Assembly: GCA_027604005.1 (NCBI GenBank)
Contig: JADGJT010000089.1
Span: 3,721 to 67,720, forward strand
Origin: Dinochytrium kinnereticum
Lineage: Eukaryota > Chytridiomycota > Chytridiomycetes > Chytridiales > Chytridiaceae
Length of the DNA: 64,000 bases
Direction of reading: 5' to 3'
Shown here: in pieces, positions 1 to 64,000 of the stretch
Layout: the number at the start of each line of letters is the position of its first letter
Position numbering within the stretch: the stretch's first letter is position 1
Program-made: the position numbers and the translations under genes
The notes under the pieces: generated by a model
Seen by the model: the letters and a program-made list of their open reading frames with translations, nothing else
Databases searched by the model: none
What the model was told of the DNA's origin: nothing

Positions 1-377
1 CGCTGTGGGGCGCGGGTCGTTGTTTTGTTTCGTGTGGTTTTGTGGGGGGTGGTGGGTCGGGGGGGGGGCGGGGGGGGGGGCGGTCGGGGTGGGGGGGTGA
101 GAAGGTTTGGATTTTTTTTCTTCTTCTTCTGCTCTTTCTTTCTTCTTTCTTCTTTCTGGTTGTGTTTTTGGGTGATGTTTGTGGTTGTGGTTGTGGTGGT
201 CGTGGTGGTGATGGTGATGGGATAGCTGTTTGTTTTTTTTTTTGGAATCCGGGAGGGGGGGTGGGAGTAGGGATTGGGGGAAGAGATACTTACCTTATTG
301 AGAGGGGGGGTGGGGTAGGGAATTGGGAGAAGGGATTACTTACCTTATTTTTTTCCTTTTCTTCTTTTGGTTAATAG
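1..377. other. G-rich and T-rich left edge, probably intron of the coiled-coil gene
   Basis: No coding exon is supported here. The stretch holds long G runs at about 58-108, pyrimidine tracts, and two near-identical 50-bp units (about 251-299 and 301-349), both ending in the same TACTTACCTTATT string. It finishes in a T-rich tract and an AG at 376-377, directly before a coding exon, so it is best read as intron sequence of a gene whose 5' part lies outside the window. Confidence 0.6.
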
Positions 378-3300
378 GTTGAGATGTTGCTGGAGAAGAT
401 TGGGTCGGATAGGCTGGATGATGAGAAGGTTTCGAAAGAGGTTATGGAATTGAGTGAAGAGTTGAAAGAGCAGTGTAAGCGTTTTTGATTTGCTTTTTTG
501 TTGTTGTTGTTGTTTTTCAACCCCTTCCCCCCTCCCCTTTGAGTTTACACCGCACCTATCCTTATATTCAAGCTTTTCGGGTTTGATTATTTGCTTTGTT
601 TTTCTCTCCCGTCTTCTTTCAACACTTTTTGCGTTTACCAAACAAACGCATGTTCCTCTTTTCTTTTTCACATCCTCTTTACATAAAAAAAAAACAACAC
701 ACGGCCCTAATCGGGTTTGCCTTTTTCTGTGCTTTTCGTCTCTTCTTTTTTTTTTTCTGATTTTATTTTAACCTTTTGCACACCCTTCTTCATCGCAGTC
801 TCCCCAACCTTTTTGACGACGATTCAAAGAATCCTCACCATGAGGACGGAATCTCAGAGCCTCAAAAGCCGGCTTCGTAAGCAGGAGAGAGAGAAGCGGT
901 TGTTGGTTCAGCATAAGGACGTGATGGAGTTTAGGTATTTGGAGATGAAGATTGCTTTTGAGGAGGTGAAGGCGAAGGTGAGGGATGGTTTTTTTTGTTG
1001 TTTTTTTTTTGTTTTGTTTTGTTTTGGGGGAGGTTTGGGGGTGGGAGTGGTTTTTTGTTTTCTTTGTTTGCAATTATTTTTTTTTTTTACTTCTTCTTTT
1101 TCTCCTTATTCTTCTTCTTGTTCTGGTATGAAGGTTCTGACGCCTTTTGTTTTTCTTCAATCCCCCTTTTCGCCCCACCCCTCATTTATTTTCATTTATT
1201 ATTTTATTTTTTATCGTGTGAAAGATTGACCAGGAAACGCGAATGGTTGTGGGCGGTGAGAGAGTTGCTGGTGTGGAGGAGATGGATGTTTGTGTGAATG
1301 AAAAAAGTGATGTTGATGCGTCAAGTAGATTAGCGCGTGAGGATGTTGCTGAGCAGAGTGAAGGTTTGACGTTGCGAAAAATTCAACCATCTCAACCTCT
1401 CATCCGCTAGACTTTTCCTACGCCACGCAAGACCCCGAACCCTCAACCAACGCTAGCGTCGAGGTAAAAGATTAACACCCTCTTCCCCCTCCCACCATGA
1501 AAAAATTTTTTTTCTCGTTCTTTCATTTATTGAAGCAGGAGTGATTCTCGAAAAAGTGTTTTAACTTGATGTTGTTTGTTTTTTCGTTTGTTTTTTTTTT
1601 TTTTTTTTTGGTTGGGGGGGACAAACAAACAGGTTATGGAGGTTGAGATCCAATCGCTCAAGGACCAGCTTTCGGCTTGTGAAGCCAACCTTGCCATCAA
1701 TGAGGACACGATCGCGGATTATGAGATTGAGTTGGCGACTCTGAGGTCTCGGGTTGAGGATGGAGAGAGTGCTTTTGGGAGGTTGAGGGAGGAGGGGGGT
1801 AGAGAGAGGGCAGGGGTTGTTGAGGGGGTTGGGAGGGTTGTAAGTTTTTTTTTTGGTTTTTTTTTTGTTTTTTAATTTTCTTCTGTTTTTTTGTTTGTGT
1901 TTTTTCTCTGCTGTGGGTTGAAAAATTAAACAGCTACCCCTTTTTAATTTAACCAAACCTTCTCCCTCTCCACCACCACCACCCACCTTTCCTTATGTCT
2001 AAACCCGTACTTTCCCCTCCTTCTCTAACCTTCTACTCCTCTCAAAAAAACAAACAAACAAACAATGACAACAGATGCACACCCTCCAAACCTATTTCAC
2101 CGCTAACGACGCCCCCCTCGACCTGACCTGGCCTTGTCTTGTTCGGGACGTTGAGAGGGTTGCTGAGGGTGTTGTTGGGAAGGGGGAGGAAGTTGCTGGA
2201 GATTTGGTGAGGTTTTGGGAGGGGATTGTTGGGGTCAGGGAGAGGTTGCGGGGCTTGGTTGGTTTGAGGATTGCTGGTGTGGAGGGGGGCCGGGAGGTTG
2301 TGGGAGATGGTAAGGGGAGGTTTTGTGATGTTGTGGGGAAGTTGGGGGTGGTATTGTGAGTAGATGGTTTTCTATCTCTCTCTTTATCTCTCTTTCTCTC
2401 TCTCTTTTTGTTGGTTTTGTTGGCGGTGGTTGGTGTTGGAGAAGATCGTATGGTCTTTTTTCATTTTTTTTTTTTTTTTGTGGGGCGGACGGAAAGTTTT
2501 TGTGTATGGGGGGAGAGGTGGAGTTTTTTTTTATTATACTCTAATTGACTTTTTGTGCTGTGATAAGAAATGAGATGAAGGATTTCGATAGCTTGATCAA
2601 GGTGATTGAAGAACGGCTTGAAGGCGCTCAGGTTTGTACTTGCGCGTTTCCTCTACAATTTTACATGCTGTCCCCTTTTCTCACCCTCTCATTTCCCCCC
2701 TATTCTTCTTCTCTCTCACCCTCCACCAGAAAAACCAAGAGACCCTCCACACCCTCCAAAACCTCTACGAAGCGCTCACCACCGAGAACGCTCGTCTCAG
2801 CTCACTCGAACCTCCCATCACCGACCTTGCCGATCTTGCCTCCTCCCAGTACATTGATCTCGACGGTGGGATGGAGGACACCCGGCATGTCAGGGAGCTG
2901 GTTGAATTGACGTGTGGGGTGTTTGGGGTTGATGGTGAGGGGGGTGGTGAGGTTGGGAGGGTGGTTGAGGTTGTTAGGGATGTTGTTGGGAGATGGGGGA
3001 GGTTGAGGGAGGAGGCTGGACGGGTTTTGGGGAGGGAGTGTGGAGGTGGGGTTTTGGAGGTTGTTGGGGATGTTGTTGGAGGGTTGAGGGATAGGATTGA
3101 GGAGGTTGGGGTTGTTACGAGGAGGATGGAGGAGGGGGTGAAGAGGGGGGTTGAATGTGAGGAGTTTTTTTTGTTTTTTGTTTGTTTTTTTTTTGTTTTT
3201 TTTTTTTTGATTGATTGCTTAGTTCTGTTGTTTTTCGAAGATTGCTCATTCTCCTATTTAACTTCTTTTTTTTTTCTTTTTCTTCTTTCAAATACCTATG

Positions 3301-6300
3301 TTTTTTGCTTTCTTTCCTGTTTCTTTCCGTTGGGTAGATGAGGAACTTGTTAAGCAACGCACGGAACTCGAGCGAGGGCTTGAGGCTGCTCAAAAAGCCC
3401 ATGAGGCCGTTTCTGACGTTCTTGATCGCGTTCAAAGTGATCGAGAAAGGATTGAGAAGGAGCGTGATGATCTTCTTGAACGGCTGGATGGGCTTGCTGC
3501 CTCCAACGCTGAGCTTGATCATGCGGTTCAAGTGGGCCGAAATGAGAAGACAAGACTTGAGAAGATTGTTGGGGAGATTGAGGGGAGGGTTCAAGGGGAT
3601 GGGATGCCTTTGGATGATCAGGAGGGGGTGGGGAGGGGAGGTGAGGATGGGAAGGGGAGGCGAGATGTTGGGGAGAGGATGCGTAGGATTGTATTGACGC
3701 TTGAGACGAAGACGAATGAGGTTGTTGCGCGATGTGATGGGAGGGTGAAGCGGATTGAGTCAGAGATGAGGGAATGGAGGGAGGGAGCTGACGGAACGCG
3801 ATCGGAGTTGCGGTCCTGCATTGGCAGATTGGAGGAGGAGAGGTCTGGCCTTGAGAGGAAGGTGAGGGACTTGACCGATGAGATGGAGAGGGTTCGATCT
3901 GAGATGGAGGCTTGGATCTCGAAATTGGAGGGGGAGAAGTCTAGCCTTGAGGAGGAGGTTGAGGAGTTGAAAGAAGAGCTTTCAAGGGAGACGAACGATG
4001 CTCGAGCACGCCTCGCTGAATTGACGACGCTTCGAGAGGAGAAGGTCAGTCTTCAGAGTAAGTTTGACGAGCGGGATGCCATGTGCCGGCAGCTTGAGAA
4101 GGCCAAGACGGACCTCGCGAGTGACTTTCAGACGATCAGTTCTGACTTTGAGGCTCGCATCTCTGCGATGGCTGCCGCGGCTGAGACTGTTACTGTTTTG
4201 GAGGAGATGATAATGGTTGAGCAGGAGGCAGAGGAGGAGAGGAGGGAGATTTTGGAGAGGCATCGGAAAGAGGTTGAGGGACTTGAGAGGGAGGTGAAGG
4301 GGGCCTTGGAAATGGTTGAGGAGGAGAGGAGGAAGGTTGAGGGGTTGAAGGGGGAGAAGGTTGGGCTCTTGGAACAGATTGAGAAGTTACAAAACGCTGT
4401 TCAGGTGCTTGAAGGTGTGAAGGTTTCGCTGTTGGAGGAGGTTGAGACGGGTCGACGTGAACGGGGTGAGATTGTTGAGAGGTTTGATCGTGAGAAGAAG
4501 GAGATGATGGCGAATGCTGAGAGGATGCAGGCGGAGGTTGAGAGGCTTGAGAAGGAGAAGATGGCCGCGTTGGAGATGGTTGATGCAACCAGCTCTAAAA
4601 TGCGGACTGAGATCGACAGGTTGGAGGGGGAGCAAGTTTCACTTTTGGAGCAGATCAGAGCGCATCAGTCTGCAGTTGAGGCGTTCGAGGAGGAGAAGCT
4701 CTCGCTTTTGGAGAAGATTGATGAGGGTCGACGTGAACGACTTGAGATGGTCAGCAAGGTGGAGGAGGAGAAGTTGAGGGCTTTCGAGGAGGTTGAAGAG
4801 GTTAGGGGTGAGAAGCTGACTGATTTCATGAGGTTTGAGGAGGAGAGAGCGGGGCTTTTTGAGAAGATTCAGGAGCACCAGTCTGCTGTTCGGAAGCTTG
4901 AGGACGAGAAACTCGCGTTGCTAGAAGAGCGCGATGCGGGTCGAAGGGAGCGCGCTGAGGCTGTTGAAAAGTTGGAGAGGGAGGTGATGAGGAATGCTGA
5001 AAAGCTGCAGGCTGAGATTAAGATGCTGGAGGGGGAGAAGACGGCTGCCTTGGACAGGGCGAACGCGACAAAGGATGAACTGGACGCGGAGATTGGGAGG
5101 TTTGAAAAAGAGCGATCTGGGCTTCTGGAGCAGATTGAAACCCTCCAGAATTCTCTTCAAGCGCTTGAGGATGAAAAGCTCGCGCTTTTGGAGGATGTTG
5201 ACGCTGGTCGCCGTGAGCATGCTCATCTGGCTGAGAAGCTTGAAGAGCAAGTAAGAGAGAAGGAGGAGAGTATCGACGGGTTGCGCTTTCAGATTGAGCG
5301 GCTCGAGGAGGAAAAGGTTGCCGCTTTGGAGAAGGTTGATGCGTCCAGCGGAGAGCTGCGGGCTGTGATTGAGAGGCTGGAGAGGGAGCGAGAGCCTCTT
5401 TTGGAGCAGATCGAAAGGCAGAAGACCCTTGCGCAGGCGCTTGAAGATGAGAAGCTAGCACTTTTAGAAGATGTCGACGCGGGTCGGCGCAATCATGCTT
5501 CCGCTGTTGAGAAGTATGAGGAAGAGAAGATGGAAAGCGCGGAGAGGATGCAGATAGAGGTCCAGAGGCTTGAGGAGGAGAAAACAGTTGCTTTGGAGAA
5601 GGTTGATGCGGTGAGAGGTCTTATGGCGGCTGAGGTTGAGCGGCTTGAGGAGGAGAAGGCGGGACTTTTGAAGAAGATTCAGGAGAGGCAATCTGCCTTG
5701 CAGTCTGCTGAGAATGAGAAGCTTGCGTTCGCGGAGGAGGCTGACAAAAGTCAACGCGTGCTCGCCCAGGGTGTTGAGAACTTGGAGGCGGAGAAGAAGC
5801 AGCTGATGGAGGATGTTGAGAAGATGCGACAAGAGGTTGAAAGATTGAAGGAGGAGAAGGTTGTTGCTTTGCAAGAGGTGGAAGCGGCTAGCGGAGAACT
5901 GCAGGCTGAGCTTGAGAGGCTCCAGCGGGAGAGGGAGGCCCTTTTGGAACAGATTGAAAGGCAGCAGAGCGCTGTTCAAGCGCTGGAGGATGAGAACCTT
6001 GCGCTTTTGGAGGATGCTAACGCTGACCGACGTGAGCGCGCTGTGGTTGCTGAGAGACTCGAAGAGGAAAAGAGGGTGATGAAGCAGGCTTTGGAGGTAA
6101 CGCGCTTGGAGATGGAGAGACTTGAGGGGGAGAAGGCTGCTGCTTTACAGAAGGTGGACGAGGTTAAGGGTGAGATGCAGGCCGAGTTTCAGCGGTTGGA
6201 GGGAGAAAGGGCTCAACTTCTGGAGCAAATGCTTCATCATCAGTCTGCCGTTCACATGCTTGGTGATCAAAAGCTTGCGTTATTGGAGGAAGCTGATGTG

Positions 6301-9022
6301 GCTCGACGCGAGCGGCTTTCAATTGTTGAACAGCATGAGCAGGAAAAGAAGGAAATGTTGGAGGCTGCTGAAAAGAGGCAAGTCGAGTTTGAGATACTTG
6401 AGGAGGAAAAGCTGGCTGCTTTGGAGGAGATTGATTGTGTGAAACGAGAGATGGCCGCTATGGCTGAGAGGCTTAAGTCAGAGAAGAATGCTCTTCTGGA
6501 GGAGTTAGAGACTGTTAAAGGTCGAATTGAACTGTCGCAGCAGGGGGGGGTGGTAGAATTAGATGTTAACAGCTCTGGGTAATTAACGTTGATTTGAGCG
6601 CCAAATAACTGAACTGTTTTCCAATAGGGCGACTCCGGATGCTGAAGAGTTGGAGTCGCTCAAACTTCAGATCGCAGAGAAGGATGCGCTCCTTAGCAAT
6701 TTCGAGTTTGCCATTCGCGAGGCTCAAAGATTTATGGAGGCCTCCGAAGCCGAGTTGACCGAACTGAAGGATCAGGTCGTGAGAGGACAGGAAAGCTACG
6801 AAGCCTTGCAGGCTCAATTCGATTCCATGAAATCCTCAGAAGAGGCTGTTCGTGGCCAGCTTGCATGTGCTATTCAGGAAAGAGAAGAGACGGATGGGAA
6901 TTATGCGGCGATGCTGTCAAAGCTTCAGGAAGGGGATGAGCGGGAGAAGCGACTTGAAGCTGAATGTGAACGCAGCGTGAGGCAGGTTGGTATCGCCTTT
7001 TGATCTTCACTTTGCCTCTATATGGCTCTAAATCCATGTACCTAGCTTGCTTCGTTGAAAGAGCTGATCTTACAAGGCAATACCCTGCTGGATATAGAGG
7101 GCCGGTCCGCCGATGCTAATCTGTCAGACGTTCTTCAAGACGTCTTGAACGCTATTGGCGGGTTAAAGCGGAGGGTTCAGTCGCTCGAAGTGTTAGGGTC
7201 TGATAAGGACGACGAGAAGGAGCGTGAGGCTCAGGAGATGGCTATCACCATCAAGGAATCTGGACAAAGGATAGCTACATTAGAGGATGCGGTTGCAAGG
7301 TGTGAAGGTGAAAAGAAGGTTCTGGAAAATGAGCGCCAGATCTTGAAGGAGGAGATTGAGGCTATAAAGGTTGATTTGATGCAGCAGATGAGCCGCGGAG
7401 TAGAGTTAGAAACTCAACTTAAGGAGTTGGAGATGGAGGTTGGTATTTGAGTGAAGATGTTTGGTTTTAGTCTATTTTTTTTAACAACTTTTTTAAGGTC
7501 TCAAGATTCAATAGCATCGTTCTTTCGGGAAAAGATGCCATGGACGAAAAGGCCTGCCGAATGCTTGGGATCGATAGGGACTTTTCTGAAAACGACACAG
7601 ACTTGCTGAAAACTCTAAAGACCATCGTTCGCGTTGCTGAAGCGGCTGCTAGGAGGATGCCGATAATGGAGGAAGAGAGTTCTTTGTTACGCGAAAAGAT
7701 TCAGAGGCTTGAATTTCTTGAAGAAGAGAACGGGGCGTTGAGAATAAAGTGTGAAGACTTGAGCAAGGAAATGGCTGCGTCTAGGGTTGATACGGAAGAG
7801 CTTTTGATAGTAAAGGATCAGATCCGGTCCTTCTACGATGCTGAGGTATTGGACTACTTTTCTAGTGTTAGAATTCTAATTGTACCCATAAGGTTGGCGT
7901 TTGGGAGGAAGGCGCTACGGCTATTGAGATTATTGACAAGATCTGGCTCCGTTTCCGAGCTGCAAGAGAGGAACTTGAAAGGCAAGCTTTGAGAACAGCA
8001 CAGATTGAGACTGAGCTGGGCCAATGCCGAGGAAGAATAGAGGGTCTTTTGCAAGAGAACAAGATACATCTAGGCGGAGATGCGATACTTAAATTGATCC
8101 GCGAAGAGGTGCTTGAGCTTTGCGATCTGGTTTTGGATTCTGCACCCGTTGCGGATTTGGATGTGAGTCTCAGCCCTCATTTCAATGTTATTACGCCAAC
8201 TATCCTCGGAGACTTAACACTTTTCACAGGTTTCTGTTCTGATCAACCTGATAAAGACGAAGGTTTCCGCTCTCAAATCCGAAATTCGTGATGCACTGGC
8301 CTCAAATCAAGCCTTAAACGCACGCCTTCAAAGCTCACTTGATGGTGTCCAGATGAAATGCGTTGAAATCGAACGTCTTGAGGCATCGATGAATGAGGAG
8401 TCGGAGAAGGTCACCGCCCTTTCCACCGAGCTATCCACTCTGAAGATTGAAGTCTCGGACCTCCGTGAAGAAGTTGCAAAGAAGGTCGCTTTATGTAGCG
8501 ATCTTGAGAAGAGGGCGGAGGAGACGGTTGAGGAGAATCAGAAGGTGAACGAAAAGTACCTTGCTCTTTTGCGGGATTTCAAGAAGTCAAAGTATGAGCG
8601 TGAAAAGCTTGAGAGGACTCTTGCGCAGGGGAAGGCCAAGCCGCTACAGGAGAGCAATTGTATGGAATGGCTATTGTTGTTATTCATTACTAATTATTGT
8701 GTTGGCTTAGCCTTGGGTGAGAACACTATACCTCCTCAGAAACGACGAGTTGAGCCAGATGCTGACTCGGAGCCGAGGAAGTCCATTCGCTATGAGACTT
8801 CCGAGAATCGAGCACAGGCTTCAGATGGTTTGTTGAACTCGATTATCCTGAAATCTTTTTGTTTTGTCACGGCTAACGGTTCATTTTTTCTAGGAGAGGG
8901 TTTGCCTGCCTTGCGGGAAAAGAGGCGCGTGGCTTCGGACCGAAAATCTGTCGCTGGCGAAGGCAGGGGTGATAAGCTGAAAACCACCGAGAAGAGGGCA
9001 AGTGCGGGGTGCGCTCAGCAGT
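378..9022 (+). CDS. Giant coiled-coil protein (5' partial, multi-exon)
   Basis: I do not recognise a named family. Chained exons: 378-474, 799-977, about 1231-1363, 1411-1464, 1633-1841, 2073-2356, 2569-2631, 2730-3158, a very long exon about 3336-6580, then about 6628-6985, 7045-7438, 7498-7844, 7892-8162, 8230-8655, 8715-8829 and 8894-9022. The junctions I checked in detail (474/799, 1363/1411, and the exons after 7844) keep phase. The product is almost wholly alpha-helical heptad sequence rich in E, K, L and R, with no motor, GTPase or membrane domain visible; the tail is basic (PPQKRRVEPD). It resembles golgin, TPR, NuMA or myosin-tail type scaffolds in composition only, and composition does not prove kinship. 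The large exon carries eight copies of a repeat of about 91 residues. The N-terminus is off the left edge. The 3' end is uncertain: an open stretch at about 9119-9328 could be a further exon. Confidence 0.7.
4365..6530 (+). repeat. Eight tandem coding repeats of about 91 residues (about 273 bp)
   Basis: Within the long exon the phrase LLEQIE..QSAVQALEDEKL recurs in variant form, beginning near 4365, 4639, 4852, 5119, 5395, 5662, 5938 and 6215. Most spacings are 267-276 bp, with one short unit of 213 bp. Each unit then continues with variants of ALLEDVDAGRRER, a divergent helix, and a variant of RLEEEKVAALEKVDA. A unit of 91 residues equals 13 heptads, so duplication would keep the coiled-coil register. 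The copies differ at the DNA level, suggesting old duplications. Confidence 0.8.
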
Positions 9023-9354
9023 GATAATGTTCTTGTTTTTTTCTCTAATTTGTTTATAATATTTACGTAATACAATTGCCGTGATCGTCTTAAAAATAAG
9101 CTGCATGTGTCGCGACTTGCTCCAGTGGTCAGACGGACGAAATTGATCATTAAGAAGCGAAATGCAGAGTTCTGGGTGGAGGGGAAGGTGGGGGAGGTTG
9201 AAAGGCAGCAAGTCCCAGGAGTTTTGCCAGTTCCTACTGGACTTCTTTATCCAGAGCAACATCCAGGAGAGAGCATTGGAGAACGTCAGACGACCGAGAG
9301 TCTATCTGAACCTAGGAATGAGAGGTAATTATGTAAGTGTACAATGATGTACTC
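9023..9354. other. Gap between convergent 3' ends; possible extra exon
   Basis: This lies between the coiled-coil gene (+) and BRCA2 (-). The plus frame is open from about 9107 to 9328 with non-random-looking composition. A splice from about 8999 (GTGCGG) to about 9118 (TTGCTCCAG) would add about 70 residues to the coiled-coil protein. I cannot decide this from sequence alone. The rest looks like AT-rich 3' UTR. Confidence 0.3.
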
Positions 9355-12300
9355 CTATGTCACCTCAATCTCCACTCCTAACAGAACACTATGAATACCG
9401 CGACAGATTTCTTTCCATTGCTTCCCATCTAGAACTCTCTCCTTCTCGTTATTTACACCATCATGCGGCTCAGTGCTTTGAGCCTTTATAGAAATGGTTT
9501 CCCGAGTTATGAAATCGATTATGCCCCCAGTAAAATCCTCGGATTCCGAAAAATTCGGCGCGAATATCTTTACTACTTTGATGTATAGTTCATCAATAAA
9601 GCCTTTCCTCCTTGCCGAAGTTGCAGCGATGGACCTAAATAAAGTCTTGAACGCAAGGCTGCTGAACCTTAAGGTGTACATCTTGCCTCCATCATCAATG
9701 CGACAAAGAAAACCGAAATCCTGCCCAGAAATAATGCAGCGATTTGAAAGATGCTCAATGGATGCCCTAACGACGACGACTGATTGCTCAAACACTATGG
9801 AAATCGGGCGAATGTCTTCCTCCGCGCTTGCAAAAGCGACCTCGAAAATTTGCGATCCGTCCATATCAAATTCTGGGCAATAGAATGTGCCCTGGATGCG
9901 AGAGGTCTGAGGTGAAGAAATAGTTCTTCCTCGCTTTGGAGTCTCCGTTAAGTAAGGGCCGTTAATGACGGACTTTATCGAAGTCAGATCCCTAAAGAAA
10001 ATTAGATATCTTTTGGCTTAAGTAATCACCTCAGCCAAGAATCTACGATATTGAACTGGCTTCTCCATGGGTGTGAGGACGGAGATACTTTTATCTCTGT
10101 AATCGCAACAGTAGAAAAACAAGTATTGGAGTGACCCCTGGACTTGACAGAAAGATTACGAAAGCCGACGATATCCCAAATCTATATTGTCCTATTAACA
10201 GAAAGGCAGTGTAGAAGCACTCACGGAAAACTCAATCGATTTTCCTTGTACGTGAATGTATATGAATGAATTCGAGTAATCAGTTCCGATTAGGTATTGT
10301 GATGAAACACCGGCGGCCTCGTATACCGTCACATCTATGTATCAATAGTTTGTGAGTAAAGTGATAATGTGCGAGCTCGCAAAAACAAGAAAAAAACAAA
10401 CCAACAACTACAATCATCACATCAATAAATGTCCCAACATCGACATCTGCACATTCTCTACATGATAGAAAACGACGTGGCGTATACGGAGATTTAATCA
10501 GCAGTGCTTCGTCCAAGGGAAGTTCCATCACTGTGCCATTCCTTTGCATTTTAAGAGAAGAACTTGGTCCATATTTCCGACTATTTCTTGCAGCTTCCAG
10601 GCCGAAAAACTGGAATACGATTGAGCTATGGAAGAATTAATATTGCACCAACCAGGTATCGGCGACCCTCTTCTATCTCATTCACCATATTGTCTGGGCC
10701 CCATATGGTGAGCTCAAAAATATCCATGGGAGAATACCCATTTGACTTCGGGTAGTCACATATGTGAAGGCGAATAAACGGCGAAAGTGTTCTTTTTGGA
10801 ATGAGCTCCTGAAAACAGTTATTTTGGTTTAAGGCTCATCGTTTTACCATGACTTTCCGGGAGATTTCCTCTTTTGCATTTAAAAATTCTGCTTCACTAC
10901 AGAATTTGACGTCTATTGAGTATTTTGATTATTATATTGGCATAAAGACTTCAGAAAAGGAAAGAAAAAAATATTGCTGAGAATAACCTTCATGATCGCA
11001 TCCCTGTTCCTTCAGCAATCTGGACGCTTCAAGTTCACGGCGAAGCTTCAAAACATTAACTTTCGTATAAATGAATACCTTACATTGTCGTCATGCTCTT
11101 CTTTATACTTTTCGGCTGCAGATATTACACTTTTTTTATCGCCTCTTTTCTCAAAGAATGTCTGTGGAAATTTTCTTACAATTATTGCATCCACAGCAGA
11201 TATGCAACCTCCATCTGGATGGATTTTGGACAGGCTGATCGAAAATGGGCGCTTATTCAGGAAACCAAGTCGACTGTCCCATCGGGCAATCTTGGTGCTG
11301 TTATAATGGAGTTTAAGCTGAGGGTCTGTTGGACATTCCACAGCATCTACTGCTGGGACTTTGTTGCTATTCTACGAAATTAGAATTGATAAGGAATGAT
11401 CGATCTACCTGCGCATTGCAAATATATAACTTAAGCCCAATGTAAATCTTTCGATCCTCTAAAGCCTTTTCGAGTGGACGATCCAGAGAGACAGGTATTC
11501 TGTACCACCCATCCGTTAACTCTACGACGCTAACTGTTTCGATTAGATAGCACCTAAGTATACTCAAAAACCTTTTCTGTTCTCACCGCTTTTCGAAATG
11601 ATTTCATGACTATATATAGCTGAAACACATAGTATCATCGGTAGGTTAGGTGTCCTATCTTGCTCAATTATAAGTTTTAACGCCGAGCGATGCACTTCGA
11701 TAATTTCTCTCTGGTATCTATGCATACAATTTTGGTAAGCTAAAGATAAGAGGAAGGCATTTTAAGTATTCAACCTACCGATACAAAAGCTGCTCTTTTA
11801 CTGCTTCGACATTCCAAAGGTTTACAAAATGTGGAGGAAATCTTCGTATTAAGCCCGCAAATTTCCAAATAATCCATTTATAATGATTTTCCACCCACTT
11901 CTTCGTTGCAAGGTTTTCATTCACTCCTTTTGAAAGGAGAAACTTGTGGGCCTCCGTACTGCCCCAAAATTCATGTCCTTTACTTCCGTCGGAGGAATCG
12001 ACTTGAAATGAATAGTCTTTAGCGATATCGGGTTTCATTTCAAGCAGAATTTTAGGGCTTATGTTGTTAGAAATATCCATGTAATATATCGTACATTTTA
12101 GACTCAAGCAAATCGGTGTAAGAAATATCTTTGATATAACCGAAGTGATCTCGCAATGAATTTCGGTTTTTCGGAATCACTATTTTGGGAATATCAGAGA
12201 AGGGGGAAGGGGAAGATAGCTCGCTTACAATTAAGATTAAAAACACTTTTTGCTTTAGCCTTCGGTGAAATATTCGACACGTCTATAATCGCGGGCGGAT

Positions 12301-15300
12301 AGCGAAAGGGTGTTTTAAAAACGCTCGGTTGACGGGCTAAATGCGTAAATAACTTTCTGCGTAATCAGTTTGTACCTCCTTTCACTCTGGAGTCTCGGTA
12401 CATTGGATACCCTTTATTCGTCGATTTTATCGCAGTGGGAGTTTTCAAGAGCTGGCTTGCGGGAATACCTACTGGAAGGGAAATAAAGTATTTAGAGAAT
12501 GAAAATGGGTTTTCTCCTCCTTACTTAATGATCGCGTGGTTCCATTTATTCCAAACGGACCAGAAGGCGCCCCTGCCTCAAAACTTCCTAAGCGTGTGTC
12601 TAACGGTTGATTTGGCGGTCTCTTTGAAGGAGTTCCTTCGCCATCCTCAACAAGCTTGAGAGCAAACTGCAAAGCAGATTTCGAAATTGGCTTTAAATTC
12701 CTTCGACTTGCCGTTAGAAAACCAGATCCTATAGAGTCCATGACGGCCCCAGTTGCGTAATTTATGTCTGGATCACTGATCTCGAGTTTACGGTCTAAAT
12801 CTTCCCCTATGGGTTGTCTGAACCCCCGACAGGGATTTTCCCATGAGGTACCAGACTTAGAGCCTTCCTTGTCACCCCAATCGGAACTAAGTAAACTCCT
12901 ATGTGATAGAATGGTCTCCTCTGTATGCCGCCCAAGCCCAGGTAATGTACTGTTGTACTTCATATCGGTCGGCTCGGAACACGCCACTTGCAAAAGAGAA
13001 GAGGCTTTATCCTTTGCGGTCTTAGAAACTGGTGCAAGGTCTTTTCCGCCAGCGGTACTAAACCCAGAGCCTAGTGGCTGCGCACATGATCCGATATTGT
13101 CTCTCACAGTCTGAAGGGCAGAATATCGGTCTGACTTTGAAGATAGGCTATCAAACTCTAATCGTCGGCCGACAGAATGCGGCGAATCTAAAGTCGTATT
13201 TTCTGCATCTAATTGCTTGAAAAATGATGAAGCCTTTTCTTGTGCAAGCTTCGAAACGGGCTTGAGTCTCTTCCCACTAGCGGTGCTAAAGCCAGTTGAA
13301 TCTAATCGTAGAGATCTGTCGCTATTAACTTCAATCTTTACGTTGTTATCTTCTCCCTCTAATTCGTATGCACGGAAATCAACCTGGGTAGTCAAATCTT
13401 TCTCCATTGAGGCAGAGACCGGATTTAGCCTTTTCCCGCCAGCGGTTATGAGGCTAGATGAATCCAGATGGATATGCCGATCGTCGTTGATGCTGTAGTC
13501 CCCTGATCTTGATTCCGAGACCCGAGAATCAAGATCAATTGATCGAATTAGAGACAGGGCCTTATCCTTTGCTGCCCTAGAAACTTGGTGAATCTTTTTC
13601 CCACTGGCGGTACTAAAGCCAGCTGAGTTCATCTCAGAAAATATATCCTTAATTGCTGAGAGATTCGTGCCGCGACCCCCTGCTCCTAATTCGGGAAACC
13701 GAGAATCAGCCTCGGTTTCTTCGACTAGTGATATGGCTTTCCCTATTGCTTCTTTAGAAACAGGTTTCAGCCTTTTACCCCCAGCGGTGACGAAGCCAGG
13801 TAGATCTGGATTTAACGGTCTGTTGTTACTAACTCTGACATGTTTACAGTTATCCTGTATCTTTATCTCTGAAACACTAGAATCAGAGCTTGTTCCTCGG
13901 AGCAACGTTAAATCCTCTCCCTTAGGGGATTCAAAGAGAGGTTTGTGAATTTTCCTGCCAGCAGCACCACAGCTAAGTGAATCTGGATGGAACAGTCCAC
14001 TTTCAACATCCATGGGACATAGGCTGTGATCTTCTGCTTCTAATTCTCGGGGATCTTCTTCAGCTAATTCCGAAACAATAGAATCAACGTCCACTCCTCG
14101 AATCAAAGACAGAGTATTCTCCCTTGCGGCTGTGGAGACAGGCTTTAGCCTTTTCCCTCCAGGAGTACTAAAACCTAATGTCTCTGATACAGCGGGGCTC
14201 TGTCGAATTTCGGGATTAATAGGGGCAATGCTTATTCCTTTATCCCTAGGCTCAAGAGATAATGAGTTCTCTTTTGGTAAAGGCGTCACCGCTAGCCCCT
14301 TTCTGCCATCGTACGGACTATCGCCTAACGAGTTGCTCCCAAACAATAATTGCGGTGCTAACGGATCAGGTGCCTTCCGTTTAAAGGAAGACAATGAGGT
14401 TCGCTCTTCGTTGTCAACCTCCCGAAAAGAACAAGATCTTAAAACACCTTCATGTTCGGCTTTAGTGTTTTTTGAAAAGGGGTCGACTTGAGGATTTGCA
14501 TGGCTTTCGTGCCACTGAGCTGCGCCAGCAGCAGCAATAGAAGCGGTCATTTGTCTGATGAAGAACTTTTCCAAAGAGCTATCCCTAATCTTATAAGGCT
14601 GTGCTGTCATAGATACCGACTCACTTATCAATTCCAGAAACAGATGGCACGGTCCCAGTATTCCTTTCTTTACAATCCAGACCTTCCGAAATGCCAGCTT
14701 GCGAACTTGGTCTTTCCAAGGCGATACCAACACAAGGTGGTAAGAGACCGGAATGATTTAGTGATTCAGCAGGACTAGGTGCATCTTCAATGGGGTCTCT
14801 CTCTTTCCAATCTTTGCGTAATGGTGTTCTTGCAGGCCATTGACAAAATAATCCGGAATCGGGATCATTTAAGGAGCCACTCATTTGAAGATCTTTAGGG
14901 GAATTTACGCTGGAAAAGATACTGTGTTCCTCCTTTCCTGGCTTTGATAAAAAAGATTGAGGGGACTCGGTACATATTGTGTTTACCCCAAGGTTTTCAG
15001 AGTTGAGATCGAACCTTTCCAATTGAGTGCCTCGGGTTCGATGAGTGGATGCGAGCCTGGCGCGATGGGCTCGGCCTGAAATAATATTGTAAGCAAAGAA
15101 AACTAAGTTCACCCCAAACCTGCTCTTATCTTCATTTTCGGTGTTTGCGCCCAAATACTTGGCGGGAACTGATTTTGATGAATTTCGTTGTATAAAATTA
15201 CCTCACCGACTCCGGTGCAGACACAGACGACGAATTCTTTTTCCTCCTCTTTCGCGTTTTTTTCTTCCTTTGAGGCTTTATGTCAGGAGTCCTTGAAAGG

Positions 15301-15953
15301 ACTTCAATATTGCCAGGAATGCCTTCAAGCGTTGTTAATAAAGTACAAAAACATTACTTGAAACAAAAATGTAAAATCATGCCCACCGTCGGATCGAACT
15401 GGAGATAATCCTCTCATCCCAAAAAAATTACGTGTACTCGATAAGTTGACTGGATCAAATGACACAGGTGCGATTTTTAACGGGGTTTCCATTGACGGGC
15501 TCCATCCATGGACTTCACGATCACTAGACGCAAAATGAAGCGGTTTCACCGATTGAGTTGTTTCTAAACCAAACTCTTTTCTTTTTGTGCCGGTGACTCT
15601 GCTTACTTTATGTGCTTTGAAGATAAGAAAAATATTTTTTGGGTGCGATCACCTGAGGTTGGGCTCCAAGCTTGAAAAATCTTGAGCGGTTGATCCTGTG
15701 AAAAAAACGGGGAGGACCGGGCGACCATTTGCAAGGTGGCTGCTTTTCTGGAATCCGGTTGAATTTCAGCATAGCTACCCAAATCCATCCGTTTTCGAGG
15801 GCGATGGCATGCATCTGATAACGGTAATTGCATGTCACGGGAGATCACAGATGCATTGCCTTGTAACATTCCAGTGGTTTCATCTCGAACAGTAAACGAC
15901 TGCAGCAGATCCCATTCCCATTCGTCTTTGCCCTCTGGACTGGACTTGAACAT
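9355..15953 (-). CDS. BRCA2: BRCA2 homologue
   Basis: Homologous-recombination mediator that loads RAD51 on RPA-coated single-stranded DNA. The N-terminal exon begins MFKSSPEGKDEWEWDLL. Exon 2 follows by a phase-consistent splice near 15655/15566, then a basic NLS-like patch (KKKTRKRRKK) near 15260. The central exon, about 12473-14586, carries about eight BRC-like repeats. Next come the VFKTPFRYPP segment and the helical domain (HYKWIIWKFAGLIRRFP, near 11880), then OB1 (VELTDGWYRIPV; ARWDSRLGFLNKRPF), a short Tower-like helix, OB2 (LTIWGPDNM...EEGRRYLV) and OB3 (SCRECADVDVGTFIDVMIVVV). These match the known BRCA2 DNA-binding domain in order. A 3' exon of about 210 codons after OB3 has no counterpart I recognise. 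At least ten introns are present. The start is uncertain: 15953 is the first in-frame ATG, but a small upstream exon at 16096-16119 spliced to about 15995 is also in phase. Confidence 0.92.
12660..14178 (-). repeat. BRC-like repeat array of BRCA2 (about eight units)
   Basis: Units in protein order: GFSTPGGKRLKPVS (near 14140-14176), LSCGAAGRKIHKPL (near 13945), GFVTAGGKRLKPVS (near 13770), GFSTASGKKIHQVS (near 13590), SLITAGGKRLNPVS (near 13430), GFSTASGKRLKPVS (near 13265), GFSTAGGKDLAPVS (near 13040) and GFLTASRRNLKPIS (near 12700). Spacing is mostly 160-220 bp. The FxTA tetrad known to bind RAD51 is present in five units, changed to FSTP in one and to LITA in one, and lost in LSCGAAG. Several units keep a second hydrophobic module downstream (such as ALSLIRSID or ASSFFKQLD), comparable to the LFDE-type element. 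Confidence 0.88.
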
Positions 15954-15977
15954 GTCAAGTCCGAAAAACGAGGTCAA

Positions 15978-16431
15978 ATCAAAATTGAACTTGTTAGAGT
16001 TCCTGTAGCAGTTCTTTCTGCGTTGGGTATAGCTTTTTGTTCGTTCTTAAGGGAAACAACAAAGTGGATTCTTGTCATTTACATGATTTAATCACTGTGA
16101 AGCTGGACACAACTTCCATTGAAATTTAATGTAAGGATGAAAGGTGGCTACGAGCAATCTCGAAGCACAAACCTTTCGCTAGACTCAAACTACTTTACCA
16201 TCTCTGTTTATATATCGAAAGCAATTATTTTTTGTAAGTAAGGTTTACCACATCGTTCATTACTTCTCTTCTTCGCGATTGATTTTGTGGTTGAAACATC
16301 AGCAATAATATGTAACAATGAACGGAAGAACAGCAGAACAGCTTTTATTTGCTTTGAGTTAAAGATATCTGACAAGAAGAAGATTAAAATAATCAATAAA
16401 ACAAAGCACGGGGCTGATTATTGGGCGTGAC
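15978..16431. other. BRCA2 5' region and SEC1 3' UTR
   Basis: AT-rich spacer. It contains a candidate first coding exon for BRCA2 (minus strand, 16096-16119, starting MEVVSSFT). The side next to SEC1 looks like a 3' UTR. No other coding region is seen. Confidence 0.4.
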
Positions 16432-19345
16432 TTATGTGGCCTTTTTCTTGAAGATGTTCTTAAGGCCTTTCTTGTCTTTCTCTTCTTTTACTGCGGGCTC
16501 TTTTGCCACGGAATCGTTAGGGGTGGCTGGGCTGAGCATAGTATTGCTCCCTTTGGGTGAAACGCCTGAGTCTACTAGATTGGACAAGGACGAGTTGAGG
16601 GTTTGTGAGCCCAAATTAGTGTAGCCGTCGGGTTTGTGGAGCTCCTTAAGAATCCGAATGTATTGAGTGGGGTTGTGTAGATTTGTCGATCCTGATAATA
16701 AAGGATTATACTTTAATTAGCTGCTAATTACTACACCAAAATCTCACCAATGAGAATATCTCTTTTTGACTCCTTCATGACTTCATAGCATGCTCGTATT
16801 TCGGAAAATGTTGCACCCCCAAGCATAAAAAGGATAATGCGCGGTCCATTACGGCGGTACTCTTCTTCCTCTGCGGTCGCCATTTTCACGGAGGATGAAT
16901 CGTTCCCGGAGGAAAATGTGGATTTTGCCTTAGTCGCCCAGCTTGGACGCGTCGTTCGTAAAGAATAAGGGTTCCCTGCGTTCGGGAGTGGTTGTAATGG
17001 ATTTGATGCTGCCCTTGAGTGAGACTTTGCTGATGCGGTGGACTTTGAAGAGCCAATATCTTCAGGCAACGGCTCCTTTATCCATGGAAATATAGATGTA
17101 TCTACATTATTCGCTACTTGATCCTGTAAAAATCCCTAAGTCTTACACCTGGAACTATTTAATACCTCAAGGAGATACTTGACCATAGGGACGTAACGAG
17201 AAAGATCGTAAGGTAGCTCATCATCGCCCTTCTTCTTCTTCTTCTTCCTTTTTTCAGCAGTTCTCGTGTGATAAGAATACTTGTTTGCCTTTTTGTTTTA
17301 AATTGGATACTGTGAGAAATTATTCCAAACCTCTTTCTTTTTCTTTTTATCAGAGTTTGAAGTAAGCTTTACTCCAATCAAGCCCAGATTAGTGATTGCT
17401 TGGGAGTCCTCCAATGACAGCTTTGAGGCTTCTAAAAGTCGGCGCCGATCTGCATCCATGATACCTTCTTGGGCGATGATGTAGAGAATAAGCAGGCGAA
17501 GCTTGTCATATGCCCTAGTGCACTTTATGAGCATCCTCCAATGTCACGAATCTTACTGTATAGAGGGATCATCCAAAAGTGGACCCATATTTATAATTAT
17601 ATTCTTAGGGATTTTGCCGTCCGCAGTTTCCCCAGTTGCAAGGTCCTTTTTGAAAACAAAACAGTCAGCTAATTTTTTTAAGGGAAGTCAAGCTCATGTT
17701 CAAAAAATCAAATACGAGAATTAAAGGATAACTGAAGAGCATTCATTTCTTTTTGTAAAAAAAAAAAACAACAACTGAGAAAGTTTGGGGAAATATCACA
17801 TAAATCACCTGTTCAACAGCTGCCAACGAGTCAAGTCTTCTTCTCTCAAAAAGAGATTTGCATTCTTGGCATATATTGATATGCACGGAAAACTATAAAA
17901 TCTTTAGTAAGAGTTGTTGTCTTAATCACCTTTGATTTCATATCCTGAAACTCTGGCAATGAGGTCAAAGTGTCTTTAAGCTGATTCAAATTTTGAATTC
18001 CCTCCAAACTGTATCGTTATCGATAGGTTATTTAATAATTGAGCAAACCTCTCATCATGCCCCAAAGCTGTAAGTGCGGCCTTATTTTCCGTCAAAAACC
18101 GGTTAAACGTATCCCGAATGTATTCAACAGCCTCAGCAAAATGCCAATATCGAATCAGCATCTAGATATCAATCAGACTTTCAGCTCTATCGCACAGGAA
18201 ACAACATAAATTGAGTCGGACTCATCAAGAGTAGCCTTTTGTTTCAGCCCGTCTTCAGAACCCTCAGAATGATACCTGATATAAATAGGTTACATCAAGA
18301 TGAAAAAAGGAATCCATACACATATTTTCCTCCTTCTGTCACCAGTAGATCATTGATCATTGCCTGATAGGTAAACTCATGCAAAAAAGGCGCCATTAAG
18401 TCGAATGGCCTCTCGGCTAAAATCATAATAGCTCTTTTATATAGACTCTTTGGAGGGAAGTCCGTATCATTTTTTTGAAGCTCTTCAAGCTCGTTTTCTA
18501 AAGCCATGCCCAAACGGTAAGAAAACGAAGTGCCTTCGCCGGATGGATCATAATAGCGAATAAACGGTCGTTCCCCCAGTGTTGACAAAACTGATACCAA
18601 CTAAAAAGGTAAGAAACGACTTCTAATCCATGCTACCTTTTTGGCGATGGATGTTAATTCAAGTTGCTGAGTAGCGGGGTCAATTGGATTGTATAAAGCG
18701 AACAAGCTATTTGAAGAATCAACAGAAAAGACGTGATGATCATGCGCTGAAAATGTTAACGTTTGATAATTATGAACAAAAACCCAAGAAGTCCACAAAG
18801 AGCTCCCGTACAGTTTTCAAATATTGAATAGTGATTGCTGACTTTTTTATAATTGCAAATAGCTCGTCTGATAAAGCTAGAAAAAACGAGTTTAACAGAT
18901 ATCGGCATGCCCAGACTATGCAAAAGGATAGAATTTTACCTGAAGTGAAGAAGACATGTGCTGCTGCATACATGGGTTTAGGCCGTGAAAAGTCCTCAAC
19001 CAGTGCTTTGACTGAATCAATAGTGGGAGTAATAAAGTATATAGCCTCCTTTTGGGAATACGATGTCCTTTTTCTTGAAATATCCTCCACAACTGTTATT
19101 TTTTAGCCTCAAGCTTCCGTAAAGAGCTGTATCCTTACGGGTTACGTTCTCCTCCAATATGTCGTGCATTTTGCAGACACTGTTCAGGATCTTCAAAGCC
19201 TTTGAGTCGACAACCACAATCTTCCATTTCGACGCAGGCTGAATCGCCCTTATCATGTCAACAATGATTTCTGGGCTTCGTTGAGTTCTTAATCCTTAAA
19301 GATGCTTATCTCACTCTTCCGAATGGCATCCTTGAGATTCGACAT
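16432..19345 (-). CDS. SEC1: Sec1/Munc18-family protein (SM protein)
   Basis: SM proteins bind syntaxin-type SNAREs and drive SNARE assembly, here most likely for exocytosis at the plasma membrane. The chained product starts MSNLKDAIRKS and continues with SKWKIVVVDSKALKILNSVC and a MEDISRKR..EAIYFITPT segment, as in Munc18 domain 1. Later segments are RPFIRYYDPSGEG, ILAERPFDLMAPFLHEFTYQ (the domain 3 core), DSDSIYV, MLIRYWHFAEAV, and KLRLLILYIIAQEGIMDADR. The C-terminal block ends with GPRIILFMLGGATFSEIRAC, the hallmark SM 'F.GG.T..E.R' motif. A Ser-rich linker precedes that block, and the protein ends in a lysine-rich tail (KDKKGLKNIFKKKAT). There are about ten short introns; the first junction after RKS is not resolved. 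VPS33, SLY1 and VPS45 are less likely because the segments match the Sec1/STXBP1 type best. Confidence 0.88.
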
Positions 19346-19474
19346 TTCGAATTGTCAAGTGCCTGACCCAAAAATAATTGATAGGATTTAAAGCCCGACG
19401 ACCAACATTACGGAATAACAGAGCAGGATAAATAGCACAATATATTACAAATAAAAGAATGAGCAACGCATAAA

Positions 19475-22400
19475 TCATTGCGTCAAATTAGGACGCAACG
19501 ACAGAGCTTTTGCAATTATGAAAAGCTTCCCAGGGCCTCCTTTTTCAACCGGCATATCGCGGGAAGATGCTTGAAGCAAAACCCTCTCAATATAAGGTAA
19601 ATGTCCAAACGTTGGACTATTGCTGAGCCTCACCAGCTCCGCCTCAGTGTGAGAGTCGGCCGGTAAGAGTGTAAGATCAAGTCTATCCTGATCCGGAGCC
19701 CTCCAGAGCCCAACAATCTTTGAGACGTAATTGAATCTTAGGGGCAGGATATACGGTGGGTCCGTCGATCCTGGCCTTGAAAATCGAAACTGTGGAGAAA
19801 GATTAGTTTTATGGACGAAGAACGATAATAAAAACAGGTTTGCTACAAGGAGAACTTACCACTAGACTGATCCTTCCTTTATCCCTCTCAATTATAGTCG
19901 CGGGTGAGCGTACAGGAGGCAAATACGACGGAGAGCCCTCCGGAACATTAAGGCACCACTCCAGGCGCCAAATCGGGGTTTTTGTAAGGCTCGACCTTTC
20001 AAGCTTCGTAATCTGAGCTAGATCATTCAACGCTATGTGAGGCAAAACTATAAAATCAATCATGCTGCTAAGAACGGCACGATGGTCACCAGATTCTGGC
20101 TTTAGCGTGTTGATCTTACGAGGAAATAGCAGGGTCAATACCGCACGACCATAAGTCTACCTACCTTTTCTACTAAAATGTTCAAATCTTCTTGTCCAAT
20201 TCGGAACGAAGGTGGTGGTGGTACGCTTGGATTCTGGTTCGGCTCGCGGTCTTTTTCCAATTAGAAAAAAAAAACATATTTGACCGTCTTACCGCGAAGA
20301 ACCAACTTGACTTTCCATGCCCCTGAAGTACTTCCTATTAAGCCGCCAACACCGATCGGAACGCTAAACATAATCCTTAGATTATTCGGTTGAAACTGAA
20401 TACGATCAAAATCAGGCAATTCTAGGGCCTTCTGATGTATGAAATATAATAGAGCGATATTCTCTAAGTGCCTTTCGATTCGGTCAAACACCGGCAGCAA
20501 AAGGTTCGGCGAAAAGACCACCCCATGAGGCAGGGCCAAAACCGTTGCATTTTGAGAGGCCTCAGACGATACCAAAATCTCAGAAATCTGGCCCACTAAA
20601 TGTGGGAAGGTTATCAGCGTTTCCGTAATGTCGGAAAAGTATTCGACGGGTTTCAATTGAACTTTTTCAGAGTCTGACGCGTAGAAGGCATCAAACAATC
20701 CCACAAGCCCACCCTTAAGAAAGTGAAAGTCTACGCCGTAGAGCCCATATTCAAGCCTCAGACACATATTGCCCTTTGCGTAGATCCTGACTAGAGGAAT
20801 TGACCCAGACTCGACGACATGCTTCATGCCAGATTTCCGCACCTCTAGGTCTCGTAGAGAGCTAACCAACGGTGATAAGGACGAAACTCGCTATTAAGTA
20901 CAAGCAAATAGAGTAAGTGAGCAGAACATTTTGAAGCGAGATTAACCGTCCAACGGAAAATGCGAGGAATAAGCAAACATATTTTTAAAACAAGTACTAA
21001 TGTACATAGGGCGGAAGACAGACCTACCTCTAAAAGAGAAACTACATTAAATTGTGCCGAAAGATATTTCTCGAGCAAACGATTCAACCCGGCCGTAAAG
21101 CTTGGCTCTACCCCAGAATCTTGAAGCGAGTATCGGACTTGAACCAAATCATCCAAGACTTTCTCTTCTTCCCCACTACCTTTAGCCTCGCAGAATATCG
21201 AGAGCATCGCGGTAGGATGCTTTGAATTATTATTCAACTCAATATTGAGCTTAAATAGGTCGAAGGAAATCACTGATATGCTATTCTGAAGGCACCAACG
21301 CTGCCGAAGATTGATCTGCATCGCAAAGCGAGAGATAATAGCCATTCGTAAGAGGGTCTTAAGTAGGGTATTAATGGCTTTCGATTCCAATTCCAGTTGA
21401 AAAGTAAGGACCGCAGTTTCCTTATCATAGCTCATCGAATTATCTTTAGAGAGAAAAAAAGGTGTACATCATTAAGTCCTTTCTTTTAAATGGCACCACA
21501 AATGCTAAACAGAGTCTTACCAGAAAAATCTAACGAAATTAGCGGTAAGAGTTTCGGCCTAAGACGCATTTTCGCTGTCGCCCTAAAACTCGACAACCCC
21601 TGTATTCCCCTTGCTAGATCCTGAGCCGCAGGTACCGCTTGGCCCTCCGGCTCAATCACTCGAAAATGCTGAATGGATATAAAAACCCCAACAAAAGGAT
21701 CGAAGTTCGTGTCTTGCATAGAGCACAAATGGTCACCGTGCTTCTTGGTATAAGCTTCCAGCAGAGCAGATGACCTTATAAGAATTAAAGGATCCTTCGA
21801 CGCAATGGACCCTTCATCAACTTCCAAGGCATGATCCGACCGTTGAAATATATAAGAATACTTAATAGAGCTATGCTTTAGCTCATTGAGGAGCTTAGTA
21901 AGAGCAAGCTGTTTTCTGAAAAGAACATAAGCTAAGACGTAGATGATGTGAGGTACCTGCAAAGAAGCACGACCGAACTAAGGGCATCCAAATCCATCCT
22001 ATCCCACCGGCAGTCCTCTCCTATATCCCTTTTTAAATCTCCTTCCATCGAGGTAGCCGTTATCGGAAGAGGTGAAGCAGATGTAAGAAACAGTACACCA
22101 CTCTCCGCTCGCCTAAATAAGATATCAGCTCTAGCACAACATAAAGTAAAAAACACAGACCCAATCTTAATAAACCATACTCTGTAAAAATCTTCACTTG
22201 ATGCAGAACCATTTTGTTTGCAAGGATCCCGACAAACAGCCACAGCAATGAAGACTCCGAAGTTCTCGTTTGGAAAACCGAAAATAGCGACGTGCTCCAT
22301 CGACTCTACTCCCAATATAGACTTTGCCGAGGAATCTAACTGCGCTGCTTTTATACAATCTAATCCAAGATATGCGCCAAAGACATCAATTTGACTGATC

Positions 22401-24438
22401 AGAATGACCCGCCTCAAATTCAAAAGGGCGAGGCCCGCGCAGGCAGGATCCTTATTGATTGTATCCTCAATCACCTTAATCTTATCGATGATTGTCCTGC
22501 CTCCTTCTGACTCACCAGAAGGCTGGGTTGACACAAGAGAGATCAGTTCGCTGTAACTGATCACAATCTTCCCAGATCTAATATCAAAATCGAGTCTAAT
22601 CGAATGATTTGGCCGGTAGAGGATAGTGATAGACGGAAGACTATCCGAGTTCTCGACCAACTCAATCTCGTTTAGCCAGTCTCCTCCACTACCTGGGCTG
22701 TTCAACACGCCCAGAATCTCTTTATGTAGTGCCATCATCACATCTCGACCCTTTCTCTCCGCAGCCGCGACAAGAAGGGATTCGACATCTAAAGATGATG
22801 CACTGTATCCAAGTTCGGCTCCATCATCGAATTTGGTTTCCTTATTTGACAAAGGATCCCGGCTAAAAATTCTAGCCAATATAAAGTGAGCTGGCCCCGC
22901 CAAATCTCCAATTGTGTATGCTTCAAGTAAAGAAAGAGAGTCACCGTAAAGAGAATCGGCAGAGGTAGAGGACTTGATCGCAATCTCCAGGTAATTCGCT
23001 GATACCGTCGACTGCCCACCGGTCCAAAAATGAATACTCAGGCTCGGGGAAGGGCTCTTCTCAAATTTCGTCATTATCTTATCTTTCCATCGCGTTCTCG
23101 ACAATGATATCGTCTCCTTGTGTTAACATAAAAAACCGGCTTTTGTTTACCTGTATTTTGAGGATTTCGAGTTGTAGATTAAGACAGATAAGGTGTAGGT
23201 AATCGTAGAGGGCGACGAGCGGCCAGGAAGTCCTCGGCCGCCGACTCCCAAGGATGTTTTTCGTTAAAAGTTCCTTCCTTCCTGAGCGCAAAAATTGACG
23301 GACTTTATCAAAGATGCTGCTTTTTTGATCGTCTTTGAGCCGAGTCACATCTGTTTATTCCATTAGAAAGCAAACATTGCTTTTTAATTTCATCACCGTC
23401 GAATTCGGAAACCCCTGATCTAACGAGAATATCTAGTGAGTTAACTTCCCAGATGAACTCGTCTTCCGTCCCGCCGACAGTCAAAGAGATCTCAAATTCA
23501 TCTTTCACTCTAAATAACACGCAGCCGTTTTCTTGTACCCAAAATAGTTAAAAAGATACAGCCAATCGTGCATGTAGTACCTATGGTCATGCTTTCACGA
23601 AAGGCGAGCGGCACAACCTCATGGAAAAGGACGCGCATAGCTAAGGACTGCTCAATAAATTTGACGGTACCCATTATGTCTTTTTTCGTAAGAGGTAGCG
23701 GGCCAACTAATTCTTTCTGGAATGAATTCATTAGTCGAGCTGAGTCCCTTTCAGTTCTTCATAAGCAACAAATAAATGGACCGCACAAATGACATACCTT
23801 AATAATACTGGGTAGCCGTCGATAGCGACCGGTCGTTAGAACATCAATTGCTGTAACAATATCATAACTCTGATCCCTATTACTTGATCAGCCTCCGTGT
23901 CCAACCCAGGTGTACAAACCTTGCCCCTTTCATCTCTGCATGTATTCTTGCAAGACCATCTGCAACAAGAACAAAGCATGCATCCTGAGAATCTAAAAAA
24001 GCATGCAAGTTCTATTCCCATTTAAAGCCTATAAAAAAAAACAATTACCTGTAGCTTCTGAACGTCTTCCGCAACTTTTCCCCATCTAAACAAAACCAAA
24101 AGTTTCATGAATTGCTGCCGCGTCGTTGTTGTATATCGCAGCAGCGTCGACTTCCTGTCAAGATCAGTTGCATTGGGCAAACTTAAGGGAATAATTCAGA
24201 AACTGCAAATAAGAAGTCGGCCAAGATAAACGAACGTTTCGCTCATGTTCTGAAGGTTGGCAAAGGACTGCTGAATCATCTTTCCCAAGATGTCCTTCAA
24301 TGGAACCATCCCGTCAACCACAACTGGAACATCCCCTATAAAGGCTTGTACCAATGCCGCTTGCGAGGCATGCGCGGGTTCGGACACATCGGAAGGGTTG
24401 CTAGGAGGTGGTGAGGGCCGTACGTCTTCCCCAGCCAT
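19475..24438 (-). CDS. MED14: Mediator complex subunit 14 (Rgr1)
   Basis: MED14 is the backbone subunit linking head, middle and tail of Mediator. The N-terminal exon (start MAGEDVRPSPPPSNPSD, first ATG at 24438) contains VPLKDILGKMIQQSFANLQN, the typical MED14 entry helix. It is followed by TRQQFMKLLVLFRWGKVAED and by VYSVIEALDVLTTGRYRRLP, then LPLTKKDIMGTVKFIEQSL, all matching the MED14 N-terminal domain. The remaining 4 kb is a series of long exons (for example about 21932-23090 and 20261-21430) of diverse globular sequence, as expected for this weakly conserved subunit, ending ALSLRPNLTQ. Length, about 1,500 residues, is normal. The start lies only 54 bp after the stop of the upstream kinase gene on the same strand, so the promoter must be tiny or sit inside the kinase 3' end. 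SEC1 follows 130 bp downstream. Confidence 0.85.
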
Positions 24439-24492
24439 CTGTCCATGCAACCTTCACAGAAATCGACAGAAGAATTTTTATTTGTCAAAGGC

Positions 24493-26065
<1,573 letters not shown>

Positions 26066-26441
26066 CCTGGAAGGAGTGTTCGGTTATTTTACCAGTCAAC
26101 GTTCCCTTAAGGAAGCAAGGAGGTGTGGGCAAGGAGGAATTGCAACACAATTTTTTATGGGTATGGGGTTCTGTGGGACAAGGCCCATTTTTTGTTGGAT
26201 GGACAGTTGGACACAGCCAACTCCAGCATCAACTGCAACGTGCAACTGACAACGCTCGGAATGATCTTTCCTGACGGGATCACTCAAAGATTATGCACGC
26301 TCAGCCTTTAGTATCTTCAGAAACTTAAAGTAAAATGGCTCATTCACTGTTGTGTGCTTTACCAGCCTCGTCAGTCGCTGTGGGTGGTTTATAGAAGATT
26401 ACGACAGGATGTTATTCCTTCTATTAAGAGCTCGAAAGGGC
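26066..26441. other. Gap between TRM13 3' end and kinase 5' end
   Basis: Holds the kinase promoter and the TRM13 3' UTR. Short overlapping frames are open but none shows coding character. No RNA gene is seen. Confidence 0.5.
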
Positions 26442-27895
26442 TTATTCCTTTGGACGAGTAGCGACAAGTGCTATGTTTTCCAGTGTATGCTGCTGGTCAA
26501 CGTACTCAACCAGTCTGCAATCCAGACCAAGGCTCTGGGCAAATCGAAGGCGTCCAAAGTTTAGAACGTTCTTACAGGCACGGCCAACTACGACGCGCTC
26601 GGCGTACGGAAATCCGAACCCTGTGGCACTGCTGTCTTGTTAGTAATCGATTCACTGTGTATTTGCAAAATTAGCAATAAGGTCACTCACGTCTCCTCGG
26701 TGACTTCCTTTTCTTTCGAGGGAAGCGCCTCTGTGCCTTCGCCTCCCTCCGCGACAGCTGCCTCCCACGCCCGAAAGCCACTAGTGGCCCATGAGGAAAG
26801 GCTCTTGAGAATCGCAAATTCCTGCGCGGAGATACCAGTTCTGGAAAGAAATTCATGGTTGATGTATTCCCTGTAACTACAGACGTGGTGGCAACAAAGG
26901 GCGATAACGATGCCTCGAAGGCCAAGTAACGACTTGTCCGCGTCATAGTTCGCAAGACACCTTAACCCCAAATCCGTCGCTACGCCGCATAAATGCTTTG
27001 AATAGGCAAATATCCCCGTAAACTGTTCATCTTTAGCACTCGTCAGAGGGTGCCTTGTAAGATCAAAATCTTTGAGGTCCATATGGACGCGGTTCCATGT
27101 GCCGGCGGGTGAGATGTCCTCCTTTAGACGATTCACTTTCAACCGGGAGGCTTTACGGTCCAAAAGGATAAATCTTGAAGGATCTCCAACAGCCAGATGC
27201 ATGTAATGAGAAAGCGCGGCTTTACCGGCGCCGAGCTCGAGGAAAACATTCGACTTGTCGAGGCAGCCTATCCTTTCGATATGACCAAGTAATGACGCCT
27301 ACGTAAACAGAATGAAGAAATTGAGATCAGCAAACTCAATGCGATAGAAGTAGAAAAATGATTACCTGCTGATGTGCATGTCTTCCATTTGTTTCGTCGA
27401 GTCTAAAGAATGATCAGAAACACAAAAAGACAAATGATCCAACTTTGAAGACAATATCGAGTGCTTCAGTACCACTCGCTCGATGGGATCCTGAGCTATA
27501 AGTGACTCTGAGAGGCCGCAGATTCGATCCACAAACGATTTTCTCCCTTCTACGGTCATAGCTGAGAACAGGGCTCTCCCATCATATGAACTATCAGCCA
27601 AACCCCCAGGAACGTTGATATCCTGAGCGAAGTATACCGGCTGTTCCTTTGGCCTTTGATTGCATGTCCGTAGATGTTTCTTTAACTGGTATCTATGAAC
27701 GGTGTGATTCCGATCGTAGGGACATGGCATTCTCCCGTCCTCCACTGTCCGATGCTCTGCACACAGCAGTGGCCCAGCTCCATCAAGGCTCTTGCACATA
27801 AGTGGGCAATATCGCCTCTTTTTCACGAGCCAATGCTGGCACTGCGGGGGAGGCGGAGGTGATGGACCCACCACAGGATCTTCTTGTTTGCCCAT
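26442..27895 (-). CDS. TRM13: tRNA 2'-O-methyltransferase TRM13
   Basis: TRM13 methylates the ribose at position 4 of certain tRNAs. The product starts MGKQEDPVVG. It has a first Cys/His cluster (QCQHWLVKKRRYCPLMC..LCAEH) and then a U11-48K/CHHC-type finger (MPCPYDRNHTVHRYQLKKHL), both diagnostic of the family. The catalytic part shows FLELGAGKAALSHYM (SAM-binding glycines), LDRKASRLK, RVHMDLKDFDL, YSKHLCGVATDLGLRC and IALCCHHVCSYREYI. The apparent stop near 26687 is a splice donor (ACGTGAGT). Splicing to the acceptor near 26628 gives a good TRM13 tail (NVLNFGRLRFAQSLGL...LVEYVDQQ) ending at 26442. Introns lie near 27300-27370 and 26630-26687. Confidence 0.93.
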
Positions 27896-28608
27896 TAAAA
27901 AACAGAAAAATATCAACAAATCAACGAGATGTATTAAATGCTTCTTTGGCCATGAAACTCATAATGAGGGAGACAGACATGAGCAGATGCATGTCGCTTG
28001 AGGTCTAGTGCAAAGATTTGAGTGTCGTCTCTTCACGGAATGAATAGCACTTGATCACATTAAGCAAAGCTGTTGCGTGCTGGCACTGGCTGCCTCTTCC
28101 CACTGCTGTGTCACCTGTTGTGCGAGGTGAATACGAAAATTTTGGCATAGTTGTTCGTCCTTTTTTTCGTAATTATCCCATCAGGTCAGTGGAGGAGAGA
28201 GCCTCATGCGAGACGAGGATCAGTGCTGGTCGCGGGGCTCAGTGGCAATAGACCAACTATCAGGTTGGAGTACGATTAAGGATCCTGGATTCATAGAAGA
28301 ACGATGGATGGATGGATGGATGAATGGATGGATGGATGGGATGGATCGGATGGGGAGGTTGGGTGTAACAAGTGGTTTGCATCTCCTGATGGACATGACA
28401 GAGGGCTTGCAGTTTAGTTCACAGAATCATATTGCTGTTATCATGCCTCTCACGGCCTGAGCAGATACATGGAGAATTTGGGTGTACACTGCTGGGGAAC
28501 CCTAAACACCACTCTGGAAACCCATCTTCTTCATTCGGAAACGTTGGTCGGACGGCTCATTAACTGGCTTCTTTTTCTCCACCTCCGACTCGTTTCCAGC
28601 AGTGGAAA
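27896..28608. other. Divergent region between TRM13 and RPL27
   Basis: Holds both promoters. The clearest element is a (GGAT)n tract at 28303-28353. A short pyrimidine-rich stretch with TTCTTTTTCTCCACC lies just before the RPL27 start, as is usual for ribosomal protein genes. No further exon is convincing. Confidence 0.5.
28303..28353. repeat. (GGAT)n tetranucleotide tract upstream of RPL27
   Basis: About twelve GATG/GGAT units with a few substitutions, roughly 255-305 bp before the RPL27 start codon. A tract of the same unit lies upstream of RPS0 (51650-51679). Confidence 0.9.
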
Positions 28609-29137
28609 ATGGTCAAATTCTTGAAGAACGGCAAGGTCGTCTTGGTCCTCTCCGGCCGCTACGCCGGAAAGAAGGCCGTTATCATCAAGAACTTTGATGA
28701 GGGTACTTCCTCAAGGCCCTACCCCCACGCCGTTGTCGCCGGTGTTGAGCGCTACCCGCTCAAGATCACCCGCGGCATGGGTCAGAAGAGGGTCGCTAAG
28801 AGGTCTAAGGTGAAGCCCTTCATCAAGGTTGTCAACTACAACCACATCATGCCCACACGGTGAGATATTTGATCATGCGTTTTTGTTTTCTGATGATATC
28901 ATTAGATACAACCTCGACCTTGACCTTAAGCAGGTCGTCACCACCGAGTCCTTCAAGGAGCCTTCCCAACGGTCGACTGCCAAGAAGTCTGTGAAGAAGC
29001 TCTTCGAGGAGCGCTACAACAGCGGGAAGAACAAGTGGTTCTTCCAGAAGCTCCGTATGTTTCCTTTTGAATTCTTGTTCCTTGTTGTATCTCGGTAACG
29101 TTTGTGGTCTAACATTTTTTCTTATGCAGGCTTCTAA
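28609..29137 (+). CDS. RPL27: 60S ribosomal protein L27 (eL27)
   Basis: Three exons: 28609-28859, 28906-29054 and 29130-29137. They join in phase to a protein of about 135 residues, the normal eL27 length. It starts [20 protein letters not shown], with [14 protein letters not shown] (KOW-type segment), then [18 protein letters not shown], the middle [11 protein letters not shown] and the tail [10 protein letters not shown]. The last exon codes only the end of an Arg codon, Phe and the stop. Codon use is C-rich in third positions compared with its neighbours, as expected for a highly expressed gene. Only 75 bp separate its stop from the stop of the convergent HAUS4 candidate. Confidence 0.98.
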
Positions 29138-29211
29138 GCTTCACGTTCTTTTGTGTGAATAAAGCAGCGTTGTTTGGGAAAAATTCATGTTCCACGCATT
29201 ATTGTTCATTA

Positions 29212-30349
29212 TTATTGTTCCATTTTATTGATGTCAAGCTGCACTTGAGCCAAATCCTGTGTGATCTGTGAATATTGCTTAACAAGTTGGCAAAACTCGA
29301 CTCCTGCGAACTCAAATTGTGACAGTGCATCACGCTGATGCCGGATGTCGCGCTGGATGGCATGGTGTTGTGAAATCATCTGGCCCCTGTCCTTGCTTTA
29401 GCATCATGCACCATCGCGAGCGCGAGCAGCTCCCATACCTTAAGTATTCCAGAGACGCCCCACTATTGTTGCTGAAGCACAGCATTTGTAGCTCTTCGTC
29501 TAGAGTCTCCATTTTCTTCCCAAGCGTTGACAAGATGTTGGTAAAACACGTAGAAAAGGCTGACTGTTTCAATGACGAAAGAACTAGTTTCTGCTCGGAC
29601 AGACCATCGGCAAGCTCCGACATGAACTCGATTGACTCCTGCCAACATCTAGTAAATATTAAACATCATTGAATATGCCCTACCTCCAGATATTCATAAA
29701 GCTCTGAACTCACTGCCAGATCGGCTTCAAGCAACTCTTTTTTCAGATTCCGATTTGTCTGAATCTCTTTGGTCCACACGTGCGGTAAGTTCTTAACCTT
29801 TGCATGATCTTCAAAGCAAGTTTTAGACGACCGTGACGAAAAAAAATGTTAAAAGGCATACCCAAAGCTCGGTTCTCACTGACGCGTGCGTACTGGACAT
29901 GAGCTAGCGCCGAACATTTTTGAAACAGCCGTCTTTCTAGCTCAAACAAAAACAAGGCGTTCAGTTCTTTTTTCACCTGAATTGTTTGTTTAGTCACCAA
30001 AGCAGCAACCCAATCCTCACTTCTGAGTTGCTAACGTGGACAAGCTCCTTCCATTCATCCTCATAAAACCCAAAGAGACAAGGCTTTGTTTGATGTTTGT
30101 TCAAGACGCCGAATGACTCCATCATCTCAACAGACGCCAGCGACTGCGCTATGGGATCCCAGCCCTTACAATAAGGCGTCAGAAAGTCATGCAAGACTGA
30201 TATACAACATCTGACACACAGGCCAAATCGCACTGAACATTCTGATTCTTCTCGAAGTATGCCATGGCAACCTGCAGTGGGTCCGACTCGTAAACCACCC
30301 CCATCATCTCCTCATACAGCAGCAATCGCTCAACTTGTCCAGTCGCCAT
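29212..30349 (-). CDS. Augmin complex subunit 4 candidate (HAUS4-like)
   Basis: Augmin recruits gamma-tubulin to existing microtubules and nucleates branch microtubules in the spindle. Chained exons give a helical protein starting MATGQVERLLLYEEMMG, with GWDPIAQSLASVEMMESFG, VKKELNALFLFELERRLFQK and ELADGLSEQKLVLSSLKQSA. The C-terminus comes from a 51-nt intron (about 29389-29440) joining EELQMLCFSNNSGASLEYLR to GQMISQHHAIQRDIRHQRDA. It then shows GVEFCQLVKQYSQI, close to the HAUS4 'GEEF..LVKEY' region, with similar helical spacing. The match is by remembered family pattern only. The N-terminus is about 70-90 residues shorter than animal HAUS4, so an upstream exon overlapping the divergent KH gene is possible. 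Alternative: another coiled-coil spindle protein. Confidence 0.6.
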
Positions 30350-30384
30350 TTCCTTTAACTGAACACAATTTTTTTTTTCCTGGG

Positions 30385-32473
30385 ATGAGCTCTGAGGAGA
30401 AGGTGCGTTGCCGCCCGCGCACTTTAACTTACCGATTGTTTTTAGGATTTTTTGAGTGCGCTTGCAAAGGCAAAGGCGGTTGCGGCCCGTTTGAGCGCGG
30501 AGGCTAAGGCGGCGGGTGCATGTTTGTTTTTTTGGTATTCGAAGTTGGTTGGGTAACACTTTTGTAAGTGTTGGCAGAGAGCAGCGGAAGCAGTTATCAG
30601 TCCCATCAGTCCCAGCAGCCCATCAGCACTGGAAAGAGAGACAGAGATGACGAATATTCTTCTTACGACAGAAGACGTGAAGACAGCTACTCGGACTCTA
30701 AGCGGCGGTCAACGGATGATCGATCCTCACAACGGCCGAGGTACGGATTGGGGAGCTCTGAGAGGGAGAGAGGCTCTGACCGGGATCGAGGCTCTGATCC
30801 ATACTCGAGCAATGGTGGTTATGGTGGAAGGCCTTCGAGCTTAAGACAGTCGTCTGAAATCACGATACCAAGCTCAATGGTAAGGCCTTCAAGCTCTTTG
30901 CGCTTGGTTTAGAGCTTAACCCAATTTTGACTAGGTGGGTTTAGTAATTGGAAAAGGAGGAGAAAACATGAAGCGCATTGAGAAGGAGACCGGAGTTAAG
31001 ATTCAGTTTTCCCAAGGTGAAAACTCTTTTTTCAACAGTTGTATTTAATTCTATGGTCAAGACCAACCCCCAAGTGACCCGGAAAGACGAACCACTATCA
31101 TGGGATCGGAAGATGGAATCAAGTTAGCCAGGAAGATGATTTTTGAAATTGTTGATGGTACGAGTAAACGCCCCCAGGATGTTCCGGGCTCCCGGGATGA
31201 ACCTTCACGGACGTCTGGACCAACTGGACATTACGGGCCACGACCCACAAGCTCCATTCCATCTGGTTCTTCAACGTCTCCAATGGAGGTTCCGTCATCA
31301 AAAGGTTTTGGAATTGCTCTACTTCCAACGTTTTTTTGATGCTTTGCTCTTGTTTTATTCGTCTAGTTGGATTGGTTATCGGCCGAATGGGAGAGACGAT
31401 CAAAACTCTTCAGGAGAAGAGTGGAGCAAAGATTGCTGTTGTCCCTGATACGGATTCGAGGGGTGGGGCTACTCGTCTTGTGAACATTACTGGTTCCCCG
31501 GACACCATCGAGAAGGCTAAAGGGCTTATTCAAGAACTTCTGAATGGAAGTAGCAAGGTTGGTGTTCGGGGTATTTTATTTCTTCTAGCTTAGTAGAGCC
31601 TTGTAGTAATTTTTTCTCTAGCCTTATGGTGGTAACTCTGGCGGCTTTGAGAGCGGGGACTTTGAGGAACTCAAGGTAAGATTCATTGGCCATCGCTCTT
31701 TGGCTTTCAGAGATTCTTAATTATTTCTTTTCGTTCAACATTGTGGTTTTTTATTTAAAAATCGCCAGATCCCGAATGACAGGGTTGGGCTTGTTATCGG
31801 AAAAGGTAACTGAAAATAATTAGTTGCTGCCATTTGCTCATGCTTAAATTGATACAGGCGGTGAAGCGATCAAGTCAATCCAGAGCATGTTTAGCGTTCG
31901 CGTTGTTATTGAGCAGGCGCCAAATTTGAACAACGAGCGTAGCATCAAGGTTTACGGCCAACGGGATGACATTCTTCGTGCCGTCGAGGCCATTTTGGAG
32001 AAGACCATGGTAAATTTAGGCAGTGTGAAGCCATTGTTAAACTCGCTTCAGCGAACTAAAGGTGGTGGTGGCGGTGGACAGCAGCAGTCGAACTATGGAT
32101 ACGGCGGGAGTTCTTATGGGTATGTCACTAGACTCTAAGAATTAGTTGTTATTCTGACTGCATACAGCAATGACTCACACGCAAATGCGGCATATGCGCA
32201 GCAAGATTACGCTGCCCAAGGTCAATACTGGGATCCTTCAGGTAGAGAATACATAGATATTATGTTTTAATTTGATTCTTAGCATATAACTATGACGCAT
32301 CTGCCTATTACGGACAAGCGGCTCAAGCAGCGCAAGCTCAGGGCCAGGGCCAAGAGCAGTCAGCCGAAGACGCCGCCGCCAATGCGAAGGCGTGGGAGGC
32401 CTACTACCAATACTACAGTCAATACGGGGCCACTGGGGACGCAGGCCAAGCCTCTGGTCAAGCTCAAGGGTGA
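30385..32473 (+). CDS. KH-domain nucleic-acid-binding protein, FUBP-like
   Basis: Exon 1 codes MSSEEK (30385-30402), exon 2 DFLSALAKAKAVAARLSAEA, then a Ser/Arg/Tyr/Gly-rich stretch. Three KH domains follow, each with an intact GxGG-type or equivalent loop: VGLVIGKGGENMKRIEKETG (from about 30934), VGLVIGRMGETIKTLQEKSG (from about 31368) and VGLVIGKGGEAIKSIQSMFS (from about 31787). A Gly-rich linker leads to a Gln/Ala tail with AWEAYYQYYSQYG, the tyrosine-rich motif type of FUBP/KSRP proteins. Animal FUBPs have four KH domains; here I see three. Likely role: single-stranded DNA or RNA binding in transcription or mRNA processing. About ten exons; it is convergent with UFD1, 103 bp away. Confidence 0.9.
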
Positions 32474-32576
32474 AATAAAAATATTTTTATTGCACTACCC
32501 CCATCACGATGCCCATCACCTTCGCATCGCAAAGAAAGAAACATCCCCACGCTCGTCACTGCCTTTTTTAATCATT

Positions 32577-34122
32577 TCATGGGCGAGAGTTAGCGTTAGA
32601 TCCGCTAGATGACCCCTTAGATGATGAAAGTGAGCTTGAGGAGTTCCCTGCCCCCTTTCTAGCCGCCCGTAATGTTTGACCGGAGCCAGTGAAAGTTGGC
32701 TCAGCAGGATTCTAAATCATAAAAAGAATATATTACTCTTGCTATTTTTGATGAAAAAGGTGCAGAATGAAGAAAAAGAAAAGGCCTACCTCCGCAGTCT
32801 CTGCTTTCTTCAAAGGAATGATTGGGTATCCTGTAGGCTGAAGTCAATATGTGTTACTATTCTTTCATCTCACCAAAGAATAGCTTTCCTGGGGGTAAGT
32901 GCAAAGCAGGTGGGGGCCCTTTCCCTTTTTGGGTTTCTCCGAAGGCGGGAGGACTGGGTCGTGTGAGATTTTGGAAGAAGTGAAAACAGAAAAATAAAGA
33001 TAAGTTGTACCCAGTCAATAGCTTCTTGGAGTTTCCTGTATCAGCAGCAGTCGCAGCTGCTTTGCCATTCAACTTTTGACCTGAGCCATGAAACGCTGAA
33101 AATCCGACTCGGTCCTCCGTTGTGTGGGCTTCAATACTTGTTGTGGATCCTTCGTACTAATCCGAGACACCGGCAGAGTAAGATAAATTAGTAAAGGAAT
33201 CAAGATATTTTGCTAAGAAGAGAGCAAATGGTAGAAAAGTGAAATAAAAAAAAGATTTACCGCGATTTTAGGCGCCCTTGGAACTCGCTCAGGCTCAACA
33301 TAGCCAACCGGCGGAGCGAAATCAACCTTCACACACTCAAAACATCATTCATTTATTTGATAGACTCACCTCCAAATCTGTCTCGACAACGGATATGCCT
33401 TTGCCACCTGGCTTCGCCTCAACAATAAGAATATCAAATTGCTTCATGTTGTACTTGATCGTAATGATGTCGCCCTCAGTCAGCGTGGAAAAGTTGCTGA
33501 TTGCCTTTTCAAGAACGGCCTTTGGGTCCGAAATGTCGAGGAAGTCCACGGACTGCGGCTGTAGCTTCACAAACTTTCCCAGAGGAAGGTTTACGCTTTT
33601 GACCTTGACGAGCGAACCCTCTTCTATAAGCAGAGTGGACATCATCTGTTTCATTTAAGACTCCACAACTCAGGTTCTTATATAAATACCCATTGAGGCA
33701 AGAAAACCTTTCCCTCTGCAGCTGTGAATTCTAGAACACCCGCATGGGAAACTTTTTGCTGAGATTCGTTCGTCAGCTCGAAGAGCATGGGGTAAGCAAT
33801 ATTAAGGGTGGCTATGGTTGTTATTAGCGTCTTCCAAGAAGAGCGAGTGCCACACTTACCTAGCTTTGCCAACGCAGAAGAGGGTAGGAGAACTACCGAG
33901 TGTTAAAATAAATGCCATCCGTGTATGCTTACTCTTCCCGCCAAAGTTGACATCTTCTCGTTCGGCCCCATGCATCATGGCCATTGAGTAGGCTCTGTAG
34001 TACTCATTCTGCTCATTATTAGCGGTGATAAATGAAAAGCAACTCAACGAATCCTCGAGACGGTCCCCTTCCGAAACCCCACATGGCGTTGTCTTCGAAC
34101 TCGAAGTTGTTGTACTGAACAT
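32577..34122 (-). CDS. UFD1: Ubiquitin fusion degradation protein 1 (Cdc48 cofactor)
   Basis: UFD1 with NPL4 brings ubiquitinated clients to the Cdc48/p97 unfoldase. Start MFSTTTSSSKTTPC; then YYRAYSMAMMHGAEREDVNF and, by a phase-consistent splice, GGKILLPSSALAKL, the family's signature. It continues NIAYPMLFELTNES, HAGVLEFTAAEGKVFLPQW and STLLIEEGSLVKVKSVNLP, then LQPQSVDFLDISDPKAVLEK and IVEAKPGGKGISVVETDLE. The C-terminal third is low-complexity with two GSGQ motifs (FHGSGQKLNGK, FTGSGQTLRAARKG), as in UFD1 tails. Several introns, including short ones near 33840 and 33660. It starts 249 bp from the divergent polymerase eta gene. Confidence 0.95.
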
Positions 34123-34371
34123 TAGCAGTTAGCCACTTAGACTGGTGAGGTCCATCCTGCAAATACCATCTCTGACAAATTCAAATTTCTTAACCACTTT
34201 ATTTGTCGCATGCATCGGACAGCAAGCCAGCAGCATCTTACTGGAACTCATTAATTCCTTGAATCGCTCAGTTGTTCAAGATTCTGACGGATCGCCACCT
34301 TCCTCAGAGATCCTCAACTTCTTCCTCTGCAACTTTCACGGCCTGCTGACGGCAGCTGCATCCCCTTATCC

Positions 34372-36443
34372 ATGCGCTCCGTCATTATTCATGTCGATCT
34401 GGATGCATTCTATGCACAGGTGGAGCACGTCAGATTGGGAATATCACAAGATATTCCGTTAGCTGTACAGCAATGGCAAGGGCTGATAGCAGTCAACTAT
34501 GCGGCGAGGGCAAAAGGTGTGAAGAGGCACAGCAGCCCTGAGGAAGCTCGAGCCCTTGCTCCAGATATTCAGTTCGTTCACGTCGCCACATTTGGACCAG
34601 ATGGTTCTGAACCTATGTATCATGCTGATCCTAAGGTATCGACGCATAAAGTATCACTCGATGTCTATCGGTATGTTATAGCGTTGGTGTTTTGTGCTAT
34701 GACTTCAGTAGGTCCCATGTATTAACTTCTTTCTTAATTCTTGGTCTGTCAATATCCATTTTAATCATCAGAAAGGCTTCAATCAAGGTTATGGAGATAA
34801 TGAAACGGTTTGCGCCAAAGATGCAACGAGCAAGCATTGACGAGGCTTACATGGACGTTACTGATGAGGTTGCAAGGCGTATCTTGGAGTTGAATTTGAA
34901 AAAAGATGAGGAACCAAGCATCAATTGGGACGGTGCAGGAAGTGTCTACGGAGAATTGAAAGATAACATGAGCAGTGGATGGAGGCATGAAAGTATTCCA
35001 TATTTTGTTTAATCTTTTGTATTTATAGTGACTTATGTCTACGTATTGCAGCCGATATTTCGTCTGAGGTATGCAATGTCTGGTTGACATTACATTTTAT
35101 TAACTATGGACAGATAAGGAAAGCAGTTTTCACGGAGTTAGGCTATACTTGCTCCGCAGGTTTCTTCTTGATATTTAAATTAGCTAATCATGACAGGGAT
35201 TGCCCACAACAAGACAATTGCGAAACTTTGTTCTGCAATGAACAAGCCCAATAAGCAGGTTGGCTAAGCAGCATTAGTTTTGATATTCATAGTAAAAGAC
35301 TATTTTACGAGAAAGTCACGTTTTGGATTTTATGAAAGATCTTCCCTTTAGCAAAATCCGAAACTTGGGGGGGAAACTGGGGGTTGAGATAGAAGAAAAA
35401 CTGGGAGTGGAGAAGGCCGGAGAAATCTGGTATTAATTCCCGATACTGCCTAAGATGCTAATTATTACTTCTAGGCCTTTTTCTTCGGACTTTTTAAAAG
35501 CAGAGTTTGGAGAGGAAACAGGAAAATGGATTTATAATATCTCCCGCGGTATCTGTGATGACCCTGGTGGGCTTGAGCGTCATATTTTTTAGTACTCGTA
35601 GTAATGATTATGAAAAGTATCCGAAGTGAATCTACCGAAGTCCATGGCGGCCAATAAGACACTTCGGCCGCCAGCCAGATCAGACGTAGAATTGAACAAA
35701 TGGCTTGAGGTCCTTTCTTCTGAAATTTTTTTTCGTCTCCAGAACGAATATACGGAGAATAGGCGGTGAGAAATATAACTGGCAGACCGTAATAACCACA
35801 TTGGTTTTAGATGGCCAAAAACTATCGGGGTTCGTTTCTCAAGTTAAATACCTCGTAACAATATTAGATCCATTGTAGAACTGTGGCAGGAGTAACGATG
35901 TCTCGTTCATGCCCGATGCTGCCAAGAGAGAGAATAAGTTCTTCTTTCAACATAGGAACTTTAGTTTCTCCTTTGTTGGAAGGCCACAAGATTCTTCCTT
36001 GTTTAATTCTTGGTATAACAGTTTCGGGATTATCGGAATTGGATCATTCCATGCAAAAGATCAGCTCGTTCTTCTTACCGAAAGTGCAGAATACAGACAC
36101 GGCATTGGTTACCACAGAAACCTATTTTAAGGACGAGGCAACCATAGATATGGCAGCTAGTAGCGAAACATACGACAAGGGAATGTTCTGCGAGGAATGC
36201 AAGCTTGACCTCAGTGAAAGCTCTCAGACGCTTGAGGAGCATCGTGATTTCCATTTTGCCCTCGACTTGCAGAAGGAGGAGAAGAAGGCTCTTCGTGACA
36301 ACATGTTTGATCGAGGCGGGGATGCGCGGCAGAAGGTCAAAAAGCCAGGGCTGAAGCAGCGGCGTAAGTCGCCGGTGTCGTCGCCCATCACACGGTTTCT
36401 CAAATCGAGACAAAACAGTGACAATAATAAAGAGGCTCGGTGA
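34372..36443 (+). CDS. RAD30: DNA polymerase eta (Y-family translesion polymerase)
   Basis: Bypasses UV dimers and other lesions. Start MRSVIIHVDLDAFYAQVE holds the first catalytic Asp pair; PLAVQQWQGLIAVNYAARAK is the eta finger signature. RASIDEAYMDVTDE supplies the catalytic SIDE-type motif (SIDEAYMD). The thumb/HhH region has IAHNKTIAKLCSAMNKPNKQ, then FMKDLPFSKIRNLGGKLG and FGEETGKWIYNISRGICDD. The C-terminus carries a UBZ-type finger (FCEECKLDLSES...EEHRDFH; Cys-x2-Cys, His-x3-His) that reads ubiquitinated PCNA, then a basic tail with SPITRFLKSR, a weak PIP-like motif lacking the usual Gln. About eight exons. Eta is preferred over iota or kappa because of the finger sequence and the UBZ type. 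Confidence 0.93.
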
Positions 36444-37044
36444 GGCGGTGATGTAGAGAGTGATCCTTGCGGCGGTATGATCGATACCCTTGCACCCATT
36501 GGATGCGTGTTCTGGGCATTTTTCCAGCAGCAGCGGCAGTTCAAAAAAACAGAAGCGAAGAAAAAAAAAACAAAACAGCATCCGCCGGTTGCACAACGCA
36601 GTTTCAAGGCCCGCTTGGTGAGAGCTCGGCTGGGGAGGAACAAACGTTTTTCTCATTGCACAGCACATTCCATTGCCCCTCTCATCATCCCACATCGACT
36701 TGGACGCCGCCATCGACTCTAGCTCCCAGCCTCGTTATCTCTTCAGTTCTCTGCACGGAGTCCTTTGTGCCGTGAGCAGCAACACACGAAACACGGCCTA
36801 GTGGTGCTTTCGTCCAACCCCCTCACAAACATTATCGAAGCGACCACTGTCGTTATTCACAGTGTTGGAGTGCATGCTAGTTGAGGGTAGGCCAATGTTC
36901 TAACACCTTGGTCTAACTAATAATGATTAGCTTGCTAAACGAGATTGGCCGTCTTACCGTCCGATATCGGACATACTTCGATACTATCGTCAAAGAAGCT
37001 CGCTCCTTTTGGAACAGATCCTTGAATTGCTTAGATTCTTTGAG
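36444..37044 (+). promoter_or_regulatory. Cyclin upstream region with likely 5' UTR intron
   Basis: Spacer between polymerase eta and the cyclin. A good intron pattern lies at 36887-36930 (GTAGGC donor, CTAACTAAT branch site, GATTAG acceptor), before any coding ATG. A short upstream ATG at 36874 would read MLVEAC and stop after splicing. The long minus-strand frame here is judged a shadow. Confidence 0.45.
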
Positions 37045-38676
37045 ATGGCGGCCACCTTCATGACATCCTATCGCAACCACTTTGCGGTTCCTCAGTCCCT
37101 TGCCTCAGCCATTCCCGCATCGATTGACCCCACTTTGTCTGCGGTTTTAGGGCAGCGCAGCCAGGCAGTCCGGCCTCAAGTGGCATCCATTAGCTCTTTG
37201 ACACCCTCGGAGGACGTTATGTACTCAGCATCTGTCATGGCAGTCCCGCACAGACCTAGTCATGTCTTAACTCATGAACAACAGCACCATCATCAACAAT
37301 CTCACACCAAGCTGAAGGGCATACATCAAGGCACCAATTTAAATACATCCCGCCCAGGATACCATCAGCCCACGCTTCCCCCGACTGCATATGACCCAAG
37401 ACGAGGAAACTCTGCATATTCGCTCATGCCTTCCCAGATGCAATCTTTTGCCCCCGCCAACCTAATCCCAAATTCTTCTTTACCCTCGCTCTACTCCCAA
37501 CCGGCGAAGCTCCCCGCAAACTCCTTCCGGTACACCTCTTCCCAAATGCAGGCACATCAAAGCGACTATTCTTTGCTAGAAGCTTTTGAGGACACTGCAG
37601 AATCTTCAGAAGCCGATGAGTACGGACACGAGATTATGGAATTCATGCGATCAATGGAGGTAATTATCACTACCTCATTTACAGGGCTAATTGACAACAG
37701 AGTATTACCTTGCCCGACCCTCATTATATGGATACGCAGTCTGATATTTCATGGAGGTTGCGGAAGACATTGATCCTATGGCTTGTCGAGATTCATGGTG
37801 AATACGATCTTAGACCAGAAACGTTATACCTTGCGGTGAACTTTGTCGATAGACTTTGTTCCAAAAAATTCGTTTCTCGGGCTAATTACCAACTCCTTGG
37901 GATAACTGCCCTATGGGTCGCTGCGAAGTATGAGGAAAACCACGGCAAGGTTCCCACTTTAAAGAACCTGATCTACATATGCTGCAATAGCTACACTGAG
38001 CGCGACTATATAGCTATGGAGCAAGAGTTACTGAGTCACCTCGGCTTTGTCCTTGGTCACCCCACGGCCGAGTCTTTCCTTAAATCTGAGTTTAAGTTCT
38101 CGAAAGAGGTCGCGCCGGAAAGCCGCGCTATTTCTCGATACATTATGGAGCTCACCCTCGTTCACCGAAGGTTTTTAAACTATCGCCCAAGCCAGGTTGC
38201 CAAGGCGTGCTTCTATGTCAGCGAATGGCTAATATCGGGGAGAAGATTTGGTCCTCAGTTGGACCAGAATCTAGAAAAATGTATTTTCGACGTCCTAGAC
38301 TCGCTTCGACACAACCCCCCTAAGCCAATGGCGACTAAATTCGCCTCCTCGAAATTTCTAAAGGCTAGCCACCTTTTGAGAAGTTTGCTAGACATGCAGT
38401 AAGCTACCTGATTCTGATTTCAGTTTTCACCAATACTTTCTTCTTTGGTTCAGCTCAGATAGGACAGTTGATGAATTGGTTTCGTACATTTTTGGTCACC
38501 CCCCTTACCCGGGTGGATTGGCGCATCTTTACCACCAAGAGCTTCCTTCAGGCCTGCTCACTCCCCCAAAGGAGATACCAAACGTTCGTTGGATTGCTGG
38601 TGTCGAGGCAGACAAGAATTCCTCACATTCTTTTAATTATCGATCATGGAACTCAGAGGTTTCATACGCTCTTTAA
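37045..38676 (+). CDS. Cyclin (G1/mitotic type, cyclin-box protein)
   Basis: Start MAATFMTSYRNHFAVPQ at the first ATG. About 210 residues of Ser/Pro/Gln/His-rich sequence lead to DEYGHEIMEFMRSME and, after an intron near 37662, the cyclin box. This box shows MDTQSDISWRLRKTLILWLV, LYLAVNFVDRLCSKKFVSRA, LLGITALWVAAKYEENHGKV and MEQELLSHLGFVLGHPTAES, including the conserved Arg, Lys and Glu positions for CDK contact. The second box helix set follows (YIMELTLVHRRFLNYRPSQV; AKACFYVSEWLISGR). A last intron (38398-38451) joins LLDMH to SDRTVDELVSYI, ending VSYAL. Fungal CLN and CLB cyclins are not easily told apart by eye; A/B- or CLN-type is likely, and I give no symbol. No destruction box was identified. 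Confidence 0.85.
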
Positions 38677-38821
38677 GCCACTATATATTTTTCTCTCTCT
38701 GGCGAAATAAATTATTATCTATTCATCTTACTGTGATCCTGAATTCTGGAAGAATTACGCAGTTCATCTGTCGTTCTCTATTTTTTCTATTTTTTTGAAT
38801 GCCAACACATAAAATGTTCCA

Positions 38822-41800
38822 ATGATTGATGATCTACTACGAATTTGCGTAGAAGAGGTCGCCCTTGAGGGTGAAAATGGTTAGAAGCTGATCATCATAA
38901 CTCAATATCTTGACGTGTATCCTAGGGTGTTCAATCTCGCGCCTGTGGGAGGTTTTGGATTTGAGATTGGAGGAAATACGATCACTTTTGCCTAAGGCTT
39001 CGACGGAGTCCGAGGTGGCAGCGAATGCATTCTCATCTGAGTTGAATATGGAGACGATTGATGACATATGGAGTATGGATATTGATGCAGAATCGTGCCT
39101 AGATCACCTGATGGCAAAGGACGTCATCTCCTCGCAAACTCAAGGCGGATACATGCATTTGGAAACCATTCAAGGTTTGAACTCCATGATATGGATTAAG
39201 CCTAACTCGGTCAAGCAAAAGGGCTTGATCAGAATATGAAAGAGTTCCTCTGGCCCTGGATAGCTCGCCATGTGGACCTCAAGTTTTCTTTGCCCAATGT
39301 TGAGGGGAAAAAGGGGAGGAGTTCCAAAACCCAGGTACCTGTTTACTTTTTATCTGAAGAGCATGCATTTGTGGTTAGCTTGGAACAGCCTCATTCACAA
39401 TTTTAACTTCGCTTTACTATTCTTGCTAAACATCATTTTCTATAATGCGATCGTTCTAAAAGACTGGTCACGAAGCTCTTGCAACTGATTTATTGAACCT
39501 CTCCTATACGGATGCAGTGGAAATGTACGGCGATAGCCTGAATGTTGCTGCATCGGAACAGCAAGTTCGCTCTTGCCTTTTCGGAACTGCTGGGGTGACC
39601 GCAAATCTGATGTTTTCTTCTAACGACTCTGAAGGCCCCACCGAAATTATCGGCTGCTTATCATGCTATTCTTTTGTTTGCCATACGAAGTAGAGGTGCC
39701 GGGGTGACCCAAGCTGATATTGCAAAGGAACTTAATATTGACCCGCGGTAAACATTAGTAGTAGGATTGCTAGCTAACCTTTATGTTCTTAAAAGTACCG
39801 TATTCCATTACTTAAAGACATTATGCGCACGACGATACCTGTAAGGGCTGTTGGAGTGCATTGCTTTTGTTACTAACTTCTCATTAGTACGAAGTTTCCA
39901 ATAGCTCATAATGGAATTCATACGAATCTGCTAGTTCACAGGAAGTTTACTCAAAATAGTCCGATGTATCGTGAATATCTTCGAGCTACAATAGCTGAAC
40001 GATCAACCGCTACAGATGAACACCAAGATTTATTGACACAAATCCATCAAATGTTGGATAGCCCGGCCCTTTACGGCTTCGCCGCTGAGTCTAGCGATAT
40101 CGACATCTCACGCACTGCTGTGTCATATCATGCAGATTTAATTAGACAAAGAGTTATACTTTTGCTTAAAAACGCGAAGAACAACACGATGGTCATATCA
40201 GATCTTAGAGATGCCCTGGTATACAATTTTCATCTATTTCAGGTTTTCTTAACGAATTAAGCTGCGAACGAATTGCTCGAAGTTTGAGAAAAAATGGTTT
40301 AACGGTCAAATTACTCAGCTTGCAAATGCTGGATATATAGAGAAGGTTGCTGCGCCTTATACTGATAAGACACGCGCACGTGTAGTTTTCTGTGCTAGGC
40401 TTCTAAAGCCTTATGTTCCCGTCGGTTTCAGCCGTGGAAACGTGCTTGGCGAGGAAAGAACACCCTCAAACTATCAGTTAAAGCGTCTTGAAACTTCTGA
40501 ACCCCGTATAGGGGAAGGGGGCATTTTGTCGGATCTTCCGTTGGATTATCAAGTTTATAGGTTGATCTGTCTCTCGGGACACCAAGGTGTTACGCGAGCT
40601 ATTCTAGATAAATCTCTAAGCAGCATCGGAAGAGTCATAGAGAAAATTGTAAAGCGTTTGCAGATACCTTTAAGTAAGGATATTCCCGCTCTAGTGAGCT
40701 CAGAAGCCGAATCATCTGGAAGAGAGCGAAGATTTCGATATTTCTCGACGGAAAACTATCAAAGTTTGAAACAAGAAAGAGGAGATGACTTTCCTGTTTC
40801 AATTTCTAGTGCTCTACCATCGTCGACAGAAGAACAACTAGTAGATTTTTCAATCGCAGCTGGTAACTCTTCCCCAGTGGCTTTATCTGCTCCAAGCACT
40901 CCTAGCCGGGCCGAAAACTTTATTCCAACACCGTTACAAGTAACGATAAAGAATGAAACGCGAAGAGTTTCCCAACAGGCGCGAAGGAAGAAGGCACAAC
41001 CAAAAAAGAGGATTGAAGGTAATCTCATTTGGGCTAAACTATATCATCTCATAAATTACTTCAGAGGAATCCGAAGAAGAATTGAGCAGTTGTTCTAGTG
41101 AGGATTCAGTCGAAATCTTGGCTGATAGTTCTGGTAATGACGTTGATGATAGAGTTGTAGACAGTTCCGGAGATGATGAGGTTTCTCGGATTTTGTAGGA
41201 AATATTACTTATAGTTATTAGATCAATGCTATCGTTTGCTCACGCTGTAATACGGATGAGAATGAGGAAGAGCTTCTGCTTTGCGATGCATGCAACTCAG
41301 GCACTCATATTTACTGCCTTGTACCGAAGCTTCCCAAAATACCAGACGGCGATTGGGTAAGACTTTCGGACATAAAAATATTCTAAAATTATGCAGTTTT
41401 GCAGCAGAGCTTGCGAAATGACTGGCAAGTTCAAGAAATCGAAAGGCTTGAAAGCAGAAACTGAAAAGATATCAAAACCCGTCCCAACCCCCGCATCTAA
41501 AAAGATTGGAAATGGTATGCTTCTTTATTGCAACGCGCGTTAAATTTTTTCTCTCTCGCTAGTTGATGCACACAGCGAAGTTTCCGAGTTAAGCCATACA
41601 TTGCAGATAGACACAACTCCAGTTCGTCGGATTCGCAAGAAACAAAAAGGTAGTAAATGCACTATTAACCTCTAAAAATTTTAGTGAATAAGGAGCAACC
41701 TCGGTCATTTACTGCGGAGACGAGAAAGAGGCTCATACTCGGACTTCTGGAGTCCAAAAAGGTCCTTCAAGTAAATCAACATTTGTTTCAGGCCTGTGAC

Positions 41801-44800
41801 AATTTGATTGCCTCGCAGAATCCTGGAGATGGCCCTCGTCACAAAATTGACAAAAAGACTATATTACGCTATGCTCAGGCATTGGAAGAAGAGGGCCTTC
41901 TTAAACAACTTAAAGTCTCGATACCAAAATTAAACGGCGGGCCGAATATAGCTACACTACTCCTAGAACAGAGCCTCAACGCAGAAGATCCCTTCGTTCA
42001 GGAGTTTATCACCAATCTGCGGAATAACGCACTTTTGCCCTACGCCCCATCAAGAAATACGAGAGTATCGTATGAACCAGATCTCAAAGTACTACGACTG
42101 CGGGACTTGCAGATAACTAAGAGCGTACCGTCGCCAGTGAACTATTCTCAGGAAACGGCTACTATATGCGCGGAGGTGCATAACCTCGAAAGTTCACATA
42201 GCTCGAGCATTGAAGTTTTAAGCAATCTCGACTCTCCGTTCGAACTTACAGCACCCCATAATAGCTCTATGACATTAGAAGCCAACGATTCGGTGTCTAC
42301 AGAGGAAGAGACCTTAGGAAGTATTCCGTCCAACCCCGTTCTATCGGTTCTTGCTCAGCGAGTTTACACACCGCAGGATAAAAGGACTTCCCAGCCCAGT
42401 TGGATTCATATTGCACTAAACTACGGCTATGTTCGAGCAGGGATGATAAGAATCAGAACACTTCATGAATGGCTTTTCAGCCTTTGTACCAGGTCTTGCG
42501 AAAAGGAGCCATCGAATGGCACGGACGATTTAATCTTTCGGCTATCAAGCTTATATTTCGACATGTCCCTTGAAGTCTACCTTAAATGCGTAGGCCATTC
42601 GAAACCATCGTCTGACCTAGACGCGTTTATGGAGACAGATACGAATCTATCACTGCCTCTGACTGAGGTCCCGCCCCATATCAGAAAAGACTTCTCAAGT
42701 ATAAGGGTGAAGGATACTATACAGTCATTACTTACCGCCCTCACCTTGTTGAAAATCGTAACCCCGTTGATTGAAGGTGAGCGGACAGACGCCAATAATC
42801 AAGGCGTTTCCCGCGCAACTTCCTTCGCATTGAATCGAAATGTACCTCTGTATGATTACTGCAAACCACATCTGCCTCTTGTTAGGAATTTCGTACTTGA
42901 TTGTGAAGAAGCTATCAAAAATTATTGGACAGAGCTTGAACACATTGCAACCTTTCACCCCAACGCTACGAGAAAGAAAAAAGGCGATAGGATGACTTTG
43001 AGGGGGAACTTACGACACGGTAAGAGTGGAGACATGTTTGCCGATTTTGTTGCCTATATGCTCCATTCAAGAAATTGGCACTTTATGTATTCGTTTACAA
43101 AATCGCAACGCGATGCTCTGGAGCGCCATGTTGATCGACACAGTGGGATAACCCCTATGCATGATAAGGCAGTACTTCAAGAAATACTGCAAGAGACGGG
43201 CCTGAGCATGGCAAAAGTCAAGTTCTTCTTTTACAGGGTAGAGCAGAACTTCCGTCACAGGGTTATCACATTGGATCAAAAAAAGCAGCGAATGTTAGCC
43301 AGGGCTGCAGCAAAAAGAGCCTCGCAAGCACGTCGAAGAGTAGAGAGCAAGTCCCAGAGCAGAGGAACTGAACGAGAAGAGGCTACTGGCACCCCATCGA
43401 CTGCCTTCCCAGCCGAAGACAAGGAAAAGCGCAAAAAAATACAGAAGCGCGTCCGAGCCGCTATCGAGAAGCAAAGCAATAGGGAGGCCGTTGGAAACGA
43501 TACGGCCACGACGGATCCATTTGTCTCTCAGTATGAGCCAAGGAATGTTCGGAAGCCGAACAGTTTCACGCCCGAAGAAGATAATCTTCTTCTCCATGCT
43601 TGTGCAATCATGGAAGCAGCAGCGATAGATCGAGGTGAAGGTGCCCGTATGTCATGGATCCCCGTTGCGGCCTTGATGCAAAAAGACAAAGAGCTATGCA
43701 GGCGACGATTTGATCTGATTATCCGGAATCCTTATTTTAACGGCCGGTTGCTGGGGCTGATAAAGAAATGGCCAGCCGTTATGGCTCAGGGTGTAGAGGA
43801 AGGCGTGGTATCGAAGCTTACAGAAGCTTTTCTTTATAATTTGAAAATTTCGGAGCATGCGAAGTACTACGTAGAATATAGCAAGAGGACAAGTCAGTAA
43901 GTGAAGCATGTTTTTTCTGAAGTAAAACTTATTTTTATAGGCCCGACGAGGTCGAGCTAGATCCATCAGCCCTACAGTTACCTGCATGCCCTAATGAACT
44001 GGAATCACTTTTCGAGATCAAACGATCTGAAGCCGCTTCCCGTCGCATTGGGCTCGATTTCTTTATTGATGATATCAACTCAGGGAGAGGGAGATTGCTG
44101 ATTCTTACGTCACAGTCGTTTTACACCAGCATCGAGGAAGAGGTCGCTCAAATATCTGCTGAATTTACAAGACCATTTTCGCGGGCTGTTGATGAACATA
44201 CATTTTTGGCGCTTTCAAAGGTTGTGAATAGTATTCCTTTTAAATTTTTTTAATGCTAAACGTTTTTTTTTTTGTTCTCGTCGTTGATAGAGCATCCTGA
44301 TGACACCTAGCTTGGAGCACGATCCTAAATATTCGATTGCTTTGATCAATAACTTCTCGAACGACACTACGTCGACTGTTATTCATCAAATTAAGGCGTT
44401 GCCTACGTATGCATTACCTAAAAAAGGAAGCAAAAGCCGGCATTTGCCGGGGCGAAGTTTTCAGCTTTCGGAAAGGTACTTTTTTTCATGGATGTTTATT
44501 CGGTCCAACTCAAGTCCCTAATCACTTAAACAGATTTCGTCATGTATTTGAAGGAAAGTTTCCTGCGAATTTTATTGATGAAGCACATATTGCGATTCAA
44601 AGTTTCTCTATGCATCCAGTTACCGTAATCGAGCGTTTTCCTTCGAACGGATTTGTTTTGGCCGCTTTTGATTTGGCAGTAAGAGGTCGAATAGTCTTAG
44701 AGCCATTAGCTTCCTACTATAAGGCAAACCCTCCCGTCCAGGATGATGGAGGTAACTTCTTTTTTCCTTTTTTCCTTTTCTTTTTTCTGATAAGTGAAGG

Positions 44801-46066
44801 CATTATTTAATTCTCTATTTTTAAGAATTACCTTCACCCATTCAAGTGGTTGTAAAGGACGAGTCTTGTCAGACTTTGAAGCGGAGAGACGATGATTTGC
44901 TGGGCGACTGCGATTCGCATTCTGATGGCAATGCAGTAAAGAGGCAGCGAGTTCCTGATCTTAAGCGTGGAATAACCGAAAATGCTATGGATACCGAGAA
45001 TAACGATATGCAAATTTCAAGCATAGGTATACAGCAGGCGGCATCGAAGCTGGTGCTTGAGGCTGTAAGATCCGCAAGGAGTGAGGGAGTAACATTGGAA
45101 CAACTTCGTGTGAGTACTTATGCAATTGCCTTTGCCCGATCCCTTGCCCTGATTTTATCACTTTTGTTTCAATTTTAGGAAGATAAGGCTTTGGTTCATT
45201 TGGAGGATAAGCTCCTTATGAGAACGGTTAAAGCGCTCACACTCCCAAGCAAGGGATTGCTTTTGAATTCAAACTCTCCGGGGATATGCAAGGTTGGCAT
45301 CAAAGAAGTTTGCTTCGTTTCGGTGGAGCATATCAAGCCCTGGGCTATTGAAAAATTATCTGCGGATAGCAACAAAATTAGACGATCTGGACGAAACCTT
45401 GCGGATGTTCCAAATTCCACGGACGAAGACGATGAAAAAGCTCTGAAGAACGTCATAGGGTTCAATCCTCGGATGTGGGTTGGGGTTTCAGGAAATTTTA
45501 TCGAGGCTGTCTACAAGCAATGCCTCCAACTAGTTATGAGCTGTATTGTGATGAAGCCTGGAATTACTGAGGTTTGTTGGTTTTTTCCACATTCTTTTAA
45601 TGTAGATCTTTTTCTAATCGGCTATTTGCTCTAAAATGGTTAAAAACTGACCTGGGTATATCCAATAGAGATCTTTGATGAAACATGTTGGAGTCGCCAT
45701 GAGCGTCCTTGAGCTTAGCGATATCCTGGAAGATTTGGAGGACTTGGGTCTTTGCAAACGTCGTTGCTATATAATGAAAGAATATCCGCAGAATACCCTC
45801 GCATATCTATTGCGGAGAGCGTCACCTCCGTACAAACCAAAGGCTTTGGAGGAGGACGAGATGGTGGTGGATGAAGATCCACATGGGTTTGGCCAGACTT
45901 TGTTAGAACCTTGCGGTATGTCTTTTGACGGTTTTGTTTGATGATTGCTTATAAAATTGACTTTTTTCCTTTCTCAGATGAGCATACAATTGATCGCAGA
46001 AAATACACAGTCTACTATCCTATGCCAGAATGGCATAAACGTTTGAGCACGAGTACAAAGCCCTGA
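38822..46066 (+). CDS. TFC3: TFIIIC large subunit (tau138/TFC3 type) with internal PHD finger
   Basis: Binds the B box of tRNA genes for RNA polymerase III. Exon 1 starts MIDDLLRICVEEVALEGENG and splices in phase (donor after 38879) to CSISRLWEVLDLRLEEIRSL, the typical tau138 N-terminus. Winged-helix segments follow (GVTQADIAKELN; LPLDYQVYRLICLSGHQGVT), with the family-typical ERRFRYFSTENY. An acidic Ser-rich stretch precedes a PHD finger (exons 41222-41356 and from 41397), then KQKVNKEQPRSF and a long exon (about 41684-43899). That exon has extended winged helices (TAETRKRLILGLLESKKV; IDKKTILRYAQALEEEGL; WIHIALNYGYVRAGMIRIRT), YWTELEHIATFHP, and a SANT-like segment NSFTPEEDNLLLHACAIMEA. The end reads RRKYTVYYPMPEWHKRL. 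About 15-20 exons and about 2,000 residues, long for the family. Confidence 0.85.
41222..41445 (+). other. PHD-finger coding exons inside the TFIIIC gene
   Basis: Translation gives VCSRCNTDENEEELLLCDAC, then NSGTHIYCLVPKLPKIPDGD and WFCSRACEMT. The zinc ligands read Cys-x2-Cys, Cys-x2-Cys, His-x2-Cys, Cys-x3-Cys, a full C4HC3 set, with the conserved Trp before the last Cys pair. Both flanking introns (about 41177-41221 and 41357-41396) are phase 0, so the exon pair joins cleanly to the acidic segment upstream and the winged-helix part downstream. Confidence 0.85.
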
Positions 46067-46505
46067 AGCAAAATAAAATATATGCATGTAAACTATTATA
46101 CAAAGTTGTTGTATTGAGAGCAAGAGAGATCAAGAGACAACAATGCACAAAATGAGAAAGCAGAGAAGAGGAAGGTCGAGGGGTAAGTGGGAAAAAGGCT
46201 TCAAAAGTCTGCATGAAAGAAAAAAAAAATTGAAAAAATACAATATTCGAAGCTTTGCCTATCTCCAAATATCGTCAACCAAAGAGAGAATTAAAATGGA
46301 TGTTGTAGCGACAAAGACAATACAGAATCAAAGAAGAGGAGAAAGAAAGACAGGAACCCACAACGCACTATGATGGGTAAGAGAAAAACAGTACAACGGG
46401 AAGGAGTAATAAATACAGAAGGTTCTGGAAAAAAAATAACAAAAAAACGACATATTCATAACATGAAAATATAAAGACAAACAAAATAGAGCGATCGCCA
46501 AATAA
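46067..46505. other. AT-rich gap between convergent 3' ends
   Basis: Lies between TFIIIC (+) and the ATP-grasp-like gene (-). Purine-rich on the plus strand, with A runs, and no convincing coding. It probably holds both 3' UTRs and polyadenylation signals. Confidence 0.6.
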
Positions 46506-48569
46506 CTAGTGAATAATCTCAGAAAGTAAAGCAGCGTCCGGGTTAAGGGCCTCAAACAGTTCAAAATCAAACATTCTCTGATTGAACCAAGGATAGCGGG
46601 GATCAACGGAACCATCAGTGTTTTCCTTCATAAGCCTCTGGGCCATCTTGTCAATAGCAATAACTGAGAGAACGGTTTGAATGTAGGCGTCGATAAGATC
46701 ATCGATTCCAATACCGAGCTGGTTGAAGTCCTTACGGTCCATCAGGAGGAGACGTTGGGCTTCAGTCGTCCATTCATCGTCTACCTTGACAGAGAGGTTC
46801 GTGCCAAGCATTTCCCACGACGTAACTTTAGCGTTTTTAAAGGGAAGTTATTAGAGGATATTCCAAAGGTCGCAACATCATAAATTGAATATAACTTACT
46901 TGACGGATCATCAGTCAAAAGACGCAGCAAAGGCTTTCTAGCACGCCTAGCGTAAATGGCGACCGGCCTAAAGCCATCCTTGTTCCCAGAAACCATCATC
47001 CTGAGATCGCTTACAAAAGTATGGTTCTTCTTGTTGGGTATGGTACCAACATGGTAGTACTTGCCAGACCTGGTAACAGAACTCCAGGACGCGTTGCCAA
47101 CGAGAGACTGGACGATAAATTTGTCGTAGTGATGATCCTTTTCCATGAATTGCTTCAGCTCATCCTTATTAGTGATGGTGTAGACACCTTGACCTAAATT
47201 GAGTGAAGAGGAGAGGTTAGTTAATATCAATAAAAAGAGAGCCACAAAGCACAGGCAAGAAGATTTTACAAACCAGCATTAGAGTAAGGAACCTTTAAGA
47301 CCGCATGTCCGCCCATGCTGTCGAGCCAAAGGGGAATCTCGCTCTTGGTAACATTGCGGATCGTTTCTGGCATACGTACCGCCAAGCCAGATCCGTCAAG
47401 CTCTGCGTTCAGGAAGTCATAGGCGCGGGCGGCCATCATCTTGTTTCTTCCTCCAGCCAAGCAGCTAACAATCTGTTTAAGTGAAGACGGTTAAGCGCAA
47501 GAAAATACAAAAAGCATAGAAAAAAGTAATAGCCCAAAGCAACCTACGCTATTGAGAACCAGGGTCTTAGCATTGATAGGGAAACGGTTCCAAGGCTTTT
47601 GAGTTACGTATCTAAAGCAAGCACGAATAGGATGCCATTCTTTTGCTGCATCCCTAACAAACATGACACCATCCTCCCACTTAACGGGAGGGTCAGGGTC
47701 TTCATCGTAGAATTCAACAAGCCAGACACGCTCCTTGGTAGAATCGGCCATGACAGCAGCGTAACCAGACGCTTCCATCATGTTCTTGTCGCAAACCACG
47801 GCAAGGCCGCCAAGAGACTTGTCGACAGTCACAATCATCTCCTTAAAGGTAGAGTCGATAACCATGCCATAACCACCATGATCGTCACCGAGCTCTGAAA
47901 GGAGCGGCATAGATTTTTGGCCAGAGGGACACGAGTTCGTCTCGACAATAATCATCTGACGCTGACCGCTAGACGTGGTGACGTTAAAAAGATCGGAGCC
48001 TGATAAATGAGAAATATCAAATTAAAAGTTAACCGTCGATGAATAAAGCAGCCCGATTTCTTACCTGCCCATTGGAAGTATTTTGGCTTGTAGGCCAAAA
48101 GCGTCTTGAGAATATCAAAGTTGACCTGAGGGTTAAGGTGGGTGTAGCGAGCGAGAATGCGCTCATTGCCAAGCGAGAAAAAGGATGAGACGAGAGGGTG
48201 AATGTGAGCGTTAAGGACACGTGGATAGAAGTGCCTCTCGGCTTCAAATTCACCCTGAAGTACTGCTTTAGCATCAAGACCCGTCTTCTTCTTTTTCTTG
48301 ACGACACCGTCGCCCTTCGCGGTGGCAATGGAGGAAGCGGAAGAGGACTCGGTCTCGCTTTCGTACATGCCGCTGTCCGAGAAGCTCCCAGTGTGGGAAA
48401 GGGCAGGGGAGGGGAGGCTCGGGTCGGAGAGCTTCAAGTCTGCGGCCAGCTCAGCAAGGCCGAGAGTGTTTGCACCGCCTAGGAGGCTCCCCGATGTTGG
48501 TTTTTTTACAACGTCGGGCATCGCGGCGCCGTTGCCTTGAGAAGGCTTGATGATGCGACCACTGATCAT
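46506..48569 (-). CDS. Conserved ATP-grasp-like protein of unknown function
   Basis: Five exons chain in order. They start [20 protein letters not shown], a low-complexity N-terminus with a KKKKKTG patch, then [20 protein letters not shown]. Next come [19 protein letters not shown] and [20 protein letters not shown], where an Asn/Ser/Cys-rich turn is followed by a Gly-rich loop. Further on: [40 protein letters not shown], and [19 protein letters not shown]. The last resembles the Lys plus small, Gly-rich loop of ATP-grasp enzymes (glutathione synthetase and carboxylate-amine ligases). The C-terminal exon ends [13 protein letters not shown]. About 550 residues, no signal peptide or membrane segment seen. 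The ATP-grasp assignment is inferred from motif shape. I recognise no function; a ligase or kinase-type ATP use would fit. Confidence 0.75.
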
Positions 48570-49442
48570 TTAAAGGCGGGGGAAACTAGGGTGATTGACT
48601 GATGCGGTGATGGCGACGGGTGTAGTATGGGTGCTCGATGCGTGCAGGCCTTGGATACCCTCTAGAGGCGACTGGGTTGGGGTCGGAGTTGAGCGGAGGG
48701 GGCGGAGTCACAGACTCACAGGACAGAGACTCTATGAAGCACCAGCGACTGGCCTAAGGGTGTCGCTCGTCGTGACGTGCAGGCAGCAAGGACCGAGGGT
48801 GGTAGGCGAGCAAGCAGACGGGGGCCAGGGAGGATGGATGCTGATGGGACGGCTGTTGTCGCAAAGCAAGCAAGGGATTCTTTCAGGTCAACTTTGTAAA
48901 TATGTGGGTTGGATATTTGGCTGCAGCTTTGCACGGGTTCAACTCCCGGAATATTCGCTTCTGCACCAATCATAAGCGCAGATAGCGTCACACAAGCCAA
49001 TATTCCAGCGTGGATGTCTCCCGAGGAGACACGTTCGAAGCTGCCGCCCTCCCATTGGCTGGCGGGTGTTGAAAACTTGGCGAGTCACGTTCGCAGGGTG
49101 GAGAATGCGCTGCGCTTGTGCTGCTGCTGCTGCTGGCTGTGCGAGGCTCTGCAGGTTCAATCGCATCTTTCTTTTCATTTAACTCTTCTGGAGACGACCA
49201 TGTAACTACTGGCATCCTCTTGCACTTGCGCATGGATGGATATGCCGAAGCTACTACTGCAGATCATCAAGTGCAGCATACAAGAATGGGCATGGGAGTG
49301 GAGCAGCATCCAGGAGTACTTTTAGAGCGTCGATGCGGTGTAATGACACTTCCACCCCAGTCTCAACCCCAGACAAGACAACATGCACAGACCGCTACCT
49401 ACTGGTGGTAAAAAAAAGCCTTTGAATTTATTTTGGTGAAAA
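48570..49442. other. Largest gene-poor gap (0.87 kb), divergent promoters
   Basis: GC-richer than its flanks. It has a short (CTG)n run near 49120-49137. Two overlapping frames look mildly protein-like: minus 48988-49233 (ATG start; MRKCKRMPVVTWSSPEELNE, Ser-rich, about 81 residues) and plus about 49231-49411 (MDGYAEATTADHQ...). They cannot both be real, and I see no family match for either. The ATP-grasp-like and THOC3 promoters are also here. Confidence 0.35.
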
Positions 49443-51097
49443 ATGGTCCAAAAATTATCAACAGTGCCAGCAGTGCTGAAACTTCAGTCGTTACTGGGAA
49501 AGGCAGCACCGCGAGAGCTTCGGGGCCATAAGCAAAAGGTGGTTGTTGTGGAATGAACAATGTGGTTGCTTGAGGGGGGGTTGTGTGTGAACCATCAGTT
49601 GTGTTTTTCTCAATGCATTCGTATGAAAACCGTCTAAAAGCTATTGCTTTCCAAGGTCCATACAGTCGGATGGAACTGCGATGGGACGCGGTTAGCATCC
49701 GGTTCAGTTGACCAGACGGCGAGAGTTTGGACGTTGGATAGGCTTGTATGTACATCTTGTTTTGCCTATAGAGCGGTGGTCAATCGTTCATCGTTCTCCG
49801 TAAAAGGCAACCAAAGAGGCGATCGATTTGAAAGGACACCAGGGTGATGTGGATCAGCTCGCATGGGATCCGACAGATCCTGAAAGACTAGCCACCGCCA
49901 GTGTCGACAAAACAGTGCGTTTATGGGACATTAGGGTGCCAGCCAAACCCCGTCATGTTATCCAGACATCTGGAGAAAATATCAACATATGCTGGAGTCC
50001 TGATGGCAAATGCATTGCCGTTGGAAATAAGGTGTGCTACTTCAAACATACCCTTTCAAGTCCTCCCGTCTAGTGCCCTCCGATCTAAGTATTTGAAAGG
50101 ACGATGTTATCACATTTATTGATCCTCGGGGTGGAACGGATTCGAAGAGTACTGGCAAGAAGGAATACATCTGGCATACCATGACAAAGGACGTAGAGGT
50201 TCTAATTAAATAAGGCTGACGATGTTTGGTTAAATTACGTTCCAGATAAATGAGATTAGCTGGAACTTTGCAGGAGATCTATTTTTTCTCACTACTGGCC
50301 AAGGTATGCTGCAGCGCCCGAGAGACGATGGCTCTGATACTTTTCTTGTTCAATGTATAGGCACAATCCAGATACTCGAATACCCATCATTTAACCTCGC
50401 ACACACCATTCAAGCTCATACTGCCAACTGCTACTGTATAGAATTCGACCCCAAAGGCCGGTACGGTTCTCCTATGTTTTTAGTTCTTGACATCAACTCC
50501 AATATTCTATATAAAAATACTCTCTAACTCGATTCAAAAGGTATATGGCAACTGGCAGCTCCGATTCTATCGTCAGTCTTTGGGACTTGGAAGATCTTGT
50601 CTGCGTTCGGACGTTTGGGAGATTAGAGTATGTGTATTTTTCTTTTTTTCACTCAATTTCCGTCCAGCTGGCCTGTAAGGACTATTAGCTTCAGTTTTGA
50701 TGGGGAGCTTATAGCCTCTGGATCCGAGGACCATCTTATTGATATCGTATGTATTTTCATTTCGGGCGTGCTTTCCTCATTTCTGCCCTTCCCTTCAAGC
50801 CATTATGAATCTTTAACGCGACGCCTTTCTCTCTTCAACCGCGTTTTCGCAATTCCGAAACAAACAAACACACATACTTTCCCTGTTTCTCGCTAAGTCG
50901 CATGTTGAGAGTGGCGAGCATGTTTTCACGATTAACTGCTCTGCGGCTACTAATACGGTGGCATGGCACCCATCCCGGTATATGCTTGCATATGCAGGAG
51001 ATGAGGCCACAACGCGTGGGCCAGAAGGAAATTTACGGTTGGTCTTTCAAATGAAATTGCATCTCTGAAACATTTCTCCAGGATATTTGGCTTTTGA
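49443..51097 (+). CDS. THOC3: THO complex WD40 subunit (THOC3/TEX1)
   Basis: WD40 member of THO/TREX, which couples transcription to mRNA export. Exon 1 (49443-49538) codes MVQKLSTVPAVLKLQSLLGK..ELRGHKQK and splices in phase 0 to VHTVGWNCDGTRLASGSVDQ (from 49656). WD repeats follow: GHQGDVDQLAWDPTDPERLA, VRLWDIR, the THOC3-specific GENINICWSPDGKCIAVGNK, DVITFIDP, EISWNFAGDLFFLTTGQG, TIQAHTANCYCIEFDPKGR, SIVSLWDLEDLVCVRTFGRL, WPVRTISFSFDGELIASGSE and AWHPSRYMLAYAGDEA. The last exon codes only RIFGF and the stop at 51097. This order and wording match THOC3 well and rule out a generic G-beta. About ten short introns. Confidence 0.92.
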
Positions 51098-51803
51098 TGG
51101 CACATCGTGTTTGCTTGTCTTTTCTTTCTTGATGCATGGCAATGATCAATAATAATAAACATGTCTCCCTGTCAACCTGCCTTAAGGTGGTTGAGGGAAC
51201 TCCTATTTAAGCGAACAGACACGGAATGCAGCCATAGCCAGCCCTCCGTCCAGAGCAAGTTGACCCGATGCGATGAGAATCGAGCAGCACAGAGAGAGTG
51301 GTTTCTGGCTTAAGGCTGACCGACGCGGTGAGGGGGCTGATGGTTGCTTGTTGAGCATAAAACAAATAATAAATAATATTTTGATAATAGGAGGGAACAC
51401 TGCCAGTGTCTGTCGGTGCTTTGGCAGAGCTAAAAATTTTGGAAAATAAAGGAAAAATAACTGGTGTAACGATCGGCCTCTTTTCAAATTCGGCTTCGTT
51501 GTAAGTAGCTTGGAGCAGCAGTGGCAGGCACGAGGAGGCCGATGGAGGAGGGATGCGGACGGATCATGGAGGCCGTCGCTGGTGGCGGGTGGGATCCTGA
51601 GTCTGCGATGGAGATCTGTTGGATGCGGTGGAATGGAGAGCTTGGATGCGATGGATGGATGGATGGATGGGATAGATGGGGTAGCGGAGGTGGCAGAGGA
51701 GATGGAGGAATCGGTTGTTTGAGATGGAGCAGTGGCTAACGTCGCCTTCTTTCTTTTCGCCCATGACAGCTGTGAATCCACAGTTTCGCCGAGCTTTACA
51801 ATC
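51098..51803 (+). promoter_or_regulatory. RPS0 upstream region
   Basis: Holds the RPS0 promoter and possibly a 5' UTR intron ending near 51770 (CCCATGACAG) or 51783 (ATCCACAG). A (GGAT)n tract lies at 51650-51679. The long minus-strand open frame across this region is judged spurious, being Ser/Pro-rich and built partly from the microsatellite. Confidence 0.45.
51650..51679. repeat. (GGAT)n tract upstream of RPS0
   Basis: About seven GATG/GGAT units with one substitution, about 125-155 bp before the RPS0 start. It has the same unit and orientation as the tract upstream of RPL27. Confidence 0.9.
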
Positions 51804-52777
51804 ATGTCTAAGTGCCCAGCCATTTTGGCTCCTACCGAGAACGACATCCAGCTCATGCTGGCTGCCCAGGTCAGTGCAATTGCGTTCTGTGTCCTCTTTG
51901 ACTGCGAGACTCACACATCCATTCTCAACAGGTTCACCTGGGTACCAAGAACTTGGATGTCGGCATGGCCCCGTACGTCTGGAAGCGCCGTAACGACGGT
52001 ATCCACGTCATCAACATTGGCAAGACCTGGGAGAAGATTGTCTTCGCCGCCCGTATCATTGCTGCCATTGAGAACCCGGCCGATGTTTGCGTTATCTCTG
52101 CTCGCCCTTACGGACAGCGTGCCGCTTTGAAGTTCGCCCAGTACACTGGTGCTCAGGCCATTGCCGGTCGCTTCACCCCTGGTACCTTTACCAACTACAT
52201 TACCCGCTCCTTCCGCGAGCCCCGTCTCATCATCGTCACGGACCCGCGTACCGACCACCAGCCCGTCAAGGAGGCGTCGTATGTCAACATCCCGGTCATC
52301 GCCTTTGCCGACACGGACTCGCCCCTCAAGTTCATCGATGTTGTCATCCCCGGTAACAACAAGGGTAAGCACGCCATCGGTCTTGGGTACTGGCTCTTGG
52401 CCCGTGAGGTCCTCCGCCTCCGTGGTACCATTGCCCGCACTTCCCCCTGGGCTGTTATGACGGACATGTTCTTCTACCGTGACCCTGATGAGGCGGAGAA
52501 GGAGGCTGAGACCGCCGTCGCTGAGAAGAGCGCCGAGTGGGGTGCTGCCACCGAGGAGACTGGTGCTGCTTTGGAGGTATGATCCATTCTTTTGTTGCAT
52601 CAATATTTGTTTTCTGCAGTTTTCATATTGTTAACATATTATTTTTAGTGGGATGCTTCTGGCGCTGCTGCTGGCGCCACCGGTGCTGCCGAGACCGGAG
52701 AGTGGGGTGCGGCTGAGACTGGCGAGTGGGGTGCTGAGCCCACTGGTGCCGTTACTACCAGCGGCTGGGACGCTTAA
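51804..52777 (+). CDS. RPS0: 40S ribosomal protein S0/SA (uS2)
   Basis: Exons 51804-51869, 51932-52576 and 52649-52777. The protein starts [20 protein letters not shown] and continues [60 protein letters not shown], the family hallmark [19 protein letters not shown] and [20 protein letters not shown]. The C-terminal exon codes Gly/Trp/Glu repeats ([14 protein letters not shown]) ending SGWDA, as in RPSA tails. Normal length, about 280 residues. Strong C-ending codon bias fits high expression. The first intron lies after AAQ, a common position. Confidence 0.98.
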
Positions 52778-53149
52778 TCTGTTTTTAGTGGTTGTGAAGG
52801 CTGGAGGCTCCAGAGAGTTGGCCACAGTTGTGCAGGGCGTGCTAAAAAATAAAAGTGTCTTTTGGACTCATTTTCTTCATATCATCACTTCACACTTATT
52901 CCGGGCGTGTAGGTCCCCTCAGTTCTGCTGTGGGATGCAGACGTGTTATTGCACAGGTTTGAAGTCATTCTTATTGGTGTTTATTACTTCACCAGCGCGG
53001 TTTGGTATCTGCAGTGAAGAGATTGCAAAGATAGAAAACAGGAAAAAGACACAGCAATAGAAGAGCAGCCTCTCCTTTCACAAATCCATCAACGAAAAGG
53101 AAAAATGGGGGAACAGAAACGCTGCCGAAACTCTAGAGCCTTAACTCTC
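52778..53149. other. Gap between convergent RPS0 and USP10 ends
   Basis: The two 3' UTRs meet here. No coding or RNA gene is seen. Confidence 0.6.
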
Positions 53150-55475
53150 CTAACTTCTCGCGAAAAAAAGCATGTACGCTTGTCTTTCTGGGTGCTCAGC
53201 CACCACTTCATCTACTGTTATAACGGATATTGATGTGTCGTTGATGTGAAGCCATTCTTCGTTATGTGCTGAGACATCGCAAGTGTAATGGCCCCCAGCA
53301 GCATGTTTCCCATGGTGGTAAACAACTGAATACGAGATGACATGTAAAAAGAAAGATAAGAGCCATGCTCAAAAGCAGCATAAAATCAGAAAAAGATATG
53401 CTTGACGAACCAGCAAAGAGGTGATACTCTGAGAGTTGGGATTTTGAGCGGGAGGTTGGCGATAACAGCTCTATACAAACAAATTAAAAACCGTCTCTCG
53501 TTTGCTCATATCAAGCCCCTCCCTTAACAGAAGAGCGAAGTCTGATGAAGAAAAGAAAAATCACAGAGGATATATATATACCTGGTCTAATTTTCAAAAT
53601 AGGTGAATATGCAACATGTTTTCGGATCTTTTGGGTCCCCCCAATACTGTTATAGACGAATCGTTTCAAATGAAGAATAAGAATGGGGGGAAGGTGTTCA
53701 AGGAGGTTCTGTTTGGTAGCTTCGACCTATTTTCCCCAAATACCAATATTCAGATAAAAGATCAGATATCGTGGCTAATTACCAATCCTCCACTTTGGTT
53801 GGTCATCCCATCAAGATGTTCTGGCTGCGTGAGATTGAACAGCGCATCTTCGAGGTTGGAGACATTATCGGGCTATTGAAAGAGGAACAATTGGAGATTT
53901 AGCACAAGAACGATGGAAAGAGAGAGGGACGAATATAGAGAGTTGGCACGAACGGCAATGTCGAGCTGAAGAGACTGAAAAGGTTCAAGCATAACGGAAT
54001 CCTTGCTTCCAGACCGCTTAATAATAGAGCGCATTCTTCCGCCGAAAACTTGAGTAATCGGTGATTCCATGATCTCCGTCTAGAAATATTATTCTGATGA
54101 TTAAGTGAAAAGGTCTCACTCTTCTTGTAACCAAAGTGCGATTCTTCGGGCCTACTTCCATCCAAGTATTGTCATTAGGTGTTCCAAGGTCTTTGCCGTT
54201 ATTATATGATTCACCGTGCTGAACTATATTTTGGAAAGTAAGCTCGATGGAACTTCTAGGCTTCGCATACTTAATAATAATTCTTCATGAAGTCCATCCA
54301 AAAGAAAGCCCAAGAATTCTTCAGCATCTTCTTGGCGCCCCTGAAAAAGCAGGACAATCAGGATTCAAATAAACAGATACCAGCAAACCTTAATAGAGCT
54401 GATCTTCTTTAAAGATCGTAAAGCATCATAAACAATCTCGGGCTCGAATGCGTCCTCCTCAGAAACTATGTAAGATTACTATAGAACCAAGATGGTAGTT
54501 AAACAAACATGAGGAATTTAGAAAGGCAAAGTCAGCGGGTAACTCTGGGAACTGTAGTAGAAATTCGGTACTAAGGAAATTATTGAGTAAACATTGTAAA
54601 TGAAAAAAAGAAGAAACTTACAGCGCGTCAACAAGAGGCGTTTTAATCTTCAAATTGTGGACTACTTCTTCGCGAAGCTTTTTAAATAGGTTGAAAAATG
54701 GGTAGCAATGGACCAGAGGCTGAAGAATGGCGTTCATAAAGCACATGTTCCCATTGTTGACCAAACCCCGAGGCTGAATAGGCCTACCCCCGAAGTTTGC
54801 AGAAAAACCCTTAAAGAAACCTATTATGCAAGATGAGTCCTGTGCAAAAAAGGTGACCATTTCATACTGTCAGTTCCAGAGAGGGGAGTTTTCCTCATGG
54901 ATGCATGTGGTGCTAGCTTGGAAGATTGAGACACTTTCGACGATGGGGTTTTAACTAGATCTGCCCAGCATTTCGGTGCTGATGGCTTTGCCGGAGATGA
55001 GTCTTTCGCCTGCAATTGCTGCTTTTCCGGTAGCTCAGCGGTTTCGGCCTGCTCCACCTCAGTCGCCACAGATACTGGAGTAGCCACAACTTTCGTTAAA
55101 CGTCCGTTTTCATTGGTCAATGATGGGCCATGAGGAGTTGCCCACGTTGATTGGGGGCCAACAGTAATAACAGTCGCAACATCGATGGAGCCGAACTTTA
55201 TGGAGGTCCGTCGAGGTACTTCCTTCACTTTCAAAACGTAATCAGAAGACCATTTCTCGCTCTGAAAACAGATTGATAGGCTTTAGTTCTTCAATGCTTA
55301 ATCCAACGGCAATGCCAGAGATGCTTCTGCAAAACATCCCACAAATATCTGAAAGAGTCCAATGGGTTGCTCTACGGACCTGGGGAAACCGCCGGCTTAA
55401 TTTGGATAGATCCAATATCGCCTCCACCTCTGATCTTTGGATGTCGCCAAAGATCACACCCATGAGCGGATCCAT
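53150..55475 (-). CDS. USP10: Ubiquitin carboxyl-terminal hydrolase, USP10/UBP3 type
   Basis: Cysteine protease that removes ubiquitin. The 5' exon starts MDPLMGVIFGDIQRSEVEAI; its junction to SEKWSSDYVLKVKEVPRRTS is uncertain. A Ser/Ala/Pro-rich linker leads to the catalytic domain: RPIQPRGLVNNGNMCFMNAI (Cys box), GRQEDAEEFLGFLLDGLHEE (QQD-like box, typical of USP10), PITQVFGGRMRSIIKRSGSK, then MLEPFQSLQLDI. The His box near 53280 reads VVYHHGKHAAGGHYTCDVSA, followed by EWLHINDTSISVI and AYMLFFARS at the stop (53150). Catalytic Cys, His and an Asp/Asn are present. USP10/UBP3 is favoured over other USPs because of the ETG/QPRGL.N and HHG..A.GGHYT wording. Head-to-head with CFAP210, 349 bp apart. 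Confidence 0.9.
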
Positions 55476-55824
55476 CTTCGCCGCAGCAGGGAAGTCAATG
55501 CTTTCACCTGCGGGTCAAATTTTCAATATATCTGAGAATGCAATCCAGTGGACGAGTTTTGAAGTGGCATCGGGCGAGGCGGTGGACCACAATTGCTCTC
55601 AAGAAGAGGGATACGCGTTTTTGACGCGGTGCGTTCCATTCTTCAGAAAGTAAACAAACAATTGAAAGAAATCTATGAGTTCTTTTACTCAGATCTTGCG
55701 GATTGGGGAACAATGGCCAACAGAAAACAAAGCACATACACAGTGAAATGGAAAGGGAGACGACGAAAAACTTAAGCTCCGGAGTCTCTACCTCCAGCTT
55801 CCTTAAAATAAATTGCGTTGCATC

Positions 55825-57943
55825 ATGTCCAGCATCCTTGAGCCCCCTACTGGTTTGACCTTTTGAAGCGTTTTATCCATTCAGCCCTGTGGTGTTTTCA
55901 AAGCGTTTGGAAAAAGAGCTATCCATGCCTTTGTGCATCTGCGATCCTTCATCTTTCCGTCTTATTCCTTTATGATTCTCTCATCCATATATTGTATTCC
56001 AATGCAGGAAGATCTGAAAACGCCTTAAGTAAAGCCCATGCTTCCCTCAGGCGGGTTACAGCAACGGATCTGGATTCAGCTCTACGGCTTGCCAACAATG
56101 TCAAACCGCATATGGAAGAGGCTAGAGGGAAGATGATTGAAGAGGTGGGGCAGGAACGATTCTACCACTATCTAAATTGGTCACCATTGAATAGAAAGAA
56201 AAGCTCCATCTGAAATCCATGGAGAGTGTGAACACGTGGACAAATACTATAATGGGACAGAGGAAAAAACGCTTGGCAGCACGAGAGGAGCAGCAAAGAT
56301 TGCTGGAGGTGCCAGATTTTGCAATCTTGTCCGTATTAAACACCTAAAACAGGAGGAGCGCAAACGTGTTGACGCCGATTGGACCCTGAGGCGCAGTATG
56401 GAACGTCAAGACGCCGTATCTCGCGCCAGGATGATGCAGTACGTGGAAACATCACGTGTGCGGCAATTACACGCTAGGCTCCTAATGTCCAATGTGCTTT
56501 ACGTAAGGAACTTCCGACTCCGTAATACTGACTGATTAAAAGGAGAGAGAGTGTCAAATAAAGTACCGTGAAGAAAAACGGACGGCCGAGAAGGCTGCAC
56601 AAGCAATTGAACGTGAGAATCTGGCTAGAATGAGAAATCACGCGGACGACGAGATGATTCTTCATGCACACACTCGACACTTGCGTTCATTAATAGCAGA
56701 AGATCTGCGGAGGGTGACAGAGCAAAAGCTATTCGACGGTCAGTTGAAGAGGCAGGTTGGTGTTTTCTTCCTTTTTTTTTATAACTACTAAGATGAGCTT
56801 TCATTCAAGGAGGAAAAAGAGCAGCAAAGCCAGCTTGATCGAAAAGTTGCGCTGGAAATGAGAGAAGAAATGGAGAGATTGAAAGAAGATAAGGCTCGTC
56901 GCATTATAGAAATGCGATCTGGGCTTAGTGAAGGGATCAAGACGAAAAAGGCATGCCATCGCCAAAAATTGAAAGCTAACACCATCGAAGGAAGAATACC
57001 AAACTGTCAATGAACACGAAAGGGCCTTGGAAGCCGCAAATGAAAGATTTAATGATATGAAAGCATATATTAGCCGTCGGAAAAAGGAAATCGAGGGACA
57101 ACGGGCAGAGTACCCTCCGTTTACTTATACAAAATTAATGGTTTAGGCGACTCAATCAGATATGTGACAAAGTAGCTGCCATTAACGAGGAAATGAACAA
57201 AGCAAAGGATGAGAAACTTCAGAAATTTGTCGATGCTATGGGTAGGGCTCACTTTGGCGATGCTGAAAAAAGAGAGGCTTTGGAGAAGATCAAACGAAAA
57301 AATGACGCAAATGAGATTGAACTCTTTCGATTGCAGAAGGTTGTAAATATCGGTAAAGTACAGCGATAACTGATATTGTCATGTAGATTAAAGAAACTAC
57401 GGAGTATATTTCCAGAAAAAAATTAGATGCTATAACTGAAAGGGAAGAGACGGCGCAGAAGCTTAAAGATTCTGCTGCGGTGGAAGAAAAAAAGAAGGCG
57501 AAAATGAAGGAAGGACGCCAGGCATTGAAACTTTTCAATCTGCAGCAAATGGTATAAAGTAATTCGATAGAAAGTGAGGCTAAAATACATTTTAGGAGGA
57601 AGCTCGGCTTCGGACGATTAAGTTGGAGGAAGAAAACAGGAATCTTAATGCGTCAGTTTTGATAAAGGCGAGGGCTCTTTAACAAATTTACGTATCCTAA
57701 ACTGCCTTCATCACACAGATTAACGGCGAGAATGATCGTTTTAATGATTATGCTATGGATGCGGTTAAAGAATTCCAAGATGCAGGCAAGAACATCACCC
57801 CCATTCTACGGGAGCTGCGCAAAAATCGGCCGTTTCCGAAGACAAACATCCAACCGGTCGATACATTTGAGCGCCTTGGTTTTACATTGCGTAATGTGCC
57901 AGTGGAGGCACCGGGTGTATCCGCTCTTCGGCGCAGAATATGA
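55825..57943 (+). CDS. CFAP210: Cilia- and flagella-associated protein CFAP210
   Basis: Doublet-microtubule inner protein of axonemes (CCDC173). Exon 1 (55825-55852) codes MSSILEPPTG and splices in phase 1 to RSENALSKAHASLRRVTATD (from 56008). Then HMEEARGKMIEE joins, by a short intron, KEKLHLKSMESVNTWTNTIM and GQRKKRLAAREEQQRLLE. These match the conserved 'VV..W.NTI.G.R.KKL.A' region of CFAP210. Next come EERKRVDADWTLRRSMERQD, ARMMQYVETSRVRQLHARLL and RECQIKYREEKR, again in family order, followed by a long E/K/R coiled coil. The end has INGENDRFNDYAMDAVKEFQ and DAGKNITPILRELRKNRPF, like the CFAP210 tail. About ten short introns, some near 40 nt. Alternatives such as MNS1 or CFAP45 fit less well. 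The gene implies a motile flagellum. Confidence 0.85.
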
Positions 57944-58038
57944 CCACAATGAATTGTAAATACAGTAATGAAATAGTGTAAAAGCTTGGTTTTTTTTGTT
58001 TAACTCAAAAAATTTGTTTCCAAGTATTGGACAAACCT

Positions 58039-58549
58039 ATGAGCACCAGCAGCAAGAAGCAACTGAGAGACTTGATTGATCAGAAGCTGGTGCGCAGCGG
58101 CGAGAAGGACAAGTAATGCATACAACCTTTACTCCGCACATGCTTATTTCTTCTAAGATTGAAGGAGTACCTGCGCACGCGTCTCATTGAAAGCGGATGG
58201 CGGGATGAAGTAAAGCAACACTGCAAAGGTTGGCAGCCTTTTGACGCTGGGAGAACAAAAGAATTTACAGCGAGCTGATTGAACTACAGAAGTTGTCAAG
58301 GCGAAGGGTATGGAGCAAATCACGGTAGAAGAATTATCAGCAGAAATTGGCACAAAAGCAAGAGGTATGGCTGCCTCAAGATTGTACCGATTCGCTTTTT
58401 TGCTGTGTTTTATACTTTTTATTCATATTCTATTCCTTCTCTTCGCTCTACCTTCTTTCTCTGGCTCCTTTCTCAAAGCAATGGTTTCGGATGACATCAA
58501 GACGGATCTTCTCCAAAAAATCAGGAAAATCCTTGCCGAGACTCCTTAA
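58039..58549 (+). CDS. SUS1: ENY2/Sus1 (SAGA and TREX-2 subunit)
   Basis: Small helical protein linking the SAGA deubiquitinase module to TREX-2 mRNA export. Four exons (58039-58112, 58158-58228, about 58289-58364, 58480-58549) join in phase. The product starts MSTSSKKQLRDLIDQKLVRS and continues KEYLRTRLIESGWRDEVKQH, EQITVEELSAEIGTKARAMV and SDDIKTDLLQKIRKILAETP. Length is about 96 residues, normal for ENY2. All parts match the family closely. The start is 95 bp after the CFAP210 stop. THOC3 and GLE1, other export factors, are in the same window but not adjacent. Confidence 0.96.
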
Positions 58550-58686
58550 GCATGTTATTTCGGACACCGCTCTTATACTTCAGCATCATCGCATCCACAC
58601 GTTCTCTGACATTGGCCCTCAATTCCTCTCGCCAACCATCCAACATGTCAATCAATAAATGTTTGTGTAACACACTAGAATTGTCA

Positions 58687-59536
58687 ATGAGGGCAAATGG
58701 CTGGTCCAAACCAACTCATCCTCGACAGTTTGTCATCATTGCCTACACATTGGCAACCGCAATCTTTTTCTGCATGTTCCCTTTGATGGGCGGTCTTTCG
58801 GCCTCCGTTAGAGCTATCCTTGCGCTATGGAAGGTCATATCGTTTCTGACTTTCAGCTCAACTGGGATCATGCTGATGTCAACGGATCCTAAAGACCCTG
58901 CCGTGAATCTTACATTCGAGCATGATGCGCAAGCTGCTACCGAGAAATCTGAAACAAAAGAATATACGAAATTTTGTTCTGTATGTCGGGTGAATGTGTA
59001 AGGCTCTTCTTAACCTCTTAATTAAATAAGGAATGGCTTTTTGGGATGGGTTGTTCTAACAATATTCGTAGGGATATGTCATCGCTCCATTGTAGATATT
59101 GTGATAAATGCGTTTTAAATATCGACCATCATTGTTTTTTTGTAAATAATTGCATAGGAAAGAGGAATTACAGGTTTTAGCAGAAAAATATTCTACTATT
59201 GACTTGAACAGATTATACATTGCAGTGCTCCTGCTCATGTTTAATTATTACGTGGGGAATATGATTTCTGCATTATGGGTATTTTCGTGGCCATATCGGG
59301 ATCGTTTGAGGATGGATTACATTGGTGAGTTTTCCCTTCAGAATATAAATGCTTATTTGAAAGGTGGCATATATCATTTGAGCAATATGGGCATTCAAAT
59401 CTTAAGTGGAATATTCATTTCAGTGGATTTCTTCTTTTTTGTCTTTATAGCCGATTTGATCCGACTGCATTCCCTTCTCTGTAGGTTCAGCCTAGCCTCC
59501 AGGTATTCTAACTCACTTAAGGGTACAAAGGAATGA
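58687..59536 (+). CDS. DHHC-type palmitoyltransferase
   Basis: Transfers palmitate to protein cysteines on membranes. Start [20 protein letters not shown]. Two hydrophobic spans ([38 protein letters not shown]) precede the DPKDP motif. The Cys-rich domain follows across an in-phase intron: [29 protein letters not shown] and [12 protein letters not shown]. The catalytic DHHC Cys and the flanking zinc ligands are intact. At least one long span follows ([16 protein letters not shown]), then a hydrophobic segment ([15 protein letters not shown]), and the frame ends SLKGTKE. About 240 residues, short for the class. A 39-nt stretch at about 59324-59362 has splice-like ends and stays in frame either way, so it may be retained or removed. 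Confidence 0.88.
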
Positions 59537-59734
59537 CCACAATCCAGTACTCCAAGTTCCTCCGCAAACAATCTGAAGGAACTGGAGAGACCAAAATCTG
59601 TGGAAGTTTCTGTTTTGGGATCAATCTGAAGAGAGGAAAAAAATCGAAAGTCTCGCCTAGTGGCTTGAAACAAATATGATTTTATTGAATAGATGGTTTG
59701 ATGGCTTGATAAACGCTCTCTCGGCTTAACGTGC

Positions 59735-60532
59735 CTAGCAGCAACCCCCACTAGACTGCTGTTGCACAGCCGTGCCCTGGCCAACCTTCACTGAGGCCTT
59801 GTTCGGCGCGGCGGCAGTGCTTGCACCCATTCTAAAAATAAATAAGCTTAGCATACATATATAGAGACTGACCTATCCTTAATCTGCTTGGCCATAGTGA
59901 GGAAAGCTTGCTCGACATTTGAGGAGTTCTTTGCACTGGTCTCCAAAAAGGGAATCTGGAGTTGATCGGCGAATTCCTGGGAATATCAGCAGAGTCTGAA
60001 ACCATGACTACATACCTTGGCGCTGTTGTACTCCACGACCTTTTTCGCCACCAGATCACTCTTGTTACCCACCAACAACTTGTTTACTCCCTCCGAGGCA
60101 TAGCGATCGATTTCCTGAAGCCATTGCTTGACGTTGTTGAAGGTATCCTGATCGGTCACATCATACACGACAATGATACCATGGGCTCCGCGGTAGTAAG
60201 TGGAGGTAATGGTGCGGAACCTCTCCTGACCGGCCGTGTCCCACTGAAAAAAGTCAGCATGAAGGGCTAAAAACGTAATGTATTAGAAGGATGGCGTACG
60301 ATTTGGAGCTTGACTGTTTTCCCCTCCAACTCAATCGTGCGAATCTTAAAGTCAACACCAATTGTACTGATGTAGCTTTCTGTGTAGGTATCATCTGCGA
60401 AACGGAGCAAGAGGCAAGATTTGCCGACGCCGGAGTCACCAATGAGGAGTAACTTGAAGAGGTAGTCGCTGTTACGTCGAGTCAGCACAACGGGGAAGCA
60501 CTACTGGGAGGATCTTACTATTCTGGGTTCAT
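59735..60532 (-). CDS. YPT1: Rab GTPase YPT1/RAB1
   Basis: ER-to-Golgi Rab. Exon 1 codes MNPEY and splices in phase to [20 protein letters not shown] (P-loop GDSGVGKS). It goes on with [20 protein letters not shown] (switch I and RabF1 wording of Rab1), [20 protein letters not shown] (switch II), [29 protein letters not shown] (NKxD), [20 protein letters not shown] and QIKDRMG, ending SSGGCC, the double prenylation site. All nucleotide-binding motifs are present. Length about 205 residues, standard. The upstream neighbour on the same strand, RRP15, ends 105 bp before the start codon. Confidence 0.96.
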
Positions 60533-60637
60533 GGTGAGCTGGAGGAAGGTGTTTCGCCACAGAAAATTTCTTATTGAGAAAATCTCCCGTATCACACTGC
60601 AGCCTGTGCTTTGAGGTAGTGATGTATTAATAAATTA

Positions 60638-61265
60638 CTAGGACAGGGCTAGAGCATCATCGAGCCACTTCACACTGTCATTTTTCGTCTGCATGCTGCT
60701 ATGCCCATCCTTATCCATTGGTTCGACCATCTGCAGAAAGCTGGTTTTTCCTGTAGAAATATGATCAGCGCTATATCTTCAAATAAAGACAAACTTTGCT
60801 TAGGTTTATCTGATGCGGCAGGCGCTACCGCCCCCTTCTGCTCCGCCGCTATGGAGTTAAACAGCTTAACAACTGAGGAATATATAAGTTACATGCACAC
60901 AATTAACGTCAGAAACCTCCTCGGGTCGCTACTTTTCTTAATCTCTTCTCCAAGTCATTCGTTAAAACTTCGGGCTTTAACCTGCATGAATTCTTCTTTT
61001 GCTGCGTCTCCAGCTTGAGAAGCGACTTTGCCTTTTCTTCTAATTTGGCGTCATCCAACTTATGCTCTATCCCTCGGTTCCGGGCCAGAATTGGCTTCTT
61101 TAATTGTTTGTCACTATGCTAATTGTACATGTCATGCTATTTGTATACTTTTGTTCCTGATCCTTTCAATTCTGTAGCTAGCAACCTCGACATCACATAG
61201 CCCAGCCTCCCACCCTCCGCTTGCTTCCCATCTTGACCTTGACTCTCCGTCTGAACTTCACTCAT
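60638..61265 (-). CDS. RRP15: Ribosome biogenesis protein RRP15
   Basis: Needed for 60S subunit maturation in the nucleolus. Found by chaining short exons. Exon 1 (61265 down to about 61152) starts MSEVQTESQGQDGKQAEGGR and ends LKGSGTK. Exon 2 continues KKPILARNRGIEHKLDDAKL with a Lys/Glu-rich helix, then RLKPEVLTNDLEKRLRKVAT. The RRP15 signature ATRGVVKLFNSIAAEQK spans the next junction (intron about 60872-60913). A further intron leads to KTSFLQMVEPMDKD and the stop after SVKWLDDALALS at 60638. Every junction keeps phase. The overlapping plus-strand frame (60701-61018) is therefore a shadow. The gene sits between GLE1 and YPT1 with only 48 and 105 bp of spacer. Confidence 0.88.
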
Positions 61266-61313
61266 GTAAATATATATATAAGAAATATTTTTTCAGAAAA
61301 AAAAAAATTGGCA

Positions 61314-63238
61314 CTAAGGTCCCATATCAGAATTTGGAAGCCTGGGTAAGATGCCGTTGTTCGATAATCCCTCGGAAAGAAGCAGCTCCAATCTCGTGGC
61401 GCTCGCGATTGCGTCCTTAGACATTTTGGGTATATATACCTCTAATATGTAGATATAGAGCTTTACAGCCTGCCTATCGAACTCCATGGAGAAATGAGTT
61501 CCTGCGACCTAGTTATGAATTAATGGACGTTCGTCATCACATCGATAAAAACCTCAAAAAAAGTATGGAGAATCATGGGGGTAATTATTCTAGGCTTCAA
61601 TGCCAAGATACTGGCAACCCACTGCCATCCGAAGTCCAATCCATATATATTTTTTACTTCCATGACATTAGATAAGTTATAAAACATAAGCCCTACCATT
61701 TTTTGCCTGGACAATTCCTCCATACAATGCAATCATGCCGCACATGCGTTCGTTGTACTGATCTTGACTTTCAAAATTCCCATCAGAATCTTTTTTGTAC
61801 CCCATGCACTTTGCGTAATCTTCGGCCGATTCATCCTAGATTATTAGGTATAAAGTCTTTAGACGGTTTAAATGTTACCGATTTCTTTTTTGGATAATGG
61901 GGAATTAAATACGGGCACTTTTTCATCAATCTCCCAAGCAATATGGTCAAAAAGGGTGGATGAATTTCGTAAAGCATAGCACAAACTAATGCCAGTGGGT
62001 AAGCTTTTACTCGCTGGACTGAGACTTCAGTCTCTGCTTGTTTCTGCATAAAAATTAGGGACATTCTTAAAGATGATTACGGCTACTCACACATATGGCC
62101 TTTCCAAGAAAATCCATTAATACTGACGATAAGGCATCGGAATGCTCTTTACCTTTTTTGATGGTCTCGCTCAATTTTTTGGTCTATCAATATTAGTTTT
62201 ATGAAACAAGTTTTCAACCAACAATCGAAAGGATCTTGCTCCTACTGTTGGTCAACTGTCCCACTGATCTTGTTAGCTCCATACGCAGAGGAAATAATAA
62301 AGTGCGTGCAATGGTAGGATTTTGAAACATTGGACGAAACTCTCTCTTTATCCTCTACAGAGTTATAGGAATTTCAAAGTTACTCTTTATCACCTTCACT
62401 TTTTCAATACATATATTCGCAAATAGCTTGCTATCATAGGGAGGGGACTCTGGCTCTCTTGACTTCAAAGTTAATTAACCAAAGGGTACTAGCTCGCAAG
62501 AATTCGCTTGATAATACCTTGATTGCAGCTGGAGCTGGTTTTTGTGATGCCCCTGATGGTGGTAGTGTTACTGATGAGACGACAGGCGCAATACTGTCTG
62601 TGCCTTTGCTAGAGGTTTGAGGTTGCTCCTTTTTTTGGACTCCAAAGGAATGTTAGAGTATTCAACAGGAAAATCACAGTACCTGGAGCTGGGATATTCG
62701 TTGACTTTGGAATGGGCTGATTCTCTTTTAAAGGGGTGACTTGTATGGATTTTATCGAAGATTCAACCGCCTTTAAGTAGGATAAATTTCAGGCCATTCA
62801 AGCTAGATACCATACACTAAACATGCTCTGGTTTTTTCCAACGAAATTATCTTTCATGGTCTGAAGCTGTAGTTTCCTTACTCAAATTAAGCGATGTTTT
62901 GAGAAAAAGGATACCTAGAATCGGTTTTTTGGCTTGGCATAACTTTTGAAGCATGCCTAACATCAAGCTGTCCAAGAGCAGGCTCTGATATAGTTAAGGA
63001 TTGGAATGCTTCGCATGTCATTTGTTCGAGCTACATGTGAGGACAGAAATAGGGCACAACTTGGTACCTTCAGTACATGCTCCAGTGTTTGGCGTTTTAA
63101 CAGTTGCCTCGAATAGTCCTCCGTTACTTTTACGGCTGATACAAATGCATCCCTCATGCCCTGAGTAATAGCCTTCGCAGATGTTGTCTCAACATTCTCA
63201 AATTGTCTCGCCTCCTCGACACCCAGGTCAATTTTCAT
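61314..63238 (-). CDS. GLE1: mRNA export factor GLE1
   Basis: Activates the DEAD-box ATPase DBP5 at the cytoplasmic face of the nuclear pore. Starts MKIDLGVEEARQFENVETTS. A coiled helical N-terminal half is followed by the conserved C-terminal domain. The latter shows YPLALVCAMLYEIHPPFLTI, RLMKKCPYLIPHYPKKK (matching the 'KKCPY..P.YP' landmark), GLMFYNLSNV, FGWQWVASILALKPRIITPM and HTFFEVFIDVM, then LYIYILEVYIPKMSKDAIAS and RLELLLSEGLSNNG, stopping at 61314. These follow human GLE1 in order (GHGWRWLA.ILN-type, DYFPRIEAI-type). Several introns lie in the middle section (about 61900-62900), whose exact exons I did not resolve. Confidence 0.85.
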
Positions 63239-63394
63239 TATTTGTTCTTACAAAAAAAAAACGTAATTCTTTATATGAGTTTATTCAATAACAATTCTTC
63301 AACTAGAGTTATCGAACGGCGTAATTCCTCGGCGAACAATCTATTATAAGCAGCAAAGGTGGGTTGAAAGATTAGAAAAATCATAATATACTTC

Positions 63395-63863
63395 TCAGAC
63401 ATCGAATGTCTCAGGGGATGAGATCAAAGATTTTTGAAAGGAGACAGAAACCGAACAACAAGGCCAACTAAATATACCTCTTCAGGCACAGGAATGTTTC
63501 TTTCCCATTTCGAACCACCATGCGAAGTAGGGCCTAGGAGTGTGAAAAAAAAGATTAAGGAAGTAGGCCGCCTACTGATGTATGGCTGCGGATGGCTGTA
63601 CTTCGCCAACAAATGCTCCGTTTGCGTGATTAAACCCTCAATCTCCAACGGGTTCCGAACATTCCTCTTTGAATCATAAAATCCCCGAATCATGACGGCT
63701 TTCTCCCTGAACTCTTCCTTCTGCCAGAACCAATCTTGTGCAAGCTTGAGCGAGCGCTTATACAGGCGCCGTATCCGTTGGCTATGCGAAAGGGGCTCTA
63801 CCTGTGCTCTGTTAGCAGGCCATTCATGATCATCATCCTCACTGGCAAGCGAAGAGGAATCAT
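63395..63863 (-). CDS. NDUFB9: NADH dehydrogenase (complex I) B22 subunit, LYR family
   Basis: Accessory subunit of mitochondrial complex I. Exon 1 (63843-63863) codes MIPLRLP and splices in phase 0 over a 41-nt intron to VEPLSHSQRIRRLYKRSLKL (from 63801). This holds the LYK/LYR motif, followed by AQDWFWQKEEFREKAVMIRG and LAKYSHPQPYIS, where HPQPY is the B22 hallmark. A further intron (about 63540-63583) leads to PTSHGGSKWERNIPVPEE, again family-typical. The end is uncertain: splicing near 63476 to about 63410 gives TFDV and a stop at 63395. About 115-125 residues, close to fungal homologues. No cleavable presequence is expected for this subunit. Confidence 0.85.
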
Positions 63864-64000
63864 TGTAGGTAGCACACAGTAATTTTTTTTCCAGATTGGT
63901 CGTTATGTATGGGTCAAAAATGAAACGCTTTCTTCAATATTTCGCTAGCAAACGCTTGCGTCAAAAAATTGAATAAGGTCTTAAGCCCTTAATAATATTT
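63864..64000. other. Right edge, NDUFB9 upstream region
   Basis: AT-rich, with no exon I can support. It probably contains the NDUFB9 promoter. Confidence 0.4.

Follow-up and report, generated by a model that had tools for sequence, protein, structure and literature searches.

The ability of TFIIIC to find its genes in chromatin and to hold on to them is usually credited to DNA contacts and to helper proteins. Structurally, the large subunit of yeast TFIIIC, tau138 (Tfc3), contains the winged helices WH1 to WH4 (WH4, residues 334-416), followed by an extended winged helix (eWH, 550-640), all of which lie in the tauB module on the B-box (excerpt of PMC11724288). In human TFIIIC220 (GTF3C1), the long flexible linker between tauA and tauB comes after the eWH (612-714), beyond the position of the domain described here (excerpt of PMC11811891). 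For the region of that domain, excerpts of both structure papers name only winged helices and the eWH, and the sole occurrence of "PHD" in each refers to a PhD programme. The described links between TFIIIC and chromatin are indirect or enzymatic, namely a histone acetyltransferase activity that has been reported, and partnerships with p300 and remodellers (excerpt of PMC11346459), and TFC3 is tabulated as a histone acetyltransferase (excerpt of PMC5575660).

We analysed a stretch of 64,000 nucleotides, termed the window, which spans positions 3721-67720 of its contig in the 22.4 Mb genome of Dinochytrium kinnereticum (Chytridiales). The window carries a gene for the TFIIIC large subunit, modelled from the sequence by splicing exons at frame-preserving GT..AG sites, which results in a continuous 20-exon frame with a single terminal stop (Table 1). 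The protein matches B-block_TFIIIC, DUF7599, PHD, eWH_GTF3C1 and DUF6581 above the Pfam cut-offs, accompanied by helix-turn-helix matches overlapping the B-block, while WH_GTF3C1_N, DUF7647 and DUF7646 stay below them. A B-block winged helix followed by an eWH_GTF3C1, both above the curated cut-offs, identifies it as a TFIIIC large subunit, and its orthology extends over the whole length, by sequence to the fungal homologues P0002-P0005 and fish GTF3C1 (P0056), and by family profile to human GTF3C1. The human chain 8CLI_A matches this profile with an E-value of 5e-52 in seven stretches; the one for the eWH starts at human residue 595. A PDB search with the N-terminal 640 residues as a single sequence returned no match. 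As in yeast tau138/Tfc3 and human TFIIIC220/GTF3C1, the order is WH1, B-block winged helix, eWH and C-terminal DUF6581 region. The label WH4 for DUF7646 is given by position, in comparison with the yeast structure (excerpt of PMC11724288). In the genome, eWH_GTF3C1 has a single match and DUF6581 has two (E<=0.1), all inside this gene, so that no second TFIIIC large subunit was found. The gene encodes an ordinary TFIIIC large subunit, with predicted B-box binding.

Table 1. Coordinates of the TFIIIC large-subunit gene and its parts in the window.
Feature	Position	Strand	Evidence and remarks
TFIIIC large-subunit gene (tau138/TFC3/GTF3C1 homologue)	38822..46066	+	20 exons, 2055 aa; phase-consistent exon joining, Pfam, public model
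WH_GTF3C1_N-like N-terminal winged helix	38828..38984	+	aa 3-39 spliced; PF23704 25.3 bits, just below cut-off 27
B-block_TFIIIC winged helix	39686..39954	+	aa 204-261 spliced; PF04182 59.6 bits
DUF7599	40147..40432	+	aa 326-406 spliced; PF24538 40.6 bits
DUF7646, probable fourth winged helix (WH4)	40526..40762	+	aa 438-516; PF24657 15.5 bits, below cut-off
Exon 9, acidic Ser-rich stretch before finger	41065..41180	+	sequence, composition
Intron before finger (GTTTCT..TATTAG)	41181..41221	+	phase 0; in-frame stop if retained
PHD exon 1, first six zinc ligands (predicted), ends at conserved Trp	41222..41356	+	PF00628 39.3 bits unspliced at 41237-41359
Intron inside finger, between Trp and Phe of W-F-C	41357..41396	+	phase 0; in-frame stop if retained
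PHD exon 2, last two ligands C-x3-C and basic tail	41397..41514	+	ends in phase 1
PHD finger, first to last Cys codon	41237..41414	+	aa 646-691 spliced; PF00628 36.1 bits on spliced protein
eWH_GTF3C1, extended winged helix	41714..42025	+	aa 764-867; PF24101 44.7 bits
DUF6581, C-terminal part of subunit	43553..44705	+	aa 1377-1703 spliced; PF20222 103.5 bits

The public model P0001 (HDU67_010000, 2001 aa) is 97% identical to ours over residues 1-900 and contains the same acidic exon and both PHD exons, identically joined. Three parts of our model are missing from it: 2 residues after exon 2 of the gene, the 29 amino acids of exon 41563-41649 and the 23 amino acids that end exon 44291-44475. 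The skipped exon 41563-41649 is in frame and directly follows the finger; its omission represents either alternative splicing or an annotation miss. Upstream of the TFIIIC gene lies a cyclin gene (about 37044-38676, +). In Phlyctochytrium planicorne a cyclin, 45% identical to that of the window over 210 amino acids, likewise precedes TFIIIC, and the adjacency is a conserved gene order; the cyclin-TFIIIC fusion in the public Phlyctochytrium model is an annotation error.

The PHD finger was first proposed in a first-pass annotation made from the letters alone, and it is real. In the spliced protein, residues 646-689 match PF00628 well above its cut-off of 24 bits (E 6.5e-9), and the exon pair scores 42.4 bits, while PHD exon 1 alone ranks fifth of the 20 PHD matches in the unspliced, six-frame translated genome. 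All eight Cys4-His-Cys3 ligands are present in order, as C-x2-C-x11-C-x2-C-x4-H-x2-C-x14-C-x3-C, which predicts zinc binding. The proposed C4HC3 finger is thus complete in its ligands and departs from the usual form in its last knuckle, which is C-x3-C instead of C-x2-C. This C-x2-C spacing is a habit of the PHD family more than a definition, x3 being a variant spacing. Thirteen of the 19 other PHD matches of the genome are readable whole, and all 13 have an x2 last knuckle. Three PHD matches (L001, L004 and L013), among them the highest-scoring one in this genome, are clustered in about 4 kb of contig C95 and perhaps belong to one multi-PHD gene. The acidic Ser-rich segment noted before the finger is likewise present, with 27 Asp, Glu and Ser in the 50 residues preceding the first Cys; the same stretch is weaker in 12 other TFIIIC-finger proteins (13 to 23 of 50). 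In the acidic Ser-rich exon of the window, at 41080-41180, V-E-I-L with acidic and Ser residues after it resembles a SUMO-interacting motif.

By the domain order of yeast tau138 (excerpt of PMC11724288), the finger is placed in the linker between WH4 and eWH, inside tauB, the predicted B-box-binding module. None of the seven aligned stretches of human GTF3C1 (8CLI_A) covers it, in agreement with the initial remark that no such finger is known from the human protein. In principle, a PHD finger could come to lie beside TFIIIC because there are two genes, or through an assembly join or an artefact of splicing, and the GTTTCT donor ahead of the finger is not textbook; its score, however, and those of the other splice sites of the two finger introns fall in the range seen for the other introns of the gene. 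The junctions had been described as phase 0, which holds for the upstream junction and the intra-finger intron, while the downstream end of PHD exon 2 is in phase 1. One phase-consistent frame nevertheless runs through all 20 exons, with TFIIIC domains on both sides of the finger, and the same fusion appears in the public model and in the separate genomes of eight other genera. With the sole genomic eWH match also inside the gene, we reject two genes or an assembly error, and to this explanation, a splicing artefact included, we assign a negligible probability.

Relatives with and without the finger were collected by three protein searches, which returned at least 97, 17 and at least 57 proteins; scoring was limited to candidates sharing exact words, and further genera are possible. 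BAZ2, KDM5, CHD4 and other PHD-only proteins, 91 from the first search and 6 from the third, were removed, leaving 66 different TFIIIC-like proteins. Among the matches listed, a pattern scan finds the finger complete in 12, partial in 2 and absent in 52, and all 14 bearers belong to Chytridiomycota or to Basidiobolus. They comprise Dinochytrium, Zopfochytrium and Phlyctochytrium (partial) of the Chytridiales; Rhizophlyctis and Borealophlyctis of the Rhizophlyctidales; Spizellomyces, three Geranomyces proteins, Fimicolochytrium, Gaertneriomyces and Powellomyces (partial) of the Spizellomycetales; and two Basidiobolus species (Basidiobolomycota). In each of the eight relatives scanned whole with Pfam, one per genus, the PHD follows the B-block and DUF7599 and precedes the eWH; the match of Geranomyces michiganensis, at 24.2 bits, lies just above the cut-off of 24, and Powellomyces has no Pfam PHD match. 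The finger is a shared feature of a fungal group and not a peculiarity of the Dinochytrium gene, and its absence from close relatives, named at the outset as part of a refuting outcome, is not what is seen.

The incomplete copies differ in kind. The finger of the Phlyctochytrium model stops right after E-G-S-W, and because this is the place of the intra-finger intron of the window, the missing last ligand pair is probably an annotation slip. Gaertneriomyces (P0124) has a decayed finger with an LYQC core and no acidic pair, and the public model of Powellomyces (P0123) has half a finger; the two possibly represent stages of loss, P0123 alternatively a model error. The 52 proteins without a finger include those of Piromyces (Neocallimastigomycota), Quaeritorhiza, Hyaloraphidium, Allomyces, Blastocladiella, Paraphysoderma, Glomeromycota, Mortierella and its kin, Helicostylum, mushrooms and fish GTF3C1, their absence being that seen in public gene models. 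In 16 of them the linker can be delimited and holds 0 to 4 Cys. Two are not clean absences, as the model of Chytridium lagenaria (P0003) skips the first half of the eWH and that of Irineochytrium (P0157) leaves out the region. As 52 of 66 TFIIIC-like proteins among the matches listed do without it, the finger is dispensable in principle.

Between genera, the finger is better conserved than its surroundings, with 48-61% identity compared to 16-33% in the flanks (seven comparisons). Within genera it is little better kept than the flanks (Geranomyces, 41/46 vs 99/115 upstream; Basidiobolus, 43/46 vs 44/60). The C-x3-C last knuckle recurs in 11 of the 12 complete TFIIIC fingers among the matches listed, Gaertneriomyces having x2. 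With a narrower pattern run over the search matches, at least 96 non-TFIIIC fingers, most of them near-copies of BAZ2, all have x2, and at least 8 TFIIIC fingers all have x3. In a tree of 34 fingers (54 columns), 11 of the 12 TFIIIC fingers group together (SH-aLRT 91), with Gaertneriomyces on a long branch outside this group; constraining all 12 to one group gives a higher likelihood and is not rejected (p-AU 0.676).

The rest of the protein follows a different grouping. In its tree (32 rows, quick search; the rows of Helicostylum, Hyaloraphidium, Piromyces and fish drew long-branch warnings), Basidiobolus joins Glomeromycota (SH-aLRT 100), apart from the chytrids. Fingers that group together despite this placement fit one old origin followed by repeated loss. 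We suggest that fungi gained the finger early in their history, that three orders of chytrids and Basidiobolus have retained it, and that other lineages lost it. A finger that is not ancestral, having arisen in chytrids and passed to Basidiobolus by domain transfer, or having been gained twice from similar PHD donors, would agree with the position of Basidiobolus beside finger-less Glomeromycota, and the presence and absence of the finger on this tree need at least 3 changes, among which gain and loss look alike. We regard such a late origin as unlikely, since the fingers share the linker and the C-x3-C knuckle besides grouping together, and since losses are plausible: the Gaertneriomyces copy is decayed, and Quaeritorhiza is finger-less although it lies inside a finger-bearing clade.

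The solved fingers nearest in sequence are those of BAZ2A and BAZ2B, followed by Lid/KDM5 PHD1, CHD4 and WSTF, and BAZ2A/B are also the best PDB match to the family profile of the finger (E 2.5e-19). The window finger shares with BAZ2A (TIP5) and BAZ2B an acidic pair (here Glu-Glu), the LLLCD core, Gly at His-2 and G-D-W-F-C, and has in common with human BAZ2A an Asn four residues before the first Cys. It resembles PHD1 of KDM5A/B/C and fly Lid in the LLLCD core, the acidic pair and G-x-W, but in the KDM5 fingers the second residue before the first Cys is aromatic and the fourth is Asp, where the window has Ile and Asn. Unlike the window finger, those of BAZ2A/B and KDM5 PHD1 have an x2 last knuckle, and their hosts are, respectively, a bromodomain-bearing remodeller subunit rather than a Pol III factor, and a demethylase.

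For the helical, unmodified H3 tail, the BAZ2A finger has a Kd of 48 micromolar, and binding is weakened 17-fold when the acidic pair is neutralised (excerpt of PMC5415848). PHD1 of KDM5B binds H3K4me0, using Asp 328 for H3 R2 and Trp 351 for A1 (excerpt of PMC4225485); by our own count, these two residues correspond to the Asp after the third ligand and the Trp of G-D-W, both present in the window finger. The acidic wall, defined as Asp or Glu at the position of BAZ2A E1689 (C3-5), is Glu in the window finger and occurs in 6 of 13 TFIIIC fingers; of these 13, 11 have an acidic residue at C3-6 and 9 have Asp after the third ligand, and the fingers of Rhizophlyctis and Gaertneriomyces have neither acidic residue. 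Reading of the H3 tail by the window finger is a reasonable inference from these residues, which point to H3K4me0 rather than H3K4me3. Many PHD fingers do recognise H3K4me3 (excerpt of PMC10124903), and the finger would then read a mark of active promoters. Trp at His-2, part of the methyl-lysine cage of H3K4me3 readers, is however present in none of the 13 TFIIIC fingers, and the acidic wall of the window finger is mostly exclusive of that Trp, which only 5 of 36 human walled fingers have (excerpt of PMC5415848). We consider H3K4me3 reading very improbable.

A more serious alternative is that the finger is real and reads no histone, acting as a zinc-stabilised module that contacts another TFIIIC subunit, a remodeller or TFIIIA, or that positions the eWH. 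Some PHD fingers have other targets (excerpt of PMC10124903), the H3-contact residues vary, the acidic wall and the Asp after the third ligand among them, and the longer last knuckle is specific to TFIIIC fingers. Besides this knuckle, one residue longer than in the solved relatives, and the patchy acidic wall, the decayed Gaertneriomyces finger, the partial Powellomyces finger and the weak contrast within genera count against H3K4me0 reading. The acidic residue ahead of the wall is nevertheless nearly general, the cage Trp is uniformly missing, the best PDB profile matches are fingers that bind H3 tails, and the window copy has every contact residue looked at. Such a module appears to us the less likely function, though one that retains some weight. 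As the contact residues vary across the 13 TFIIIC fingers, we predict with moderate confidence that the window protein binds H3K4me0, and differences between genera are to be expected.

On balance, we think it probable that the gene encodes a TFIIIC large subunit whose WH4-eWH linker holds an early-acquired, repeatedly lost PHD finger that serves as a tether by binding the K4-unmethylated N-terminus of H3. The most likely job of the finger would be to bind this terminus as BAZ2A/B and KDM5 PHD1 do. As the finger adjoins the B-box-gripping eWH, a weak chromatin contact, in the range of tens of micromolar if it is like BAZ2A, would be added to strong DNA recognition. This contact would keep TFIIIC in place on those tRNA genes, and perhaps those stand-alone B-box sites, whose neighbouring nucleosomes are free of H3K4 methylation. 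More tentatively, a single subunit of early fungal TFIIIC might have read both the unmethylated H3 tail and the B-box, a sensor that chytrids and Basidiobolus would have kept.

A literature search over titles and abstract openings, mostly of papers outside subscription journals, found no report of a PHD finger in TFIIIC among the matches listed. Precomputed public Pfam lists carry PF00628 for 11 of the 66 TFIIIC-like proteins among the matches listed, which means that the domain pairing is already in databases. The search gave no report of the pairing or of its conservation, though the pairing sits silently in public annotation. The PHD finger is probably the reason why one Geranomyces TFIIIC large subunit (P0105) bears the public name "Methyl-CpG-binding domain-containing protein 9".

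The TFIIIC architectures of yeast and human are not representative of all fungi. If the Pol III systems of these two, the best studied, are without the finger, direct reading of histones by a general Pol III factor would have escaped notice. The presence of a histone-reader-type finger in the B-box module of several chytrid orders and Basidiobolus makes histone-tail reading by such a factor directly testable, and species with the finger, with a decayed finger and without it provide a natural comparison. If histone binding holds true, the finger could enable the large subunit that locates tRNA genes to sense both chromatin and DNA.
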